The position numbers and the translations under genes are program-made. A stretch of 64,000 nt of DNA from Undibacterium sp. KW1 (GTDB lineage Bacteria > Pseudomonadota > Gammaproteobacteria > Burkholderiales > Burkholderiaceae_D), in the NCBI RefSeq assembly GCF_009937955.1, contig NZ_AP018439.1:4836001-4900000 (forward strand), in the 5' to 3' direction. The notes under the pieces are model-generated. The model saw only the letters and a program-made list of their open reading frames with translations. It was not told the origin of the DNA and searched no databases. Within the stretch, counting starts at the first letter, position 1. Every line of letters starts with the position of its first letter. Positions 1 to 64,000 of the stretch are shown here, one piece after another.

Positions 1-210
1 GGCATGCAACACGCTCACATCGCAAAGGTGCAGCCGGACAAGTGAATTACTTGAGACTACTTGAAATTTGAGGTATCGCATGCGTACGATGACGCTTGCG
101 CTAATCGTACCTACACGGATTGAATATCTACTACAGAATTACAAACGAAAATGCTTCGATACGGTTATAGAAACAAGGTTTTCATGTCATTGCACGCCAC
201 CTTGCCGCCA
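1..210. other. Intergenic DNA with a palindromic repeat copy
   Basis: No gene is visible. Positions about 78-118 hold one copy of the dispersed GTACGAT...ATCGTACCTAC palindromic repeat. The phrase GCTTCGATACGGTTATA (about 152-168) recurs near 1391, so short intergenic repeats are shared within the window. Confidence 0.6.
78..118 (+). repeat. Dispersed palindromic repeat (GTACGAT/ATCGTACC family)
   Basis: Arms GCGTACGAT and ATCGTACCT surround a short loop, and the copy is followed by CTACACGG. Related copies lie near 9607, 9781, 10315, 10492, 36526 and 37111, with degenerate ones near 38600 and 52375. It resembles a REP-like intergenic element. Confidence 0.7.
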
Positions 211-495
211 TTAATTCAAGAAAACCATACGCCCCACAACCAGCATCACCATCGCCAGCAAACCCCAGGCAATAAATTTATTTGATTTTTTGGTCGCAGA
301 CTTTTTATGGTGTTCAATAACGATAGGCCATATCAGTAGATAGTCGATAAAGGACTTATTGTTTCCCTTCTCGCCGCCTTTTAAAACCCGAGAGACGCGA
401 TAAAAAACAAGGGTAAACCCGGGCAGGAGCAAGAATATTCCAACTACGTTATAAGCATAGGGATAGGTAGAAAGCCATGATAAAAAGCTTTGCAT
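211..495 (-). CDS. Small two-segment membrane protein, unknown
   Basis: A 94-residue protein with two hydrophobic stretches, about residues 15-33 and 74-92, separated by a Lys-rich hydrophilic loop (KGGEKGNNK and HHKKSATKKSNK). It is probably an inner-membrane protein with two transmembrane helices. I do not recognise the family, and no strong ribosome binding site precedes the ATG. It sits just downstream of the truncated MFS remnant on the same strand, so it may have been co-transcribed with that gene before the deletion. The amino-acid composition is convincing for a membrane protein, but expression is uncertain. Confidence 0.5.
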   Translation of the reverse strand: MQSFLSWLSTYPYAYNVVGIFLLLPGFTLVFYRVSRVLKGGEKGNNKSFIDYLLIWPIVIEHHKKSATKKSNKFIAWGLLAMVMLVVGRMVFLN

Positions 496-508
496 AAGAT
501 TTTCTAAT

Positions 509-1012
509 TCACTCAGCGCTACGGAATTTCAAGCTTAGCACTAGCGGCACCGCCAGTGCATACACCATCATCACGCTGAGCCAGATCGCCCCTGGCCATT
601 GTGAGCGTACGACAAAATACAGTGTAGAAAACATCAGCGGGCCAATGATGGACGCAAGGCTGACGGCGGATGCCAGCACGCCCTGGAATTGTCCCTGCAT
701 GCCTTCATCGACCATGCGGCTGGCCAGCGACTGCAAGGCTGGTATGCCGACGCCGCCCAGCACAAACACGGGCATGACAGCAAATACCATCCAGCCCTGT
801 TTGGCAAAAACCATGACGACTAGAGCCAGGCAGGTGCCTGCAAACCCGGTCAGTATGGTGCCGCGCTCGCCCAGCAGTTTGACAGCAGGGCCGGGCAAGA
901 AGGCTTGCGCGAGTGCCTGGCACAGGCCATAGGTGCCTAGCGACAGGCCTATCCACAGACCGTTCCAATGAAAGGCATCATTGCCCCACAGTGACCAGCA
1001 GGTGCCATACAC
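509..1012 (-). pseudogene. 3' half of a TetA-like MFS efflux transporter
   Basis: The translation matches the C-terminal half of the TetA/TCR drug-resistance MFS family. Examples are the segment with FHWNG followed by ISL-type helices, LGERG, GGVGIPALQ, SRMVDE and QGQFQG, and the final transmembrane helices. Only about 168 residues of an expected ~400 are present. Continuing upstream in frame gives about 17 residues (to 1063) that do not look like MFS and are antisense to the adjacent tetR fragment. The 5' half and promoter are therefore gone, and this fragment cannot transport on its own. Confidence 0.75.
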
Positions 1013-1220
1013 TTCGCCCGTCAAGCGCAAAGCTGGCGACACCGACGCCATACTGGCGGCCAACCTGCTGCTGGCAACGTGGACGGTGGCACTTATACAG
1101 GCTCACCAGAGTTTCAGGCAAAAGCAGCATACGGCAGAAGCGAAAGCGGTTTTTTTGGCGATAGTGGATAAGGGCAGCGTGGGGATCAAGGCGGCGATGG
1201 CGGAGACGGTTTATGCTTGA
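1011..1220 (+). pseudogene. C-terminal fragment of a TetR-family regulator
   Basis: Reading the plus strand from about 1011 gives a helical segment (AILAANLLLATWTVALIQAHQ, then FLAIVDKGSVGIKAAMAETVYA) that looks like the C-terminal ligand-domain end of TetR/AcrR regulators. These often end in a G-x-x-AA-x-x-GTPY-like tail. The DNA-binding N-terminus is absent. It lies head-to-head against the truncated MFS gene, the usual arrangement of a tetR with its efflux target. A single deletion most simply explains loss of both 5' halves. The family assignment is by eye. Confidence 0.5.
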
Positions 1221-1486
1221 GTGTAACTGCGTGAATGCCGTGAACCTCGTTTTGCTGCGGCATCGAGATGTAGCCTGCCTCCCCATACTACTGAAAGCTA
1301 CTTACTATTGCTGACCACGGCATTTCCGCAGATGGATCCCAGCCTGCGCTGGGATGACCTGAATACGTGTTGCGGTGCTTTAAACTCCAAGGCTTCGATA
1401 CGGTTATAAGAGCCGCACGTTCATTCTAAAGCCGTATCCGGTAGGGTGCGTTGTAACGCACCGCATGGGTGTACGCAATCAAATAT
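1221..1486. other. Intergenic DNA with short inverted repeats
   Basis: No coding signal was seen. It contains short inverted repeats: CCCAGC...GCTGGG near 1338-1352, and GGGTGCGTTGTAACGCACC near 1443-1461, a palindrome of the same style as those at 51287 and 52246. Confidence 0.5.
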
Positions 1487-2362
1487 TTAAAAAGCTAGGG
1501 CCATCCATTGCAGGGCAAGTTCAGATGAAGGTGAAGCCAGGAAAATTTCAGCCTTCCTCGCCCACTCATTTGCATCTTCGTCGCTTTGCGCTTTCAATAG
1601 TGAAATAGCAGCCATCATATCTAGCAAACCGTCTGGATTTTTTCCTGCAAGAATTTGAGAACCCATACTTCCACACATTGCGTACAAAATGGAAAACATA
1701 GTTTTTCTTGTTGGACAATTCTGGTCACTGGCAAAGTCTGCAATGAGTAATAACCGATCAATGATGAGCAGTTGATGTAAGACTCCTTCAAATGGACCAC
1801 CACTATCCGAATATGCCAATTCGCGGATATCTTCATCACTCAATAAAGACATTCTCTTACTGGACAATTCAATTCGCTGTTCTATGAAAAGCTCAACTTC
1901 TTCCCGACGTGATTTCATATAAACCTGAGTCTGGACTTTTACTTCTTCACAGACTAGCTGACACTCCTGATCAAATTGATTGAAAATTCTGGCCTGAACT
2001 TCATCGCATTCTATTTGTTCAATTACATCAGGCAACAAGCCTGGCTCATAGGGATGTTCGCCTTTCGTAACAAGCATGGTGACTTCTGCAAACATGCTGG
2101 AAGCCTGATTCGCCTTGATCAGATCGAGAAAGCGCGTAGCGTCAATCCACCTATTCTCCGAACAAAGTAAATAATGACTTACGCCCTCGGATTCTATCGC
2201 TGTGACTAACTCATGGAGTGCGACAGCCAGTTGGCCAATTTCCTTCATCTTGCGGTAATCAGCATAACCCTGACAGTTGATCAACTGAGTCAATTCAGAG
2301 AGAAACTGTCCTGGCTCATTGACAGAAAAGAGATCAGATTTTAAGCGAACACTCTTTCTCAT
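1487..2362 (-). CDS. Hypothetical protein, possibly DUF4375-like N-terminus
   Basis: A 291-residue soluble, acidic, mainly helical protein with no signal peptide or membrane segment. Residues about 45-100 (HELVTAIESEGVSHYLL, ...W...A..FLDLIKA) resemble the DUF4375/DMP19-like pattern in which a Gly-containing helix precedes a helical repeat. That resemblance is weak. The remainder is unrecognised. It is the last gene of a same-strand group that includes a SUKH-domain protein, so a role in immunity or toxin neutralisation is possible but inferred only from neighbours. Base composition is A+T-richer than the surrounding housekeeping-style genes. Confidence 0.7.
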   Translation of the reverse strand: MRKSVRLKSDLFSVNEPGQFLSELTQLINCQGYADYRKMKEIGQLAVALHELVTAIESEGVSHYLLCSENRWIDATRFLDLIKANQASSMFAEVTMLVTKGEHPYEPGLLPDVIEQIECDEVQARIFNQFDQECQLVCEEVKVQTQVYMKSRREEVELFIEQRIELSSKRMSLLSDEDIRELAYSDSGGPFEGVLHQLLIIDRLLLIADFASDQNCPTRKTMFSILYAMCGSMGSQILAGKNPDGLLDMMAAISLLKAQSDEDANEWARKAEIFLASPSSELALQWMALAF

Positions 2363-2422
2363 CTTAGTCGCTCCAACTTTAAAACATAGATGGCAGTTTC
2401 TCTCATATTTTTTCTGACAGGT

Positions 2423-2629
2423 TCAATAAAACAGATAGGTGTATTTGGAAAGCAGATTCAAGTAAGAAAACCAATAAGCAAAGATCACAACATACGATTC
2501 CATACGTCTTTTCTTTGACAGCAAATGCACGGACAATGCGACACCAATAATTGCACCTGCGATGAAAATAACGCGCAATACATCATCTGAAGAGAGAAAA
2601 CTGCCTACGCTTGCTACCATAAAAGTCAT
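2423..2629 (-). CDS. Small membrane protein, unknown
   Basis: I place the start at the ATG at 2629, giving 68 residues beginning MTFMVASVG. That ATG sits one base after the stop codon of the upstream gene, an arrangement typical of translational coupling. A longer version would run back into the preceding gene. The protein has a hydrophobic helix (about residues 17-35, VIFIAGAIIGVALSVHLL), a KKRR basic turn and a second Tyr/Phe-rich hydrophobic stretch, so two membrane passes are likely. No family is recognised. Confidence 0.6.
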   Translation of the reverse strand: MTFMVASVGSFLSSDDVLRVIFIAGAIIGVALSVHLLSKKRRMESYVVIFAYWFSYLNLLSKYTYLFY

Positions 2630-2630
2630 A

Positions 2631-4235
2631 TTAATTAACATCCTTTGTTGGTACATAAGTAGTATCAATAAAAGGATATTTCTTCAAAGTCTCTTCAACA
2701 AATGTTGATAATTCAGTTCGCCAGGACATGGCAACACCATCGTAATCAATGATCGCATCTTCGCAATCATTGCGTAATTCTGCACGGGCGATGACTATAG
2801 TCTTTGGCCATGCGAGCAAGCGCAACAAATGCGCCCGCAAAACATGATGCGGTAAGACTTTATTGCTTGTGTAGTCTGGCCCGACGGAAAAGATACCCAC
2901 AAGACCAGGGCGAACACGCAGCTCATCGCGAATTGGATGAGGGTTTCCCTTTTCAAGGTCACGGCAAACAGATAGTAGTTTCTCAAAACACTTAACATCT
3001 GCTGCTTGCCCGGAGTCGGAAACCAGTTCGACAAGCTCAGCTTCTGGTCTTTGGTTGTTCATATATTTAAATTCCCAGACATCGTTCAACATGAAGGCCT
3101 GCGGAAAAAATCTTACCTGCGATTTCACGTAATCTATAGGGATTTCGATGTCTTCAGTACAAACATAAAAATCCATAGCCCGCCCCGAAAGCGAGAAAGA
3201 TGGGCCATCGTGGTAGATAGCGTCGCTTTTCCATCCAGCCTTTTTTTGCTCCTGCCGTATGATTTTCTTGGCATCTTTGGAAAAACTGGCAGACCATCGC
3301 GTGACACTGTTTATCCAGCTCCAGTAAATGCCAACATCACAAAAACGCAAACCCTCTGGCGCAAGTACGCGAACTATACTTAAGCGCCCCTCAAGGAGGG
3401 GGGCAACTAAAAACCTGACGCAAGCAGTTTTTTCAAATTGCCTGCCTTTGTCTTCCAGGTCCATTAAAGACACTTTACCTACTTCAAAACTGACATTCTT
3501 ACACTCCAACAATCCCAGCTCTAATTTTTCCACAGAAATTGAATTACTCAATTTAGTCTTACTTTTTTCTCTTGATTTTCCATGCGAAACCAGTCCTGAA
3601 ATTTGCCAACGCCTATTCGAGACTTCATCTGTCCATCCCTTGGTGATATAGGCCAAAGGATCATTCACTACGATACTAAAAAACGTCAGGTAGGATACGG
3701 CAACTTCATCGACATCGCTGGGCAGCAAAGGCCCGCCATGCCTCATTTCATGACCGATAAAAATGACCGGGCATTCTCCATCTGATCGGCGATTATAAGT
3801 ATCGAGGGCAAAGCGATCACCAGAACAAAAGGGAGCCGCGATAGGTATCAGGCCTGCCATCCATGCAAGCTCTTCTGCATCGTTATCGCTGGATTCTGCA
3901 TCGTCACTAAATTCATCTTGCAGGTCAATTTGTTCTTGCGTAATTTCTTCCAGATCGAAAAAAATAAAGCCTGCTTCTGCTTCATCATTGGGTCGGAATA
4001 AATTGGCGCCGTTAAAATTCTTAAACAATTCCTTCATCGAAGGTGGCATCCATGTTGCCAGTCGCCTGGCGGGCAGCTTGGTACCAAACTGATGTACAGC
4101 CTGGTGTATCTGTTCTGTTGCCCCTTCTTCTGAGATACATAGCATGTGTGGGGGATTTTTTAAAATACTCAGAACTGCCTTTACCTCATCCTGCATGTCA
4201 GTGTTTCCTGAAACTGGTTCTATGTGGTTATTCAT
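2631..4235 (-). CDS. SUKH (SMI1/KNR4)-domain protein with long C-terminal extension
   Basis: A 534-residue protein. Residues about 60-195 show SMI1/KNR4 (SUKH) features: MPPSMKELFKNFNGANLF (small domain with NG turn), FIFFDLEEI, LIPIAAPFCSGDRFALDT, then PVIFIGHEMRHGG. Known SUKH domains are mostly immunity proteins that neutralise polymorphic or contact-dependent toxins. Residues about 220-534 form a second, unrecognised region that is Trp- and Arg-rich and includes many beta-like segments. The gene lies downstream of a lipoprotein and is followed after one base by a tiny membrane gene. No toxin is seen next to it, so it may be an orphan immunity gene. The family call is fairly firm; the partner is unknown. 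Confidence 0.75.
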   Translation of the reverse strand: MNNHIEPVSGNTDMQDEVKAVLSILKNPPHMLCISEEGATEQIHQAVHQFGTKLPARRLATWMPPSMKELFKNFNGANLFRPNDEAEAGFIFFDLEEITQEQIDLQDEFSDDAESSDNDAEELAWMAGLIPIAAPFCSGDRFALDTYNRRSDGECPVIFIGHEMRHGGPLLPSDVDEVAVSYLTFFSIVVNDPLAYITKGWTDEVSNRRWQISGLVSHGKSREKSKTKLSNSISVEKLELGLLECKNVSFEVGKVSLMDLEDKGRQFEKTACVRFLVAPLLEGRLSIVRVLAPEGLRFCDVGIYWSWINSVTRWSASFSKDAKKIIRQEQKKAGWKSDAIYHDGPSFSLSGRAMDFYVCTEDIEIPIDYVKSQVRFFPQAFMLNDVWEFKYMNNQRPEAELVELVSDSGQAADVKCFEKLLSVCRDLEKGNPHPIRDELRVRPGLVGIFSVGPDYTSNKVLPHHVLRAHLLRLLAWPKTIVIARAELRNDCEDAIIDYDGVAMSWRTELSTFVEETLKKYPFIDTTYVPTKDVN

Positions 4236-4280
4236 GCGGTTTCAACTTTTCGGCTGATATTCTTCGCTTTGCGAGTTTCA

Positions 4281-5030
4281 TCATTTCCTCCCCTTCTCCA
4301 GCCGCCACTCTTTCTGACAATCCGCATAATTCGCAAACTCATAACTGACGCCGACTTCGCCGCGGTTGATGGCGTGGGCATGGGCGAAGACGATGATGTT
4401 GAGGATGTTGTCGGGCAGTTCGCGTTCGGTTTTGCCGTTGGCCCACAGGTAGCCGTAGCTGACTGAGCCTTCTTTGAGGCCGACCATCCAGAATTGCGGG
4501 CGGCGGTTGTAGATGTCGGTTTTGACTTTGTCTTTTTTGAGGCTGGGTTTGCCGTAATGCTGTTCGAGCGCTTGCGCGATGCGGTCGGCGGCGGCTTTGA
4601 TTTGTTCACCGGTGCCGCTGACGGCGGTGATGGTGCGCGATGCGCCGACCTTGCAGATGCCGCTGATGGGCGCGGTGACGGCGTAGTAGTCGCTGAAATC
4701 AGTTACCGGTATTGGCGGCTGGCCTTCGAACAGGTGTTTGGCTTTGCTGGATTTGACAAAACCAAACTTGCTGGCGAGCTCGGTTTCGCTGATGGCCATG
4801 GCGAGGCCGAAGGGGCCAGGTTCTGTGGATGCAGGCGCTGCATCTGACACTGCTTCTGCGGCAGTGCTGGTTTCTATCGTGGATGCAAGCACGCTGGCGG
4901 GTTGCTCTGCTACAGAGCTGGCGGCAGTGTTGGCATTAGCGTTGGCAGTCTTTTTGCAGGCGACGAGGCTGGCTGTCGTCATCAACAGGGCTATGATGCA
5001 GAGGTGGTGGAGTTTATTTTTATGCTGCAT
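4281..5030 (-). CDS. Putative lipoprotein
   Basis: A 249-residue protein with a lipoprotein signal peptide: a basic N-terminus, hydrophobic core, then lipobox LVAC followed by KK at about residues 22-27. An Ala/Thr/Ser/Glu-rich linker (about 28-75) precedes a globular part that includes ISGICKVGASRTI and GQPPIPVTDFSDYYAVTAPI. The mature protein is probably tethered to the outer membrane facing the periplasm. I do not recognise the globular domain. The gene is 45 bp upstream of the SUKH gene on the same strand and may be in one transcript with it. Confidence 0.8.
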   Translation of the reverse strand: MQHKNKLHHLCIIALLMTTASLVACKKTANANANTAASSVAEQPASVLASTIETSTAAEAVSDAAPASTEPGPFGLAMAISETELASKFGFVKSSKAKHLFEGQPPIPVTDFSDYYAVTAPISGICKVGASRTITAVSGTGEQIKAAADRIAQALEQHYGKPSLKKDKVKTDIYNRRPQFWMVGLKEGSVSYGYLWANGKTERELPDNILNIIVFAHAHAINRGEVGVSYEFANYADCQKEWRLEKGRK

Positions 5031-5315
5031 CAGGCTGGGGTGGATGTATGGATATGGTTTGCCAGGGTCGCTGCAATTTAATGATATTCAGGCATAAATT
5101 GCAATGGGTTTGATTTAATTCCTTCTCACGAAAAAATGGGGACACGGTATAGCGTTTGCGGCTGAAGCCGCTTCTGCGGGATATTTGTGATATGCACTGT
5201 ATGGCACATCAAAATTCACGGCGTAAATACGATGGATTCCTGTATGCGCAGGAATGACGATTTTGAGGGTATGCAAATTAACGGGCGACGCGGTTTGCAT
5301 GGCCCGACTCCCCCC
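5031..5315. other. Intergenic DNA with inverted repeats
   Basis: No gene was supported. GCGGCTGAAGCCGCTTCTGCGG near 5157-5178 belongs to the same style as the GGAGCGGCTTTAGCCGC repeats at 58478 and 58540. ATTCCTGTATGCGCAGGAAT near 5232-5251 is a second perfect-looking short hairpin. Confidence 0.5.
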
Positions 5316-6230
5316 TCACACCCTCTCCAGCGGCAATCTCGTCATCAAAAAATCCAGCAAGACTGCCACGCGTGGAGGTATGGCTTCCTGTTTATAGAAT
5401 ACCGCCCAGACCGGCTGCATCCATGGCAGGCTGATGTCGGCCAACACGGGTTTGAGCCTGCCGTGGGCGCGGTCGGCCATGGTCAGGAAGTCGGACAGGC
5501 AGACGATGCCAGCGCCCTGCACGGCCAGGTGCCGCAGGGTTTCGCCATTGCTGACGCTGACTACAGGGTCTATGGCATAGCCCTCAGCGCCTGTACCATC
5601 TTTGACGCCATCCAACTTGGGCAGCGGCCAGGTATTGAGGCTGGCGGGGGCGGTAAAACCCAGCAGCCTGTGCTGTGCCAGATCAGCCACGGTGTGAGGT
5701 TCACCGTGACGTGCAAGGTAATGCGGTGCGGCGACCGGGCGGATGCGGCTGCTGCCCAGGCGACGTGCGTGCAGGCTGGAATCGGTGAGCTGGCCTATGC
5801 GTATGGCGAGGTCGGCGCGTTCTTCAATGAGATCGACAAAGGTTTCGCCGCTGATCAGTTCAAGCTTGATAAGAGGATAGGCATCGAGAAAATCGGCCAC
5901 CAGCGGGGCCAGCAGATGATCCAGCGTGGGGGTGGCGGCATTGACCCGCACCAGGCCGGATGGTTGCGACAGGCATGCAGTCAGTTGTTCTTCAGTGTCA
6001 TCAATATCACAGAGTATCTTCTTGGCCCTTTGCAAGAGCCAGTGGCCTTCTTCTGTTATCTCAAGCTTGCGGGTGGTGCGCGTCATCAGGGTCATGCCGA
6101 GCTGTGCTTCAAGGCGGGAGATGCTGCGGCTGATGCCGGATGGCGTTTGCCCCAGGCGCTCGGCTGCGGCTGAAAATGAGCCAGTATCGGCCACTGCGAC
6201 CAGGGCTTTCATGGTTTCCAGGCTTAGCAT
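5316..6230 (-). CDS. LysR-family transcriptional regulator
   Basis: A 304-residue protein of normal LysR length. Residues 1-60 form the winged helix-turn-helix (MKALVAVADTGSFSAAAERLGQTPSGISRSISRLEAQLG, then RTTRKLEITEEG). Residues about 90-295 form the periplasmic-binding-protein-like effector domain. It is transcribed away from the MFS transporter starting at 6336, the classic layout for a LysR regulator controlling its divergent neighbour and itself. The intergenic region has two perfect short palindromes that could be its binding sites. The inducer is unknown. Confidence 0.93.
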   Translation of the reverse strand: MLSLETMKALVAVADTGSFSAAAERLGQTPSGISRSISRLEAQLGMTLMTRTTRKLEITEEGHWLLQRAKKILCDIDDTEEQLTACLSQPSGLVRVNAATPTLDHLLAPLVADFLDAYPLIKLELISGETFVDLIEERADLAIRIGQLTDSSLHARRLGSSRIRPVAAPHYLARHGEPHTVADLAQHRLLGFTAPASLNTWPLPKLDGVKDGTGAEGYAIDPVVSVSNGETLRHLAVQGAGIVCLSDFLTMADRAHGRLKPVLADISLPWMQPVWAVFYKQEAIPPRVAVLLDFLMTRLPLERV

Positions 6231-6233
6231 TGT

Positions 6234-6269
6234 TGACTCCGAGTCATAAGTAAAGTGTAGCTTAAGCTA
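6234..6269. promoter_or_regulatory. Paired palindromes in the LysR/MFS divergent promoter
   Basis: TGACTC-C-GAGTCA at 6234-6246 and TAGCTTAAGCTA at 6258-6269 are perfect inverted repeats between the divergent starts. They are candidate LysR operator half-sites. The assignment is inferred from position only. Confidence 0.45.
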
Positions 6270-6335
6270 TTTTTCTTTGTCTTGCATGGGTTCAGACTGC
6301 AGCCTGTTATTCATTTCCCCATGCATGGAGTCCAT

Positions 6336-7541
6336 ATGCCACTTGCTTTGTGGGCGCTGACACTCAGCGCCTTTGCCATCGGTACGACAGAATTTGTGAT
6401 TGTCGGCCTTATCCCCACCATCGCCAGCAGCCTGGCGGTATCTGTTCCTTCTGCCGGTTTGCTGGTCAGCCTGTATGCGCTGGGCGTGGCAGTCGGCGCG
6501 CCGGTGTTGACAGCACTGACTGGCCGGGTGCCGCGCAAGCAGTTATTGCTGGGCCTGATGGCCTTGTTCACGATTGGTAACCTGGTGGCCTGGATGGCAC
6601 CCAACTATGCCTCGCTGATGGCGGCACGGGTCTTGACTGGCCTGGCGCATGGGGTGTTTTTTTCGATAGGTTCAACGATAGCCACTGGCCTGGTCGCCAA
6701 GGACAAGGCAGCCAGTGCAATTGCGCTGATGTTCAGCGGCCTGACGGTGGCGCTGGTGACGGGTGTGCCACTGGGTACCTTCATCGGCCAGCATCTGGGC
6801 TGGCAGGCGACGTTTCTGGCAGTGTCGGCGCTGGGTGTGGTTGCCTTTATTGGTTGTGCGATCCTGATCCCTTCAACCATCGCCAGCAGCAAGCCTGCCT
6901 CTTTATTAACACAAATGGCGGTGCTCAAAAAACCGCGCCTGTTACTGGTATATGCGATGACGGCGCTGGGTTATGGCGGCAGCTTTATCGCCTTCACTTA
7001 CCTCGCACCGATACTGCAAGACATCAGCGGCTTTAGCGCCAATGCGGTGGGCCTGGTGATGCTGGTGTATGGTGTCTCGGTGACGTTTGGCAATATCTGG
7101 GGTGGCAAACTGGCCGATAAAAAAGGCCCCGTGGCTGCATTGCAAATCGTGTTCGCCTTGCTTGCCCTGGTCTTGCTGGTGCTGACTTTTACTGCACACA
7201 ATAAATGGCTGGCCTTGCTGACGGTATTGGCCTGGGGCGCGGTGGCCTTTGGTAATGTGCCGGGTTTGCAGGTGTATGTAGTGCAACGTGCTGAACATGA
7301 TGCACCACAGGCTATCGACGTTGCATCTGGCTTGAATATCGCTGCCTTCAATGTCGGCATCGCCTTTGGTGCCTGGGCGGGTGGCTTGATCGTCAGCCAC
7401 ATCGGCCTCATGCATACGCCATGGATAGGTGCCCTGGTCGTGGTAGGTGCCTGGGCTTTGACGACGCTGGCAGGCAGGCTGGACAAGGCGGATGGTTTGC
7501 CTGACAAAGCCGTGCGACTGGCTGCGGTCAGCATGCATTGA
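6336..7541 (+). CDS. MFS transporter, DHA1 (AraJ/YdhP-like) family
   Basis: I use the ATG at 6336, which has GGAG seven bases upstream. The protein has 401 residues. It begins MPLALWALTLSAFAIGTTEFVIVGLIP, a hallmark of the DHA1 arabinose/chloramphenicol-type efflux group (AraJ, YdhP). It has about twelve hydrophobic helices, and the second helix is followed by GRVPRK, the degenerate loop 2-3 motif of MFS. The expected role is proton-coupled efflux of sugars or drugs across the inner membrane. It is divergent from the LysR gene at 6230, which probably controls it, and a strong stem-loop terminator follows at 7562. Confidence 0.92.
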   Translation: MPLALWALTLSAFAIGTTEFVIVGLIPTIASSLAVSVPSAGLLVSLYALGVAVGAPVLTALTGRVPRKQLLLGLMALFTIGNLVAWMAPNYASLMAARVLTGLAHGVFFSIGSTIATGLVAKDKAASAIALMFSGLTVALVTGVPLGTFIGQHLGWQATFLAVSALGVVAFIGCAILIPSTIASSKPASLLTQMAVLKKPRLLLVYAMTALGYGGSFIAFTYLAPILQDISGFSANAVGLVMLVYGVSVTFGNIWGGKLADKKGPVAALQIVFALLALVLLVLTFTAHNKWLALLTVLAWGAVAFGNVPGLQVYVVQRAEHDAPQAIDVASGLNIAAFNVGIAFGAWAGGLIVSHIGLMHTPWIGALVVVGAWALTTLAGRLDKADGLPDKAVRLAAVSMH

Positions 7542-7557
7542 TAGCTATCCAGGCTTA

Positions 7558-7599
7558 AAAAAAGGGACAGGCTTTACGACCTGTTCCCTCTTTTTTTTG
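7558..7599. terminator. Bidirectional Rho-independent terminator
   Basis: AGGGACAGG and CCTGTTCCCT form a stem with a short loop, preceded by an A-run and followed by eight T residues. It sits between the convergent MFS gene and the DUF4124 gene and can serve both strands. Confidence 0.9.
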
Positions 7600-7621
7600 C
7601 ATAAATAGCTGCACAAGGCGT

Positions 7622-8233
7622 CTATCTTCTTCTGTTATAAGAACTGCTGCTTTTTTCAGGATCAGGCAAACCCATTAATTTGACCTCGATATTCTTGGCG
7701 TCTTGTGGTGGCACTTTGTCGCTGAAGTTTTGCTTCAGATAGGACCACATATCTTTTTCCAGCACTTCACATTGCAAGACAGCGCGACTTTTGCGGGTAT
7801 TCCTGTGGCTATATTCGAGATCATCGACTTCTTGCGATGACTCTCTGTATTCTCTACGCTCCCTGTAAGTTCTATAGCTGGTGCTGACGTTGTCGTTGGC
7901 GCGGTCTTTGATGAACTGGTTTCTCGGTATGGTGCAGTTTTCCTTGAAGTTGGTCATCAGGGTGCGGTCTACGCTGACATCGCATTGACTGTACCTGTGC
8001 TCCAGCACCCAGCAGCTTTTGCCGGTATCGCGGTCTTTTTGCATGGCCGTGATCTTGCGCAGTGTGGCGTCGTTTTTGACTTCGGTCGCGTTGCTGCCTA
8101 TCTTGGCATTGCAGGGTTGGTCGGTAAATATCGTTTCACCGGAAGGCGTCACACATTTGCGCACCTCGGCCTGCGACAGGCTGGGCCAGGCAAAAACCAG
8201 GAAAGACAGACAAGCCAGAAATGTTTTTTTCAT
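7622..8233 (-). CDS. Exported DUF4124-like protein
   Basis: A 203-residue protein with a cleavable signal peptide (MKKTFLACLSFLVFAWPSLSQA, cleavage about residue 22). It is followed by VRKCVTPSGETIFTDQPC, the pattern of DUF4124, a small Cys-containing periplasmic domain common in betaproteobacteria. The rest is Arg/Tyr/Glu-rich (YRTYRERREYRESSQE) with several further cysteines (CWVLEHRYSQC, NCTIP, LQCE), so disulfides are likely. The function of DUF4124 proteins is not established. It is convergent with the MFS gene. Confidence 0.8.
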   Translation of the reverse strand: MKKTFLACLSFLVFAWPSLSQAEVRKCVTPSGETIFTDQPCNAKIGSNATEVKNDATLRKITAMQKDRDTGKSCWVLEHRYSQCDVSVDRTLMTNFKENCTIPRNQFIKDRANDNVSTSYRTYRERREYRESSQEVDDLEYSHRNTRKSRAVLQCEVLEKDMWSYLKQNFSDKVPPQDAKNIEVKLMGLPDPEKSSSSYNRRR

Positions 8234-8595
8234 AATATAAAGTGACGATGAGCAGATTTTATTGCCTTTTAATAGTTAAAATAGCAATGCGCGCGCGTAA
8301 AAAGCAATTGCAGATTATAGCCCAGGCTACAATTAGTTACATTTGAAATTGTGATGGTATTTGCTTATCTATTTTGTCAAGTCAGCACTACCAAGCGGAG
8401 CAACAAGCTGATATTCAGTAAAAATCGAGCCACGCTATCCATTCGGGCAGGCATAAATCCAGCACGTTGACTGCCTGTTTTTTCTTTGTTAGCACCGCCC
8501 CATATCACTGGAAACAGTGACGTAAGCGTTTACGTTAGCCAACGCGCAAACAAATTTGTCCTGCATTTGCAAGCAGATTTGTCGCGCCATTGATA
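8234..8595. other. Intergenic DNA, no feature recognised
   Basis: About 360 bp between the DUF4124 gene and the truncated MFS gene, carrying scattered A+T-rich stretches. I see no gene, RNA or clear repeat, only the presumed promoters of the two flanking genes. Confidence 0.5.
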
Positions 8596-9141
8596 ATGTA
8601 TATGCGATTACTATTGCGACTGCTGTCTCAGCTCCCCCGCAGATTCTCTGCCTCTCTCCGCATTTTCACGAATGCACCTCTTGCCACTGCTGTTGGCCTT
8701 TTCCTCTGTTTCTTTGTCGGCTTTGCTGATGGTGTACTCATGCCGTTTTTTGCCCTGTGGGCAGAAAAAGATGCAGGCATTTCTGCCAGCCGCATAGGCT
8801 TGCTGCTGGCCTGCTATTCTGGCGGCGAGTTGCTGGCCACGCCTTTGGTTGGCGGCATTGCCGACCGCGTCGGGCGCCGCCCGGTCTTGCTGATCTCCAC
8901 AGCAGGCGTAGGTATTGGCTTTGCGATACTCTACTTTACCCATGGCGTATGGGCATCTGCCCTGGTGCTGATCTTGATAGGTGCGTTTGAAAGCGTTTTG
9001 CACCCCACTATCTCTGCCGTCATCGCCGATACCATACCGGCTGAGCAGCACCGTTATTACTTTTCCATCGCACGCGTCATGTCGAGCGCAGGCCGTGTGG
9101 CTGGCCCGGCAGTGGGCTCTGTGCTGGCGCTGTTCGATGAT
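8596..9141 (+). pseudogene. N-terminal half of an MFS transporter, 3'-truncated
   Basis: From the ATG at 8596 the translation matches the N-terminal six-helix half of an MFS permease: FADGVLMPFFALWAEKDAGIS, GGELLATPLVGGIADRVGRRP (the MFS loop 2-3 signature), then helices to RVMSSAGRVAGPAVGSVLALF. At about 9142 the MFS similarity stops abruptly. An unrelated tail (GPILMSQSVESSMVFQF...) runs to the stop at 9232-9234. With only half the helices this is unlikely to be a working transporter. It is not the missing half of the fragment at 509-1012, which belongs to a different MFS subgroup. Confidence 0.75.
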
Positions 9142-9367
9142 GGTCCAATTTTAATGAGTCAATCTGTTGAATCCTCCATGGTGTTTCAATTTTATCCCTT
9201 GGGTAATCTGGTCGCTGCGGAAGTGCAATTTTGAAAGAAAGTCAGACTTAACCCAATTGCATACGATGCGAATGCAGCGTAACCAGATATCTGACGGGAT
9301 ATCCTTTATTGCCCGAGCGAGCCATAATACGAATTAATTACTTTCAGGTGCGAAAAAAAATTTATCC
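9142..9367. other. Foreign insertion or IS-end remnant
   Basis: The sequence that replaces the MFS 3' half begins GGTCCAATTTTAATGAGTCA, then has a related phrase (GTTTCAATTTTATCCCTTGGG). Short repeated GGTCxATTTTxxATGA-like phrases are typical of IS21-family ends, so a decayed insertion-sequence terminus is possible. No transposase is visible, so this remains speculative. Confidence 0.3.
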
Positions 9368-9631
9368 ATGAACTATAGCTCTCTCCATTTTTTCCTGGAA
9401 AGCCCATTGCTTCCATTAATGCCTTTTGTGCTCTTTTTGGGCATTTCGACGATTTTGCCGTTTCTTGGTGGCTGGGCCAGTCTGGCGACACATTATCGGG
9501 CGACGCAGGCAGCGACAGGTGAGCGTTTTCGCTTTGTTTCAGGCTCCATGGGTTCCAGGTTTTTCACGGTCAATTATGGCAGCTGTCTGTTTGTGTCGGT
9601 CAGAGATGTAGGTAAGATTAGCGCAGCGTAA
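9368..9631 (+). pseudogene. Truncated membrane-protein fragment cut by a palindromic repeat
   Basis: The 87-residue translation has an N-terminal membrane helix (LLPLMPFVLFLGISTILPFLGGW), then WASLATHYRA, GERFRFVSGSMG and VNYGSCLFVSVRDVG. In family members I recall, this last pattern continues into a second conserved part rich in hydrophobic residues and ending near PPLLIPW. Here the reading frame runs directly into the GTAAGATTAGCG...ATCGTACGC repeat, whose TAA supplies the stop. The gene therefore appears truncated by the repeat. The family has no established function. Confidence 0.55.
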
Positions 9632-9642
9632 TCGTACGCATG
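9607..9642 (-). repeat. Dispersed palindromic repeat, inverse orientation
   Basis: GTAGGTAAGATTAGCGCAGCG followed by TAATCGTACGCATG is the reverse-complement form of the repeat at 78 and 9781. It overlaps and ends the open frame of the gene fragment starting at 9368. Confidence 0.7.
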
Positions 9643-9780
9643 CTCAGCCGCAATTTTCTGTGCTGCTTGCAAATCACGGCTGCTTTATGATTTTTAATCA
9701 AGGATACATCACTCTCGTGGGGAGATGTACAGGCGGCGATCATCGGATTTTCTTGGCGTCTGTAGCTATTTTTGGTATCT

Positions 9781-9818
9781 CATGCGTACGATTACGCTGC
9801 GCTAATCGTACCTACTCA
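9781..9818 (+). repeat. Dispersed palindromic repeat
   Basis: CATGCGTACGATTACGCTGCG and TAATCGTACCTACTC form the same palindromic unit. Between it and the copy at 9607 (inverted orientation) about 140 bp of non-coding DNA is enclosed. Confidence 0.7.
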
Positions 9819-9848
9819 GGCTCACTCCAATCTCACACCAATTTCGTC

Positions 9849-10235
9849 TTATTTCGGACAACCGTCGAGTGGCGCGCGTGCTGATGGATCGACCATTTTA
9901 ATCAAGGTGGTAACCGCCTCTTTTTCACTCAGCCCTTGTGCAGATACCAAACCTAAGGCAGCTTTGGCCGATGGTTCGATTGTGGCGGATGAAAACCGGC
10001 CGCTGCATACCAGCCAAAAAATCACTTCACGCGCTTCTCCTATGGTGCCTACGCCATTCTTTGAGATGCTAGTCCCAAGTTCATAGAGCTGGCCTTCTGT
10101 CATGCCGACGTAACCCCCGGTCAATTGCAGAGCAGATTGCATACGGCGTTGATCACCAGCTCCTTGCATTGCAACCACCACAATAATGACGGCAAGGCCG
10201 ACAACGACGATTGCTAACCACTTTAATATTTTCAC
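9849..10235 (-). CDS. Small single-pass membrane-anchored protein
   Basis: A 128-residue protein with an N-terminal hydrophobic anchor (residues about 5-24, LKWLAIVVVGLAVIIVVVAM), then a small soluble domain with Met/Gly/Leu-rich helices and two cysteines (LVCSGRF and a near C-terminal DGCPK). Orientation is probably N-in with a periplasmic domain. I do not recognise the family. It is flanked by palindromic repeats on both sides and appears isolated. Confidence 0.65.
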   Translation of the reverse strand: MKILKWLAIVVVGLAVIIVVVAMQGAGDQRRMQSALQLTGGYVGMTEGQLYELGTSISKNGVGTIGEAREVIFWLVCSGRFSSATIEPSAKAALGLVSAQGLSEKEAVTTLIKMVDPSARAPLDGCPK

Positions 10236-10314
10236 ACTAAGTCTCTTTCATAAAATAGATACGATTAAATTACAGCTAAAGCGACTCGCAATGGTCAAAT
10301 AGTCCGAAAGGGAC

Positions 10315-10356
10315 GTGGGTACGATTAGCGCAAGCGTAATCGTAATCGTACGCATG
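10315..10356 (-). repeat. Dispersed palindromic repeat, inverse orientation
   Basis: GGTACGATTAGCGCAAGCG followed by TAATCG twice and TACGCATG. The extra six-base unit distinguishes this copy from the others. Confidence 0.65.
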
Positions 10357-10491
10357 TTGCAGACTTCCACTTGCTTCTGCAAGCATGGCTTCTTTGCGAT
10401 TACTAGTCAAGAATAAACCATGTTCATCTTGAGATGGACTGAAGATAACCATGCGATGTGCTTGATATCTTTTCTTTTGGGGACGCGGTTT

Positions 10492-10527
10492 TGTACGATT
10501 ACGCTTCGCTAATCGTACCTACGCGGG
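10492..10527 (+). repeat. Dispersed palindromic repeat
   Basis: TGTACGATTACGCTTCGCTA then ATCGTACCTACGCGGG. This is the cleanest copy in the window and the best reference for the family. Confidence 0.7.
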
Positions 10528-10544
10528 GGTTGCGAATTTCCTTG

Positions 10545-11192
10545 CTATTTCTGTTCAACAAAGTCGAGTGATATTTCGCTCAGATAAGGCTGTGCCTGGA
10601 TGACTGCTGGCAGGCTGGATTTGATTTTTTGTTCGCCAAGAATTGCCTTGGGCGTATTTTTATCAGTACGTAGCTGGAAGCGGAAATTTGGGGTGCAGTC
10701 GCTGGATGGTGTTGAAAAGGTGCCTTCATTGAAGCTGGTGACGTGGCCGCCATAATCCCAGCCAAAGCCGTACAGAATCAGCGGCTTGCCGTTTTGTTTT
10801 TCTACCGCCTGGATGGAATCAAGTATCTTCAAGCCTTGATAAGTCCACTGGCTTTTCTCAGCATTGATATTGACGGAAACAAGGCGGGTCATTGCGTCAT
10901 CATCAAAGTACACTTCTACTCTATAGGGCTTCATCTGGTTTTGCGGGTAGAGCACCAGTACTTTTTGAGTTGCTCCTTCCGCGCCATCCACTTCCTGCAC
11001 TGTGGTGTTTCCTGGATAGCGTTTCTTCAGGCTTCGTGCGGTATCGCCTTTCTTTACCGGGTTTTGGCAAGAGAGCGCGAGGTCAGCGGGGGCAGCAGGT
11101 TTATCGGCTGCATAGGCACAGGGGGAGCTGGCAAGCGCGATGGCTGCACATAAGAAAACAGCTGGTTTCAACAAAGAAGTCATGGCGCTCAT
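10545..11192 (-). CDS. Exported hypothetical protein
   Basis: A 215-residue protein with a signal peptide (hydrophobic core AVFLCAAIALASSPCAYA, cleavage near residue 28). The mature part starts with a short Pro/Ala linker, then LSCQNPVKKGDTARSLKKRYPGNTTVQEVDG and a beta-rich domain (RVEVYFDDDAMTRLVSVNINAE). A pair of Cys residues (LSCQNP and SSDCTPNF) could form a disulfide. It is probably periplasmic. The pattern of a small secreted protein tracking a substrate or protein partner is common, but I recognise no specific family. A second in-frame ATG lies at 11183. Confidence 0.75.
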   Translation of the reverse strand: MSAMTSLLKPAVFLCAAIALASSPCAYAADKPAAPADLALSCQNPVKKGDTARSLKKRYPGNTTVQEVDGAEGATQKVLVLYPQNQMKPYRVEVYFDDDAMTRLVSVNINAEKSQWTYQGLKILDSIQAVEKQNGKPLILYGFGWDYGGHVTSFNEGTFSTPSSDCTPNFRFQLRTDKNTPKAILGEQKIKSSLPAVIQAQPYLSEISLDFVEQK

Positions 11193-11782
11193 TTCTCGAA
11201 ATCTGGTATGCGAAAAGTAAATGGATGATGTGCCTGTTTCGGGTAGATGTGAACCAGACTAAAGTTCAGGTCGCTGGCTTTAAATTACGGCCGAGCACAG
11301 GAGAGAACTCTCTGTGCTGAGACATGCTTAGGCAGTCAGCTTTACAGTCGTTGATTTTCTCTCGCTCCATTGTCGCGCATGGTCTTGCGCTGGCGGGCTG
11401 AATGGCGTTTCAGATCTGCTGCCACCGGCAGTGATGCCTCGCGAATTGCTCTGACTGGAAAGGCGGGTGACTTCCATGTGATCACAAAACTCAACATAAG
11501 CTAGTCAGATTTCCTGAAAAAGTGATGAAAAAAACAGTCGCACATGTTGTATTTTGAATAATTTAAGTGGCGCTTATGCCAACAATAGATGCTTTATGAT
11601 AATCTGCATTTCGTCGGCAATTTTTAGACACCTTTATAGCGTTCGTCGCGTTTATCGCTTGCCTCCTGTTCTTGATCAACGCCCTTAATTTAAACAATTT
11701 CGTTAAACAATTTCGTTAAACAATCTTCGTCACCGCTGCATTTGTATCGGCTTGCACGAATACCTTCCTGAGATTGCATCAC
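11193..11782. other. Long non-coding region carrying the left copy of a duplicated segment
   Basis: No gene until the short remnant at 11783. From about 11430 onward the sequence is recognisably similar to 17800-18128. Shared landmarks are GTGACTTCCATGTGATCA against GCGACTTTCATGTGATCC, the TGTTGTATTTT phrases, TTTATGATAATC, and GTAGCGTTCGTCG-like phrases. It is therefore a diverged duplicate of the promoter region of the gene at 18129. Confidence 0.7.
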
Positions 11783-11923
11783 ATGAAAATTCAGCGTCTG
11801 ATCGGTAATGGGTCGTCCCTGCTGGCGATTTTATTCTTTGCGCCACAAGTCGCGCACGCCTATCTTGAGGTTCTCTGTGCCTCCGCGAAAGACTGCAAGA
11901 TCGTTGCCCCATGCACGGTTTGA
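11430..11923 (+). repeat. Left copy of duplicated upstream and 5'-gene segment
   Basis: About 480 bp that correspond, with scattered substitutions and small indels, to about 17800-18250. The two copies are in the same orientation and enclose the 12094-17677 two-gene block. Similarity ends within the coding start of the gene at 18129. Confidence 0.7.
11783..11923 (+). pseudogene. 5' remnant of the secreted protein gene at 18129
   Basis: A 46-residue open frame starting MKIQRLIGNGSSLLAILFF, with the same signal peptide (ending QVAHA) as the intact protein at 18129 (MKIQRLIGSGSSLLAALFF). It goes on with YLEVLCASAKDCKIVA against YFEDLCVSAKDRKIVA, then diverges to a stop. It is a truncated duplicate and most likely non-functional, though a tiny secreted peptide cannot be excluded. 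Confidence 0.75.
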
Positions 11924-12093
11924 TGGGGGCTAGCAGCCTGGCGACTGTCCTCTACTTTAACCGGCTTTTTTTAGTGGAATATTCATGTCCGGACAAAACC
12001 TCCTTGGGCACTAAGAAAACATTAAAGTTGCGCTTGTAATAGCAGCTGTATACATCAATTACGACCGTCAAGCAGAGAAGAAGGAGTACTGTG

Positions 12094-15000
12094 ATGCCAA
12101 GTTCAAATTTAGGTGGGAATGTGTTGTCGGGGCAGTTCTCGGCTTCGGCGGGGGATATGGCTAGTGTGGCCGGAAGTGGCCGGCTTGATGCGGGTCTATC
12201 AGCTGAGTTCAACCGTGGAGTAGAGTTGAGTGCGCAAATCAATGCGCAAGTCGGCTTGAGTGCTGAGTTTAGTCATTTTATCAGTGCTGGAGTCACGGGC
12301 GAGACACATGCTTCTGCGAGCATTCAGGCTCAAATCCAGGCACCCATGAATCTTTTTGATGAAGCTGGTTTGTTCGTGCGTTTAAAGGCGGCAGCCGAGG
12401 TGGGTGCAGGAGTTCAGTTAGCGATTGGCTTGAGCGCCAGAGAATTTCTCGAGCAGGCCGCAAATATCCCCGGCATGGGTTCGCTGCCGCTGAGGCTGGT
12501 CAAGGTGCTGTTGGATGAAGTGGTTGTAGAAGGTGGTGTTCATGCCCAGGTAGCGGTTTCTGCAATGGCTTATGCCAATACGGTGGTGGGATTTCAGCTG
12601 GTCGAAACCAATAAAGGTGGCGTCGTTCAGAAGCCAGGATTCTACGTCGGTGCCGAGGCGGGAGCTGGCCTTGAAGCGGGTGCAGGATTTCGCGTCTTTG
12701 CTCAAGCCAGCTTGTCAGACCCAAGGCGTATGGTTAGACGATCAATTGACTTGCTGGCAGATGAGGCATTGAGTCAGTTAGCTGACATGGTGCGAGCGCA
12801 ATCACCTGCCGTCTCGGTGTCGATTGATGCTGCACGCAGCCCACTGAAAATGGCCTTACGGCTCTGCTATGAGCTGGGGGATTTGAGCGCGCAGCGGATA
12901 AAAACCGGTCAGACAGGCTTTACCACCAATGACTCTGGCCAAATGGCCTTGCGGACTCTGCAGGTCATCATTGATGAGGCGCAGCGATATATTTGCAGTC
13001 AAGTATGTGAGGCCGCAGTCACGCTCCTCAGTCAACAAATAAGCGCGATCGGTGTGCCGGCAACAACATGGCAATCTGCGCGATCGCAGCGTGAAGCTTT
13101 CGCCGCGCAATTGCGGGCAATACCGGACGAGCCTTTTGAGGCGACTACAGTCAATCGCACCTATTGGTCAGACCTGGTTAACAAAGGTGCCAGTTTGCTT
13201 GCTGCGCTGCTGAGCACTCAGCAGCGCCAATCAATCGCCGAACCGATCGCCATGCTGTGGGCGGGATCGCAATTACTTTTCGCGGTGATGGAACGCATAG
13301 CGCCCGCCAGTGCGAGCGCCACGTTTCTCGGGCACAATATCAGCAGACCTACGCCCTCATTCTCAGGGGCGAATTTGCAGCAACCGCCGTCGCTTATTGG
13401 TCAGCATATTCTGACGGCACTGAACATGTCCACGACTCACACCCTAGTCCACGCGGACTTAATCGCCTATCTGACTAGGGCGTCTGGGCTAACAAATCTG
13501 CGCCAGCGTCAGGCAGGCCTGGATCAGTTCCTGTCAATTTTCGAGTCTGTTATGCCATCAAACCTGCTCGTCAATTCGGCTGCCGAATTGTTTTTGAAGG
13601 GCGAGGCTGCGTTTGTCCCTAACGGCGGCACGTTTAATCCAGAGCGTGCCTTGCTTCCCTTGACCAATGCCTTGCGGGCATTTGTGGATGATCAAATTAA
13701 TGCTGTTATCACGCCTGCAGTGCGCAACTTGGGCCGTAACAATGATGATGTCGTGGTTTACTGGCGCGAAGTTTGCGTTCCATCACTTAACGCTGCGACG
13801 CAGATGGTGTTTGCTCAGGTGGAGAGCTGGAGTCGTCAGCAGTTTTCAGAGAAGGCGTTTCAAGAGGCGCTGTCTTCTGTTCTGCTGACATTTCTCGGTC
13901 GCAATTTAGTTGTCTTTGCCGATGTGATTACCCATTCCGCCCGCTCACAGATGCGAAGAATGTTAAACCAGGCGGCGGACAATGTAGGTGCACCGAACGG
14001 GCTGGCTAATACCTTGCGTCCAGTAACCGGTGGCTCAGCTGACGAGCTTGCGGACCTGCTCGAAGAAGTGCTGCGAATCGGCGGTGAAGTCTTTGGCCCA
14101 CTGCCGCCAGAGCAGCGCCAGCGCATGCGCAGTCTCATGTTTCGGGCGATACAACCCATCTCGCTTGAAAATCCTGGCACATTGATACAAAACTTAAGCA
14201 ATCCCGCCATGGTGCCTGATCCGCAGCTCTTGGCAGAGTTGGGTTTGGCAATGGGGAGCTTGATGGTTGAGCAATTTCTGGATTTCGTCGGACGTGTACT
14301 CGCACGTGTAGCTCAAATGATACTCGACGCTCTCAGCGACGCTGTTGAGGCACTCACCGAAGCCGTGCAGCAATGGTTAACTGATATTGGTAATGCCTTG
14401 GAAGATGCGCGCGAGCGTGTCCAGGCCATCGCGCGCGAGCTGCGCGAGGCATTGGATGCGATGCAAGACCATGTGCAAGATGAAGCAGAAGCGTTCACCG
14501 CGCTTATCACACAATTTAGTCGTCGCAAAACGCGCATGGCTCTTTTGGATGGCATCAGCAATCACGTCTACGACCAGGTCGCCAGCGCGCTACATTCGAT
14601 TCCCGGATACGATTGGTTGCCCTCTGTGGCGCGTAAAAGCGTCCGGCAAACTCTGCGCGGCGTTATTGAAAATCTCATCGAGTCCGAAGTCATGGATGAT
14701 TTGCTGGAGGCCTTGCGCACCGACCAGGCAGAAGCCAATCGCCTGTTGCGCGATGTGCGAGCACTGCGAGGCCGTAGTGGGTACACCAGAAAACTTTTGG
14801 ACCTCATGCTCGATTGGGCCATTGGACGGCTGCAAGAGCGGTTGCGCGATGGTTTTGTCATCAACATAAAATTCACGGTCTTCGATAATGATTTTAACCT
14901 CGGCGAGATAGCGCTTGGGGCGAGTGATTTACTCCTGGGTGTGTTGCGCGCCTTGCTTGAGGGTGTTGCGGATATAGTAGATGCCGTTGGAGAACTGTCT

Positions 15001-16266
15001 GATAAGGCGCTCGCGGCTCTTGCTGCCGAGAATTTGTTGGAGAGCAAGCAAGCCGAAGCCCGTGTTGTCGAGGAAACGGAGGCACGATTAACAGCGCTGC
15101 ATGCAGAGTCCCGCCCTCAATCGCGTCGCATCGAGATCATGGAGCCTGCCAATGGCGCATTCTGCGGCGACACGCCTGATTTTGAAATTCACCTTTACGG
15201 AGTCCCACTCTCCTTCATCAAGGAAGATGAAGGAGGCCGCGAACGGGTGGCACTTTTCTTGAACGGGCAAGAACTAGAGCTGAACCAATTCAGTATTCGG
15301 GAATTTGCCGCCACATCGACTGAATCGGTTCGATCAACTCCCCCCATCGATATCAATGCAATAGGGCGCTCGGTAAAATCGAAAGTGCCTTTCACATTGG
15401 CGCAAAATTTTTCGGCAACCGTGCTGAATCAGTCCTTACTGAAAGCACAGCGTGAAAAAACTGCATCTAAAACAATCAACCGCACAATCACCGGCGGGAT
15501 GCTCAAAGGGCCTGCACTAGCGAATGTCGATCTGGCCAGTGGCGGATTAGGGCGCCTGCGCCGTGTCGATCTTGGTGCCATTCGTAACAAGAATGATGCC
15601 GAAGCGGGTATAGTGCTGACGCGCAGAGTCAAGTCAACAGAGCTGCAGCAGGGGATTAATACCTTGGTCGTGGTCGTGGCCGATGGACACGGAGCGGCGT
15701 TGCGCTCAACCGCTACTTTCTTGAGTCCGCCACAAACCAAGGCACCGGTGACGTCATCCAATCCCAGAGATCCTGGTCGCCCCTCCAAGCTGCCTGCTTC
15801 CACCATGGAAGACTTGCGCGCCTGGCTGCCCAATGCCGAACATATCAAGCGCGCTGTTTCAAAAGGCCGTGACATTAACGCTGCAAAACCACGCGTCGTG
15901 CCACGCATTCCCACAGTATCCACCGCACCTATGGGGTGGTCGGCAGCGCCACCATTCGCACTATTTCCACTTAAGCAGGGGGCGCTTGTGCGTGGCCGAA
16001 TAATATCGGCAGATACAAAAGTATTGACACTTGCATTAGGACCAGGCGTCATTGGCAAATTGCCGATCAAGAATGCATCTCCCGATCAAACCGCCGTCCC
16101 GACCAAAACCGGGCAGATACTTTATGTTGAGGTTGTGAAGATATCGAACGCAAAGTCAATTAGCCTGAAGCTTGCTGCTGACAAGCCCCCCTCAATGGTG
16201 GTGGCGAGACCACTATCACCCTTGAAGTGGATGGCACCTGTACCAAGGCGAGGCCAAAGGCTGTGA
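12094..16266 (+). CDS. Giant protein with coiled region, Ig-like and S1-like C-terminus
   Basis: I prefer the ATG at 12094 (AAGGAG seven bases upstream) over the GTG at 12091, giving 1390 residues. There is no signal peptide or membrane helix. Residues about 1-230 are Gly/Ala/Ser-rich, with repeated GLSAEF and GAGLEAGAGF-type phrases. Residues about 230-1010 are mainly helical, with a coiled-coil-like stretch near 745-805 (ALEDARERVQAIARELREAL). Residues about 1012-1212 look like a beta-sandwich (RRIEIMEPANGAF ... GINTLVVVVADGHGA). Residues about 1290-1365 resemble an S1/OB fold (GALVRGRII ... GPGVIGKLPI ... GQILYVEVVKI ... SISLKLA). I know no family with this architecture. It is followed 67 bp later by an HExxH protein, suggesting a functional pair. 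Confidence 0.85.
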   Translation: MPSSNLGGNVLSGQFSASAGDMASVAGSGRLDAGLSAEFNRGVELSAQINAQVGLSAEFSHFISAGVTGETHASASIQAQIQAPMNLFDEAGLFVRLKAAAEVGAGVQLAIGLSAREFLEQAANIPGMGSLPLRLVKVLLDEVVVEGGVHAQVAVSAMAYANTVVGFQLVETNKGGVVQKPGFYVGAEAGAGLEAGAGFRVFAQASLSDPRRMVRRSIDLLADEALSQLADMVRAQSPAVSVSIDAARSPLKMALRLCYELGDLSAQRIKTGQTGFTTNDSGQMALRTLQVIIDEAQRYICSQVCEAAVTLLSQQISAIGVPATTWQSARSQREAFAAQLRAIPDEPFEATTVNRTYWSDLVNKGASLLAALLSTQQRQSIAEPIAMLWAGSQLLFAVMERIAPASASATFLGHNISRPTPSFSGANLQQPPSLIGQHILTALNMSTTHTLVHADLIAYLTRASGLTNLRQRQAGLDQFLSIFESVMPSNLLVNSAAELFLKGEAAFVPNGGTFNPERALLPLTNALRAFVDDQINAVITPAVRNLGRNNDDVVVYWREVCVPSLNAATQMVFAQVESWSRQQFSEKAFQEALSSVLLTFLGRNLVVFADVITHSARSQMRRMLNQAADNVGAPNGLANTLRPVTGGSADELADLLEEVLRIGGEVFGPLPPEQRQRMRSLMFRAIQPISLENPGTLIQNLSNPAMVPDPQLLAELGLAMGSLMVEQFLDFVGRVLARVAQMILDALSDAVEALTEAVQQWLTDIGNALEDARERVQAIARELREALDAMQDHVQDEAEAFTALITQFSRRKTRMALLDGISNHVYDQVASALHSIPGYDWLPSVARKSVRQTLRGVIENLIESEVMDDLLEALRTDQAEANRLLRDVRALRGRSGYTRKLLDLMLDWAIGRLQERLRDGFVINIKFTVFDNDFNLGEIALGASDLLLGVLRALLEGVADIVDAVGELSDKALAALAAENLLESKQAEARVVEETEARLTALHAESRPQSRRIEIMEPANGAFCGDTPDFEIHLYGVPLSFIKEDEGGRERVALFLNGQELELNQFSIREFAATSTESVRSTPPIDINAIGRSVKSKVPFTLAQNFSATVLNQSLLKAQREKTASKTINRTITGGMLKGPALANVDLASGGLGRLRRVDLGAIRNKNDAEAGIVLTRRVKSTELQQGINTLVVVVADGHGAALRSTATFLSPPQTKAPVTSSNPRDPGRPSKLPASTMEDLRAWLPNAEHIKRAVSKGRDINAAKPRVVPRIPTVSTAPMGWSAAPPFALFPLKQGALVRGRIISADTKVLTLALGPGVIGKLPIKNASPDQTAVPTKTGQILYVEVVKISNAKSISLKLAADKPPSMVVARPLSPLKWMAPVPRRGQRL

Positions 16267-16333
16267 GACAGTGCGATAACAAGCTGCAAATTAATTGAGC
16301 GCAAGTAATACCACTCTCGGAGAGGAGATATTC

Positions 16334-17677
16334 ATGAGTAACTTAACTGAAACTTTTCAAAAGGCCGCCGATTTCTTTTGCGGACCAGCACCGGGTAGCA
16401 CCTACGTGCCTTTTGCATTTGAAGTTGCAGATCGTAGTTCACTCCCGATTCGTTATTCAAGTTATGGGGTTCCTGGTTTGACGGGCGATGCTTCGGATTT
16501 TGTGCCAACTGATGCGGTTTCATCATTTTTGCAAACATCTGCAGATGTTAGTTGGCAGAATGATCCTATCGGCGGCGGCTTTGGCGAAACCAGATTGTCG
16601 CTATTGTGTGGTTATGGAACTGGTGTGCGTGTAGTTCCAGATGAAGAAATAGATGCTTTAATCGATGTGGGAACTATTGATGTTCTCCTAAAAGCCCCTC
16701 CTCACTATCTCTTTCGTACCGCGCTAAAAGACAGATATGTTTTTCGAGTGTGTTCTGCCGCTTTTCAGGACGGAATATTGTTTTTGGCTTCAGATGAGCC
16801 TGATTTACGTGAACTCGGAAATCCTGATCTTGTTGGGCTATATCCGCTCAATATGCAACAAATTCAAATTGCCACGAAACGAGATCCAGCCGACATTCTG
16901 CACACAATTAAACACGAATTACTTCATTATGTATTCGACAAAAGTTTTAATATATTAGGTAATGTTAGGCATGAAAACCCATCGTTGGATCCCCCATCTA
17001 TAGCTGTAGATCACTTCGTTATCGAGGTGGTAATGGAGAAACTTCAGGCGCAGACTCTTTGTAAACAAGGTTTAATAACGCATCTCAGTAAGCCTATGTG
17101 GTCGGCGAATACTTATAGATTTACAGCAAAGTTTGATGTTCCTTTTTTAATGGAAATTGAGGAGAAAGATGCAGTACTGGTGAAGTTTGTACATGCGACA
17201 ACGTTCAGCGTCATATCATTTGGCGGCATAGATTTTCCTCTGTTAATAGAAAGGCATCGCTTGGCATGGGATGAAAATGATCATATTGGCATCATGTCCG
17301 TACTCGATGACCCTGACTTCGCCAGTGCAGCTGTCGCCGCTCAGTTAATTCCTCTTTTGCCCCAACCAGGATTTCCTGAATTGGAATCCATCCCCCTGCT
17401 GTTCACGCCAGAGATGTACCAAGACATGGCATTTCTCCATGCCCAGCGTTACGCCATGTATGTGCACGGTATTTATGAGCTGAGTCTTATTTCGAAGAGG
17501 GAACGGAAAACGATGAACATCTTGTTTGCAAATGCTGACATAAGCGAGGGCGCTATGCTACGTAACTTTGGATGGGCCGCTCGTATGGATGCTTTTTTCA
17601 CTGAATTTTTTGAAGCTTTGATTACTGATCCCATGGAAGGCGTGCTCGCAATTGAGCGGCGACTGCGCAAGCCATAG
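16334..17677 (+). CDS. Putative zinc metallopeptidase (HExxH)
   Basis: The ATG at 16334 has GGAG upstream with good spacing, and an upstream in-frame TTG lacks one. The protein has 447 residues and no signal peptide. At residues 194-198 it has HELLH within DILHTIKHELLHYVFD, matching the zincin HExxH motif where two His bind zinc and Glu is the general base. Downstream acidic and His candidates for a third ligand include HENP (about 217) and VDHFVIE (about 229-236). Overall fold and substrate are unknown. Base composition is A+T-richer than the preceding giant gene. The tight spacing suggests one transcript with that gene, and the pair lies between the duplicated segments. Confidence 0.75.
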   Translation: MSNLTETFQKAADFFCGPAPGSTYVPFAFEVADRSSLPIRYSSYGVPGLTGDASDFVPTDAVSSFLQTSADVSWQNDPIGGGFGETRLSLLCGYGTGVRVVPDEEIDALIDVGTIDVLLKAPPHYLFRTALKDRYVFRVCSAAFQDGILFLASDEPDLRELGNPDLVGLYPLNMQQIQIATKRDPADILHTIKHELLHYVFDKSFNILGNVRHENPSLDPPSIAVDHFVIEVVMEKLQAQTLCKQGLITHLSKPMWSANTYRFTAKFDVPFLMEIEEKDAVLVKFVHATTFSVISFGGIDFPLLIERHRLAWDENDHIGIMSVLDDPDFASAAVAAQLIPLLPQPGFPELESIPLLFTPEMYQDMAFLHAQRYAMYVHGIYELSLISKRERKTMNILFANADISEGAMLRNFGWAARMDAFFTEFFEALITDPMEGVLAIERRLRKP

Positions 17678-18128
17678 TGTCAATGCCAAAACCTGTGTAC
17701 GGTCTTTCATTGCGACATTTTTACTTTACTTCTGATCGCTGATCCTGCCCGATACCTCATCTGCCAGCCGCCAGCTCAAGCTATCCCCTTGTGCCTATCT
17801 CATCGCAGGGCATCCAAATCGCTCCAGTCCCAAAGGCCGGGGCGACTTTCATGTGATCCCTGAGATCTCATTCAAGATATCGCATTTACTGAAAAAAACG
17901 ACAGGGAAAAACACTGCCACAGTTGTTGTATTTTAACTAATCAATATAGCAATTACATTAATTAAAGATGTTTTTATGATAATCTCAATCTTGTCGGCGA
18001 TTTTCCAGGCATCTTTGTAGCGTTCGTCGCTTTCATCCTGCTTTTGATTGACAGCCTTCACTTTAACAATCTTCGTCAGTCTGACGTTTATATCAGCTTG
18101 TGCGAATACCATCCTGGGATTACATCAC
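17678..18128. other. Promoter region, right copy of duplicated segment
   Basis: Non-coding. From about 17800 it is similar to 11430-11782. TTTATGATAATCT (about 17973-17985) is conserved in both copies and may contain the -10 element (TATGAT). No convincing -35 was seen. Confidence 0.6.
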
Positions 18129-18250
18129 ATGAAAATTCAGCGTTTGATCGGTAGTGGGTCGTCCCTGCTGGCGGCTCTATTCTTTGCGCCGCAAGTCGCG
18201 CATGCTTATTTTGAAGATCTCTGTGTCTCCGCGAAAGACCGCAAGATCGT
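17800..18250 (+). repeat. Right copy of duplicated upstream and 5'-gene segment
   Basis: This is the intact counterpart of 11430-11923. It includes the promoter region and the first about 40 codons of the gene at 18129. Confidence 0.7.
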
Positions 18251-19673
18251 GGCCTGTGTGGAGCCGCGTGCGGCGTGTGCAAAGACGCCGTCTGAAGGAA
18301 AAGCTTGTCCGGCGCAACTTGCGCAGGCGGTGAAGCAAATTGCCGCGCCTGTTCCCGCCAGAAGTATGATCCATTCAGATGCCACCTACTTTTTGGCGCA
18401 GGCACTGGGCTATAGGGCCGATGTGGCGTATTGGATTGTTGCCTACAATGAAGTGGCAGACTACACGCAATATGCACCCATTGACCAGTGCGGCGTGCAA
18501 GCGTCTGCCAGCAACTCTGGCCAGTCTTATATCACGGCCAAATTTAATGGCTTCCAGCGCACCAATGCCACAACCGATGGCCCGCTGTATCACTATGTGC
18601 TGCCGTTTTCCCCGAACGGTGCAGGCACGGACGTGCATGGTGCCAGTGGTATCCAGGCCGTGTACCCGTTCCATTTCCCTGTACCCGGCTATCCGCTCGT
18701 GATTGACGATGTTTATGAGGGTTCGCTCTCCAATATGCGGCAATGGGCCATGCAAGCAGATGAAGAACCTGGCTTGCTGTGCGCGGCAGGCCTGACGGTG
18801 CCAAATGGGGCGTCGAATTTCAGTGGCCGTGCGTGCAGGACCGGGATCACTGCGCAGGGAAATGTGCCGGTGATTACAAAGTCACAGAACGGTGTTCAGG
18901 TAAGCTTTAACTCAGGGCCTAAAATTCTCGACAATAGCAATGGTGATGTCAGTTACCGCGAACTGGGCCAATGGCTGAAGGATAAATCCCGTACAACCGG
19001 TGTCTTGTGGAAAGATCCGGCCATGCCGCCAGTTCCGGTGCAGCTTGCCCGCATCGGCTTGTATATCCACAGCATGCAGGACACGGCTTCGCATTCGACT
19101 TACTGCGGTGACGATGCGCCTTCTCCTCCTGGCGGCACCGATGCCGGCAGCTATATGAAACTGGATGGCAATAATCTGCAACTGATCTTTGGTGCGACCT
19201 GCGCCACTGCGCCGCACATCGCCGGGCATACAGAAGAAACCGCGACCGGCGATTCTCCCTTGCCCCTGCGTAATTACTCAGCACTCAATATGACCTTGAA
19301 CGAGCTGATTATTTTTGGTAATACGGTGGCCAAAGCAAGGGGATGGATCGTCAACCCTGAACTGCTGCCACCTGATGTCGTTGGCGGTAAAAACGCACTG
19401 GGGCAAAGTGCCGCCGATCTGCAAGCCAAGCTGGTTGGCACCATCACTCAGGGTCAGCAATGGACACGCGGCGAAGTTTACAAGTCCGGTCTGGTGACAT
19501 TGCCACTGCAGCAGCTTTCCACTTTGAACCGCTTGCATGTCATGAACGCGGCGCTGATGTCGTACTCTGACTATGTGCAAAATCAATACACGGCACCTGC
19601 CCGCTTCACGCCATTCGAGTTGATGCCTGGCAACGCGAAAAACCCGCAAGATACCAGCGTCTGTTATAAATAG
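18129..19673 (+). CDS. Secreted zinc-phospholipase-C-like protein
   Basis: The ATG at 18129 gives a clean signal peptide (MKIQRLIGSGSSLLAALFF ... QVAHA, cleavage about residue 26) and a 514-residue protein. The best functional hint is HSMQDTASHS at residues 314-323. It resembles the H-x-x-x-D-x-x-x-H signature of the zinc-dependent phospholipase C / P1-nuclease-like helical fold (typically His-x-x-Gln-Asp-x-x-Ala-His). PHIAGHTEET follows (His363, His367). Several cysteines in the mature part suggest extracytoplasmic disulfides. The substrate is unknown. A perfect 11-bp stem-loop lies 44 bp downstream. A 5' fragment of the same gene is duplicated at 11783. Confidence 0.7.
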   Translation: MKIQRLIGSGSSLLAALFFAPQVAHAYFEDLCVSAKDRKIVACVEPRAACAKTPSEGKACPAQLAQAVKQIAAPVPARSMIHSDATYFLAQALGYRADVAYWIVAYNEVADYTQYAPIDQCGVQASASNSGQSYITAKFNGFQRTNATTDGPLYHYVLPFSPNGAGTDVHGASGIQAVYPFHFPVPGYPLVIDDVYEGSLSNMRQWAMQADEEPGLLCAAGLTVPNGASNFSGRACRTGITAQGNVPVITKSQNGVQVSFNSGPKILDNSNGDVSYRELGQWLKDKSRTTGVLWKDPAMPPVPVQLARIGLYIHSMQDTASHSTYCGDDAPSPPGGTDAGSYMKLDGNNLQLIFGATCATAPHIAGHTEETATGDSPLPLRNYSALNMTLNELIIFGNTVAKARGWIVNPELLPPDVVGGKNALGQSAADLQAKLVGTITQGQQWTRGEVYKSGLVTLPLQQLSTLNRLHVMNAALMSYSDYVQNQYTAPARFTPFELMPGNAKNPQDTSVCYK

Positions 19674-19717
19674 GATAGGGCTTGCAAAAAATTGCCACAA
19701 CAAGGCTATCGCTGTAG

Positions 19718-19745
19718 GGAACCCTCTCTTGCCGGAGAGGGTTCC
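19718..19745 (+). terminator. Strong stem-loop after the secreted protein gene
   Basis: GGAACCCTCTC and GAGAGGGTTCC pair perfectly (11 bp) around a six-base loop. No T-run follows, so it may act as an mRNA-stabilising hairpin or a Rho-linked end rather than a canonical terminator. Confidence 0.6.
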
Positions 19746-19849
19746 AAGTTTGGCAAACAAGAGCTAGTCTGAAAACACTGACTATGCCTCCAAGCCAAAG
19801 AACGTGTTTTGCTTCAGTCACCATCATTCCACCCCGGATAGGAGTCATC

Positions 19850-21301
19850 ATGAGCAACGCAGCATCAACACCAGACACCAGCCTGTTTAGCCTGCAATTG
19901 CCGCAACTCAGTCTGCCTGATTCAGACAATGCCGAAGAAGAGTATGCGTATTCGCTGGGCATCCAAGCCTACATCTATGGCTTTCCCTGGATTTACAATG
20001 CGCAATTGCGCTGGTTGTGGGCCAGCGAAGCAGGCAAGCATTTTTCAGAAAAGCATGGGCTGCCTGACCTGTATGCGCCTATCAATACTTTTCATCACGC
20101 AGCCGTACTGGCTACTCCGGCGGCACAAACGGGGGGCGCGCCCAATACCGATACGCTGTACTCCACTGCCTGGCTCGACATCGCCGAAGACCCCATCGTT
20201 CTCTCGGTTCCAGCTGTCACCGACCGGTATTTCGTGATCGAAATGGTGTGCATGGACGCCGACAACTTTGCCTATGTGGGTACGTACGCCACAGGTACAG
20301 AAGCAGGCAACTACCTGATTGCACCACACCACTGGAACGGTACGGTGCCAGATGGCGTGGCTGATATCTTGCCACGCTCGCGCACTGATACTGTATTCCT
20401 GTTGGGGCGCACCGGAGTCAACGACAGCAGCACGACCGAAGTTCAAGCGGCCAATGAGGTCCAGCAGCAATACATTTTGACGCCGCTGGCAGACTGGCCC
20501 AATGCGCCCACGCCATATAAAAAACCGGTGATGATACCCTGGGGTGTCGACTACAACCATACCGCAGGAGCATGGCGCACCATGAACGACGCCATGACAC
20601 AAAACCCGCCCGGTTTGCCACCGGGGATCAACCAGGAGCAATTGCTAAACCTCTTTGCCACGATTAACATCGGCCCGAACCAGCATGTAGAGCAACAATC
20701 CGAAGCTACCCGCATCGGCCTTCAGCGGGCGGCGAGAGACGGGCTGGACTTGCTTAAAAAGTTCAGCAAGTCCCGTGGAAAATCGGTGAATAACTGGACG
20801 TATCCACCGCAAGACGTAGGCCGCGCCGGGCAGTACAGCGACTTTATTACCAGGGCAGCGGTGCAATCACTGTCAGGCATCTGCGCCAATGACCCGGACG
20901 AAGCGGTGTATATCAACACCAGCATCGACAGCCAGGGCAATGAATTGAATGGTTCCAATTGCTATCGCATGACTTTTTCGGCAGGTAATTTCCCACCGTT
21001 CAATGCAGACATGCATGGCTTCTGGTCAGTCACCTTGTATAACTCGACTTACAACCTGTGCCCTGGCTCAAGCAATTATTCCATCAACGGCTATTATCCA
21101 GAATTTTCAACAACCGATGCCGAGGGCGGCATCACCATCGTGATCCAAAGCGACAAGCCCGACAACTTACCTGCAGGAAGTTACTGGTTGCAGTCGCCCA
21201 GTGCCGAAAGTTTCTTTTTGATTTTGCGGGTCTATGTTCCCGGCCCTACTGTCAGCTTCACGCAAACCTATAGCCCGCCAGCGATTGATCTTGCAAGTTA
21301 G
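19850..21301 (+). CDS. DUF1254/DUF1214 domain protein
   Basis: The ATG at 19850 follows AGGAG. The product has 483 residues. The N-terminal third (AYSLGIQAYIYGFPWIYN, then TPAAQTGGAPNTDTLYSTAWLDI, PVVT-like DRYFVIEMV) is the DUF1254 pattern. The C-terminal part (about 380-480: NCYRMTFSAGNFPPFNADMHGFWSVTLYN, SDKPDNLPAGSYWLQSP) is DUF1214. These two domains commonly occur together in exported or cytoplasmic proteins of unknown function. No signal peptide is evident here. The TAG stop is made by the first bases of the palindromic element at 21299. Confidence 0.88.
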   Translation: MSNAASTPDTSLFSLQLPQLSLPDSDNAEEEYAYSLGIQAYIYGFPWIYNAQLRWLWASEAGKHFSEKHGLPDLYAPINTFHHAAVLATPAAQTGGAPNTDTLYSTAWLDIAEDPIVLSVPAVTDRYFVIEMVCMDADNFAYVGTYATGTEAGNYLIAPHHWNGTVPDGVADILPRSRTDTVFLLGRTGVNDSSTTEVQAANEVQQQYILTPLADWPNAPTPYKKPVMIPWGVDYNHTAGAWRTMNDAMTQNPPGLPPGINQEQLLNLFATINIGPNQHVEQQSEATRIGLQRAARDGLDLLKKFSKSRGKSVNNWTYPPQDVGRAGQYSDFITRAAVQSLSGICANDPDEAVYINTSIDSQGNELNGSNCYRMTFSAGNFPPFNADMHGFWSVTLYNSTYNLCPGSSNYSINGYYPEFSTTDAEGGITIVIQSDKPDNLPAGSYWLQSPSAESFFLILRVYVPGPTVSFTQTYSPPAIDLAS

Positions 21302-21480
21302 AACTCATTTCATCAATAGGATGAGTGCGAACAAGACGATTTGGGATGCAGTGCAAGGCCTTAGGTGTGTACCCTGTGCAGCTAAGGCGTCCGCCTTTGC
21401 AAGTGCGTGGTAACAAAACTGCACGCTGCAATGCGCCCAAATCGTCAGTTCCCGGAGGGTATGCCTCATAACGCGCGCTG
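21299..21480 (+). mobile_element. Incomplete MITE-like palindromic element
   Basis: Starts TAGAACTCATTTCAT and follows the copy at 25050 for about 180 bp, including GATTTGGGATGCAGTGCAAG and ATGCGCCCAAATCGTCAG. After GCCTCATAAC the similarity stops, so the right half and right terminal repeat are missing. The TAG is the stop codon of the preceding gene. Confidence 0.7.
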
Positions 21481-21694
21481 GACTTGCCCCGTTGATGAGC
21501 GCAAACACAATTCGGGGCCACGTCATTCCTGGATACATTCTCTTGACTTGGAGATGTCGCGATGTTGAGCCTGACTTCCATGTTGACGATCTTCTGAACT
21601 TACTATCTTTAAAGTCTTTGTGGCTCATAAGAAATTTCGCTTTCACAGTGTTGCTCTTTGGATATAAATCTGCCCATTCAGTCATAGAGAGATC
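21481..21694. other. Intergenic DNA before the membrane gene pair
   Basis: No gene was recognised. It presumably contains the promoter for 21695-25052. Confidence 0.4.
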
Positions 21695-21970
21695 ATGAAA
21701 GAAAAAGATTACCACGAAAAAATTTCACAACTACATTCTGAATGCGGGTGTCGTTTTGCTGCAATTCTATTTCTCATAACAGGGGTGGCTTATCCTTTGG
21801 TTCTCAGCGTGGACGCATCAGGTTTCGGTTTGTCAGGCTATATCGCATGCTGGATTCTAAGCATGTTCATATCTGCTGTTGTTGGCAAGATTCTCGGAAT
21901 AAGCAACGCCCGATTCAAAATCTCATTGCTAAGAAAACGTTGCAAGGAGGCGGGAAATTATGTCTGCTGA
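21695..21970 (+). CDS. Small two-helix membrane protein
   Basis: A 91-residue protein with GAGAGATC before the ATG. Two hydrophobic segments (about residues 21-38, FAAILFLITGVAYPLVLS, and 46-66, GYIACWILSMFISAVVGKIL) predict an inner-membrane hairpin. Both tails are basic and charged. The final 11 bases overlap the start of the next gene, which has its own AAGGAGG site inside this gene. The two are thus translationally coupled and probably form a complex or shared pathway. I recognise no family. Confidence 0.7.
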   Translation: MKEKDYHEKISQLHSECGCRFAAILFLITGVAYPLVLSVDASGFGLSGYIACWILSMFISAVVGKILGISNARFKISLLRKRCKEAGNYVC

Positions 21971-24900
21971 TAACTGCATTTATGAGGCAAAAAAGTGCAT
22001 TGAGCACGCAACAAAGAAAACAAAGATTTGTGTAGAGAACGAGGATAGGGGTTATAGAAAATGCACGGAAGAAGAAGATAGAGGATACAACGCCTGTTGT
22101 GACTGGCAGCCATGCAAATTATTTTGCAGTGTGCTGACATGGGTGTCCAATTGGGTGTGCACCGCTTCAGTCTGGATAGCCAAAATTGTTTGTATTGCCT
22201 GGGAATGGTTAGTCACGACGGTATGTATTGTATTCGCGACAGTCACTTTTACCGTGTGTGTTGTTTTGAAAATGATTGTTTCGCTCATCAGCCCAATCGT
22301 TCTGATGGTCTCCGGCCCGTCGCGAATAGTTAATTCAACCATAGGCAGGCAGGTTCCAGGAACAAAGAAAGTGTTTACAGATTCACGAAGCCCTGCATCG
22401 GCAATCGATTATGACGATCTTTCTGATCGCCTTCAATTTTGCGATGGTGGCCGCTATTTAAGATTCCGTTTGGATGATGAAGGTAGCGTAAGCTGGAGCA
22501 ATTCCTTTCCGATTGATAGTTTCAGTACTTTCGCACCTAACGGAGCAGTCTTTAATTCTCCACCCAATCCAGATGGCAACCCAATTTCAGTCAGCTACGA
22601 CGAGTTAAGGGCAGGAAGCTGGAGTGTCAAGGAAAGCACTCCCAAATTGGAGATGTTAGCTGCATCTTCAGATCGTGTTTTCGCCAAGGAGCGCAGTAAA
22701 GATATTTTTTACCTGGCACTTCCCACACAAGTCTTCCTTCATAAAACCATCAATGGCGAGCTGGTCAAGTTGCCGCAATCTTTCTTCAAGATCGATCCGG
22801 AATTAGGAACACAAGACGAAAATGTCGATGATTTACTGTTACACCTGAAGGTGTCCGAAGATGACGAGAGTCACCTCGCCACGGAGAGGTTTCCGCTTTT
22901 TCGTTCGCTCTTTCGCGTATTTAGTTCGCCTCTAAAATACCTTGCTCCTATTCGAAATTTGTTCCAATCAATGGTCGTGCAAGTTCATCCATTCGTCTGG
23001 GTTAAGTTCGACACACGGCCTGGTCGGGGAAGTTCAGATACACCAGAATCCTTTCCATCTTATGAACACGTCGTTTATAGGAAAGATGGACTATTTGGTA
23101 TCTCAAAAACCGAAGCTTATCGTTCGATACTGTTTGATAAAGTACTCGATATAGGCGTTGGTTTGTCTCATTTGCACGAACAATATGAACCAATTTACGG
23201 AGGTGAGCTGGATAATCTCGATGCGCCCTCACCCTTTTCTTTGGTTTCAAATGAAGCTCTATATAGATTCGCTAACGGACCAATACAAGATACCGGCGGT
23301 TGGGTCGACGGGACATGTATCTATTATGTGTTGGCGCAACTGCCTCATTCAAAAGATCCTGGTTCTGATTCCCCGTCAGATTCTCCCGACGATCAGTTGA
23401 GTAGCGACAACAAATTATTCCAGGATAGGTATTGCATACTTTGGGTCGACGAGCAATTGGCCTTTACTGAAAGATGGAGAGTATTGGGCCTCCGTGACAC
23501 GGAATTTACCTCCCCTGTAAAACCCATGATTGCAATATTAGGCGAAAACTCAGAAGCCTTCAGCTTCAATCCAATGACTTTTATGGATCCTTTTCAGCAA
23601 GGTTACATCAGAGCCTTTAGTCGTATGGCGGTCGCTCGTCAAATAATAATCGTCAACGGTTTTGATCGGAGCAAAGGAGAAGCTGGAAAACACCGATTAT
23701 TCTCCATCCATTTTTCATGGCCCACGATGGATAGAACCTGGCGAGTTCGGGATCTTCCAATGGATACGAATCCGCGATTAATGGACGACCATCATGATGT
23801 TGAGGAAGTACAGCGAATCTTAAGGGAGGAGCAGCATTCCACGGTGTTGCCGCAGTCAATTGGTTTGCGCGAAGACATGACCTTGCATCTTTTGGGAAGC
23901 CATCGGGTTGGTGGAAAACTCAGGCTTGGCAGATGGGTGCAGAAGTACTTACCACCAGATAATATGGAAATACCTTCTGCTCAAGAACTTCTCAATGGGG
24001 ACCTTGCTGACTTGTCGCGAGGATACAATCATCCCTGGACTTTCTACACAGAGAAGGCTTTTCTGAAAATGCATCAAGCCTATAGTCATTTCGGTGTATA
24101 TGAAAAAGTTGAGAGCCGCAATCAATACTACCAAGTAGACATACTTAAAACTGCAATGAATGAAGCTACGATTGAAGAGGCGACATGGCTAGATAGGGAG
24201 AAAAGCGCAAAAATAAATCGACTTGAATTAAATTATGCGAAGCTTGCCACGGTAGTTGATGTCGCCGCATACACAATCCCGATAACTCTTTTATTAACGG
24301 TGGCAGCAGCCATTTTTAGTGAAAGCTCTTGGGGTGCTTTAATTATGCTGCTTGAGCTACTCGCAATTCAAGCTGGCCTTGCTATCGCTTACAGCATCGA
24401 GTTGCGTAGTTTCCCGTCTCTGTATGAAGATATTGTTCGTTTCAAAATAAAATTCACCAGTTTAGGCCCCATTCTTCTCTATCTGGATAAGCGAGAAGAT
24501 AAGACTATCAGTCTCGATGGAATTCCGCTTTCATTGACGCTATTCAATGAGCAAGACGTTTCTCAAACCTTAAGTGTGATACTGACAAAATCTGTAAGAA
24601 ATTCACGTTCCATTGCCGATAAAGGCATCCTCACGCCACCAGAAATTCTAAGCGCAACTATTACCAAAATTTTCGACTTGGCGGGAAACTTAACCCAGGT
24701 GAAAGTAGATTTTTTCTCAGCACGTGCTGTAACAGAATTTGGATCAGACTCGGATTTCACAAATTGGTTTTCGCTGAACGTTGATCAAGTGCGTATTGGT
24801 CTACCTGATTCTTTGGGTGGAGTCACTTTATTATTCTCCTCACAACGCGAGGGAATAATTAAGCGAGTAGATCGAAGCAATCAATTTTCATTCGCGTGGA

Positions 24901-25052
24901 CTCCAGTAAGGAGCGATCCACTTTATCCTGAGTTGAATGAAATTCTTTCAGAGGATGGACAAATTTTGAAAGGGGTCAGCTTGTGGTTCATTGGCATTAC
25001 AGGGCTTGCTAACATTCCAGGAAAAATAGTATTCGCCACAACAATCGAGTAG
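21960..25052 (+). CDS. 1030-residue membrane protein with N-terminal cysteine hendecads
   Basis: ATG at 21960 after a strong AAGGAGG site. Cysteines occur exactly every 11 residues at 13, 24, 35, 46 and again at 56, 67, 78, 89, 100. The first run is hydrophilic (CxEEEDRGYxxC-type units). The second is hydrophobic with Trp at the sixth position (61, 72, 83) and Val/Ile before each Cys, and would cross or enter the membrane. An 11-residue period is the signature of right-handed (hendecad) coiled coils. Residues about 110-760 are a soluble, unrecognised region. Two transmembrane helices follow at about 764-815, then a soluble C-terminal domain. The gene is A+T-richer than most neighbours, and its TAG stop coincides with a MITE-like element. 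Confidence 0.85.
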   Translation: MSADNCIYEAKKCIEHATKKTKICVENEDRGYRKCTEEEDRGYNACCDWQPCKLFCSVLTWVSNWVCTASVWIAKIVCIAWEWLVTTVCIVFATVTFTVCVVLKMIVSLISPIVLMVSGPSRIVNSTIGRQVPGTKKVFTDSRSPASAIDYDDLSDRLQFCDGGRYLRFRLDDEGSVSWSNSFPIDSFSTFAPNGAVFNSPPNPDGNPISVSYDELRAGSWSVKESTPKLEMLAASSDRVFAKERSKDIFYLALPTQVFLHKTINGELVKLPQSFFKIDPELGTQDENVDDLLLHLKVSEDDESHLATERFPLFRSLFRVFSSPLKYLAPIRNLFQSMVVQVHPFVWVKFDTRPGRGSSDTPESFPSYEHVVYRKDGLFGISKTEAYRSILFDKVLDIGVGLSHLHEQYEPIYGGELDNLDAPSPFSLVSNEALYRFANGPIQDTGGWVDGTCIYYVLAQLPHSKDPGSDSPSDSPDDQLSSDNKLFQDRYCILWVDEQLAFTERWRVLGLRDTEFTSPVKPMIAILGENSEAFSFNPMTFMDPFQQGYIRAFSRMAVARQIIIVNGFDRSKGEAGKHRLFSIHFSWPTMDRTWRVRDLPMDTNPRLMDDHHDVEEVQRILREEQHSTVLPQSIGLREDMTLHLLGSHRVGGKLRLGRWVQKYLPPDNMEIPSAQELLNGDLADLSRGYNHPWTFYTEKAFLKMHQAYSHFGVYEKVESRNQYYQVDILKTAMNEATIEEATWLDREKSAKINRLELNYAKLATVVDVAAYTIPITLLLTVAAAIFSESSWGALIMLLELLAIQAGLAIAYSIELRSFPSLYEDIVRFKIKFTSLGPILLYLDKREDKTISLDGIPLSLTLFNEQDVSQTLSVILTKSVRNSRSIADKGILTPPEILSATITKIFDLAGNLTQVKVDFFSARAVTEFGSDSDFTNWFSLNVDQVRIGLPDSLGGVTLLFSSQREGIIKRVDRSNQFSFAWTPVRSDPLYPELNEILSEDGQILKGVSLWFIGITGLANIPGKIVFATTIE

Positions 25053-25330
25053 AACTCATTTCATAAATAGGGATGAGTGCGAACAAGGCGATTTGGGATG
25101 CAGTGCAAGGCCTCAGTTGTCTATCCTCTGCAGCTAAGGCTCATGCCTTAGCAAAGGACGCAACGCAGCAATGCGCCCAAATCGTCAGTTCCCGAAGGGT
25201 TTGCCTCATAACACGTATCAGACAACATTGGATTTATTGAAAATAGTGCCACAATTGACAACCACAAACGTGTTACCGGTCCGTGTTATGAGGCAAACGC
25301 ATCTCATTCATATTTATGAAATGAGTTCTA
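25050..25330 (+). mobile_element. Complete MITE-like element with terminal inverted repeats
   Basis: The left end TAGAACTCATTTCATAAATA is the perfect complement of the right end ...ATGAAATGAGTTCTA. The similarity extends to about 27 bp. Inside, GTTTGCCTCATAACAC (about 25199) pairs with GTGTTATGAGGCAAAC (about 25284-25299). A further hairpin is made from GATTTGGGATGCAGTGC and GCAATGCGCCCAAATC. The element ends in TA on both sides, which suits a TA-target transposon. No transposase is present, so it would be non-autonomous. Confidence 0.75.
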
Positions 25331-25633
25331 AATCATTGCAGTTCAAGGATGTGTAAACCTGCAAGATCGCGGCTATGCAAAAATAGGCGTCAGGTTATAG
25401 ATTAAGACAATTCCACGCTAAGGAAATGTGCGAAAGTAAGACCTGACAATCATCTACAGACATATCAAATTCAGGCAATGGCCCTGCGCGTGAGATTATC
25501 AATGGTAAGCAGGCAGCTCATGCATATATCCTTTGTTCTGTGGAACTTTCTCGGCTAAAAATGGCCTGAAGCAAACCGTCCGTAAAGTAATCACTACGGG
25601 CATCGCTTGAGAATTTCCATTAACAGATTGCCT
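25331..25633. other. Intergenic DNA, nothing recognised
   Basis: About 300 bp of mixed composition between the MITE-like element and a gene remnant. No gene or repeat was identified. Confidence 0.4.
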
Positions 25634-25888
25634 ATGAATAAGCTACTGCCAGCCCTTGTTCTGTCTTTTTCGCAAATTGCTTTTATAGAAGCAGCGCAAG
25701 CAGTGCTCTCTGACCCTGGCCCCGGGGCTGCAACACCGGCACCGTCAATCGAAGCACCGCGTGACCGGGCGTTTCATGGCGTCATGACACTGGATGTGGA
25801 TGCCTCTGATACGGTGCACAAGATCATCCGTGTGCGGCAAAGCATAGGTGCCCCCGGCGAGACGTCGCCAACACTGGCAGGCCTTTAG
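25634..25888 (+). pseudogene. N-terminal remnant of an M61-family metallopeptidase
   Basis: From the ATG at 25634 there are 84 residues: a signal peptide (MNKLLPALVLSFSQIAFIEA), a Pro/Ala linker, then HGVMTLDVDASDTVHKIIRVRQSI. This closely follows the opening of M61 glycyl-aminopeptidase-type proteins (x-L-x-VDATD-x-x-R-IF-x-V-x-x-x-IPV). In those the next feature is LLYPQWxPGNH, and the zinc site comes hundreds of residues later. Here the frame ends at ETSPTLAGL. The whole catalytic part is absent, so this is a decayed gene. Confidence 0.6.
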
Positions 25889-26370
25889 TACGACAGGGAG
25901 GCGCAACAACGACAGGTTAATTTTGCAACAGCCTCCAAGTAATTACGTGCAGTGCCTCCCATGCGTGCAAGGCATCTATACGATGCGGTGGTTGGGCGAT
26001 GTCATCGTGAATCTGCATTAACATCAGGGCAACTCGTCATCTCTTCGATTCAAGCCAGGACAACCGTCGCACATTGGTAGCGTGGCAGGCAGGGCTTTGT
26101 CGGGTGAGTTTAATCATGGAAGCCGCGCTAGTAGTCAAAACATAAAGCAGACACATGACCGTTCATCGCCAGAAACCTATCAGTGGTGCATAAAAACGCA
26201 GAAACAAAATACAGTGCAACCAAACACACAAATGGATACAAATTGTTGCAACTTTAAAAACATCAAGCGGCTAAGATGGCCCACCCAATCTGAACTTGAC
26301 TAGCATGACTTTGCCTCACACTGCTGTATCTGCAATTTCAATAAACATGCGTACGAGAATATGTACGACA
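25889..26370. other. Intergenic DNA without recognised features
   Basis: About 480 bp with no supported gene. The lost remainder of the M61-like gene is not visible here in any frame. Confidence 0.4.
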
Positions 26371-27381
26371 ATGCGAACGCGCACGCTGGCGGGCCTGGGT
26401 CTGATTTTGCTGGCTACCGCGTGCAGCAAAAATACCGACAATGCGCCCGCAACGACAGCAACCCAGCCCGTTGCCGCAAGTCAGGTACAAGTTGCGCCTG
26501 TTACTGCGCCAGTTACTGCCCCCACAGCAAGCGGCTCAGACAAACTGCAAGACTACATCGCCTGCTATAACCAGCTCGACAGAAATGCCCATCGCAGCAT
26601 TGCGCGTTACGCGAGCTGGGTCAAGAACATGGAAACTGGCCCCAGCGGAAAAGAAAGCGTGGTGTATGGCCTGTATAAAATCGATGTCGATGAGATAGCC
26701 AAATGCCAGGCCAGCTTTGCCCAGGCAGGCAAGGCAGCACCGGGCAAACTTGATGTGGCTGCTACGGCTTACATCAACAGCCTGGCAGAGCTGGGCACAC
26801 TGGTGGCCGATGCCGACCAGTATTACAGCCGCGACAATTACAAGGATGATGCCTTTGCCAAGGGCAAAAAAATGCACGCGCCGCTGGCAGCAGCGATGAA
26901 GCTGTTTGAAGAAAAGAGCAATGTTTTTTCTGATGAAATCGAAGCAGAGAACGACAAGGTACTCGATGCAGAAATGCAGCAACTCGAAAAAACCGAGGGC
27001 CGCCAGCTACCCTATCTGCAAATGGCGCTGATGAGCAAAGCCAAGCACCTGATACGCCTGATAGGTGAAGAGAAGTTCGATGCCGCCACCGCGGCCAAGG
27101 CACTGGCCGAGTATGAAAGCGTGACTGACGAAGCGATTGCCTATGTCAAAAAGAATAGTGAAAGCGCGGCCAGTGGCTGGTCCAGCCTGGAGAGAGCCAG
27201 CGAAGATTATCGCAAGGCCGCCAAAGAACGCGTGCGCCGCATCCGTGACAAAGTGCCCTACAGTGAAGGCGACAAGATGATGCTCAAGCCAGGTTCAGCC
27301 TGGATGGTAGAGGGCAGCCAGGAGAAAGTCACCAAGGCCTACAATGAATTGATAGAAGCGAGTAACCGCATGCACCGTTAA
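26371..27381 (+). CDS. DUF3829 (YiiG-like) lipoprotein
   Basis: I choose the ATG at 26371, which leaves a compact lipoprotein signal peptide (MRTRTLAGLGLILLATAC then SKN). In-frame ATGs also occur at 26296-region and 26347. The mature 336-residue protein has an Ala/Thr/Pro linker, then the helical DUF3829 body (YIACYNQLDRNAHRSIARYASWV, then DVAATAYINSLAELGTLVADADQYYSRDNYKDD). DUF3829/YiiG proteins are outer-membrane-directed lipoproteins of unknown function. The gene is monocistronic and is followed by a terminator at 27542. Confidence 0.85.
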   Translation: MRTRTLAGLGLILLATACSKNTDNAPATTATQPVAASQVQVAPVTAPVTAPTASGSDKLQDYIACYNQLDRNAHRSIARYASWVKNMETGPSGKESVVYGLYKIDVDEIAKCQASFAQAGKAAPGKLDVAATAYINSLAELGTLVADADQYYSRDNYKDDAFAKGKKMHAPLAAAMKLFEEKSNVFSDEIEAENDKVLDAEMQQLEKTEGRQLPYLQMALMSKAKHLIRLIGEEKFDAATAAKALAEYESVTDEAIAYVKKNSESAASGWSSLERASEDYRKAAKERVRRIRDKVPYSEGDKMMLKPGSAWMVEGSQEKVTKAYNELIEASNRMHR

Positions 27382-27541
27382 GGTCGATTAATTATACAAA
27401 ATTAAGTATTCACGATTTTTTTACGCATGCGGGATTTTTTCAAGCGCGCATCGCTACTCTGCAGTCACGGAGTGCATTTGAAGAAGCCCCCATGAACCCC
27501 ACCCGGTAGTACTCCAGGTCCCCATCTGGAGATGCTCTTTA

Positions 27542-27571
27542 CAATGCCCTGCTGTCCGAGGGCATTTTTTT
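27542..27571. terminator. Terminator between convergent genes
   Basis: AATGCCCT and AGGGCATT form a stem around an eight-base loop, followed by a T-run. It overlaps the end of the minus-strand hydrolase gene and serves the DUF3829 gene. Confidence 0.85.
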
Positions 27572-28658
27572 ATGGCTTTACAGGCTTGCATTGCGCGGCC
27601 TGTTTATCCACTACGGCCTTGTCGCCAAACAGCAATTTCACCCCGCATTGTGAACCGAACATCCTGGTTTGGTCATGACCTACACCTTCCACATCGAGGT
27701 AATGATGGTTGCTGGCTGGCAGGGCTTTGGCGACCGGGGTTTGCTTGCCCAGGTATTGTTCATAAGCCCAGTAGGCATGGGCACGGTCATAGCGCGTTGG
27801 CCCTTCTGCCTCGGCACCGCAGGACTTGTCGAGCACCCGGTGGTTCGGATCAGTATCCAAGCTGCCAACCAGATAAGTGACCTGTCTTTGCAGGTGACGG
27901 CTGAATAAATCCTGGCCATTCATGCCCTTTGCATAGGGCACCATATTCTGCATGCCATAGCGGTAGTCATCATAGGCAGGGCACACTGATTTGTCGTAGA
28001 GAGCAAAGCCAGTAGATGCTGGTCGCTCAGGCGTGAAATACAGATAGGAGGAAGGATTCGCCACCACATATTGCACATCCAGCCCGCGCGCACGCAAGGC
28101 TTCATCCACATGATTGAGGACGGCATAACGGTGTATCAATTGCCCGCCACCAGAATGCCCGGCGAACGTGATTTTCTTTAGCAGAGGCAGACGCGACTTG
28201 TCTGCCAGCAGCTGGGCGATATCATCGATGACCTGCAATGAACTCAAACCCGCCTGCGTGCCTGTGCCCGGCAAGGCAGGATCACCCCCGGTCCAGCCCT
28301 GCACAGACCAGACCGGCATGCCATCAAAACCGCTATCAGGCTTGCCTGGAAAATTGGGCGCAATCACCAGCACTTCGTCCAGCGAGCGACCAGACGCCTG
28401 CAACAAAGCCATCGCCGCCGCATAATAATCATTGCCATTGCGCTGTATGCCATGCTGGACGATGATGACTTCACGTATCGTATCGAGCCTGTCATCGAGC
28501 CTATGATTCGCATATACCGGAAAATCATATCCAGCCTGCTGACCAGGTACAGGAAGATGCAAACGCTGCCAGGCAGGTGCGGCACTGGCAGGCTGCACAA
28601 GACAGCAAACAGCCAGCGTCGAGGATGCCAGCCTGCAAAAGAAATTAGATGCTTTCAT
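27570..28658 (-). CDS. Secreted alpha/beta hydrolase
   Basis: I start at the ATG at 28658 (GAGG upstream), giving a signal peptide (residues 1-26, ending PASAAP) and about 362 residues. The alpha/beta-hydrolase nucleophile elbow is FAGHSGGGQLIHR, and the strand EVIIVQHGIQRNG contains the oxyanion region. Late His/Asp candidates are HHYLDVEGVGHDQTRMF. Several cysteines (SVCPAYDDY, DKSCGAEA, SQCGVK, AQCKP) suggest disulfides in a periplasmic or secreted enzyme. The substrate is unknown; an esterase or polyester/peptide hydrolase is plausible. It is divergent from the gene at 28751. Confidence 0.82.
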   Translation of the reverse strand: MKASNFFCRLASSTLAVCCLVQPASAAPAWQRLHLPVPGQQAGYDFPVYANHRLDDRLDTIREVIIVQHGIQRNGNDYYAAAMALLQASGRSLDEVLVIAPNFPGKPDSGFDGMPVWSVQGWTGGDPALPGTGTQAGLSSLQVIDDIAQLLADKSRLPLLKKITFAGHSGGGQLIHRYAVLNHVDEALRARGLDVQYVVANPSSYLYFTPERPASTGFALYDKSVCPAYDDYRYGMQNMVPYAKGMNGQDLFSRHLQRQVTYLVGSLDTDPNHRVLDKSCGAEAEGPTRYDRAHAYWAYEQYLGKQTPVAKALPASNHHYLDVEGVGHDQTRMFGSQCGVKLLFGDKAVVDKQAAQCKPVKP

Positions 28659-28750
28659 GCCTGCCTCTGCGTTATTTGTATGGTGGGAATGATAGCATTG
28701 CCATTCCATTCAAATTGACCGCAGCCCGCCCATTTTGGAAATGAAATGTA

Positions 28751-29284
28751 ATGAAAAGTAGCATCGTATGTATCGCCACAGCCTTGCTGCTGGCCTCAGG
28801 CAACAGCTTCGCACAAGACACCGCCAGCGATACCCGCCGGCTTCTCTCGCTGGCCCTGGTCAATTTTCAATACACGACCGCGGATGAAATCGAGGCTTTT
28901 TGCACCCGCCTTGATCCCGCCTACAGCCCACGCTTCGCAGCAAAAAGACTGGAGTGGGACAAGAATATCAAGACCATGTACGCGATGATGTCGCTTACAG
29001 TCAGCCGCGCAGGAACTACCGACAAGGCAACTGGTGACAAGGCCACATCAGGTTTACGCGCACAGTTTGAAAAAGGTATGGAAATGTCTAAAGAGCTGGC
29101 CGACAGCGCCAAACCTGGGTATGAAATCCCCGCACAGTGGAAAGAAGTGAAATTGGGTAAAAATATAAAAGAAGACGTGCAACGCGCCATGTCTGGCCTG
29201 GATGAGAATGAACAAAAGCGGCGCTGTGATTTTGTACTCGCACAAAAGGGAATGCCAGCAATACCACCGAAAGAATTACCCTGA
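28751..29284 (+). CDS. Exported hypothetical protein
   Basis: A 177-residue protein with a signal peptide (MKSSIVCIATALLLASGNSFA, cleavage before QD). The mature part is helical and charged, with one Cys pair (EAFCTRLDP, RRCDFVL) that may form a disulfide linking the ends. No motif is recognised. It is divergent from the secreted hydrolase, so the two could share regulation. Confidence 0.72.
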   Translation: MKSSIVCIATALLLASGNSFAQDTASDTRRLLSLALVNFQYTTADEIEAFCTRLDPAYSPRFAAKRLEWDKNIKTMYAMMSLTVSRAGTTDKATGDKATSGLRAQFEKGMEMSKELADSAKPGYEIPAQWKEVKLGKNIKEDVQRAMSGLDENEQKRRCDFVLAQKGMPAIPPKELP

Positions 29285-29497
29285 TTTGGAATGATGCGCT
29301 GCAGAGTGCGCCGTGCTCTCCCTACCAAAGTCTGATCATCCGCTTTTCAGCATCTCAAAGACCTCATCCCGCATTACGGATGAAAACCTTGCAACCACCG
29401 TACCCGACTTCATCTGGTATCTGGTAGAAAATTCAGACTCTGTGTAAAAACCACCCACAAGTGCTAGCATATACCCCATGGAAGCGAGCACACCGCC

Positions 29498-30328
29498 ATG
29501 AGCAAGAAAAACACCGACTGGATACGCCACGCGCCAGGGTCTGCCCGGCTGGAACGTATCGAAGCTTATTTTTCAGGCAATGCCTATGCCATGCACAGGC
29601 ATGACACTTATGCCATAGGCAGCACGCTGGCGGGCGTGCAAAGCTTTGCCTATCGTGGCAGCAAGTGTAACAGCTTGCCAGGCGGCACCATTGTGCTGCA
29701 TCCTGATGAAGCACATGATGGCCAGGCGGGTACTGGCGATGGTTTTCATTACCGCATGATCTATGTCGAGCCTGCGCTAATACAGCAAATCCTGGGCGGC
29801 CAGGCTTTGCCTTTTATCAAGCACGGCATCTCCAGTGACCCGCGCCTGTTTGCCGCCACCCTGCCCCTGCTGCAAGCCATGGACAAACCCATGGATGCGC
29901 TGGAAGAACAAGACGCCCTGTTCGACCTGGCCCATGCCATGCACAATTGCTCAGACAAACTCGCTGGCGCAGCGGCCAGCAAATTACATTTCGATTACCA
30001 GGCCGCCGAACGGGCGCGCGAATATATCCACAGCGCCATAACGGACAACATCACCCTCGATGAACTGGCAGACCACAGTGGCCGTGACCGCTGGAGCCTG
30101 TCACGCGATTTCCGCCTGCTGTTTGGCACCAGCCCCTACCGCTACCTGACCATGCGCCGCCTTGACCTCGTCAAAAGCCTGCTGATGCAAGGCTACACGC
30201 TAGTAAATGCCGCACTGGCTGCCGGGTTCAGCGACCAGAGCCACATGAGCAAACACTTCAGCAAGGCCTTTGGCCTGACGCCTTTGCGCTGGCTGAACAT
30301 GCATGGCAAAGCATCACGGCCTGGATAG
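29498..30328 (+). CDS. AraC-family transcriptional regulator
   Basis: A 276-residue protein. The N-terminal about 150 residues form an AraC-type cupin sensor (AYAMHRHDTYAIGSTLAG, ...PGGTIVLHPDEAHDGQAG). The C-terminal about 100 residues contain two helix-turn-helix motifs (ITLDELADHSGRDRWSLSRDFR and TLVNAALAAGFSDQSHMSKHF) ending FGLTPLRWL, the classical AraC signature. It is followed 80 bp later by a cupin gene on the same strand, which may be its target. The effector is unknown. Confidence 0.92.
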   Translation: MSKKNTDWIRHAPGSARLERIEAYFSGNAYAMHRHDTYAIGSTLAGVQSFAYRGSKCNSLPGGTIVLHPDEAHDGQAGTGDGFHYRMIYVEPALIQQILGGQALPFIKHGISSDPRLFAATLPLLQAMDKPMDALEEQDALFDLAHAMHNCSDKLAGAAASKLHFDYQAAERAREYIHSAITDNITLDELADHSGRDRWSLSRDFRLLFGTSPYRYLTMRRLDLVKSLLMQGYTLVNAALAAGFSDQSHMSKHFSKAFGLTPLRWLNMHGKASRPG

Positions 30329-30408
30329 CTGACGCACAAACGTACAAGAATTGGGGCAGCAGCTTGCGTATGCTGGGGCTTTTCAAACAAAAGCCAGGAG
30401 CGCCAGCC

Positions 30409-30801
30409 ATGAATACCGCAGCAGTCAACGACAGCAAGACTTATCACAGCATTAATTTCGCCAACAAGTTCAGTCTGTTCAGCGAACAATGGTCACAAAA
30501 AGTCATCGCCGAGATGAATGACTACCAATTCAAAGTCGCCAGACTGCAAGGCGATTTCATCTGGCATGACCATGCCGACACTGATGAAAGTTTCATTGTC
30601 CTCGAAGGCCAGTTACGCATCGATTTTCGCGATGGCCATGTACTGATATCTACAGGCGAAATGTTTGTCGTACCCAAAGGCGTGGAACATAAACCCAGTG
30701 CAGAACATGAAGTTAAACTCTTGCTGATAGAACCGCGTGGTGTGGTCAACACCGGTGATGAAGGTGGGGAGCGTACCAGTCCGCTGGATGTGTGGATTTG
30801 A
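30409..30801 (+). CDS. Small cupin-domain protein
   Basis: The ATG at 30409 follows AGGAG. The 130-residue product contains cupin motif 1 (WHDHADTDESFIVLEG, metal ligands His53, His55 and Glu60) and motif 2 (GEMFVVPKGVEHKPSA). Such single-domain cupins bind a divalent metal and act as small dioxygenase-, isomerase- or sensor-like proteins, and sequence alone does not choose between these. It lies directly downstream of an AraC regulator. Confidence 0.85.
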   Translation: MNTAAVNDSKTYHSINFANKFSLFSEQWSQKVIAEMNDYQFKVARLQGDFIWHDHADTDESFIVLEGQLRIDFRDGHVLISTGEMFVVPKGVEHKPSAEHEVKLLLIEPRGVVNTGDEGGERTSPLDVWI

Positions 30802-31328
30802 GATTGAATTTGAGTTTGAATTTTTCCTTGATATTTTTCTGAATAGTCTGAAAAGACGTATCGCTTATTCAAAGCAAAAACTCAAAAAACTGTCATGCCA
30901 GACTTGATCTGGCATCCAGCGGCGTTCGTTGCGCACTTGCGGCAGAATTCACAAGCCGGAAGCTGCACACGTCTTTTGCAAATATCAGTAACGATCTTTA
31001 GCCAGAGTTCAACGACACTGGATGCCGGATCAAGTCCGGCATGACGAGTTTGAGGGTGATAGTAAAACAAGCAGAGTGTCGTTAATGTCTGTGATGTAGC
31101 CGTAACGGGAGGTGCATTGCAATGCGCCGTATGCACAGCAAGATACGGAGGAGTTATTTCCTCCAGTGTGCCTAAAGCTGGATAATTGAGCCTTCCCAGT
31201 AGGAAAACTATAAAGCTAAATCATGCTCTTCTGCGTTCGATAATTGCTCGCTCAGTATTACAATCCACCCTGCATTTTTGTTAAACTTCACTATACAGAA
31301 TCTGTTCACCATAAGATGAATATTAACT
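30802..31328. other. Intergenic DNA with REP-like inverted repeats
   Basis: It holds TGTCATGCCAGACTTGATCT plus GGCATCCAG (about 30892-30919) and its reverse-complement partner ATGCCGGATCAAGTCCGGCATGACG (about 31020-31044). GCATTGCAATGCGCC (about 31114) is another palindrome. No gene was seen. Confidence 0.6.
30892..31044. repeat. Inverted pair of REP-like repeats
   Basis: The GTCATGCC..AGACTTGATCTGGCATCCAG unit and the CTGGATGCCGGATCAAGTCC/GGCATGACG unit are mirror copies about 110 bp apart. A third copy is at 31816-31846. Confidence 0.7.
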
Positions 31329-31811
31329 ATGTCACGATCTGAATTTGAAATAGCTAAAAACTTGAGTGACTTTGGCCCAATCACAGAAGACAAGGTTGAG
31401 CGATTTGAGCATTTAATAGCCGAGGCAAGCGATGGTTTAAGTATCTCAATGATCTTGCCATTGCTATTAACCTTAGATGACAAGTGTGAATTTGACGAAG
31501 TCATGTTCAGCGTAGTGCACGCCGTGGAAAGATACCCTGCCGAGTCCTACTTCGCGGTTCTAGTGGAAAACATATCTGCTATTTGGAATAATTCCCCGCG
31601 TTGGTGTGAAATCCTGCATACAAGAATAATCAATTCACCATCTTCTTTTACTCATTTTATAAACGCGTTCTTGCTCATGGACAGCAACATCAAAGCATTA
31701 GAGACTCACATACTCAAAAAAATATCAGGCAAAGAAAAATTTACTGATCGTTGCATGACAGGTATTCACTCTCTTGCTAACAAAATACCTATGCAAAGTG
31801 CCAGCACTTAG
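31329..31811 (+). CDS. Imm30-like immunity protein (putative)
   Basis: A 160-residue soluble helical protein. The segment VMFSVVHAVERYPAESYFAVLVENISAIWNNSPRWCEILHTRIINSP resembles the Imm30 immunity family, in which an E-x-Y/F helix is followed by a PxWxEILxxRILN motif. Imm30 proteins are predicted immunity factors for polymorphic toxins. No toxin is adjacent, so it would be an orphan. The call is by eye and moderate. The gene is bracketed by REP-like repeats at 31017 and 31816. Confidence 0.6.
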   Translation: MSRSEFEIAKNLSDFGPITEDKVERFEHLIAEASDGLSISMILPLLLTLDDKCEFDEVMFSVVHAVERYPAESYFAVLVENISAIWNNSPRWCEILHTRIINSPSSFTHFINAFLLMDSNIKALETHILKKISGKEKFTDRCMTGIHSLANKIPMQSAST

Positions 31812-31815
31812 TGAC

Positions 31816-31846
31816 ACTGGATGCCGGATCAAGTCCGGCATGACGG
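31816..31846 (+). repeat. REP-like repeat
   Basis: CTGGATGCCGGATCAAGTCC then GGCATGACGGG, essentially identical to the copy at 31017. It begins right after the stop of the Imm30-like gene. Confidence 0.75.
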
Positions 31847-31944
31847 GTTTAAGTTTGCGCATTCAAGGCACATCTCAACGCACGCATGAGTTGCAAAAAA
31901 TTGCTTTGCATACGTTGATCACCTGATGGGAAATTCAAATTGCT

Positions 31945-32523
31945 TTAATCACTATTTTGCCAAACCAGGACCATTTCTGAGCGTGGATTTGAGTTAGTAC
32001 AAAATGGTACCCAGGTGTATTCTGGCCTGACACAAACATGCAACCAGGCTTCATAAGATTCTTTGAGACGGTTAGGCGCAATACATAGCCAATTCAGGCC
32101 ATTTCTATTTAAGATAGCTTCGATTTCTGCGATCTCTTCCCATTCCAGGCCTGAGTAACTATGGCCCGAGATGAAGTATTGCGCCAACTCTTCTTCTGCC
32201 CCGTCAGTTTGTTCCAAGGGCACCAGATATCCTTCCAGCGAAAGATGGGAGCACGAAAGCCCAGCACATTGATGGGTATATTCCACCCCGGTAGGATGGC
32301 GGACTATGAGGTATAAGCCTTTCAATTCCTGAAGCTCAACATCAATCAACTGGCGCTTTTCCTGTTCAGGCAGCGACTTGGGGGCATCAACTGTTCTTGG
32401 GGAAAATGTATAGGGTGGGAAATTACTGCTGTAGCGTAAATTGACTGCAGGTTTGGCTACAAGCGGCACTTCTTCTTTTATTCCCAACAATTTCTTTAGC
32501 CAGTTCACTTTATTTACCCTCAT
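31945..32523 (-). CDS. DUF6210-like hypothetical protein
   Basis: A 192-residue soluble protein. The central part (KGLYLIVRHPTGVEYTHQCAGLSCSHLSLEGYLVPLEQ) has the PTGV-x-Y-x-x-QCxGxSCSxxxxEGYLVPL pattern I associate with DUF6210. The first 45 residues are a charged linker and the C-terminus is Trp-rich (NGLNWLCIAPNRLKESYEAW). Proteins of this kind often occur among toxin/immunity genes, and the Imm30-like gene is next door and convergent. The function is not established. Confidence 0.55.
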   Translation of the reverse strand: MRVNKVNWLKKLLGIKEEVPLVAKPAVNLRYSSNFPPYTFSPRTVDAPKSLPEQEKRQLIDVELQELKGLYLIVRHPTGVEYTHQCAGLSCSHLSLEGYLVPLEQTDGAEEELAQYFISGHSYSGLEWEEIAEIEAILNRNGLNWLCIAPNRLKESYEAWLHVCVRPEYTWVPFCTNSNPRSEMVLVWQNSD

Positions 32524-32673
32524 TTGATGCTGCGTTAATCCCTATAAGTGCCTCCTTAATCCGCGTCCCAATCAGTCGTGCGTCCTGATTATCGAAGAAG
32601 ATTTAAACGCCATTACAGCATATGCCATATCAAAGAATCAATTAAATTCGTCCAGTGACTAAATTATTATCCT

Positions 32674-32692
32674 GTAGTATATTACATACTAC
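32674..32692. promoter_or_regulatory. GntR operator, perfect inverted repeat
   Basis: GTAGTAT-ATTAC-ATACTAC is a 7-bp perfect inverted repeat with a 5-bp spacer, 21 bp upstream of the GntR gene. Its form suits autoregulation by a FadR-type dimer. Confidence 0.75.
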
Positions 32693-32712
32693 CTATTTTA
32701 TTATCGCATCAC

Positions 32713-33390
32713 ATGCCCATCCCCACCAGCACAACCCCTCTGAACCGCTCACTCGCCCGTGAAGAGGTATACCGCAGCCTCAAGCAATGGATAATAGAAT
32801 TGCAGCTCGCACCCGGCGAGATCTTGCGTGATCAGGAGCTGGCGGTGCAGTTGGGGGTATCGCGCACGCCTGTGCGCGAGGCCTTGCGGCAGCTTGAAGA
32901 TGAGGGTCTGGTGGTCACCAGTTTTCATAAATGGACCAAGGTTGCACCTTCCAATCTCGAAGAGATTACCGCGCTTTACCCTGTAGTCGCTGCGCTGGAA
33001 GCAGCGGCGCTGGAGCTGGCCATGCCGCGTCTGACAGCGGCGGATATAAAAGAACTGGAAGCCATCAATGTCGCACTGGCAAAGGCGATTGCAGCAGATG
33101 CCCGGCAGCAAGCGACTGAACTCGATGCGCAATTCCATGCCCTCATCGTGCAGGCCAGCCAGAATGCGGAGATAGAAAAGCTGCTGGCGAATCTGCGACC
33201 ACGCATTAAACGCATAGAGCTAGCGCATTTTGATGACCAGCGCATGGCACCGCAATCGATACAAGAACACAAAACCATCATCGCGGCGCTGCGTGCTGGT
33301 GATACCCAGGCAGCAGTGCAGGCCATCAAACAAAACTGGACTCTGCCACCGGATTTATTGCAGGTGATCGCAACTACTGTTTCTGCATAA
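32713..33390 (+). CDS. GntR/FadR-family transcriptional regulator (FCD)
   Basis: A 225-residue protein of FadR/FCD type. It has an N-terminal winged helix (LAREEVYRSLKQWIIELQLAPGEILRDQELAVQLGVSRTPVREALRQLEDEGLV) and a helical FCD ligand domain (about 90-215) with a conserved DAQFHALIVQAS segment and a HxxI/H metal-type pattern (QEHKTIIAAL). It is the first gene of a likely operon with an isochorismatase-family hydrolase and a PLP lyase, and carries an upstream operator. It therefore probably represses that pathway and itself in response to a small acid or amino acid. Confidence 0.92.
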   Translation: MPIPTSTTPLNRSLAREEVYRSLKQWIIELQLAPGEILRDQELAVQLGVSRTPVREALRQLEDEGLVVTSFHKWTKVAPSNLEEITALYPVVAALEAAALELAMPRLTAADIKELEAINVALAKAIAADARQQATELDAQFHALIVQASQNAEIEKLLANLRPRIKRIELAHFDDQRMAPQSIQEHKTIIAALRAGDTQAAVQAIKQNWTLPPDLLQVIATTVSA

Positions 33391-33439
33391 GCCTTTAAGT
33401 CCCCCTTTGTAAGCCTGCTTATCAATTTTGGAGTAAACC

Positions 33440-33958
33440 ATGTCATCTGCCCTGCTAATCATCGATTTCCAAAATGCAGTTTTCATCGACCCGCCAGCCC
33501 ATAGGGCAGACGAGGTGCTGGCGCGCATCTGCGAATTGATTGCAAGGGCACGCAAGGCCGGCATGCCGGTCGTGTATGTACAGCACAATGAAGCAGGTAC
33601 CGCCTGGGAAATAGACAGCGACAGCTGGCAATTCCCTGCCGCCATTGCACCACAGGCTGGCGACTATGTCTGTGCCAAGCAGCACAGCAGCGCCTTTCAG
33701 CAAACGGGTTTTGAAGCCGGGCTTGCTGAACGTGGCATAACTGAAATTTTTGTCTGTGGTTATGCCAGCGAGTTTTGTCTTGACAGTGCAATACGGCAGG
33801 CAGCGGCGCTGGGTATCAAGACCAACGTCATTGCCGATGCCCATACCACACGCAATCGCCCTCACCTTGATGCAGCGACCATCAGCAATCACCACAACTG
33901 GGTGTGGAGCGAGATGGGGCAGATCAGCGTGATACCGGCTGCGCAACTGCCATTCTGA
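33440..33958 (+). CDS. Isochorismatase-family cysteine hydrolase
   Basis: A 172-residue protein with the family catalytic triad visible: Asp9 in LLIIDFQNAVF, Lys80 in YVCAKQHSSAF, and Cys113 in CGYASEFCLDSA. A cis-peptide-type Gly/Tyr precedes the last segment. Such enzymes hydrolyse amides or isochorismate, and examples include nicotinamidase- and N-carbamoyl-type hydrolases. The substrate is unclear. Its position between a GntR regulator (49 bp upstream) and a PLP lyase (22 bp downstream) suggests one step of a small nitrogen or sulfur degradation route. Confidence 0.9.
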   Translation: MSSALLIIDFQNAVFIDPPAHRADEVLARICELIARARKAGMPVVYVQHNEAGTAWEIDSDSWQFPAAIAPQAGDYVCAKQHSSAFQQTGFEAGLAERGITEIFVCGYASEFCLDSAIRQAAALGIKTNVIADAHTTRNRPHLDAATISNHHNWVWSEMGQISVIPAAQLPF

Positions 33959-33980
33959 TCAGTGTTTGGAGAGTATAGCC

Positions 33981-35123
33981 ATGACTGACATCAATACCAG
34001 CCTCGTAAAACCTGCCAGCGATATCCCGGATGGATTTGCGTCGTTGTCGCAGGGTGTATTCCATGCATCGACTATCGTCTTCCCGGATGTTGCATCATTC
34101 CTGCGCAGGCAGGCGCAGGCACATACGGGTTATAGCTACGGGCAAAATGGCACGCCCACCCACTATGCACTCGCAAATAAATTGTCTGAGCTTGAAGGTG
34201 GTGGCCATACCGTGTTGGTGCCCACTGGCCTTGCCGCGGCGGTGCTGGTCAACAGCATGCTGCTGGCTGCCGGCGACCATGTGCTGCTGCCAGACAGCAT
34301 CTATGGCCCGACGCTGGAGACCACCAAATCCCTGTTTGCCAAATGGGGCGTGCGCCACAGCATTTACCCGAATGATATTGGCGCTGGCATCGCTGATTTT
34401 TTTGGACACAATACCAAACTGGTGTGGACAGAAAGCCCTGCTTCCAACAGCATGGAAATGCAGGACATACCCGCTATCGTTGCTGCTGCCCATGCGCGCC
34501 AGATCAAGGTAGTGATGGACAATACCTGGGCCACGGCACTGGGCTTCAGGGCGCTGGATGCCGGCGTCGATTTCAGCATACAGGCGCTGACCAAATACGT
34601 GGGCGGGCATTCTGATTTGTTGATGGGTGCAGTCAGCACACGCGATGAAGCAGCCTACCATGCACTGCGTGACACCGCAGAACTGCTGGGCTATTACGTC
34701 GCCCCTGATGAATGCTTCCTGGCGCTGCGCGGCTTGCCGACATTGGCCTTGCGGCTGGAAAGGCAATATGCATCTGCCCTGCGCATCGCCGCATTCTTGC
34801 AAAGCCATGCCGCGATAGCCCAGCTCAATTACCCACCACTGCCGGGGGACACATATCACCACTTTTGGAAACGCGATTTCAAACTCGGCAATGGCTTGCT
34901 GTCTTTCAGTCTGAAACAGGATGATTTGCCCGCAATAGAAAAGTTTGTCGCCGCACTACAGTTATTCACGCTAGGCAATAGCTGGGGTGGTGTGCACAGC
35001 CTGATTGCGGTTGCCCCACAGCGCGCGCCAAAAACCGGCTGGCTGCTGCGCCTGCATGTGGGGGTGGAACATGTTGATGACTTGCTGGCAGATCTTGAAC
35101 GGGCGCTGGCTACCTTGGACTAA
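33981..35123 (+). CDS. Cys/Met-metabolism PLP lyase (cystathionine beta-lyase-like)
   Basis: The ATG at 33981 follows GGAG, giving 380 residues. The PLP-binding Lys205 lies in QALTKYVGGHSDLLMG, and the Asp-containing strand is KVVMDNTWATALGF. YGPTLE and the C-terminal NSWGGVHSL fit the fold-type I gamma-family (MetC/MetB/MetZ). The DNTWATA and GGHSD signatures are closest to MetC-type C-S beta-lyases. The operon context with an isochorismatase hydrolase and GntR regulator suggests a catabolic role instead of core methionine synthesis. No ligand-binding Tyr/Arg was checked in detail. Confidence 0.9.
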   Translation: MTDINTSLVKPASDIPDGFASLSQGVFHASTIVFPDVASFLRRQAQAHTGYSYGQNGTPTHYALANKLSELEGGGHTVLVPTGLAAAVLVNSMLLAAGDHVLLPDSIYGPTLETTKSLFAKWGVRHSIYPNDIGAGIADFFGHNTKLVWTESPASNSMEMQDIPAIVAAAHARQIKVVMDNTWATALGFRALDAGVDFSIQALTKYVGGHSDLLMGAVSTRDEAAYHALRDTAELLGYYVAPDECFLALRGLPTLALRLERQYASALRIAAFLQSHAAIAQLNYPPLPGDTYHHFWKRDFKLGNGLLSFSLKQDDLPAIEKFVAALQLFTLGNSWGGVHSLIAVAPQRAPKTGWLLRLHVGVEHVDDLLADLERALATLD

Positions 35124-35202
35124 TAATGGCCTGTGTTAGACTGGCAGCATACAATAGTGGACTGTACCAGCCCAGGCAGGCCAAAACAGATATTCCCCCT
35201 AT

Positions 35203-35895
35203 ATGACCGAAAGTACAGATTCCATACACCAGATACCCGTCGCGACAGATACGTGCAAACAGCGTTTAGATTTGCAAACACAGGTACAAGCGGACTTTTT
35301 TGCGGCTCTTGAAGCAGAACTGCGCAGCCTGGTGTATGACCGCCTGCTTGTTTGCCGCAAGCGGATTTTTACAGACACCATACAATTATTTCGCGCAAGG
35401 CTGGCGAAATATGTCAGCGCCATTGGGCTCTGTCTCTCGGTGGTATTGATTTCCCTGGATGGATCAACAATGCATGGCATCAGGGTTGATCTGCTACTTT
35501 TTTTCCTGTTCTCTGTCGCTTTTTTCTGCACCTGGGATACCGACAGGTTCCTGAAAACACAGGAAAAAATCATCCTGCCCTATTGGCGCCGGATTGCCAA
35601 TCTTAGTGCAGCCAAAATACTCAAGGCCCCAAAAAAAGTCTTGCCATTCACTGCAGAATATCAGTTTCGTGATGATGTCGTCTCTTGTTACCGCATCAAC
35701 ACAAACGGCAACAGGCTGGCCTGGAGCAAAGCACTGGAAGGCTGGTACTTCAGTGGACAACATGTCACCATGCTGTTCAAGAAGAAAACTTCAATCCATC
35801 CCTACCTGCTCATCATGCACGAAGCCCCGCAAGAGTTGGCCTTGTATCTGGATGCACTGAGCTTACAGTGTATTGACAGTATCCAGGCTACATAG
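35203..35895 (+). CDS. YcxB-like membrane protein
   Basis: A 230-residue protein with a hydrophilic N-terminus, two adjacent transmembrane helices (about residues 70-86, VSAIGLCLSVVLISLDG, and 97-112, DLLLFFLFSVAFFCTW), then a C-terminal domain. The FTAEYQFRDDVVSCYRINTNGNRLAWSKALEGWYFSGQHVTMLF pattern resembles the YcxB-like C-terminal domain (PH-like, with conserved Trp-Ser). The function of that family is unknown. It is downstream of the PLP lyase by 79 bp and may or may not be in the same transcript. Confidence 0.65.
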   Translation: MTESTDSIHQIPVATDTCKQRLDLQTQVQADFFAALEAELRSLVYDRLLVCRKRIFTDTIQLFRARLAKYVSAIGLCLSVVLISLDGSTMHGIRVDLLLFFLFSVAFFCTWDTDRFLKTQEKIILPYWRRIANLSAAKILKAPKKVLPFTAEYQFRDDVVSCYRINTNGNRLAWSKALEGWYFSGQHVTMLFKKKTSIHPYLLIMHEAPQELALYLDALSLQCIDSIQAT

Positions 35896-36206
35896 ATTTG
35901 AGGGGCGCGCCACGCGCACCGATTTACAATCAGTGAATGGGGCGCATGACGCATTTACCCAATTGCGAACGTCGCCACCTACATAGCAAATGCAGAACAT
36001 ATGCAATGCACCGTAAGCTGGCGGTATGCAGCACGCTATCTTCTCTAATAAAGCGTCATATAGCCTCTTGCAAAAATCTGGCGTATCCGCAAATACGCGA
36101 TATTGATATTTCAAATATAGAAAGCCCATCATGAACCAGCACAGCAAAAAGTTCTTCATGCCACACAAGGCGGCAATCGGGCCGCCCGGGGTATTGAGGA
36201 ACTATC
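35896..36206. other. Intergenic DNA with a GC-rich palindrome
   Basis: GGGGCGCGCCACGCGCAC (about 35901) and a partly matched GTGAATGGGGCGCATGACGC follow the YcxB-like gene. Similar GCGCACC/GCGCATGGCGCACC motifs recur near 43484 and 45430-45490. No gene was supported. Confidence 0.45.
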
Positions 36207-36428
36207 ATGAAAGATCTCTCTCGTGCTTTGCGCAGGCATCATGCTGCGCGCCTGAAGAAGAAACGTCAGTATTATTTTTATAGCTGGGAAGAAAAGCTCA
36301 GTGTCTTGCGCCTGGGTATGGTCTTGCATACACCAACCACCTGCAGTTGCCATATGTGCGGCAATCCGCGCAAGTATTTCAAGGAACGTACCGTGCAGGA
36401 AAAACGCTGGATGCAGGTAGTTGAATAA
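36207..36428 (+). CDS. Small CxCxxCG protein
   Basis: A 73-residue basic protein with GAGG before the ATG. The N-terminus is RRHHAARLKKKRQYYFYSW, and the C-terminal half contains HTPTTCSCHMCGNPRKYFKERTVQEKRW. The TxCSCxMCGNPRxxF pattern recurs in many bacterial small proteins and probably binds a metal through its three Cys and nearby His. No function is established. The gene is flanked by repeat-rich DNA. Confidence 0.75.
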   Translation: MKDLSRALRRHHAARLKKKRQYYFYSWEEKLSVLRLGMVLHTPTTCSCHMCGNPRKYFKERTVQEKRWMQVVE

Positions 36429-36474
36429 GCGAATGCTAGCGGTATAAGTTCAGCATAACTGCAGGCAGTCATCG

Positions 36475-36516
36475 GACAGAAACTCAGGATATAGTCTGGG
36501 TTTCTGTCATTTTCTT
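36475..36516 (+). terminator. Probable terminator hairpin
   Basis: GACAGAAACTCAG and CTGGGTTTCTGTC pair over 12 of 13 bases around a nine-base loop, followed by ATTTTCTT. It lies downstream of the CxCxxCG gene. Confidence 0.6.
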
Positions 36517-36525
36517 GCGCTACAT

Positions 36526-36558
36526 GTGTACGATTACGCGACGCCATTCGCCCCTACG
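36526..36558 (+). repeat. Degenerate dispersed palindromic repeat
   Basis: TGTACGATTACGCGACGCCA then TTCGCCCCTACG. The left arm matches the family and the right arm has decayed. Confidence 0.5.
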
Positions 36559-37039
36559 AATTGATTTGCTTCAAAATTTTGTGTGCCTCATCATGCGTAT
36601 CAGGCATGACATTGTCTGATTCAAGGGATATATTCAAATATTTAACTGCTTGGGCTCTACTTTGCTTTGTTCCTTTATGGACGCAAATTTTTGCCAAAGC
36701 AATTGCAGCGTCACCGTCGCCGCTATGTAGAGCTTTTAAAAACCAATAAGAAGCACGCTTAAAATTGCCCACATTACGATACCATGCACCGATATTCATA
36801 AAAGCGCAGATGTCCTTATTTTTTGCAGCCTTTTTATACCAGAGCAATGCTATATCCTTATTTTGAGGCACGCCGACACCTTCGTCCAGGAAATAGCCAA
36901 TAGTGTTATAGGCATAAATTTCGCCCTGATTGGCCGCTAAATGTAGCAATTCAAAAGCTTTCTCGTTTTCTCCGCCGTCCCATGCATCGTTGGCCTGGTC
37001 AAATAAACTTTGAGATGAATTCTCGTCCGCCTTAATCAT
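36554..37039 (-). CDS. Sel1-like repeat (TPR-like) protein
   Basis: I choose the ATG at 37039, giving 161 residues. Sel1-like repeats are visible: AFELLHLAANQGEIYAYNTIGYFLDEGVGVPQNKDIALLWYKKAAKNKD and the following AFMNIGAWYRNVGNFKRASYWFLKALHSGDGDAAIALAKI. Each unit is a helix pair with the A-x-x-x-x-G-x-x-Y signature. There is no signal peptide, so it is probably cytosolic. Sel1 proteins act as scaffolds, and the partner is unknown. Confidence 0.8.
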   Translation of the reverse strand: MIKADENSSQSLFDQANDAWDGGENEKAFELLHLAANQGEIYAYNTIGYFLDEGVGVPQNKDIALLWYKKAAKNKDICAFMNIGAWYRNVGNFKRASYWFLKALHSGDGDAAIALAKICVHKGTKQSRAQAVKYLNISLESDNVMPDTHDEAHKILKQINS

Positions 37040-37110
37040 CGCATTTTCTTTCAATTCAATTTAGATGACACGTAGAGACATAAAAATATCAATAGTCATC
37101 ATAAAGTCAT

Positions 37111-37146
37111 GAGTACGATTACGCTTTGTTAATTGTACCTACACGG
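37111..37146 (+). repeat. Dispersed palindromic repeat
   Basis: GAGTACGATTACGCTTTGTT then AATTGTACCTACACGGG, a slightly diverged copy. Confidence 0.6.
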
Positions 37147-37153
37147 GTTAAAT

Positions 37154-38539
37154 TTATTGTTGCAGTATCCAACCAGACATAGCTTCTAAGGCTGTAGGTG
37201 ACAAAGTTTCGTCGATTTTTCCGTATTCAGCCGATGAACCGGTGGTCGCGGTTTGGAACAGATGGTTTAGTTTAGGCAGTTCTTTGATCACGACGTTTTT
37301 GTTTGCTTTCATATTGGCACGAATGCCATCGAGATTCATTTTAGCGGGAACTTGCAGATCCAATTCGCCATTCAAAACCAGTGTTGCTTGCTTCACTTTC
37401 GCCAGGGTCGGTGCGGGGTCGTATTTGATAAATGCTCTAAACCAGGGCCTTTCCAATCTGCTTAATTGTTTTGCTCCTGCGCCCTTGTCCAGATCGCCGT
37501 TTTTTTCCGCTTGGTCGAAATATGCTTTCAGTCGCTCGCTGATCGTCTTGTTGTCTGCACCTGAATTCATAATGGAATAGGCTTCACGAAATACTTTCTG
37601 AGCTTTCTCGACTTCGGCTTGGCTCTCACCATTGGCAAGTAAAGTTAGTCGACTCTGTTCCAGTAGTACAGCATCGGTGCGTACGCCAGGACCTGCCATC
37701 AAAACAATAAATTTCAGTTTGGGATTGTTTGCTGCCAGCATGGGCGCGATCAGACCACCCTCGGAATGGCCTATCACTCCCAGTTTGTCCTGGTTGATTT
37801 CAGAGTGGGTGCGCAGATAATCGACTGCTGCCTGGGCATCGTCGGCAAAGTCAAAGGTCGTAGCACTCTTGTAATCGCCTGTCGATGCTGCGATGCCGCG
37901 TTTATCGTAGCGCAGCACCGCGATCCCTTGTGTGCTTAAATGATCTGCCAACACCAGAAAAAATTTATGGTCTTTAATTGTCTCATCTCTATCATTGGGA
38001 CCTGATCCATGCACCAAAACGACTGCGGGAAATGGACCTTTTCCTTGCGGTAGCGTCAGTGTGCCCGCCAAACTTATCTTGACTTTTGCATTTTGAAAAC
38101 TCACATCTTTACTCGAATAGTTGCGCGGGCTTTTTGCTATTGCTTCTTCCTGCGGGCGCCTTTGCGTTTGTGCAGCTAAGGCTTCGGCGTCTAAACGCGT
38201 AAGCTTAAGTTTGAGTGACTGCCCTTGTGTCCATGTACCGAGCCATGCTTTCTGGGTCTCGTCCCATTTTGCTTCGTAGTTGGCGTTGTACTTCGCAATG
38301 CTAAAACGCATGAAATTTTCTCGAGCTTCTACTTTGTCGGCTTTAATGGTTTCCTTGTCGTCGTCAGGACTGATGATATTGACTTCGTGTTGGCCTGATG
38401 GTGTCTTAGTGAAGAAAATATTCAGACGAATCATGCCTTCTATTGAACCTGTCCAATCTCCCACGGGGTCTTCCGCGAATGCAGGCAGACTGGCTGACAA
38501 GGCGAACAGCGTGCCGCAAGTGATGAGAAGCTTTTTCAT
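37154..38539 (-). CDS. Secreted alpha/beta hydrolase (S9/dienelactone-like)
   Basis: A 461-residue protein with a signal peptide (MKKLLITCGTLFALSASLPAFAED). An N-terminal beta domain (about 25-140, GDWTGSIEG ... GTWTQG) precedes an alpha/beta-hydrolase domain. The oxyanion region is VVLVHGSGPNDRDE, the nucleophile elbow is GVIGHSEGG with Ser259, followed by Asp in VLNGELDLQVP, and His in LNHLFQTA. This two-domain layout is common in periplasmic serine hydrolases annotated as S9-like peptidases or esterases. The specific substrate is unknown. Confidence 0.87.
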   Translation of the reverse strand: MKKLLITCGTLFALSASLPAFAEDPVGDWTGSIEGMIRLNIFFTKTPSGQHEVNIISPDDDKETIKADKVEARENFMRFSIAKYNANYEAKWDETQKAWLGTWTQGQSLKLKLTRLDAEALAAQTQRRPQEEAIAKSPRNYSSKDVSFQNAKVKISLAGTLTLPQGKGPFPAVVLVHGSGPNDRDETIKDHKFFLVLADHLSTQGIAVLRYDKRGIAASTGDYKSATTFDFADDAQAAVDYLRTHSEINQDKLGVIGHSEGGLIAPMLAANNPKLKFIVLMAGPGVRTDAVLLEQSRLTLLANGESQAEVEKAQKVFREAYSIMNSGADNKTISERLKAYFDQAEKNGDLDKGAGAKQLSRLERPWFRAFIKYDPAPTLAKVKQATLVLNGELDLQVPAKMNLDGIRANMKANKNVVIKELPKLNHLFQTATTGSSAEYGKIDETLSPTALEAMSGWILQQ

Positions 38540-38599
38540 CTGGTATTCTTTCTAAGAGGTTGTTGCAAGCGCGGGGGTAGGTTTGACATACATACATTT

Positions 38600-38636
38600 T
38601 CAGCCCGGCGGGTAATTTCGCTTTTCTAATCGTACC
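38600..38636 (-). repeat. Degenerate half palindromic repeat
   Basis: GGTAATTTCGCTTTTC then TAATCGTACC is recognisable as a damaged copy. It lies at the probable left boundary of the IS110 element. Confidence 0.4.
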
Positions 38637-38709
38637 TTGTATTATGACGCTTTCGGTAGTTATTCGTTAATATAGCGACCAACAAGTTCTTGGTAGGCAT
38701 ATCAAGATC

Positions 38710-38777
38710 GAGTGACTGGATGCCGCATCGTACCTTTGGTTTGAAACCTGCAACGTAGATTCCCGCACCAGTCACTC
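38710..38777 (+). ncRNA. Candidate IS110 bridge-RNA region
   Basis: The 220 bp upstream of the transposase is non-coding and contains the GAGTGACTGG/CCAGTCACTC stem with a 48-nt interior. IS110-group elements encode a bridge RNA here that guides target choice. The identity is inferred. Its target and donor loops were not resolved. Confidence 0.3.
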
Positions 38778-38860
38778 ACCCCTCGTCTTAAATCGGACAG
38801 TATCTTTGGCCCAGCATGCTGGCAGCCCGCATTCACAAGGTTGGTTATCAGAGGATTTGT

Positions 38861-39826
38861 ATGCATGATTTTCATTTAGGAATTGATGTCGCGAAGCTGA
38901 AATTAGATTGTACTTTGCGCCTGACATCTGGCAAATTTCGCCATAAGGTGGTTCAGAACAACCAACAAGGATTCCAGGACTTAGGCGTCTGGCTCAACAA
39001 GCAAGGTGCATCAATTGCCCATGTCTGCATGGAAGCTACTGGCGTCTATTGGGAGGCCGTGGCATACTATTTTGTTCAACATAAATTTCCTGTCAGTGTG
39101 GTCAACCCTGCGCAAATTAAGGCTTTCGGCGTTTCTCGCTTGGTCAGAACCAAGACAGACAAGATAGATGCGCAACTGATTGCTGAATTTTCTTTTGAGC
39201 GCAAGCCTGAACTTTGGATCGCACCGTCATTGGCAGAACAATCTTTACGCGCCATGGTGTTGCGCCTCGACGCGTTACAAGTCATGCGGACACAAGAGCT
39301 GAACCGGCTCGACGTCGCCCGTGATGCCATTCGACAAGGAATAGTTGATCATATCGAATGGCTGGATAAAGAAATCAAGTCACTTATCAGGTCTATCAAC
39401 GACCATATGAACAACGATCCAGATTTAAAAGACAAGCAGAAATTATTAGACAGTATTCCTGGACTCGGTGACCGCACGATCGCTGTATTGCTCTCCTACT
39501 ATGCTGATACTAAACGTTTTACTTCGGTGAAGAGGGCGGTGGCCTTTGCTGGTCTTGACCCGCAGCACCATGAGTCTGGCAGCAGCGTCTGTCGAAAAAC
39601 AAAAATGTCAAAGGTCGGACACACTTTTATCCGTAAAGCACTCTATATGCCTGCCATGGTGACTTTGTATCGAACTACCTGGGGTAAGGCTTTCCAACAA
39701 CGATTAGCTGCTGCTGGAAAACCTCCCAAGCTCATTATTGGCGCTATGATGCGAAAGCTGGTTCATGTCGCCTTAGGCGTATTGAAATCCGGCAAACCAT
39801 TCGATGCTAGCTTACATTTAGCTTGA
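38861..39826 (+). CDS. IS110-family transposase (DEDD recombinase)
   Basis: The ATG at 38861 (AGAGG upstream) gives 321 residues. The N-terminal RuvC-like domain has LGIDVAKLKLD (first Asp), CMEATGVYWEA (Glu), and TDKIDAQLIAEFS (Asp-x-x-Asp), matching the DEDD tetrad of the family. The C-terminal domain has LDSIPGLGDRTIAVLL, FAGLDPQHHESGSS and RKALYMPAM, with a conserved Ser region. Length is normal (about 320-340). It looks intact and may be active. Confidence 0.93.
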   Translation: MHDFHLGIDVAKLKLDCTLRLTSGKFRHKVVQNNQQGFQDLGVWLNKQGASIAHVCMEATGVYWEAVAYYFVQHKFPVSVVNPAQIKAFGVSRLVRTKTDKIDAQLIAEFSFERKPELWIAPSLAEQSLRAMVLRLDALQVMRTQELNRLDVARDAIRQGIVDHIEWLDKEIKSLIRSINDHMNNDPDLKDKQKLLDSIPGLGDRTIAVLLSYYADTKRFTSVKRAVAFAGLDPQHHESGSSVCRKTKMSKVGHTFIRKALYMPAMVTLYRTTWGKAFQQRLAAAGKPPKLIIGAMMRKLVHVALGVLKSGKPFDASLHLA

Positions 39827-39855
39827 CCGGAATAACAGTATCTACAAACAATGCC

Positions 39856-40149
39856 TTAGGACGCCGACAAAATCTCCAGCAGCCGCGCAAAGCCTGCTGG
39901 GATTTCATGCATCTGTTCGGGTGAATAAAGCACATTCAAGACCTGATCCTCCGCATCAAGATCAACGACGTCAATCGCCAGCCAGTCTTTGGACCAGAAA
40001 TCGATCGCGCCGATTTTGGAGGATGATGAAAATTCCAGTCTTTTCAAATCACCAAAATCCCCTTCCAGATATTCAGTCCAGGTCAGGACATAGGAAGCGG
40101 GGATCAGAGGTTCTACAAGTTCCTTGAAGTAAGCAAGGTGTTCGTTCAT
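39856..40149 (-). CDS. Small acidic hypothetical protein
   Basis: A 97-residue product from the ATG at 40149. Upstream in-frame sequence overlaps the next gene and looks non-coding. The protein is acidic with Trp/Tyr/Phe-rich beta segments (SYVLTWTEYLEGDFGDLKRLEFSS, WLAIDVVDLDAEDQVLNVLYS) and a C-terminal amphipathic helix. The composition resembles small immunity-type proteins but no family is recognised. It is the first gene to the right of the IS110 element. Confidence 0.6.
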   Translation of the reverse strand: MNEHLAYFKELVEPLIPASYVLTWTEYLEGDFGDLKRLEFSSSSKIGAIDFWSKDWLAIDVVDLDAEDQVLNVLYSPEQMHEIPAGFARLLEILSAS

Positions 40150-40213
40150 ATACTGGTGGACTGTAACAGTGGAAATCGGGAACACGCATCTTATCCTGAA
40201 CCTGTCGCCGGTG

Positions 40214-40810
40214 TCACAAATACGGAGTGATATTGCGCATGGTGCGCTGTATATAGTCTTCTTTCTCACCGACTGGTGCAACATAGTGGATGGCGCTTTC
40301 TGCTGCTTCTGTTCCTGCCAGGCGGGCAATGACCCAGGCAGACAGGTATTGCGAAGCCAGGCAGCCACCTGCAGTGGCGACATTGTCTTTGGCGAAGAAG
40401 GGCTGGTTCAAGACTTCAATACCTGCTGCCTGCACCCAGGGTTTGGTGGTAAGGTCAGTGCAGGCTGGCACGCTGCCCAGCAAACCCAGTTTGGCCAGCA
40501 CCAGCGTGCCTGAACACTGTGCGCCCAGGATTTGCCGGGCTGGGTCAAGCCGCAATTGCGCCATCAGGGCGGCGTTTTCCACCACTTCTCGGGTGCGCAT
40601 GCCACTGCCGATGATGACGGCATCTGCTGCATTTGCTTCCTGCAGGGATATCTGCGACTCCAGCAAGAGCCCATTCATGGAACGAACCTGCGTTGCAGGA
40701 CTGGCGATGGACACACGCCAGCCTGGCGTCTTGATGCGGTTCAAAATACCCAGAGCGATCAGGGAATCAAGTTCATTAAAACCTTCAAATGTCAGGATGG
40801 CGATGTGCAT
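40214..40810 (-). CDS. DJ-1/PfpI-family protein
   Basis: The ATG at 40810 gives 198 residues. It shows the class I glutamine-amidotransferase-like fold: MHIAILTFEGFNELDSLIALGIL (Glu in the first loop), AADAVIIGSGMRTREV, and nucleophile elbow LGAQCSGTLVLAKLG with Cys99. Members act as isonitrile hydratase, glyoxalase-like or chaperone-type enzymes, so the exact function is open. It is divergent from a MocR regulator 87 bp away, which probably controls it. Confidence 0.88.
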   Translation of the reverse strand: MHIAILTFEGFNELDSLIALGILNRIKTPGWRVSIASPATQVRSMNGLLLESQISLQEANAADAVIIGSGMRTREVVENAALMAQLRLDPARQILGAQCSGTLVLAKLGLLGSVPACTDLTTKPWVQAAGIEVLNQPFFAKDNVATAGGCLASQYLSAWVIARLAGTEAAESAIHYVAPVGEKEDYIQRTMRNITPYL

Positions 40811-40864
40811 AATCTCTCTTTGGGTTTGCAATGGCGATGAGGCATAATATGCTGGCAAAACAAT

Positions 40865-40880
40865 ACAATCAAATAATTGT
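40865..40880. promoter_or_regulatory. Candidate operator between DJ-1 and MocR genes
   Basis: ACAAT-CAAATA-ATTGT is an inverted repeat in the 87-bp divergent intergenic region, close to the MocR start. It is a possible MocR site; MocR proteins more often use direct repeats, so confidence is low. Confidence 0.35.
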
Positions 40881-40897
40881 CATGGATACGCTTTAGT

Positions 40898-42232
40898 ATG
40901 CCGCTGAGCCGCTATAAACAACTCGTCGATACAATCGCCAGCGAGATACGTTCTGGCCGCCTGGCGCCAGGCACCCGCCTGCCCACGCACCGCAAACTTG
41001 CGGCAACACATGGTCTGGCGCTGGTCACGGCCAGCCGCGTGTATGCCGAACTCGAAACCATGGGCCTGGTCAGTGGTGAAACCGGGCGTGGTACCTTTGT
41101 GCGTGAAACGACGCTTTCACCCGGCATGGGCATAGACCAACATGCGACTGCGACGGGGATGACTGACCTTAATTTTAATTATCCATCCCTGCCGGGCCAG
41201 GCAGAATTATTGCGCGCCGCCTTGCGCCAGTTAGCATCTTCAGGCGACATAGATGCACTGCTGCGTTATCAGCCGCATGGCGGCAGGCAGCATGAGCGTG
41301 CCGCCATGGCCCGCCATCTTGCCAGTCGTGGCGTTGATGTCAGGGCTGAGCAGCTAGCCATCGTCAGCGGTGCGCAACATGGGCTGGCAGTGACCGCCAT
41401 GGCTTTGCTGCAACCGGGTGACGTGGTCGCTGTGGATGCGCTGACTTATCCTGGTTTCAAAGTTGTTGCACAAGCACAGCATCTGGAATTGTTGCCGATC
41501 GCAATGGGCAAAGACGGCCCCAACCTGAACGCGCTGGAAAAACTATGCAGGCAACGCAAAGTGCGGGCGGTATATACCATGCCCACCATGCATAACCCCC
41601 TGGGCCTGGTCATGGGTCTGGCATGGCGGCAAGAGCTGGTGCGCATCGCCCGCAAGCATGGCTTGCTGATCATGGAAGATGCTGCCTATGCGTTTCTGGC
41701 GACCAGGCCACCTGCACCACTGGCAGCACTGGCACCTGAGCTGACGGTGTATATATCAGGATTTTCCAAGAATATTTCTACCGGGCTCAGGGTGGGTTAT
41801 GTCGCAGCACCCACGCAACACCTGCCCGCGATTGAACGTGCGATAAGGGCCACGACCTGGAACACGCCTGCCTTAATGACCAGCCTGGTGTGCAACTGGC
41901 TGGGCGATGGCACGGTAGCCCGCCTTGAAAAAGAAAAGCGTGCCGATGCAAAATCCCGGCAGGCACTGGCGGGAAAAATACTGAATGGATTTGATTACAT
42001 CAGCCACCCGGCATCGTATTTTATCTGGCTGCCCCTACCCGCAGAGCTGCGCGCAGATCAGATAGCCATGGCACTGGAACGTGAGCAGATTGCCGTCTCA
42101 ACGGCAGAACCTTTTGCGACCACAGAACAGGTGCCGCATGCCTTGCGTTTGGCACTGGGTTCGGTTGATATGGATATGCTGAAGCTGGCGCTGGAGAAAG
42201 TGAAGCATATAGTCAATCACTTTTCGTATTAA
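40898..42232 (+). CDS. MocR-type PLP-dependent regulator
   Basis: The ATG at 40898 gives 444 residues. It is a fusion of an N-terminal GntR winged helix (YKQLVDTIASEIRSGRLAPGTRLPTHRKLAATHGLALVTASRVYAELETMGLV) to a C-terminal aminotransferase-like domain. PLP Lys291 is in ISGFSKNISTGLRVGY, and DAAYAFLAT carries the cofactor Asp region. MocR/PdxR-type regulators sense PLP or amino-acid intermediates. It is divergent from the DJ-1 gene, which is its likely target. Confidence 0.9.
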   Translation: MPLSRYKQLVDTIASEIRSGRLAPGTRLPTHRKLAATHGLALVTASRVYAELETMGLVSGETGRGTFVRETTLSPGMGIDQHATATGMTDLNFNYPSLPGQAELLRAALRQLASSGDIDALLRYQPHGGRQHERAAMARHLASRGVDVRAEQLAIVSGAQHGLAVTAMALLQPGDVVAVDALTYPGFKVVAQAQHLELLPIAMGKDGPNLNALEKLCRQRKVRAVYTMPTMHNPLGLVMGLAWRQELVRIARKHGLLIMEDAAYAFLATRPPAPLAALAPELTVYISGFSKNISTGLRVGYVAAPTQHLPAIERAIRATTWNTPALMTSLVCNWLGDGTVARLEKEKRADAKSRQALAGKILNGFDYISHPASYFIWLPLPAELRADQIAMALEREQIAVSTAEPFATTEQVPHALRLALGSVDMDMLKLALEKVKHIVNHFSY

Positions 42233-42323
42233 AACTGATGAGAGCGATCTGCTCTACCTACATTGTCACCTGCATTCACTTTCACGCCTGAGTGGATTCT
42301 TGGCCAAATCGTGGCACCAATTT

Positions 42324-42728
42324 TTAATCTACCGACCACCACAATTCAAGCGAGAAATAGCGATTATCAGAACGACGAACCATTGAGAAAGTAACTTCCA
42401 TATCCCATCCCTTATCATCTGTTGTCATCACTATTTCATCATATTCAAGATCGGCTTGCAGCATAGTAATGAAAGTGCTTGCCAGTAAAACTGATTCTTC
42501 ATTCGCCTCTTTGATACCATAATGCTGTTCACTCTGGCTTTGTTGCAAGAACCTGGCAAATTCTTTCACTTCTAATGTATTTAAAACTGCGTCTCCCGGC
42601 TTAAGCATACGACTGTGTGCTTGTCTAGACGCCTCTGTGTATGTGTAAAGGAGCCCGCCTTGATCATACTCGACGTCCGATTTTTCTTGTAAGACTTCAA
42701 GCAATTGAAGTAAATCCGTTTTTAGCAT
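42324..42728 (-). CDS. Hypothetical protein
   Basis: A 134-residue acidic soluble protein. An N-terminal helix (MLKTDLLQLLEVLQEKSDVEYD) precedes a mixed region with Tyr-rich and Met-rich segments and a C-terminal beta-rich part ending SLELWWSVD. No family is recognised. It is one of three unrecognised minus-strand genes in a row (42324-44447) with small gaps, and these may be a unit. Confidence 0.6.
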   Translation of the reverse strand: MLKTDLLQLLEVLQEKSDVEYDQGGLLYTYTEASRQAHSRMLKPGDAVLNTLEVKEFARFLQQSQSEQHYGIKEANEESVLLASTFITMLQADLEYDEIVMTTDDKGWDMEVTFSMVRRSDNRYFSLELWWSVD

Positions 42729-42755
42729 GCGCTTCTTTCTGTATATACAAGCGTT

Positions 42756-43307
42756 CTAACATTCAAGCCGCTGCAGCATGAAATCAACGAAGGCATCCAG
42801 CGTCGGTTGTGGCCCGGCACCCAGATTGGCATTTGTCCCCATGGCATCAATCTCGCGCAAAACCGTACCACCACCCATGGAGGTTTGGCCCAGTACATAG
42901 TAACGGATATGCTGGCTGGCCTTGTTACGCACGATGCCCGAGAAATGCGGTGCCAGCACCCAAGTGCCTGCGCTTTGCTTGACTTCTTCCAGCGACTTGC
43001 CCGTCAGGTCAACCGGCGTGGCCTGGGGATAAGCCAGCACCAACAAAGTATGGCTGGCATCAAGTTCACACTGATGCCAGCGGTATTGCGTGGCTTCTTC
43101 CTGCAAGCTGGGTATTTCCTGCGCTTTGCAGCCAAGGTGATAAAACAGGTAGTGGGAATTTTCGTCGGCTTTTTCGACAATATCAAACAATTGCGCGGCC
43201 TGGCGAAAGACATAGTGCGGCAATATCTGGTAGGCGATGTTATAAGACAATTGCTCCAGCGAAGTGCGTGCAGGTGGCTTGCTTTTGAAAAAGTCGAATA
43301 GTCCCAT
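42756..43307 (-). CDS. Hypothetical protein
   Basis: The ATG at 43307 gives 183 residues, beginning MGLFDFFKSKPPA. This Phe/Lys-rich opening is common in small cytoplasmic proteins of Gram-negatives. The body is helical with a Tyr-rich segment (HYVFRQAAQLFDIVEKADENSHYLFYHLG) and a beta part (CELDASHTLLVLAYPQ). No known catalytic motif was found. The flanking minus-strand genes are equally unrecognised. Confidence 0.65.
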   Translation of the reverse strand: MGLFDFFKSKPPARTSLEQLSYNIAYQILPHYVFRQAAQLFDIVEKADENSHYLFYHLGCKAQEIPSLQEEATQYRWHQCELDASHTLLVLAYPQATPVDLTGKSLEEVKQSAGTWVLAPHFSGIVRNKASQHIRYYVLGQTSMGGGTVLREIDAMGTNANLGAGPQPTLDAFVDFMLQRLEC

Positions 43308-43376
43308 GGTGTGGCCCCGGATTTTTTGTATGTTTTCTCTTTGCCTCGCAAGAGACAGGATTGCAGATGAAACCAT

Positions 43377-43532
43377 ACGGGCGGGAGTTTTGTCAATTAG
43401 TCAGGTCGGACATGTGGGCAACAGTGGCAATTTCCTTGTTGGGGACGCCGTGCGCGCCAGGTTTATTGATGACAAAGACTGGTGCGCATGGCGCACCCTA
43501 CAAGATCGTATTTCCTATCGCAAGGCTAACTA
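43377..43532. other. Intergenic DNA with GCGCACC repeat
   Basis: The non-coding gap holds GGTGCGCATGGCGCACCCTA (about 43480), a palindrome also seen near 35905, 45430 and 45478. Confidence 0.5.
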
Positions 43533-44447
43533 TTACGCGTCCAGCCGCAGCAGCTTGCTCAAATCCGTGCTCTCTACCAGGGCATCATCCAGCCCTTCGT
43601 TCCAGTCGCCCAGGTTTTCTTCAGCGAGAAAACCTGCGACTTCCATCAACCGGTGCTCGTCATAGTCTTCAGCGAAACTGTCCTGCACTTCCCCCATCAC
43701 CGCCGCAAACCTTTTATCCTTGCGCAAGGCGTTCAGGAAAATTTCTGTGACCTGCGCATATTGCGCTTTGTCCTCACCTGCGTAGATACGGGCGAATTCG
43801 CGTAATTTCCAGGCAGATTCAGGATCAGGCAAGATAGCCAACGCAGTGCTGACAAAATCTTCAAGCGCGATTTGCTGTTTGAAACCATGGCGATACAAGG
43901 CACGCAAGACATTCTCACCGCTATGCTGGCCATCGGCGCAAACACGCGCTGCCAGCAAGAACAGTGTCTGTTCTGTATAGCCGTATTTTTCAAAGAGTTT
44001 ATCGATGAGCCTGTAATGATAGGTCTCATGGCCCATGTCCCAGTTGAACAGGAGTTGGGCAAATTGCGGTATATAGTTTTGATCAGCCAGCACCAGTTCT
44101 GCAATGGCATAACTGCCCCTGGGGTGGTATTCGTCCTGCCAGGTGTTGCTCTCATGATTGACATTGCTCACATATTGCGAGATCAATGATCTCAGGGCAG
44201 CAAACTTTACCGCTTCATGGAAGAAGGCACGTTCATGGACGATGGTGTCGCCATGCCTGAAAATGATCTTGTAATCACTGGATCGTTCTCCATTGCCAAG
44301 ATCTAGAAATTTTTCCATGTCAGATGTAGCCGCAATCAATTGCTCGCAGGCTGCTTGCAGGCCAGTCTCATCCATCTGAATATCTATGGTGAGGACCAGC
44401 CAGTCGCCAAAATTTTTTCTGTCACCTGCATGTCGCCAGCGCTGCAT
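43533..44447 (-). CDS. Helical-repeat-like hypothetical protein
   Basis: A 304-residue soluble protein, strongly helical with recurrent Tyr/Leu/Ala helices (NVLRALYRHGFKQQIALEDFVSTALAILPD; AWKLREFARIYAGEDKAQYAQVTEIFLNAL). Its periodic helices suggest a HEAT/TPR-type solenoid. The N-terminus contains RHGDTIVHERAFFHEAVKFAALRSLISQYV. No specific family was identified. It heads the minus-strand trio 44447 to 42324. Confidence 0.65.
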   Translation of the reverse strand: MQRWRHAGDRKNFGDWLVLTIDIQMDETGLQAACEQLIAATSDMEKFLDLGNGERSSDYKIIFRHGDTIVHERAFFHEAVKFAALRSLISQYVSNVNHESNTWQDEYHPRGSYAIAELVLADQNYIPQFAQLLFNWDMGHETYHYRLIDKLFEKYGYTEQTLFLLAARVCADGQHSGENVLRALYRHGFKQQIALEDFVSTALAILPDPESAWKLREFARIYAGEDKAQYAQVTEIFLNALRKDKRFAAVMGEVQDSFAEDYDEHRLMEVAGFLAEENLGDWNEGLDDALVESTDLSKLLRLDA

Positions 44448-44695
44448 CTGTCGTTCCTATTGAGAAGTAAGTTGGGAATTATGGCATTTTTTAATTAATG
44501 AGCCTATTGATGATATTCTCAAGCATAAATGTAAAAAAAACCAGATAAAATCACTAAGTACAGACATCAACTTTATGGTGAAAAGTTCTGTCACTCAGAG
44601 CTGTGGCAGTGGTTTGGTTTTCGCATTAAAACAAGGCTTACAATGATTTTAATTTCTAAAAATTCTGGCTTATCTCGGCGAGAAAGTAGTCACTA
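44448..44695. other. Intergenic DNA, nothing recognised
   Basis: About 250 bp, A+T-rich, presumably holding the divergent promoters of 44447 and 44696. No repeat was identified. Confidence 0.4.
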
Positions 44696-45379
44696 ATGGG
44701 AATAATTGCCTTTGCCGGTTTATTGGTTTGCCTTGCAGGTGCAGTTTTACTATATCTAATCTGCGGATGGGTAGTCGATCGCAAATTCAGCGCACAAAGC
44801 GCCCGTCGTCGTTCTGTCATTCATAAACTCAGTGTATTCGTGCTTGTCCTTACGGCTTGGTTAGCTTTCAACTACTCTGATATCGTCAAACAACACCAGA
44901 TAGACGCATTTACCCAAGATTGTGGCTGGAAAGTATATAAACAAGCGGTCGATGTTGAAGGCGTTTATCTGGAAGATGACAATACAGGCCGGTACGGTGA
45001 TATCAATCAACTTTTTCTGGGTATTTACCCCCAGATTGAATATCAGGACAAGGGAAAAAAATTTCATGTAAAAAAACTAGGCAGTGCGGAAGAGTCAACG
45101 TTAGACAAGCGTACTTTCAGATACGGTTTTCGCAGGGAGCATCAAGAACTGCCGCATCAACTTACGCGATATGCCATCACCTACCTGGACTTTGATACAC
45201 AAGAAAAGTTAGCAGAAGATATTTCTTACGAAATCAACGACACAAGCAATCCGGATTTCCTGTCCTTGATGTTTTTTTTCGTCAGTTATCAAAAGCATTC
45301 TTGCGAATGGGCGGGATCAATGGAACGTGAAAAGCGTTATAAGTCGGTATTGCGCCCCAAACCCGTAGAAAAAATCTGA
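44696..45379 (+). CDS. Membrane-anchored hypothetical protein
   Basis: A 227-residue protein with two N-terminal transmembrane helices (about residues 4-24 and 45-60) separated by a basic loop (DRKFSAQSARRRSV). The remainder is a probably periplasmic soluble domain with Cys and Tyr-rich strands. There is no catalytic motif. The role is unknown. Confidence 0.65.
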   Translation: MGIIAFAGLLVCLAGAVLLYLICGWVVDRKFSAQSARRRSVIHKLSVFVLVLTAWLAFNYSDIVKQHQIDAFTQDCGWKVYKQAVDVEGVYLEDDNTGRYGDINQLFLGIYPQIEYQDKGKKFHVKKLGSAEESTLDKRTFRYGFRREHQELPHQLTRYAITYLDFDTQEKLAEDISYEINDTSNPDFLSLMFFFVSYQKHSCEWAGSMEREKRYKSVLRPKPVEKI

Positions 45380-45500
45380 ATTAACAGAACATGCGTCGCA
45401 GCCATGGTGAAGAGCATGCAGATTCCCTGCAAGGTGCGCCATGCGCACCATGAGGTGACGATCAAAGTTAGCAGGCGGTGCGCACGGCGCACCCTGCAAA

Positions 45501-46709
45501 TCAAATCATTGCCGCCAAAGCCCGCGCCAATATCTCCACATCATCCTCGGTATTGAGATAAGAAAACGACGCCCGCGCTATGCTGTGCAAGCCACGCGCC
45601 TGCATGTCCAGCGGAGTATAGGGCACGCCGTTTGCACCTATGTAGATGCGTTGCCGGGCGAGTTTGTTTTTCAGGCTCATCGCATCATGTCCTTGCAAGT
45701 TGAAAGAGACTATGCCGGATCGTGCGCCCTCCCCCAGGTCATGCAGGCTGATGGCCGGGATGGTCGCCAGACGTTCTCGGCAAGCTGCCGCCAATGCAGC
45801 ACTGACGGCTCCCAGCTCGGCGACACCCATGTGCAATGCCAGCCTGACTGATTCTGCCAGACCCAGTTGCAGGGCGACTGCGGCTTCGCTGGTTTCAAAG
45901 CGGCGGGCGTCATTGCGCAGATGGGTTTCATTTGCCGCGATGGGGGCAGATGAGACATCGACCCAGGCGGGTTCCAACTTGTCGAGAAATGATTTGCGCA
46001 CATAGAGCAAGGCGGTACCGCGTGGCCCGCGCAAGTGTTTGCGGCCTGCGCTCTTTAATACATCGCATTGCAGGGCTTTGACATCAACCGGTATTTGCCC
46101 TAGGGCTTGCCCGGCGTCGATGAGATAAGGCACGCCAGCCGCAGCGGCGACACGGCCAACGGAAACGGCGTCATTGATAAGGCCACCATTGGCGGGTAGC
46201 CAGGTCAGTGAAATCAGGCGTACATGTTTGTCGATCATTTGTGCCAGGGCATTTGCATCGACACTACCATCTGCTTGGCTGGGGATAGTCTCTACCGTCG
46301 CACCCGCGCGCTGTGCGGCACGCTGGTAATTAGCAAGGTTGCCGCCCCACTCCTGTCGCCCTGTCAGTATTCTGTCGCCCGGTCTTAATTGTCGCATGGC
46401 GGCAAATACGCTGCCAAAGGCACTGGAGCCAGAGCCCATGAGAGCGATTTCATCGCTGCTGGCATTGATCAGTGCGGCGACATCTTCACGCAGGCTTTGC
46501 AGCCTGTCAGCCACCAGCAGGGCAGCCTCCATGGGGCCGACCTGCGCTTCGAGATCAAGGTGGGCGTGTATGGCTTGCAGGGCAGCCCGTGGCAATAGCG
46601 AGGCACCGGCATGGTTCAAGTGCGTGCTTTTGTCGAGGCCTGGTGTTTGCGCCCGCAATTGCGCCAGTTGTTCAACACTGATCACGCTGTTAATCACGGG
46701 CTTGATCAT
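45501..46709 (-). CDS. Class V aminotransferase-fold PLP enzyme
   Basis: A 402-residue class V (fold-type I) PLP enzyme. STHLNHAGASLLPR opens the N-terminal segment, GDRILTGRQEWGGNLANY covers the substrate region, and Lys224 in SAGRKHLRGPRGTALLYV is the PLP lysine position. The closest functional analogues are cysteine-desulfurase-like or kynureninase-like enzymes, but the substrate is unknown. Its start overlaps the RidA stop by four bases, so it is the last gene of the quinone oxidoreductase-RidA operon, downstream of a divergent LysR. Confidence 0.88.
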   Translation of the reverse strand: MIKPVINSVISVEQLAQLRAQTPGLDKSTHLNHAGASLLPRAALQAIHAHLDLEAQVGPMEAALLVADRLQSLREDVAALINASSDEIALMGSGSSAFGSVFAAMRQLRPGDRILTGRQEWGGNLANYQRAAQRAGATVETIPSQADGSVDANALAQMIDKHVRLISLTWLPANGGLINDAVSVGRVAAAAGVPYLIDAGQALGQIPVDVKALQCDVLKSAGRKHLRGPRGTALLYVRKSFLDKLEPAWVDVSSAPIAANETHLRNDARRFETSEAAVALQLGLAESVRLALHMGVAELGAVSAALAAACRERLATIPAISLHDLGEGARSGIVSFNLQGHDAMSLKNKLARQRIYIGANGVPYTPLDMQARGLHSIARASFSYLNTEDDVEILARALAAMI

Positions 46710-47170
46710 GCTTCCACCAAAGTGACTATCGCATCGACTTCTACCGCTGCACCTGTGGGCAGGCTCGATACGCCTATTGCCGTGCGGGCATGGCGGCCTC
46801 GCTCACCGAGGACAGCAACGAAGAGATCAGAAGCCCCATTGGCAACGGTGCTATGGCCATCAAAGTCATGGCTGGCGGCGACGAATACGCCGAGACGCTG
46901 TACCTGTGCTATGCGCTCTATGTCACCGCCGGTGACTGCATCAATAACGGCCAGCAGGCGCAGCGCTGCCATTTGCGCTTCTTTGTGTGCTGCCTCGACT
47001 GAGCCGCCTGCACCCAGCACGCCGTCTTTGGCTGTGCCTGGATTGCCTATCTGCCCGGCGATGATGAGCAGGTTGCCTTGCAGGGTGTAGCTCAAATAAT
47101 TGGCCGCCGGTGCTTTGACGGGCGGTAAAGTGTGGCCGAGTTCTTGCAGTTTTTTTGCGATCGTAGTCAT
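46706..47170 (-). CDS. RidA-family protein
   Basis: A 154-residue YjgF/YER057c/UK114-family protein. LLIIAGQIGNPGTAKDGVLGAGG carries the family loop, and ARTAIGVSSLPTGAAVEVDAIVTLVEA holds the C-terminal conserved strand, including the Arg-before-active-site pattern. RidA proteins hydrolyse reactive enamine/imine intermediates released by PLP enzymes. This fits its place in an operon with a class V PLP enzyme, whose start overlaps it by four bases. Confidence 0.92.
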   Translation of the reverse strand: MTTIAKKLQELGHTLPPVKAPAANYLSYTLQGNLLIIAGQIGNPGTAKDGVLGAGGSVEAAHKEAQMAALRLLAVIDAVTGGDIERIAQVQRLGVFVAASHDFDGHSTVANGASDLFVAVLGERGRHARTAIGVSSLPTGAAVEVDAIVTLVEA

Positions 47171-47181
47171 GATGGTATTTC

Positions 47182-48156
47182 CTAAACGAGAGTGGGATTA
47201 ATTGCTAACAAAAGCTTGCCTTGCGTACCGCGTTCTGCCAATGCTGCATGGGCTTGTGCGACTTCTGCCAGCGCATATTCGGCATGGATGCGCAACTTGA
47301 CCGTGCCATTGGCCAGGTAGTCAAACACCTTGCTGGCATGCGCCTGCAAGACCGTCGGAGTTGTCAGGTAATGCGGCAAAACCGGTCGTGTCAGGGTGAT
47401 GCTCTTACGCATGAGTTGCAGGACATCGACAGGATCAGGCTGGCCGCTGGCGGCACCAAATAAAACGACGTGGCCGCAAGGGGCGACGACATCCAGGCTT
47501 TGGGGGAAAGTACTTTTACCGACGGAATCAAATACGACATCGACACCACGCCCCTGGGTTCTATCGCGGATGTGGGCAAGCCAGTCTTTGCCATCTTCAT
47601 ACGTCACCGGCTGGGCACCAACGCTGCGCAACCAGTCAGCCTTGCTGGCGGACGATGCCGTACCAAATACCGTCAGGCCGCGTGCCACCAGTAATTGCAC
47701 CAGCCAGCCGCCAACACCGCCAGCGGCAGCATATACCAATACCGACCCGGAGGCTGGCAGGCGAGCGACATTGTCGGTCAGCATGATGGCAGTCAGGCCG
47801 TGCTCTATGGCGGCGCAGGCATCACGCAGGCTGACTGCAGCGGGGATGCGTATCAGGTGCGCAGCAGGTACGGCCACCTGGCTGGCATAAGTGCCTTGCA
47901 CGCCTGTGGTATAGGCTACCCTGTCGCCCGCGTGCCAGCCGCTGCCCGCCGGTGCAGTAGCGACTATGCCTGTACCCTCTATGCCCATGGGCCAGGGTTG
48001 TTTAACACCGGGGTAGCGGCCTTCACGCTGGTAGATATCGACAAAATTGATACCTGCCCAGGCAGCATTTACGATGACATCGCCGGTGGGTGCAGGCACA
48101 TCCTGCAAGAGCAATTGCCCTGGCCCGCCAAACTGGTTCACAATGATAGCCTGCAT
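47182..48156 (-). CDS. Quinone oxidoreductase-like (MDR superfamily) reductase
   Basis: The ATG at 48156 gives 324 residues. MQAIIVNQFGGPGQLLLQDVPAP is the standard zeta-crystallin/QOR opening. The NAD(P)H-binding Gly motif is AAAGGVGGWLVQL, and there is no catalytic zinc ligand cluster. It should reduce quinones or activated enones with NADPH. It is the first gene of the operon with RidA and the class V PLP enzyme, and is divergent from a LysR regulator. Confidence 0.92.
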   Translation of the reverse strand: MQAIIVNQFGGPGQLLLQDVPAPTGDVIVNAAWAGINFVDIYQREGRYPGVKQPWPMGIEGTGIVATAPAGSGWHAGDRVAYTTGVQGTYASQVAVPAAHLIRIPAAVSLRDACAAIEHGLTAIMLTDNVARLPASGSVLVYAAAGGVGGWLVQLLVARGLTVFGTASSASKADWLRSVGAQPVTYEDGKDWLAHIRDRTQGRGVDVVFDSVGKSTFPQSLDVVAPCGHVVLFGAASGQPDPVDVLQLMRKSITLTRPVLPHYLTTPTVLQAHASKVFDYLANGTVKLRIHAEYALAEVAQAHAALAERGTQGKLLLAINPTLV

Positions 48157-48222
48157 GCTCTTTTCCCCGTCAAGTGTCGATGTCGCCATTATTGTCGTAA
48201 CATAGACAGGTAAAAAAACGAT

Positions 48223-48241
48223 ACTTTCGCAATATGAAAGT
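48223..48241. promoter_or_regulatory. Candidate LysR operator
   Basis: ACTTTC-GCAATAT-GAAAGT is a 6-bp inverted repeat in the 99-bp intergenic region between divergent qor and LysR genes, just before the LysR ATG at 48256. A LysR-type T-N11-A geometry is plausible. Confidence 0.6.
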
Positions 48242-48255
48242 GAGGAAAATTCAAT

Positions 48256-49179
48256 ATGCAAGGAAAACTGCCACCCCTGTTCACGCTGCAAGCCTTTGAG
48301 GCAGCCTCGCGCCTGGGTAGTTTCAGCAAGGCAGCCGATGAACTGAGCCTGACGCCGGGTGCCATCAGCCGCCAGATACGCCAGCTTGAAGACTGGAGCA
48401 GGCTGACCCTGTTCAAGCGCCACGGCCCCAAAGTAAGCCTGACCGATGACGGTGCAGCCCTGCTAACTCGCCTTGCCGGCCCCCTGTCTGCCCTGCACCA
48501 GGCGATTTACCCACCGGCAGATGCAGCAACAAAGACCCTGCACATCTCCACCCTGGCATCCATCGCCAAAGAATGGCTGCTGCCACGCCTGACCAGCTTC
48601 AGTGCGGCCCACCCGCATATACGCCTGATCATTGATACCGACTATGCGCTGGTGCGCCCTGCCCCGCGCGTGGCCATGGTGGCGATACGCCACGGTGCCA
48701 GGCAAAGTACAGACCAGATTTGCGAGACGCTGTTCACGGACCGCTTATTGGCAGTGACATCGCCAGAACTCAAGAGCAGGCTGGGTACAGATGCACGCCT
48801 TTGGCCCGCATCGATGATGCTGCAACACCTGTCACTGGACCCCGGCCACTGGCTGGCTGCCGCTGGCCTGCCTGAGGACTTCAGCCTGCAAGGCCAGGCC
48901 TATAACGATGCCGATGTCCTGCTTGAAGCTGCCCAGCACAGCCAGGGCATCGCCCTGGGCCGCCTGTCAATAGCCTGGAGACGCCTGCAGGCTGGCAGCC
49001 TGGTACTGGCTAACAATACCATCTGCCCTACCTCTCGCGACAATCTGCTGGTCTTGCGCGAAGACAGTGCGGCACTGCCCGAGGTACTGGCCTTTACCAC
49101 CTGGCTACGCGAGCAGGCCAGGCTGTGGCAGATGGAAATGGACAACTTCGACAGCATGCATCATGTCGGACAGGGATGA
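48256..49179 (+). CDS. LysR-family transcriptional regulator
   Basis: A 307-residue LysR protein. The winged helix-turn-helix is LFTLQAFEAASRLGSFSKAADELSLTPGAISRQIRQLEDWS, followed by the effector domain of the expected length. It is divergent from the quinone oxidoreductase operon and is the likely regulator of the qor-RidA-class V operon. The inducer is unknown. Confidence 0.92.
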   Translation: MQGKLPPLFTLQAFEAASRLGSFSKAADELSLTPGAISRQIRQLEDWSRLTLFKRHGPKVSLTDDGAALLTRLAGPLSALHQAIYPPADAATKTLHISTLASIAKEWLLPRLTSFSAAHPHIRLIIDTDYALVRPAPRVAMVAIRHGARQSTDQICETLFTDRLLAVTSPELKSRLGTDARLWPASMMLQHLSLDPGHWLAAAGLPEDFSLQGQAYNDADVLLEAAQHSQGIALGRLSIAWRRLQAGSLVLANNTICPTSRDNLLVLREDSAALPEVLAFTTWLREQARLWQMEMDNFDSMHHVGQG

Positions 49180-49433
49180 TAAGTATCTGAGTGTGTCCAC
49201 AAAGCTATCACTGTGATGGAACTGATTGCTTTAATTGACAGATGAATGCGTGAAACAAGCAGCCAGCGCTCAACGCGACGCCCGGTGACGCTGACGAAAA
49301 TCCAAATGAAGCTTACAATGGAGGAAACTTCATCTCTGCAATATGGTCTCATGCTGGTACAAGCGAGATTTTACAAACGCAATCTCAGGGCCTGTTGCAG
49401 TAATCCTGATTCGATCAATTCGAGAGTAGCGTC

Positions 49434-50117
49434 ATGAAACCAGTGAACAAAACCATAGACTTGGCCAGCCTGAGCGCTTTAGCAGGCATAACAGCATTGG
49501 CCGGCTTGCTGTTTTTTAATATCCATGAAACAAGGCAGGCTGCTGTCGCTGGCCTGCAGGCCAGCAATGACGCTAAAATGGCCGCAGGCAATGCCAGGCC
49601 AGCATCGCGCCTGGTCGGTAAAGCAGAATGGTCACAATTAAGCGCAGCCCAGCAAAAAACCCTGTCGCCCTTGCTAAGCCAATGGGCCAAGCTTGACGAC
49701 AAGAACAAGGCAAAGTGGATCACCATTGCCGACCGCTACCCGGGCCTGAAACCTGAAGAACAAAAACGCATACAAAAACGCATGGAACTGTGGGCGCAAC
49801 TGAGCCCAGAACAAAAACAGATCGCCCGCCTGAACTACGCACAGGCCAAGAAAATCGAGACTGCCCAAAAAACCAGGCAATGGGAGCTGTACCAGCAATT
49901 GCCGGCAGAGAAAAAACAACTGCTGGCCAGCGGCGTACCTCTCCAGCTCGCCCCCTTGCCGGCCCCCAAAACCCTGGCCGATACGATTACGGCAGCCAGT
50001 ACAGAAAACATCGCAGCATCAGCCACCGAGCAAAGCTCAGCCTCTGCCAGCCAGTCTGCTGACCTGGAGGTAACAGCTTCTCCCGCCAGCCATGGTGATT
50101 TGCCAGTGGCGAAGTAA
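49434..50117 (+). CDS. DUF3106 protein
   Basis: A 227-residue protein with an N-terminal membrane anchor (residues about 12-30, LSALAGITALAGLLFFNIH). SQLSAAQQKTLSPLLSQWAKLDDKNKAKW is followed by ITIADRYPGLKPEEQKRIQKRMELWAQLSPEQKQIARLNY, the DUF3106 repeat. The C-terminus is Ala/Ser/Thr-rich. DUF3106 proteins are periplasmic in beta/gammaproteobacteria with unknown function. Confidence 0.88.
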   Translation: MKPVNKTIDLASLSALAGITALAGLLFFNIHETRQAAVAGLQASNDAKMAAGNARPASRLVGKAEWSQLSAAQQKTLSPLLSQWAKLDDKNKAKWITIADRYPGLKPEEQKRIQKRMELWAQLSPEQKQIARLNYAQAKKIETAQKTRQWELYQQLPAEKKQLLASGVPLQLAPLPAPKTLADTITAASTENIAASATEQSSASASQSADLEVTASPASHGDLPVAK

Positions 50118-50212
50118 GCATCATTAAACTGTACCCATCCAAACGACAGCTACTTGCGCCCTAAACAGATTAAGGCAATGCTAAGGCATCACACCGTCAG
50201 CAGGATGCCATC

Positions 50213-50650
50213 ATGTTTTTTTCAACTTCAGCCAGACCAGACGAAGACAGTGATCGTCTATTGGGTATGAATATGACGCCCTTGATTGGCGTCATTCTGG
50301 TGCTGATGATGGTAATGATCATTGGCGTACCAAGGCAGCGGGATATGTTGCTATGAAAACTGTCAAGCCTGGCAAATGTTAGCTGCGACGGCATGATGGA
50401 AATATCCGTGACACAAATTGCTATAGATTTTGATGACAGCATATTGTGGAACGGGCATGTGATATATCTTGAGGAAATGCAAACCCGCTTGTCTCAGATA
50501 AACAAGACTGAAGCGTTGCCGCCAGCGGTATATTTGAAACCAAGTTTCATGACCAGCCATGCGAGCCTGGTATCGGTTACCAATAGCATACGGCGCAGCG
50601 GAATAGACAGCATACGTCTGGTGATGAGTGAGTTCAGGACGACATCGTAG
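50213..50650 (+). pseudogene. exbD: ExbD-like gene with in-frame TGA stop
   Basis: The 146 codons form one continuous frame interrupted by a single TGA at 50354-50356. Before it, LLGMNMTPLIGVILVLMMVMIIGVP is the ExbD/TolR membrane helix, with Gly in place of the conserved Asp of TPLIDVLLVLL. After it, ISVTQIAIDFDDSILWNG and LPPAVYLKPSF... are the periplasmic ExbD domain. The missing Asp and the stop indicate a non-functional gene. No exbB or tonB neighbour was seen. Confidence 0.72.
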
Positions 50651-50700
50651 AACCACAGAGTGCATTGTAAAATGCTCTGCACTCTACAGTCATATCCCAG

Positions 50701-51141
50701 TCAATAAGCATGTACCCGCATAGGCCCTAGTTTGACGATGTTTTCTTTGTTCTTTTCTATGAGTGCGATCATCTGCGCCCTTTTTTCTGGGTTCGCCTTT
50801 CCAAATTTAAAGCTGTAATAGGCAGCGGTAAAAGACAGGGCTATGACGCCTGTGCAGGCAGCGACAAACCACCATGCGTCGCGGTCGATTGGGCTGCCGG
50901 ACAATATGATCAACATAGATAAAATCGACACAATAATCACAGCACCTATCAGTAACCTCAAATATGCAAAGGCGATAGATTTGAAATTGATGGGAATACG
51001 CAGGGTATGCGTATTGTCGATCACAATATAGCTGCCCTGATAAACCAGAGGTATCAAAGAAAAATGATGGAATCGTGTCGCTATATGCAAGTGACGATCA
51101 ACAGACTCAACCTGCCCAAAGAATTTGGTACCATAAAACAT
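50701..51141 (-). CDS. Membrane protein, unknown
   Basis: A 146-residue protein. FGQVESVDRHLHIATRFHHFSLIPLVYQGSYIVID occupies the N-terminal part, then two transmembrane helices (about residues 61-82 and 90-108). The C-terminus is basic (KANPEKRAQMIALIEKNKENIVKLG). The N-terminal pattern (FxGKVDxVxxxxxxxATxFFxxxFIPLxPxxSYVV) is seen in small inner-membrane proteins. No function is known. Confidence 0.6.
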   Translation of the reverse strand: MFYGTKFFGQVESVDRHLHIATRFHHFSLIPLVYQGSYIVIDNTHTLRIPINFKSIAFAYLRLLIGAVIIVSILSMLIILSGSPIDRDAWWFVAACTGVIALSFTAAYYSFKFGKANPEKRAQMIALIEKNKENIVKLGPMRVHAY

Positions 51142-51268
51142 CCTCTACACTCCAGTGAAATTTGCGCACAGTATCAACCTGGCGTAGCCGTGCCAGCCAT
51201 CATTGCGATGCCGATCTTACTAGCTTTAACAATTGCAGACAAATGAAGTAAAAGTCTATCGCTTTAAT

Positions 51269-51340
51269 GCCGTGACCGTAGGGCGCATTGTAATGCGCCG
51301 CATGAGAGCATTGCACGCCGGGGAAAATATCTGTGCCGTG
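51269..51340 (+). repeat. Direct repeat flanking the ATP-grasp gene, left copy
   Basis: GCCGTGACCGTAGGGCGCAT through TGTGCCGTG, including GCGCATTGTAATGCGC and CGCATGAGAGCATTGCA. It matches the right copy at 52237. Confidence 0.75.
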
Positions 51341-51370
51341 TAGCGCGCCTGCAGGCAACTCACTGTGAGA

Positions 51371-52147
51371 CTAGGCTTCAAACATTCCCACAAACTTTGC
51401 CGCATCCCATTTCTTGCGATCAGAAACCTGACCGTCGCCGAGTTCCATCAACCTGGCTACACCGTGACTATTCAAAACGATATCGATGGAAAAAAACGGG
51501 CTGTCTATTCGCCGCGCAATATCCAACACGATATCGGGCACGACATCTTCGCGCGCATACACCTGGTCACTCAATACAAAGTATCGCTCTTCTGTTTCAG
51601 GCAATAGTTCTTCAAACTCACGTACGCAGATGCCGCCTTCAATCTGGCCGCGGTAGCGTTCCATCAGACCGACGATTTCGCGCACCTCATCTGCATTGCG
51701 TGCTACTGATCCTCGGCTCGTGGTCAGGGACTTCACATAGTCCTTGACGAAATACGCTTGCCAGCCTGTGCTTGCCAGTGCCGCATCAAAGTCGTCATCG
51801 CGCGTCAGGAAAATGGTGCCCGGTGTCACGTCGCGGCAAGCCTCATACCATGCTGGCAGATAATGACATTGCCTGTATTGATGGGCAGTAGTGAGCAAAG
51901 CAGCATTTTTTGCTGCAATTGCCTGTTCCAGTTGGGCGTAGCGCTCTGGTGTCAGCATCCAACCCCTGTATAGTATATTCCCGGAAAACTGGTTTGCTGG
52001 TCTGGGCCTGAAGTCACCGGACGCAAAGTCTTCTGCCGAAAACAGGAAACAGGTCAGGCCTGCTGCTTTGGCCGCATGGAATTCTTCTGCATAGGCTTCA
52101 TCAGGCTGGTTCTTGTCAAAGGGATCGCAAGGATAGAGGAGTTGCAT
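51371..52147 (-). CDS. R2K-clade ATP-grasp protein
   Basis: A 258-residue protein. The C-terminal half has the ATP-grasp features of the R2K clade: YFVKDYVKSLTT (Lys segment), SDQVYAREDVVPDIV, and FSIDIVLNSHGVARLMELGDGQVSD (Glu/Asp metal ligands). The N-terminal half (MQLLYPCDPFDKNQPDEAYAEEFHAAKAAGL, LTPERYAQLEQAI) is the pre-grasp part. R2K enzymes ligate carboxyl to amine groups in peptide or phage-related modification. It is bracketed by the two 70-bp direct repeats at 51269 and 52237, so it may be a mobile cassette. Confidence 0.78.
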   Translation of the reverse strand: MQLLYPCDPFDKNQPDEAYAEEFHAAKAAGLTCFLFSAEDFASGDFRPRPANQFSGNILYRGWMLTPERYAQLEQAIAAKNAALLTTAHQYRQCHYLPAWYEACRDVTPGTIFLTRDDDFDAALASTGWQAYFVKDYVKSLTTSRGSVARNADEVREIVGLMERYRGQIEGGICVREFEELLPETEERYFVLSDQVYAREDVVPDIVLDIARRIDSPFFSIDIVLNSHGVARLMELGDGQVSDRKKWDAAKFVGMFEA

Positions 52148-52236
52148 GTTATATTTTTATGATTGTATAGATGATTGCTTGTGCAATTTCAGCCTGTCAC
52201 TTCAGATGATTGAATCAAAGAAGAGATATCAGACTG

Positions 52237-52309
52237 GCCGTGACCGTAGAGCGCATTGTAATGCGCCGCATGAGAGCATTGCAAACGAGAGAGAAATACA
52301 GGTGCCGTA
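52237..52309 (+). repeat. Direct repeat flanking the ATP-grasp gene, right copy
   Basis: GCCGTGACCGTAGAGCGCAT through GGTGCCGTA, the same unit as at 51269, in the same orientation. The two copies enclose 51371-52147. Confidence 0.75.
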
Positions 52310-52374
52310 CACGCCGCATGCATGCGGGCACTGCAATACGCCTTACGTATCAGCGTAATTCAGCGATTGAAAAC

Positions 52375-52410
52375 GTGCGATCACTCTTTGCTAATCGCAC
52401 CTACGCGATG
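52375..52410 (+). repeat. Degenerate dispersed palindromic repeat
   Basis: GTGCGATCACTCTTTGC then TAATCGCACCTACGCG, a decayed member of the GTACGAT/ATCGTACC family with GC-shifted arms. Confidence 0.4.
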
Positions 52411-52423
52411 CATCCCAACTACA

Positions 52424-52876
52424 TCAATTGCCTTTATAAATCCCTGCTTCCAGCGTGTAGTCGCCGCTGCGTACATAGTACGTGGATTTATTTTCCAGTT
52501 GTTTGGTGACGGGATTATTGTAGCGGTAATCGACCCAGCCTTTGCCCTTGGCTTTTGCGCCTTCGACGATTTCCTTGCGGAAGAGTTTGCCGTCTGCATC
52601 TGGCAAGACGATCATGTTCTTGCCGATCAGCTTGGGATTGACGGGATGGGCCAGGGTGGTGCCATCGAGACTACGTACAACGAGATACATTTCGCCTTTG
52701 ACAAATTCAGGGTTTTTGTTATTGACCTCTTTGATGAGTGCTTCAATACTGTTTTTCTTGACATAGGCCAGACCTTTTTCAACCATGTCGATGGCATCAG
52801 ACGGGTTGTCGGCGTAAGCGCCAGGGGTAATCATGGAGCAGAACAAGACCAGAAAAATCACTGCACGTCGTTTCAT
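52424..52876 (-). CDS. Exported single-Cache-domain protein
   Basis: The ATG at 52876 has an AGGGGAG site upstream. The product is 150 residues with a signal peptide (MKRRAVIFLVLFCSMITPGAYADN). The rest (DAIDMVEKGLAYVKKNSIEALIKEVNNKNPEFVKGEMYLVVRSLDGTTLAHPVNPKLIGKN, then GWVDYRYNNPVTKQLENKSTYY) fits the sCache_2 small-molecule sensor fold, including DGTTLAHPVNPKLIGKN. It lacks a transducer or kinase part, so it is a periplasmic binding protein or an orphan sensor. Confidence 0.8.
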   Translation of the reverse strand: MKRRAVIFLVLFCSMITPGAYADNPSDAIDMVEKGLAYVKKNSIEALIKEVNNKNPEFVKGEMYLVVRSLDGTTLAHPVNPKLIGKNMIVLPDADGKLFRKEIVEGAKAKGKGWVDYRYNNPVTKQLENKSTYYVRSGDYTLEAGIYKGN

Positions 52877-53055
52877 CGCGTCTCCCCTTATGGTGATTTG
52901 TTGGCTCAGTATAGGCAAGTAGCATGGGCGAGACAAGTCAAATATCATTAAAGAAATACGGCATTGACATGTGCAAGCAAGATGGAGTTTAATGCGAAAA
53001 TTACCAATTCAACACTATTACCAACTTGGTTCCAGCTAAACTAGCTGTGAGCAGG

Positions 53056-53331
53056 TCAGCTTGCATCCCCCTGCCACATCGATACGAAAAAACTATCCCC
53101 GAGTTCCTCCTGCAAATTTATTGCCAGCTCTTTAGCCATTGCGATGAAATCATTTTCTGCATCGATGCTGTCGAAACCGCATGTCTTTTGAGCACGGCCG
53201 ATAGAATAGATCTTCCTGGCCTGCGTAGGCGCACAAAGCCATTCATCAATGCTATCCAATTGAAGTAAGAACCAGTTGTGAGTTGAGTTCTGATCAACCA
53301 GGGAAGTTGAAGTCACGTCTGACTGCGACAA
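53056..53331 (-). CDS. Small hypothetical protein
   Basis: A 91-residue acidic protein. No signal peptide or family was identified. The start is uncertain: only TTG at 53331 or GTG at 53316 is available in frame. Its 5' end overlaps the 3' end of the gene at 53294-53758 by about 38 bases, so it may be translationally coupled to it. Confidence is modest. Confidence 0.45.
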   Translation of the reverse strand: MSQSDVTSTSLVDQNSTHNWFLLQLDSIDEWLCAPTQARKIYSIGRAQKTCGFDSIDAENDFIAMAKELAINLQEELGDSFFVSMWQGDAS

Positions 53332-53758
53332 AGCCGGGATAGGCAGTCTTCCTGACGAAACTCATATTTGCAGATTGCCACAAGGTGAGTATGTCATTAT
53401 CTTGCGCAAAGATCAGGTAGCCATTTCCTATATAACCCAATACACCGAGCTTGCCTGCCCGCCCACCAGTAATATACACACTGGCCTCGCCAGTTTTGCT
53501 TATTTTGTGGATAAGTGAAATATTATCCTTGTCCCAGGAGCCGCCGACATAAATATTACCTTCAGCATCAATAGCAAAACCAGTGCTGGGTCTCTCCAGC
53601 TTGTGGAATACTTCCCCCTCGCCACCCTGAGTATATCTGCTGAGCTGTCCGCCAGAAGATTCGACCACAAGTTCATTGCCATGCGCACTGATATAGCAAG
53701 GATGAGCCAAGGCAGCCAGATCACGTACCTTGCCATGCTGATCAATGACTTCCAGCAT
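53294..53758 (-). CDS. Beta-propeller-like hypothetical protein
   Basis: The ATG at 53758 gives about 154 residues. The repeated pattern (HPCYISAHGNELVVESSGGQLSRYT, FAIDAEGNIYVGGSWD, HKISKTGEASVYITGG) is the NHL/WD-type beta-propeller strand rhythm (GN-x-Y-V, DxEGNIYVGG). It lacks a signal peptide. It is too short for a complete seven-bladed propeller, so it could be a partial gene. Its start overlaps the stop of the SDR gene by 17 bases. Confidence 0.6.
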   Translation of the reverse strand: MLEVIDQHGKVRDLAALAHPCYISAHGNELVVESSGGQLSRYTQGGEGEVFHKLERPSTGFAIDAEGNIYVGGSWDKDNISLIHKISKTGEASVYITGGRAGKLGVLGYIGNGYLIFAQDNDILTLWQSANMSFVRKTAYPGFVAVRRDFNFPG

Positions 53759-54599
53759 AAGCAAAGTCACCATCTGTCGATACCGACAAGACCCGCCATT
53801 GCTGCAACTCTTGCTGGTGTTTTTCGAGGCTGGCGCCAACAACCTCTATCGCGTCGGAACCTGCGGCGTAACGCAATGGTGGTTCTGCCATATTGCTGAG
53901 GCTCACCACAGCAGCACCCAGTTTGACCGGGTCACCGGCTTGCTGGTGATTGTAGCTGGCGAAAGTCTCGCGGCTGTTGATGCCGCTGCTGGCGTAGTCG
54001 GCGATGGTTTTGTCACCATAGCGTACCGAAGTTTGATCCAGGAAATCCGTACGGAAGAAGCCGGGTTCAACGATGGTGATGTGTATGCCAAAGCGTGCCA
54101 CTTCCAGCGCCAGTGATTCTGAAAAACCTTCTATGGCGAACTTGCTGGCGCAATACACCGATGCGCTTTCAAAGCCAGCGACACCACCTATTGAAGACAG
54201 GTTGAAGATATGCCCGCGTCTTTGCTCGCGCATCACCGGCAAGGCAGCGCGTGCCATGTTCATGCTGCCATACACATTGGTGTCGAATTGCTGGCGTATC
54301 TCTGCCGTGCTGATTTCTTCAAACAGGCCCAGCTGACCATAGCCCGCATTATTGACCAGCACATCCAGGCTGCCAAACTGTGCGCAGGCTGCCTTGACGG
54401 CGGCTTGTGCCTGGGCTTCATCATTGACATCGAGTGTCAATGCCAGCACCTTGTCGCCATAGCTGGCGAACTGGCTTTGCAGTTTGCTGATATCGCGGCC
54501 AGTGACGACAACCCTGTCGCCGGCATCGAGTGCGGCTTTGGCGATGGCTGCGCCTATGCCACGGGTGGCACCAGTAATTAACCAGGTTTTTTGTTTCAT
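53742..54599 (-). CDS. Short-chain dehydrogenase/reductase (SDR)
   Basis: A 285-residue classical SDR. The N-terminal TGATRGIGAAIAKAALDAGD is the TGxxxGxG nucleotide-binding motif, LVNNAGYG the NNAG motif, and VYCASKFAIEGF the YxxxK catalytic dyad. It should oxidise or reduce an alcohol/ketone with NAD(P). It is divergent from an AraC-type regulator at 54801, which is frameshifted. Confidence 0.93.
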   Translation of the reverse strand: MKQKTWLITGATRGIGAAIAKAALDAGDRVVVTGRDISKLQSQFASYGDKVLALTLDVNDEAQAQAAVKAACAQFGSLDVLVNNAGYGQLGLFEEISTAEIRQQFDTNVYGSMNMARAALPVMREQRRGHIFNLSSIGGVAGFESASVYCASKFAIEGFSESLALEVARFGIHITIVEPGFFRTDFLDQTSVRYGDKTIADYASSGINSRETFASYNHQQAGDPVKLGAAVVSLSNMAEPPLRYAAGSDAIEVVGASLEKHQQELQQWRVLSVSTDGDFAYAGSH

Positions 54600-54800
54600 G
54601 ATCTGCCTTTCAAGGATGACCGCTCATTGCGGAATGTAGCCATGATAGGCAGACAGCGTCATAAGCTAAATGCCGGAAACTTTCTGATTCTTGCCTAATC
54701 CTATTTCTGGCTTCATTCGGCGAGCAAAGTGCCCGGGATTATTGCTATGATGAATGCCTGTTCCTCTCTGGCTCATCTACAAGCAAGATATAAACAAACC

Positions 54801-55741
54801 ATGCAAAACAAGGACGACATCAATCAGCAACTGGCCGCCATGGTCGCCACCTTGGCGCAGCAGGAAGGCTTTACTGCATCAGCACTCGACTATGTGCATT
54901 TCATGCGTAGCGAGCAAGCCTACAGCCGCACGCCGGTGATGTATGAACCCTGCATCTGCATCATCGTGCAGGGGCGCAAGCGCGCCTATCTGGGTGAGGC
55001 CATGTACACCTATGATGCGCGGCAATACCTGGTGGTATCCGCCCCCATGCCTTTTGAGGCGGATACTGAAGCAAGCGCCGAGCAGCCGATGCTGGGCATA
55101 CACCTGGGCATACAGCAGACGCTGGCTGCCGAACTGGCACTGGCGGTGCAGGAAGCACAGCAGTTGCAAGCCGATGTGCCTGCCAACGCCACAATTACCC
55201 CACCTTCATGTATGCCACTCAGGTGGACGATACCCTGGCAGCCGCCGTGCTGCGCCTGTTGCAGGCACTGGCATCACCACTGGAAGCCAGGATACTGGCG
55301 CCTGCCATCGTGCGGGAAATTTATTTCCGCATCCTCATGGGTGAACAGGGTGCGGCAATGCGGGCGGCACTGAACCAGGGCAGTCACTTTCAAAAAATCA
55401 CACGTGCCCTGCGCAAGATACACGATGGCTTCAGTGACAAACTTGATGTCGATAGTCTGGCGCGTGAATCGGGCATGAGCCTGCCCGCCTTTCATCTGCA
55501 CTTCAAACAAGTGACTAGTACCACGCCTATCCAGTACATCAAGGCCATGCGCCTGCACAAGGCGCGCCTGCTGATGATACGTTCAGGCATGAATGCCTAC
55601 ACCGCATCGAATACCGTGGGTTATGAAAGCAGCTCGCAGTTCAGCCGCGAATTCAAGCGCCTGTTTGGCCGCAGCCCTCTCGAAGAAGTCAGGCAAATGC
55701 GCAGTGTCTTGCGCATGCACGAGGGTGCTGGTTTTTCTTAA
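54801..55741 (+). pseudogene. AraC-family regulator with a frameshift
   Basis: The first frame (from ATG 54801) reads the AraC_N cupin-like domain (VMYEPCICIIVQGRKRAYLGEAMYTYDARQYLVVSAPMPFEAD). The second frame (from about 55202) reads FMYATQVDDTLAAAVLRLL, APAIVREIYFRILMGEQG and a C-terminal AraC helix-turn-helix (DVDSLARESGMSLPAFHLHFKQVTS; ...TVGYESSSQFSREFKRLFG). A missing base in the CCCC run near 55198-55201 would rejoin the frames. Either the gene is a pseudogene or the base call is wrong. It is divergent from the SDR gene. Confidence 0.75.
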
Positions 55742-55804
55742 TCAAAATAGAAGGTAAAATAACACCACCCCCTAGCCTGCCTACCTTCAGTAAGGAGTGT
55801 CCCC

Positions 55805-56362
55805 ATGGCGATCACCATAGTCAACAATACTGGCTACGAAGCGTTTCTCACCATCAACAAAGGTGACCTGGTCATCGCGCGCTGGGCACGTGTAGGTAGC
55901 AGCCACAAGTTGGAAATACCGACCCATATCATAGGCACTATCGTTGCCAAGGCCACCTTCCAGAACCGGGAATACGTGTCAGCCAGGATGCAGTTGAACG
56001 ACACCGCCGCTTATATCGCCCAGATAGAGCAGGACCTGGAAAACAAGTCCTATGTATTGCGCCTGTTGGAAAGCGGCAGCAGCGAACCACCCTTCATGCA
56101 GTTGTACAAGACCTGCACACCAGCCGTCAGTTTCATCATCCAGATGCATGGCCTGTTCGAGCAGGAAATCACCCAGTCGCTCGGCTTTATGCCATTCAGA
56201 TTAAGAAGCGGACCAGCCTATATGCTGCAAGCCGTTATCAATGGCATCACCCTGCCGCCGGTGCAATTCAGTGACGAGAATGCGACGATTACGGTAGAGA
56301 CGGTGGAAAATGATCCCGCCGCAGGTTTTTACAGGCTGGACGTGGCGCAATCAAAAACTTGA
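55805..56362 (+). CDS. Hypothetical protein
   Basis: A 185-residue protein with no signal peptide or membrane helix. The beta-rich N-terminus (MAITIVNNTGYEAFLTINKGDLVIARWARVG) and the balanced hydrophobic pattern suggest a soluble beta protein. It is followed on the same strand, 16 bp later, by an EamA transporter gene, so they may be an operon. The family is not recognised. Confidence 0.6.
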   Translation: MAITIVNNTGYEAFLTINKGDLVIARWARVGSSHKLEIPTHIIGTIVAKATFQNREYVSARMQLNDTAAYIAQIEQDLENKSYVLRLLESGSSEPPFMQLYKTCTPAVSFIIQMHGLFEQEITQSLGFMPFRLRSGPAYMLQAVINGITLPPVQFSDENATITVETVENDPAAGFYRLDVAQSKT

Positions 56363-56378
56363 AAACCTGGGGCAAGCA

Positions 56379-56813
56379 ATGAGTACATCCAACGCCTGGT
56401 TTTATTGGGCTGCCCTGTCGGCGATGTTTGCAGCGATGACGGCCATTTTTGCCAAGATAGGCATACAGGGCGTAGATTCTGACCTTGCCACCCTGATCCG
56501 TACCGCCGTCATCATCGTCGTGCTGTCGCTGTTTGTGGTGTATGCCGGTAAATGGGCCAACCCGCTGGCCTTGTCTGGCAAGACCTGGTTGTTTCTGACG
56601 TTGTCCGGCCTGGCCACGGGCGCATCATGGGTATGTTATTTCCGCGCCTTGAAGCTGGGTGATGCATCCAAGGTCGCGCCTGTCGATAAATTCAGCCTGG
56701 TGCTGGTGGCGGCGTTTGCATTTGCGTTCCTCGATGAACGGCCATCCTTGCGGGAATGGGCAGGTATAGGCATGGTGGCGGGCGGGGTTTTGTTGTTGGC
56801 GTTTAAGCGGTGA
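56379..56813 (+). CDS. Half-size EamA (DMT) transporter
   Basis: The ATG at 56379 gives 144 residues with about five hydrophobic helices. The single EamA domain (FYWAALSAMFAAMTAIFAKIGIQGVDSDLATLIRTAVIIVVLSLFV; SGLATGASWVCYFRALKLGDASKVAPVDKFSLVLVAAFAFAFLDERPS) is half the usual ten-helix DMT transporter, and such half-size members act as dimers. The substrate is unknown. Confidence 0.85.
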   Translation: MSTSNAWFYWAALSAMFAAMTAIFAKIGIQGVDSDLATLIRTAVIIVVLSLFVVYAGKWANPLALSGKTWLFLTLSGLATGASWVCYFRALKLGDASKVAPVDKFSLVLVAAFAFAFLDERPSLREWAGIGMVAGGVLLLAFKR

Positions 56814-57204
56814 GCTTGATTTATTGTTTTGAAAAAGACCAAAAATCTTACCACAGAGGCACAGAGACACAGAGAAAGCACGGAGAAAGGCTGAGAGATA
56901 TGTGGGCAGTAGTAAATTGCCTGCATCTTTTAGTTCTCGTTGCCCCCTCTGTGGTGCAGCAGGGATTTCGAACGGCATGCCGTTCGCCTGCGTAACGAAG
57001 ACTGCTTGCAAGCGGTCTTTCCTTCCTCTGTGCCTCTGTGGTGAGTGGTCTTAATTTAGTACGTAGGTTAGGCCGGGCCTCGTTAGGCTAAGGAGTATCA
57101 GCCCAACACTTAGCATTTGCAAACTATATGTCATTTGAAAGCCCAGTGTTGGGCTGATGAAGCGTAGCCCAACCTACAAACCTGGACAAGCTATCAAGCA
57201 GCCC
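56814..57204. other. Intergenic DNA with two inverted-repeat pairs
   Basis: ACCACAGAGGCACAGAGACA (about 56851) pairs with CCTCTGTGCCTCTGTGGT (about 57024). GTAGGTTAGGCCGGGCCTCG (about 57062) and CAGCCCAACACT (57101) pair with AGTGTTGGGCTG and AGCCCAACCTAC (about 57145-57176). No gene was seen. Confidence 0.6.
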
Positions 57205-58230
57205 TTACTTCAAACTCGCCTTCAATTCCCCACCTGCCTGCAACATCGCTGAGCGCACTGCCGGTACCTTGGCCAGCACATTCAACAAACCAAAATCATG
57301 GATCATGCCCTTGTAGCGCACGGTCGTAACCTTGACGCCTGCGGCATCGAGTTTGCGGCCATAGGCTTCGCCTTCATCGCGCAGGACATCGAATTCTGCG
57401 GTCTGTATCAGGGCTGGCGGCAAGCCCTGTAACTGCGCATTGCTCGCGCGCAGTGGCGATGCATAAATCTCCTGGCGTTTGGCAGCGTCGGTCGTGTAAT
57501 TGTCCCAGAACCAATTCATCATATTGCGGGTCAGGAAATGTCCATCGGCAAACTGCTTATAGGATTCATTATTGAAATCAGCATCCGTTACCGGCCACAA
57601 CAGGATTTGTGAACGCAGTTTGGGGCCGCCCTTGTCCTTGGCCATGAGACTGACCACTGCCGCCATATTGCCGCCTACGCTATTGCCTGCGACAGCCAGA
57701 CGGCTGCCATCGACCTGGATTTCCTTGCCGTGTTCTGCAACCCATTTGGTGGCGGCATAAGCCTGCTGGATGGCGACGCCATAACCCGCTTCTGGTGAAG
57801 GTGTGTAATTGACGAAGATGGCAACCGCGCCGGATTCTGCCACCAGGTCGCGCACCAGTCTTTCATGGGTAGGATAATCGCCGAGTACCCAGCCACCACC
57901 GTGGAAGTACATAAAGCCGGGCAAGGTTTTTTTGATGCCAGCCGGACGCACGATCGTGAGTTTGATGTCGCCACCATCGACCCTGATGGTTTTTTCGGAT
58001 ACATCGGCAGCGGGCAATGTCAGCTTGACACCAGCCTGTGCACCGACCAGTACGCCACGTGCATCAGCTACTGGCAATTGTTCCAGCGGCTTGCCGCCCC
58101 CTGCTTCCAGTGCCTGCAAGAAAGCCTGGGTAGTCGGTTCAACACCGGGACTGCCTGCCGCAAAGGCATTGCTGATGGAGAGGCTGATGGCGGTTGCAGC
58201 GAGCAGGGATTTCAGGTGTGTCATGGTCAT
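57205..58230 (-). CDS. Secreted HSL-family alpha/beta hydrolase
   Basis: A 341-residue protein with a signal peptide (MTMTHLKSLLAATAISLSISNAFA). The hormone-sensitive-lipase-type oxyanion motif is MYFHGGGWVLGD, and the nucleophile elbow is GNSVGGNMAAV. EFDVLRDEG carries the Asp and MIHDFGLL the His. The likely function is a secreted esterase/lipase. Upstream lie palindromes of the OhrR type, so it may be peroxide-responsive. Confidence 0.88.
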   Translation of the reverse strand: MTMTHLKSLLAATAISLSISNAFAAGSPGVEPTTQAFLQALEAGGGKPLEQLPVADARGVLVGAQAGVKLTLPAADVSEKTIRVDGGDIKLTIVRPAGIKKTLPGFMYFHGGGWVLGDYPTHERLVRDLVAESGAVAIFVNYTPSPEAGYGVAIQQAYAATKWVAEHGKEIQVDGSRLAVAGNSVGGNMAAVVSLMAKDKGGPKLRSQILLWPVTDADFNNESYKQFADGHFLTRNMMNWFWDNYTTDAAKRQEIYASPLRASNAQLQGLPPALIQTAEFDVLRDEGEAYGRKLDAAGVKVTTVRYKGMIHDFGLLNVLAKVPAVRSAMLQAGGELKASLK

Positions 58231-58345
58231 TTCCTTTTCATGTTATGGCAGTGTGATTACTGCGCGGTGACTACGTTGGGGTGCTACAAACTAGTTTTCT
58301 TTCTTCTTGCCAAAATCTTCTTTTAGCCATCAATTTAAATAAACA

Positions 58346-58372
58346 ACTATTAAATAGCGCACTATATATTTA
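58346..58372. promoter_or_regulatory. OhrR/MarR-like operator, copy 1
   Basis: TTAAATAGCGCACTATATAT then TTA, a near-palindrome about 120 bp upstream of the hydrolase start. It is essentially the same as copy 2 at 58598 and partly matches 59133. Confidence 0.6.
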
Positions 58373-58477
58373 CCAAACTGCTGAAGGCGTAACAAACTCA
58401 CGGGCAGACAAAATCGCCCATGCTTATAGTGTCATTAGCCATCTCTTCAACATCAGCCGTGTCCGCAATATCCCGTA

Positions 58478-58557
58478 GGAGCGGCTTTAGCCGCGAACAT
58501 CCAGCCATATCGATTATTCAAGTTGCGCAGCGATTCGCGACTGAAGCCGCTCCTACG
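58478..58557. repeat. Inverted pair of GGAGCGGC repeats
   Basis: TAGGAGCGGCTTTAGCCGCG and CGCGACTGAAGCCGCTCCTA. A single relative is near 5157. Confidence 0.6.
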
Positions 58558-58597
58558 TCATCAATGCAAATGAGCACTAACAAATAAAATAATAAGC

Positions 58598-58622
58598 TAT
58601 TAAATAGCGCACTATATATTTA
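58598..58622. promoter_or_regulatory. OhrR/MarR-like operator, copy 2
   Basis: TATTAAATAGCGCACTATAT then ATTTA, near the 3' end of the regulator gene. Confidence 0.55.
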
Positions 58623-58648
58623 ATACTCCAAAAATCTCTGAACTATCC

Positions 58649-59122
58649 TCACACATTCTTCATCAATGCCGCGCGCAGGGCCAGTATCTCTTGCTTGAGG
58701 TCACGCGCCTCATCGGCTGAACATTCTGTTGCACACAAGACCGAGGTCGGCAGACTGGCTGCCTGCTTGCGCAAATCACTGCCGGCTTTGGTCAGTGAAA
58801 TGATCACCTGGCGCTCATCTGCGGCTGACCTGACGCGATTGATCAACTCCTGCGCTTCCATGCGTTTGAGCAAGGGCGTCAGCGTGGCTGAATCCAGTAT
58901 CAGGCGCTCACCTATGTCATTGACGGTTTGCTCATCCTGTTCCCACAAGACCATCAGCACCAGGTACTGCGAATAGGTGATCCCCATTTGCTTGAGCAAT
59001 TTGCGGTACAGCTTGTTCATCGCCAGCGAAGTCGAATACAGGGCAAAACAAAGCTGGTCACCCAGTTGCGGCGTTGCCGTTTGCTCTACTTTTGCTGCTG
59101 ATTTGGCGTTTGCGGTTTTCAT
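58649..59122 (-). CDS. ohrR: OhrR-type MarR regulator
   Basis: I use the ATG at 59122 (157 residues), since an upstream ATG at 59131 would put the operator directly against the start. LGDQLCFALYSTSLAMNKLYRKLL contains the reactive Cys25 of OhrR, and ERLILDSATLTPLLKRMEAQELINRVRSAADERQVIISLT is the winged helix. A second Cys pair near residues 130-136 (LCATEC) fits two-Cys OhrR proteins. It should sense organic hydroperoxides and repress itself and neighbours until oxidised. Three operator-like palindromes support this. No ohr gene is in the window. Confidence 0.82.
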   Translation of the reverse strand: MKTANAKSAAKVEQTATPQLGDQLCFALYSTSLAMNKLYRKLLKQMGITYSQYLVLMVLWEQDEQTVNDIGERLILDSATLTPLLKRMEAQELINRVRSAADERQVIISLTKAGSDLRKQAASLPTSVLCATECSADEARDLKQEILALRAALMKNV

Positions 59123-59132
59123 GCTTTGCATT

Positions 59133-59153
59133 TTAAATAGCGCACTATTTATT
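59133..59153. promoter_or_regulatory. OhrR/MarR-like operator, regulator promoter
   Basis: AAATAGCGCACTATTTATTT immediately upstream of the regulator start, consistent with autoregulation. It is the most palindromic of the three copies. Confidence 0.65.
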
Positions 59154-59339
59154 TGCAAGCTATTTTTGAAAAATATTTTTCGATGGAAACCGCAGGACTG
59201 CTAGCAGACAGACCTGAGAAATTCTTCTTTTCTCTACGCTAGCCCGTTGTCTCCACGGTACAGCAGGGAATTCCTGCGGCCCGCGCAGGGTGGTATGTCA
59301 CTCGCCTGCGCAACAAAGACTGCTTGCATGAATCATGGT

Positions 59340-60989
59340 TCAGGTACGCACCAAGCGCAAGTCCGGGCGTTTATGTGGCACATGTCCGGTCACTGTTGAG
59401 CTAACCACCTGCAATTGCGACTTCGCCTTGTGCCCTGCGCCAAGTTTGAATCCATTACTCAGCCGCGTGAGATGGCTGGCATGCTGCTCCATTAGTTTGG
59501 CGGCTGTCGTGGTGGCGCTGAGCAGGATAGCGTCCTTGCGGCTGGCATAGTCGAGATCACTGACGGCATGCCTGATCTGCCTGAGGTCTGCTTCCTGTTT
59601 TTTGCCTGCGGCATCGATTCCTGCCATGAGCTTATTGGCATGCTGCAGGGTGAACAGCAGCTTTTCTGCATCGGCATTGTCCTGGCTGGTCAGCCTGCCA
59701 GCGCGGCCCAGGCTTTCCCATGATTCATTGAGCAGGTTCTTGATTTCATGAACGGCACAGGCAGCGCCTTGTGCAAGGCCGCGTACTTCAGATGCGACAG
59801 TGGCAAAGTACAGTTCAGCGCCCTCTGCAGTCTCAACAGCCTTGCCTTCTACCGTACTCCTGAGCACTGCGGTATCAAGCTGGAAAACAAGTTCATCTAT
59901 CACCTGGATGTTGGTGTCCAGCTTGTCCCAGGCATGCCGCAATTCTGTCATGGCAGCCATTGCCCCGCTGCCTGCCTGCGCTTTTTTAATGGCAAGTTCG
60001 CTGGCTTCGTCAGCAAGCAGCATGGCCTGGCGCGCCTGCTCTGAATTCTGGCGTATGGCTGCGCTCAGGTCCCTGGCGGCCAGGCTAATCTGCGTGTGCG
60101 AGGCGGACTGTTGATCCATGCGCGAGGACAGTTGCGCATTGTTATTCTGTATTTGCACGGATGTCCTGGCTATGCTGCCAGTATGGCGGTGCAAGTCCTT
60201 GCCGATTTTTTCCAGCTCTCTTTGCAGCTGCTGCAGTGAGGCCAGCAAACTGGCATCGTCATGCACATCTGGCGTGATACTGACAGCGTGATTACCATCT
60301 GCCATTTGTCTGGCTATGCGCGCAGCATAAGCAGGCTCACCGCCGAGCTGGTGGTAGATGACATGGATGAGGAAATAAGCCAGTGCAGCGGCCAGCACCA
60401 GGCCCATGCCTATGGCGGCCCACATCAGATTGCTTATCCGGGCATAAGCAGCCTCGGCACTGCCGAACTCTATATTGAGTGTATCAAGTTGCAGGCTGCG
60501 CAGGCTGTCCATGGCGCTGATGACGGGGTCTTTGAGTTTGTCTGCGACGAGCCTGATTTCCTTGAGACTGGCGATGTCAGCGGCGTGCATGGCCTTGATC
60601 GCAGGCAGGGTCACTGCATGGTCGAAGCTGAGACGTGCTGCACTGAGTTCATCCGCTTTTTTCCTGGCATCCTGTGACATGGGGAGTGTCGCAACGTCCA
60701 GCCATAACTGTTCTATGGCGCGCCTGTCGTGTTCCATGGTATCGGCAAGGGTACTGAGTTTTCCGGCGTCCGGTTCAGCCAGTGCTGCAAGGATGGCATG
60801 CCGGTTTGCCAATAACAATTTGTCCATGCTGGCGAGCTTATACAGCCCCAGGCTGCGCTCTTCATGGCTGCTTTTCAAGCTGTCATGCGAGGCTTTCATC
60901 GCATACAGACCCGTCAGCCCCAACAACAGCATGAGTGTACTCATGATACCCATCACCAGCATGAGTCTGGTTTTCAACGTCGTCTTCAT
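59340..60989 (-). CDS. Methyl-accepting chemotaxis protein with degenerate tip
   Basis: The ATG at 60989 gives 549 residues: an N-terminal helix (MLVMGIMSTLMLLLGLTGLYAM), a four-helix-bundle sensor (about 40-190), a second helix (about 192-212, MWAAIGMGLVLAAALAYFLIH), HAMP (about 215-270), and a long signalling coiled coil. Where normal receptors have a highly conserved hairpin (FQTNILALNAAVEAARAGE), this one reads VFQLDTAVLRSTVEGKAVETA then EGAELYFATVASEVRGLAQ, so the CheA/CheW-contact residues are largely lost while flanking SEVRxLAQ is kept. It may be a dominant partner, a non-chemotactic sensor or a decaying gene. Confidence 0.82.
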   Translation of the reverse strand: MKTTLKTRLMLVMGIMSTLMLLLGLTGLYAMKASHDSLKSSHEERSLGLYKLASMDKLLLANRHAILAALAEPDAGKLSTLADTMEHDRRAIEQLWLDVATLPMSQDARKKADELSAARLSFDHAVTLPAIKAMHAADIASLKEIRLVADKLKDPVISAMDSLRSLQLDTLNIEFGSAEAAYARISNLMWAAIGMGLVLAAALAYFLIHVIYHQLGGEPAYAARIARQMADGNHAVSITPDVHDDASLLASLQQLQRELEKIGKDLHRHTGSIARTSVQIQNNNAQLSSRMDQQSASHTQISLAARDLSAAIRQNSEQARQAMLLADEASELAIKKAQAGSGAMAAMTELRHAWDKLDTNIQVIDELVFQLDTAVLRSTVEGKAVETAEGAELYFATVASEVRGLAQGAACAVHEIKNLLNESWESLGRAGRLTSQDNADAEKLLFTLQHANKLMAGIDAAGKKQEADLRQIRHAVSDLDYASRKDAILLSATTTAAKLMEQHASHLTRLSNGFKLGAGHKAKSQLQVVSSTVTGHVPHKRPDLRLVRT

Positions 60990-61410
60990 TGCCCTGCCCC
61001 GGTCGTGAATCTGTATAAATAAAATAGCAAAATCCAGAACTCCCTGCGGCCTCAATGCTTGTCATGTTTTTATTTTTTCAAGACCAGATCGCAAGCGGAA
61101 TTCTTTTACTGTATTAGACAGGAAGTTATAAGAGAATTGCCCGATGGAAAACCGTATTTAGCAATGTTTGACCGTGTGCAATATGAATTCACATTCCTGT
61201 GTAAATGGCATCATCAGTATCTGGATAAACCATCAACTGCGACTTACCATTTCAGCAGATTAACTCAGTGAAGGATACGGTTACGTGCAGAACACTCATG
61301 GACCTGTTTAAAATTCCTGTCAAAAAGACCTTCTTATGTGTGGTATCGAACTGTTAAGACTTGCAAGAAAGCGCATGCTCAGCTCTCCACTCACCCTGAA
61401 GGACAAGACA
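60990..61410. other. Intergenic DNA with no recognised gene
   Basis: About 420 bp, A+T-richer than the flanking genes. An open frame at 61059-61271 has no supporting motif. Promoters of the chemoreceptor and PRC-barrel genes presumably lie here. Confidence 0.45.
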
Positions 61411-61812
61411 ATGATTGATACTACTTCCAGTACTTATACTCCCGGCAGCTCTACAAATGGTCACAAGGGTCCGGGCCCTGAACTGATGGGTGCCAACACC
61501 CTGACTGGTGACAATGTCGTCAATCAGGCGGATGAAAATCTGGGTGACATCAAAGAAATCATGCTGGATATGCGCACTGGCCGCGTTGCCTATGCGGTCG
61601 TGGCTTTCGGTGGCATTCTGACCATAGGCGAAAAACTGTTTGCGGTACCGTGGTCAGCACTGACGCTGGACACTACCAACAAACGCTTTGTCCTGAACAT
61701 AGAAAAGAGCCGTTTTGAAAATGCACCAGGCTTTGACTCTGATCACTGGCCAGATATGGCAAACCAGGCCTGGGCAGATTCCATACACAGCTACTACGGC
61801 ATGACTGTATGA
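61411..61812 (+). CDS. PRC-barrel domain protein
   Basis: The ATG at 61411 follows AAGGA and gives 133 residues. The PRC-barrel region reads LMGANTLTGDNVVNQADENLGDIKEIMLDMRTGRVAYAVVAFGG, ILTIGEKLFAVPWSALTLDTTNKRFVLNI, and ends SDHWPDMANQAWADSIHSYYG. PRC-barrel proteins bind metals or nucleic acid partners and assist other processes; the specific role is unknown. A related gene is 311 bp downstream. Confidence 0.88.
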   Translation: MIDTTSSTYTPGSSTNGHKGPGPELMGANTLTGDNVVNQADENLGDIKEIMLDMRTGRVAYAVVAFGGILTIGEKLFAVPWSALTLDTTNKRFVLNIEKSRFENAPGFDSDHWPDMANQAWADSIHSYYGMTV

Positions 61813-62123
61813 CTGCATGACGAAGCGCTGCAGGCGCAGATCGCAGGGGTCAGAATGACGACCCTGGTCTATGAACAGCAGCATTTCGTTTTTATCGATG
61901 ATGAATGGCATAAACCGGCACTGCAAGCGCAAGCTTGGCAGTGCCGTTTGCTTTAAAGAAGCAAATCCCTCCATTGGGTGGTTGATCGCCGGAACCCAGT
62001 GCCTGACTGTTCTTCCGGATTCAAACCGGCACTCAAAATTTGCTGTCTGTGTACGCTATCGTACCGATCACTTTCATTGCGGCGCACATACTGGAGGCTC
62101 CAATTCTTATGAAGGAAAAGATC
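61813..62123. other. Intergenic DNA with a hairpin
   Basis: GGCACTGC (61917) and GCAGTGCC (61938) form a stem that could be a terminator for the first PRC-barrel gene, although the following T-rich run is short. The rest presumably holds the promoter of the second PRC-barrel gene. Confidence 0.5.
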
Positions 62124-62524
62124 ATGATTGATATTAATTCCAACATTTACGATACGGGCCCGGGTAACAATGATCACAAGGGGCCTGGCCCTGAGCTCAT
62201 GGGCGCACGCACGCTGACAGGTGACAATGTCGTCAACCATGCTGACGAATACCTGGGTGAAGTCAAAGAGATCATGCTGGACATGCAAGCCGGGAGGATA
62301 GCCTATGTGGTCGTCGCCCACGGTGGCTTGCTGGGCATAGGCGAAAAACTGTTTGCCATCCCCTGGACAGCGCTGACACTGGATACAGTCAATAAACGCT
62401 TCATCCTGAATATAAAAAAAGCCATTTCGACAATGCCCCGGGCTTTGATCCTGAGCAGTGGCCAGACATGGCAGATGAAATTTGGGTGGATTCAGTACAC
62501 GCCCATTACGGCACGAAAACATGA
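62124..62524 (+). pseudogene. Second PRC-barrel protein with frameshift in an A-run
   Basis: The ATG at 62124 (AAGGAAAAG upstream) starts a paralogue of the gene at 61411 (LMGARTLTGDNVVNHADEYLGEVKEIMLDMQAG; IGEKLFAIPWTALTLDT). At the A-run near 62414-62420 the open frame continues with a non-homologous tail to 62540. One extra A would give the paralogue's ending (SHFDNAPGFDPEQWPDMADEIWVDSVHAHYG) to a stop at 62522-62524. The gene is either frameshifted, slippage-decoded or miscalled. I annotate the repaired extent. Confidence 0.7.
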
Positions 62525-62594
62525 AGCAGTAATCAGCTAAGCCTTAACCAAGCATCAACTGAGCATCAGCAAAACAAGAGAACAGGAGAAAGAC

Positions 62595-62789
62595 ATGGAC
62601 TACACAGAAATGCAGTTTGCCTTCAAGGTATATGAAAAAGCCCTCAACAAACGCAGCCGTCATTTGATACGGACGCCAGAATCTGTACGTGAAGCGGAAG
62701 AAGCAAAATACACTTTGCAAATGGCGGTCAATGATGTGCTGGCTGAAACGCGTGAAGTAGCGACGATGATCAGGACCAGCCCGTATTGA
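62595..62789 (+). CDS. Small conserved-looking hypothetical protein
   Basis: A 64-residue helical, charged protein with AGGAG ahead of the ATG. It shows no cysteines or membrane helix. It is the third gene downstream of the PRC-barrel pair and is followed by a terminator. I do not recognise it. Confidence 0.6.
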   Translation: MDYTEMQFAFKVYEKALNKRSRHLIRTPESVREAEEAKYTLQMAVNDVLAETREVATMIRTSPY

Positions 62790-62840
62790 TGGCAGCAATG
62801 CCATCTGCAATCGTGCAATACTGCAATGGCAGTCTTTAAA

Positions 62841-62874
62841 CATAGCAGCTCTTAAAAGGGCTGCTATTTTTTTG
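62841..62874. terminator. Terminator between convergent genes
   Basis: ATAGCAGCTC and GGGCTGCTAT form a stem-loop followed by seven T residues. It also overlaps the stop of the AsmA gene on the other strand. Confidence 0.85.
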
Positions 62875-64000
62875 CCGTTTTCAACAAGCTGCCACAGCCA
62901 CTGGTCTGATCCGGCCCGGTACTCACCAGTGGCAAGAGTGCGGCAAATGGCGTCAGCAGGGCCAGGCCTATGGCACCACCGGCACGCAGGGCCATCACAC
63001 CTTTATCGACTGAGACCTGAGGATGCAAAAAAGTGCCGCGTACATACAAAGGGGCACGCAGGGAGAAGACACGCAAGCCTTTGCTATTGGGCTTGATGGT
63101 CAGGTTCAGGTCCTCCTTTTGCATATTGATACTGCCACTGATGTCTATCAGTGCTTCGTCAGTATCAACCAGGAAACTGCGGGCATTCATTTGGCCATCT
63201 TTTACGGCAAAATCTGCGAGCATGCAATTGAGTTTGACCTGTTTATCACCAGACAGTCGGGTCAGGATGACGTTGCCTATGTTCAGGCCCATTTCTTCCA
63301 GCAAGAGCTTGCTGACCGTGCCACGGTCTATCATGCTGCTGAGCTCGCCATTCGATGTTCCCAGCAGACCGGCGACAGAATTGCCGGTCGCGGTCAGGTT
63401 GCCGTCGGCATTGATCTCGCCGACTGTCAGCTTTGATGCGGCCAGTGTCGGGATGAATTTTTGCAATTGTATATGCCGCGCAACAAGCCGCATTTTTGCC
63501 CGTATGGCATGCGCCTGTGTCTCTTCATCGCCCTGCTCGCTTGGCTTGTTCTTGTTGCCGCCACTGCCGTCGAGGGTGATATGCGCCTGCAATTGCCCGC
63601 CTGCAAGTTCAAAACTCAGAGGCAGCATGCTGATGACACCATCTTTCATGATCAGCCTGGTTTGCAGCTTGTGTATGGGCAGCACTTTTTCACGTATCAG
63701 TTTGGTGGCGCTCAGGTTCACGTCTGCATCAATGCTGCGCCAGCGCTCAGTACGAAAATTTTCTACTGGCAGGAGTTTATCACCCGGTTGTACTGCAGCC
63801 ATGCCACGTTTGAGTTTGTTGGCATTGGAATCAGCACCGACCAGTGGCGCCAGGTCGGCGGATTGCAGTACCTCTGAACTCATATTCCCTTGCAACAGTG
63901 GGCGCAGCTTGTCTGCCTTTCTGGTCTGGTAACCGAGGCTGCCAGCGAGATCACTGGAACCTACCTTGCCTGTGAACTTTTCATATTTCCAGTGATTATC
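62864..64000 (-). CDS. AsmA-family protein, N-terminus outside the window
   Basis: The frame is open to the window edge (379 codons so far), so the N-terminus, including any signal anchor, is missing. VGSSDLAGSLGY and DLAPLVGAD are AsmA-type motifs. The C-terminal part (GELSSMIDRGTVSKLLLEEMGLNIGNVILT, VLDISGSINM-like IDISGSINMQKEDLNLTIKP, LYVRGTFLHPQVSVDKGVMALRAGGAIGLALLTPFAALLPL) is the AsmA C-terminal domain with a hydrophobic tail. AsmA-like proteins assist lipid transport and outer-membrane assembly. It ends at 62864. Confidence 0.88.
   Translation of the reverse strand, partial: DNHWKYEKFTGKVGSSDLAGSLGYQTRKADKLRPLLQGNMSSEVLQSADLAPLVGADSNANKLKRGMAAVQPGDKLLPVENFRTERWRSIDADVNLSATKLIREKVLPIHKLQTRLIMKDGVISMLPLSFELAGGQLQAHITLDGSGGNKNKPSEQGDEETQAHAIRAKMRLVARHIQLQKFIPTLAASKLTVGEINADGNLTATGNSVAGLLGTSNGELSSMIDRGTVSKLLLEEMGLNIGNVILTRLSGDKQVKLNCMLADFAVKDGQMNARSFLVDTDEALIDISGSINMQKEDLNLTIKPNSKGLRVFSLRAPLYVRGTFLHPQVSVDKGVMALRAGGAIGLALLTPFAALLPLVSTGPDQTSGCGSLLKTAKK

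Follow-up and report, generated by a model that had tools for sequence, protein, structure and literature searches.

Helical hairpins stapled by disulfides are found in the CHCH (twin CX9C) proteins, CHCHD4/Mia40 and its substrates, in which each of two antiparallel helices carries a C-x9-C pair. In CHCHD4 the disulfides join residues 64-97 and 74-87, with a constant sum of 161, and a CPC motif oxidises the substrates, according to the account in PMC12114033; the same source notes that one CX10C occurs in a few CHCH-type proteins. Repeats of 11 helical residues are the hallmark of the hendecad coiled-coil families (Martinez-Goikoetxea and Lupas 2023, as cited in PMC11676326). The LXG effectors of type VIIb secretion have Lap partners that are soluble helix-turn-helix proteins. 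The vicinal dithiol chemistry of the CGC motif is a feature of CXC thiol-disulfide isomerase mimics.

The protein described here is encoded in the window, the whole stretch of 64,000 nucleotides that was analysed, and begins with a module of cysteines spaced at 11 residues. If its arms pair as proposed below, this module would share with the CHCH proteins an antiparallel helical hairpin, disulfide staples and constant-sum pairing. Its arms are built of C-x10-C units and not C-x9-C, and it is a bacterial module with four to eight candidate pairs where the CHCH proteins have two. The CGC of the neighboring small membrane protein is comparable to the CPC oxidising motif of CHCHD4 but sits at a membrane helix, unlike in the CHCH system. 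We read the module as a much extended CHCH-like hairpin and not as a member of the CHCH family. In searches of the module profile against the PDB no chain scored better than E 0.84. The module has the 11-residue units of hendecad coiled coils, predicted to be helical, with a hydrophobic stripe at positions 1, 4 and 8 in its first arm. The small partner shares the CGC vicinal dithiol with the CXC isomerase mimics but is a two-TM protein with CGC beside TM1, and its two TM segments also set it apart from the soluble Lap partners. No LXG/WXG domain was matched by Pfam in the window protein, P0016, P0034, P0072, P0106 or L133, nor by NCBIfam in the window protein, P0016, P0034, P0072 or L133.

Gene layout and features

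The features of the locus are as follows.

21695..21970, + strand: CGC two-TM partner gene, 91 amino acids, with CGC at residues 17-19 directly before TM1 and a basic C-terminus
21944..21950, + strand: AAGGAGG within the partner gene, likely ribosome-binding site of the ladder gene (sequence reading)
21960..25052, + strand: ladder-propeller gene, 1030 amino acids (ORF translation and homologues)
21966..22097, + strand: arm 1, residues 3-46, predicted hydrophilic helix with ladder Cys 13, 24, 35 and 46 (AF2 helix 3-45, block pLDDT 51-72)
22098..22124, + strand: turn, residues 47-55, CDWQPCKLF (AF2 break 46-49)
22125..22310, + strand: arm 2, residues 56-117, predicted hydrophobic helix with Cys 56, 67, 78, 89 and 100 and Trp 61, 72 and 83 (AF2 helix 50-117, block pLDDT 44-70)
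22323..24119, + strand: payload, beta-propeller-like domain, approximately residues 122-720
24234..24395, + strand: TM-like helical hairpin, residues 759-812, with gaps in many homologues
24396..25049, + strand: beta-rich C-terminal region, residues 813-1030 (AF2)

The partner gene (21695-21970) and the ladder gene (start at 21960) share 11 nt, which bears out the coupling to a 91-residue membrane gene proposed in a preliminary description of this DNA. That description also called the ladder protein a membrane protein with an otherwise unrecognised remainder. The former is supported in part, by hydropathy segments at approximately 71-124 and 762-815, but at the same cut-off there is none in the first 260 residues of the relative L133. 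The latter holds by sequence, as the window ladder protein had no match in Pfam, NCBIfam or PDB sequence searches, and does not hold by fold, since its core is propeller-like in the predicted model. Identity between this core and the fucose-binding six-bladed propeller lectins (AAL/AFL) is approximately 10%.

The cysteine ladder

The cysteines of the window protein lie at residues 6, 13, 24, 35, 46, 47, 52, 56, 67, 78, 89, 100, 161, 453 and 492. The runs 13/24/35/46 and 56/67/78/89/100 and the tryptophans at 61, 72 and 83 are exactly as previously described, with C6, C47 and C52 missing from the earlier list. The 12 cysteines of residues 1-116 form seven pairs at spacing 11, a number reached in 0 of 50,000 shuffles at that spacing and in approximately 2 of 50,000 (4e-5) when any period from 3 to 24 was allowed. 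Arm 1 is highly charged with a single hydrophobic stripe at positions 1, 4 and 8. Apart from cysteine, no type of metal-binding residue stands out in the repeat units.

At least six in-register cysteines were found in 28 of 71 whole-protein homologues and in all 37 protease relatives. The preliminary description held that the period would be due to chance if homologues lacked it and the region was not helical; the period recurs in these relatives and both AF2 models (window protein and P0072) are helical there, though 43 of the 71 whole-protein homologues do not reach six in-register cysteines. The shuffles and homologues together rule out chance as the source of the 11-residue period, and the ladder is genuine and conserved.

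A two-armed module

In homologues the module consists of a mostly hydrophilic ladder followed by a turn and then a hydrophobic ladder, and many relatives have the turn motif CCDWxPCSWxC. The AF2 model of P0072 (pLDDT 91.6) has a helix at 2-69, a break at 70-73 directly after the final arm-1 cysteine, and a second helix at 74-155; the model of the window protein is similar at lower confidence.

The cysteine numbers of the two arms were compared in 71 ladder proteins selected for at least six in-register cysteines, all of which have runs of four or more cysteines at spacing 11. The arms were split at the place where the 11-residue register breaks, a rule that replaced three hydropathy rules after their results were seen, because those were judged to misassign the junction unit. 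Exactly one off-register gap is present in 34 of the 71 proteins, and the numbers of cysteines in the two arms are equal in 29 of these, differ by one in four and by two in one. Matched arms range from 4/4 to 8/8. Over ten clusters (<45% identity) the arm differences under the gap rule summed to 2; the null mean was 40.4, and 0 of 20,000 trials were as low.

The single-gap rule leaves 37 proteins, 22 without an odd gap and 15 with several. Among the 15, the nine proteins P0013-P0021 are 7/7 or 8/8 when split at the 14-residue gap, either of two gaps could be the junction in P0041 and in P0046, and P0007, P0008, P0011 and P0024 have unequal or irregular arms. The third hydropathy rule makes 20 of the 22 proteins without an odd gap 7/7, and the second (change-point) rule gives 6/8 for P0080 and P0088. 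The first hydropathy cut gave no match between arm counts (rho -0.21 over 71 proteins, -0.45 over 30 propeller types) and the change-point rule a correlation of 0.21 over 58 that was not significant. The third rule gave 7/7 for most proteases and 5/4, 5/3, 6/4 or 8/6 for the window protein and several propeller types.

Payloads

Three payloads occur in fusion with the module: the propeller-like domain of the window protein, a metzincin-like protease (37 proteins) and a PF04185 phosphoesterase (3 loci). A turn-like motif is common to the propeller modules, the protease P0107 and the phosphoesterase L133, and BLASTP joins the classes, with 8e-27 for P0041 (propeller) against P0107 and 5e-20 and 1e-17 for L133 against P0072 and P0006. 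L133 matches PF04185 with 238.5 bits (cut-off 23), and the other two loci, L145 and L146, were assigned to this family by eye from sequence. The 37 protease relatives have the HExxHxxGxx(H/D) zinc motif and a metzincin fold. In an alignment of 37 rows (36 of these proteins, with P0076 omitted, plus L009) all 14 ladder cysteines are kept in every row, as is a tryptophan three residues after the cysteine for 11 of the 14 units, and the residues of the zinc site vary no more than the ladder does. The module links three classes of protein that are otherwise unrelated, together with a small membrane protein that has no annotation; the module itself had no family in Pfam, NCBIfam or PDB sequence searches.

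The CGC partner

A CGC gene is found near all six ladder loci for which genome context was available. The window CGC protein is similar to the partners at L002 (1e-7) and L146 (2e-8) and had no BLASTP match to that of L133, which was grouped with the CGC proteins on multiple alignment, on its position and size, and on the CGC motif alone. Pfam and NCBIfam gave nothing above cut-off for the window CGC protein. At L145 and L146 a TcA gene comes first, then the CGC gene and then the ladder gene, which at L146 is followed by an N-acetylmuramidase gene. TcA was present in only 5 of 14 genomes tested, absent from the window's own genome and without a match in the family's 14 control genomes, so a Tc toxin is not a general partner.

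Proposed role and alternatives

The matching rows of cysteines probably zip as a hairpin. Three turns of a helix take 11 residues, so that each ladder cysteine would lie on a single face of its arm, and cysteines equidistant from the turn would therefore face each other once the hydrophilic arm 1 folded back, antiparallel, onto the hydrophobic arm 2. In the window protein the facing pairs would be 46-56, 35-67, 24-78 and 13-89. These could hold the arms zipped, in the simplest case through disulfides formed upon oxidation, covering one face of arm 2 and leaving its remaining faces to contact either the membrane or the small CGC protein, the latter perhaps serving as a docking or thiol-exchange partner dedicated to the module. 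The hairpin would then be a general N-terminal carrier or anchor with exchangeable extracytoplasmic payloads (propeller, metzincin-like protease, phosphoesterase). We lean, with modest confidence, towards this reading as a whole: residues 1-117 as a Cys-laddered hairpin with zipped arms, the CGC protein as docking or thiol-exchange partner and the module as payload carrier or anchor. That the hairpin is fused to different enzymes, close to a gene for a small membrane protein, suggests a protein-handling module not yet described. The model predicts up to eight evenly spaced inter-helix cysteine pairs; if these are disulfides, they would be a new piece of bacterial thiol chemistry and, to our knowledge, the longest regular disulfide-stapled hairpin. 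More tentatively, and rather doubtfully, the membrane CGC protein may close and open the swapped hairpin, with the redox state setting the membrane engagement of the hydrophobic arm and payload. Such a system would be a bacterial counterpart of Mia40 with its CHCH substrates, mounting or delivering surface or effector enzymes.

The preliminary description had suggested a membrane-embedded or membrane-proximal coiled-coil bundle, which would here be a single continuous, homo-oligomeric hendecad rod with cysteines lining its core. The 11-residue period, the hydrophobic arm 2 of the window protein and the core-like positions 1/4/8 of arm 1 would suit such a bundle. However, arm 1 is hydrophilic and highly charged, arm 2 has no canonical TM stretch in some relatives, and a continuous rod would explain neither the helix break at the junction in both AF2 models nor the matched cysteine numbers under the gap rule. 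The two runs resemble helix-turn-helix arms with matched cysteine counts, and the ladder therefore more likely pairs within the chain; we regard the bundle as improbable. Identical arm pairing would also be expected if facing cysteines of one or two hairpins formed two- or four-thiolate sites for zinc, copper or another metal, with CGC as a metal-handling CxC and the module storing or delivering metal or being stapled by it. Reduced thiols would fit the cytosolic-side CGC predicted from charges, but the repeat units lack a prominent second metal-binding residue type and no metal theme is common to the payloads, which makes a metal ladder quite unlikely.

Two further explanations concern the partner. 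Its small size, two TM segments and basic tail would befit a holin-like release factor, the ladder proteins then being cytoplasmically folded exoproteins freed by lysis like Tc toxins, for which PMC10847048 describes T10SS lysis as a possible exit route; the gene order at L145 and L146 and the N-acetylmuramidase gene at L146 point the same way. Against this, none of six partner members had a named PHROG family (two unnamed families at E 0.08-0.09), although holins are diverse, no lysis gene was found among 15 window proteins scanned with Pfam, and a conserved CGC that is linked to a Cys ladder speaks for a chemical role, so that we consider release by lysis unlikely. The partner also tracks the module and not one payload, as an immunity protein might if the hairpin were the killing part, a membrane-inserting toxin with secondary payloads, and a hydrophilic and a hydrophobic arm could fit a shielded membrane-inserting hairpin. 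The zinc-site residues of the protease are as strictly kept as the ladder, however, and the payload is therefore under selection too; we give a toxin-immunity pair little credence.

Wider searches

Residues 1-125 of the window protein, used as query in a word search, gave nine candidates, of which only its own near-copy passed. The weak profile matches L131, L138, L141 and L142 were read as chance, low-complexity or stop-bearing frames. The L009 module had no match in phages, nor did it or the window protein in plasmids. Viral contigs contained at least 119 stretches with seven cysteines at spacing 11; the 31 frames listed were all judged to be other proteins or low-complexity frames (BspA-like repeats etc.). 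The propeller profile had no match in viral contigs, and the protease profile found one distant protease (24% identity) in a frame without a ladder. PADLOC identified no defence system among six window proteins.

The ladder and the CGC gene together would be a marker for finding unknown payload proteins. Outside its own alignment the CGC profile had a match in 1 of 75 genomes. The protein encoded beside that match, the G1146 zincin, is zincin-like at its end, by motif only; a relation to the ladder proteases is not supported (hhalign gave a probability of 1.7 at E 0.028, and Matrixin in Pfam stayed below the cut-off at E 0.069). Its N-terminus has a hydrophilic stretch, CNWWQLC and a hydrophobic stretch, and looks like a degenerate hairpin.

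Cysteine ladder and matched arms

The preliminary description had placed cysteines exactly 11 residues apart in two runs (13 to 46 and 56 to 100) of a 1030-residue protein that overlaps a 91-residue gene. Re-reading the sequence confirmed the ORF together with its length and every cysteine position given, and the overlap with the 91-residue gene, which lies upstream, measures 11 nt.

21695..21970, forward strand: 91-residue partner with two transmembrane (TM) segments and the motif CGC before the first
21960..25052, forward strand: 1030-residue ladder-propeller protein (the window protein)

Three further N-terminal cysteines, at residues 6, 47 and 52, lie outside that list. Residues 1-116 hold seven cysteine pairs at spacing 11, a number reached in 0 of 50,000 shuffles of this region and, with any period from 3 to 24 allowed, in about 2 of 50,000. 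In the homologues P0011 and P0024 the N-terminal cysteine spacing alternates between 5 and 6 residues (CTSFTNCDSIE units), another route to period 11.

The majority of ladder proteins have a hydrophilic first part and a hydrophobic second part, with a smaller contrast in P0011-P0021 and P0024. After hydropathy-based rules for locating the turn came out negative, non-significant or shifted, we took up a gap rule, in which the break in register serves as an objective turn; it was usable in the 34 of 71 ladder proteins having exactly one break. Cysteine numbers on either side were equal in 29 of these (4/4 in four, 5/5 in one, 6/6 in three and 7/7 in 21), differed by one in four (4/5 in the window protein and its near-copy P0001, 6/7 in two others) and stood at 6/8 in one. 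Across ten clusters with <45% ladder identity the summed arm difference was 2 versus 40.4 expected with the break anywhere (0 of 20,000 simulations), under a simple null and for sequences that share ancestry. The remaining 37 ladders include 22 that are unbroken, 20 of them 7/7 by the third hydropathy rule, and nine with a 14-residue gap, at which they divide 7/7 or 8/8. Arms are irregular or unequal in P0007, P0008, P0011 and P0024, and their division is ambiguous in P0041 and P0046.

One module with three payloads

The ladder module is not bound to the propeller-like payload. When 398 genomes of the phylum were searched with a profile, a second protein (locus L009) was matched through its N-terminus alone, and a protein search with that N-terminus gave 37 relatives, most of about 340 residues, in which a metzincin-like protease comes after 13 to 15 ladder cysteines. 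With 36 of these relatives and the L009 protein aligned, all 14 ladder cysteines of P0072 are kept in 37/37 rows, and tryptophan stands at +3 from the ladder cysteine in 37/37 rows for 11 of the 14 units. Searching 369 genomes of the class by profile brought up the third type, a ladder followed by a PF04185 phosphoesterase (L133); L145 and L146, found among 127 genomes of the family of the Niastella genome G1146 (locus L004), were read as this type too. Modules with different payloads resemble one another at E-values of 8e-27, 5e-20 and 1e-17, which overstate certainty, being single-pair values on repetitive and oddly composed sequence.

The CGC partner gene

A gene for a small two-TM protein with CGC directly before TM1 lies near the ladder gene at all six ladder loci having genome context.

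Position of the CGC gene relative to the ladder gene
Window: overlapping by 11 nt
L002: overlapping by 4 nt
L133: 18 nt upstream
L145: 11 nt upstream
L146: about 200 nt upstream
L134: downstream, with one intervening gene

Pairwise similarity among the partners is weak (window-L002 1e-7, window-L146 2e-8), and the L133 partner shows none by BLASTP. A six-sequence profile matched 6 of 80 genomes, namely the five source genomes and one of the 75 others (G1146); the remaining four genomes whose propeller lacks the ladder gave no match. In G1146 (L153 8611-10100) the CGC gene lies 56 nt after a gene whose product reads as running from a hydrophilic helix through a CNWWQLC junction and a hydrophobic stretch to an HExxH zincin-like end (HEIGHACWLYHH, NLM). 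This product is possibly a degenerate hairpin with a fourth payload, a reading made by eye because the ladder profile did not match it and its zincin-like end has no measurable relation to the ladder proteases. If it is true, the CGC partner goes with the hairpin and not with the payload.

Loci L145 (6362-15964) and L146 (151-10132), from two genomes and both read as the phosphoesterase type, share the order TcA toxin gene, CGC gene, ladder-phosphoesterase gene, with the CGC gene immediately after the TcA gene. TcA is present in 5 of the 14 genomes tested and absent from the window's own genome. TcA genes occur in G1147, G1148 and G1149, three of the five genomes with a ladderless propeller. 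Downstream, L146 further encodes an N-acetylmuramidase and a 162-residue protein that has a hydrophobic segment.

Rarity and origin

The ladder module is rare. Counting strong matches and the window's own genome, it occurs in 2 of 399 genomes of the order (a third, weak match set aside), 2 of 369 of the class and 2 of 398 of the phylum (a third, low-complexity match set aside), and in 0 of 112 genomes of the phylum of G1147 (two low-complexity matches in one genome set aside). Of 59 further genomes compared, 35 from the same genus, none gave a match to the window ladder gene. Since this distribution is patchy, the gene was likely gained horizontally. Composition is weak evidence of origin, because the G+C content of 43.5-46% over window positions 21001-26000 is equalled by other parts of the window that dip as low (43.5-45%).

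Proposed mechanism

Calculation established the periodic cysteines, the arms matched under the gap rule, a helix-break-helix arrangement, the swapping of payloads and the linkage to the CGC gene. We propose that the two arms would pair antiparallel, that facing cysteines would oxidise to disulfides and the hydrophobic arm thereby become shielded, and that the CGC protein may be a docking or thiol-exchange partner. The ladder proteins would act extracytoplasmically, given the payload types (metzincin, phospholipase-C-like phosphoesterase) and the FIMAH, LTD and Fn3-like domains of ladderless propeller relatives, families that are mostly extracellular. The CGC proteins have basic ends, so by the positive-inside rule the CGC is predicted to face the cytosol. 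Such a placement speaks for a role in docking, metal handling or release rather than in periplasmic oxidation, and for that reason a redox-catalyst reading is kept as the bold case.

The closest known principle is the CHCH hairpin (Mia40/CHCHD4), described in PMC12114033 as an antiparallel hairpin with constant-sum disulfides and a CPC catalyst; the arms of the ladder module do not have its C-x9-C spacing. The ladder proteins also follow the plan of LXG effectors, for which PMC9600955 gives a helical N-terminus joined to a variable toxin, along with small partner proteins, but no LXG sequence match appeared in the ladder proteins scanned.

Other genes and relatives

12091..16266, same strand, upstream: 1391-residue protein with no Pfam match above the cut-off
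16295..17677: 460-residue protein that carries an HELLH motif and matched nothing in Pfam
19784..21301: DUF1254/DUF1214 protein, upstream of the CGC-ladder pair
31329..31811: Imm30-type immunity protein

Several of the homologues P0047-P0071 have, in place of the ladder, an N-terminal domain reading like VENRSS..FWIWQ, and some of these carry FIMAH, LTD or Fn3-like domains. The Foetidibacter homologue (L002 7995-11091) is divided between two frames, of 899 and 167 residues, and was read in pieces.
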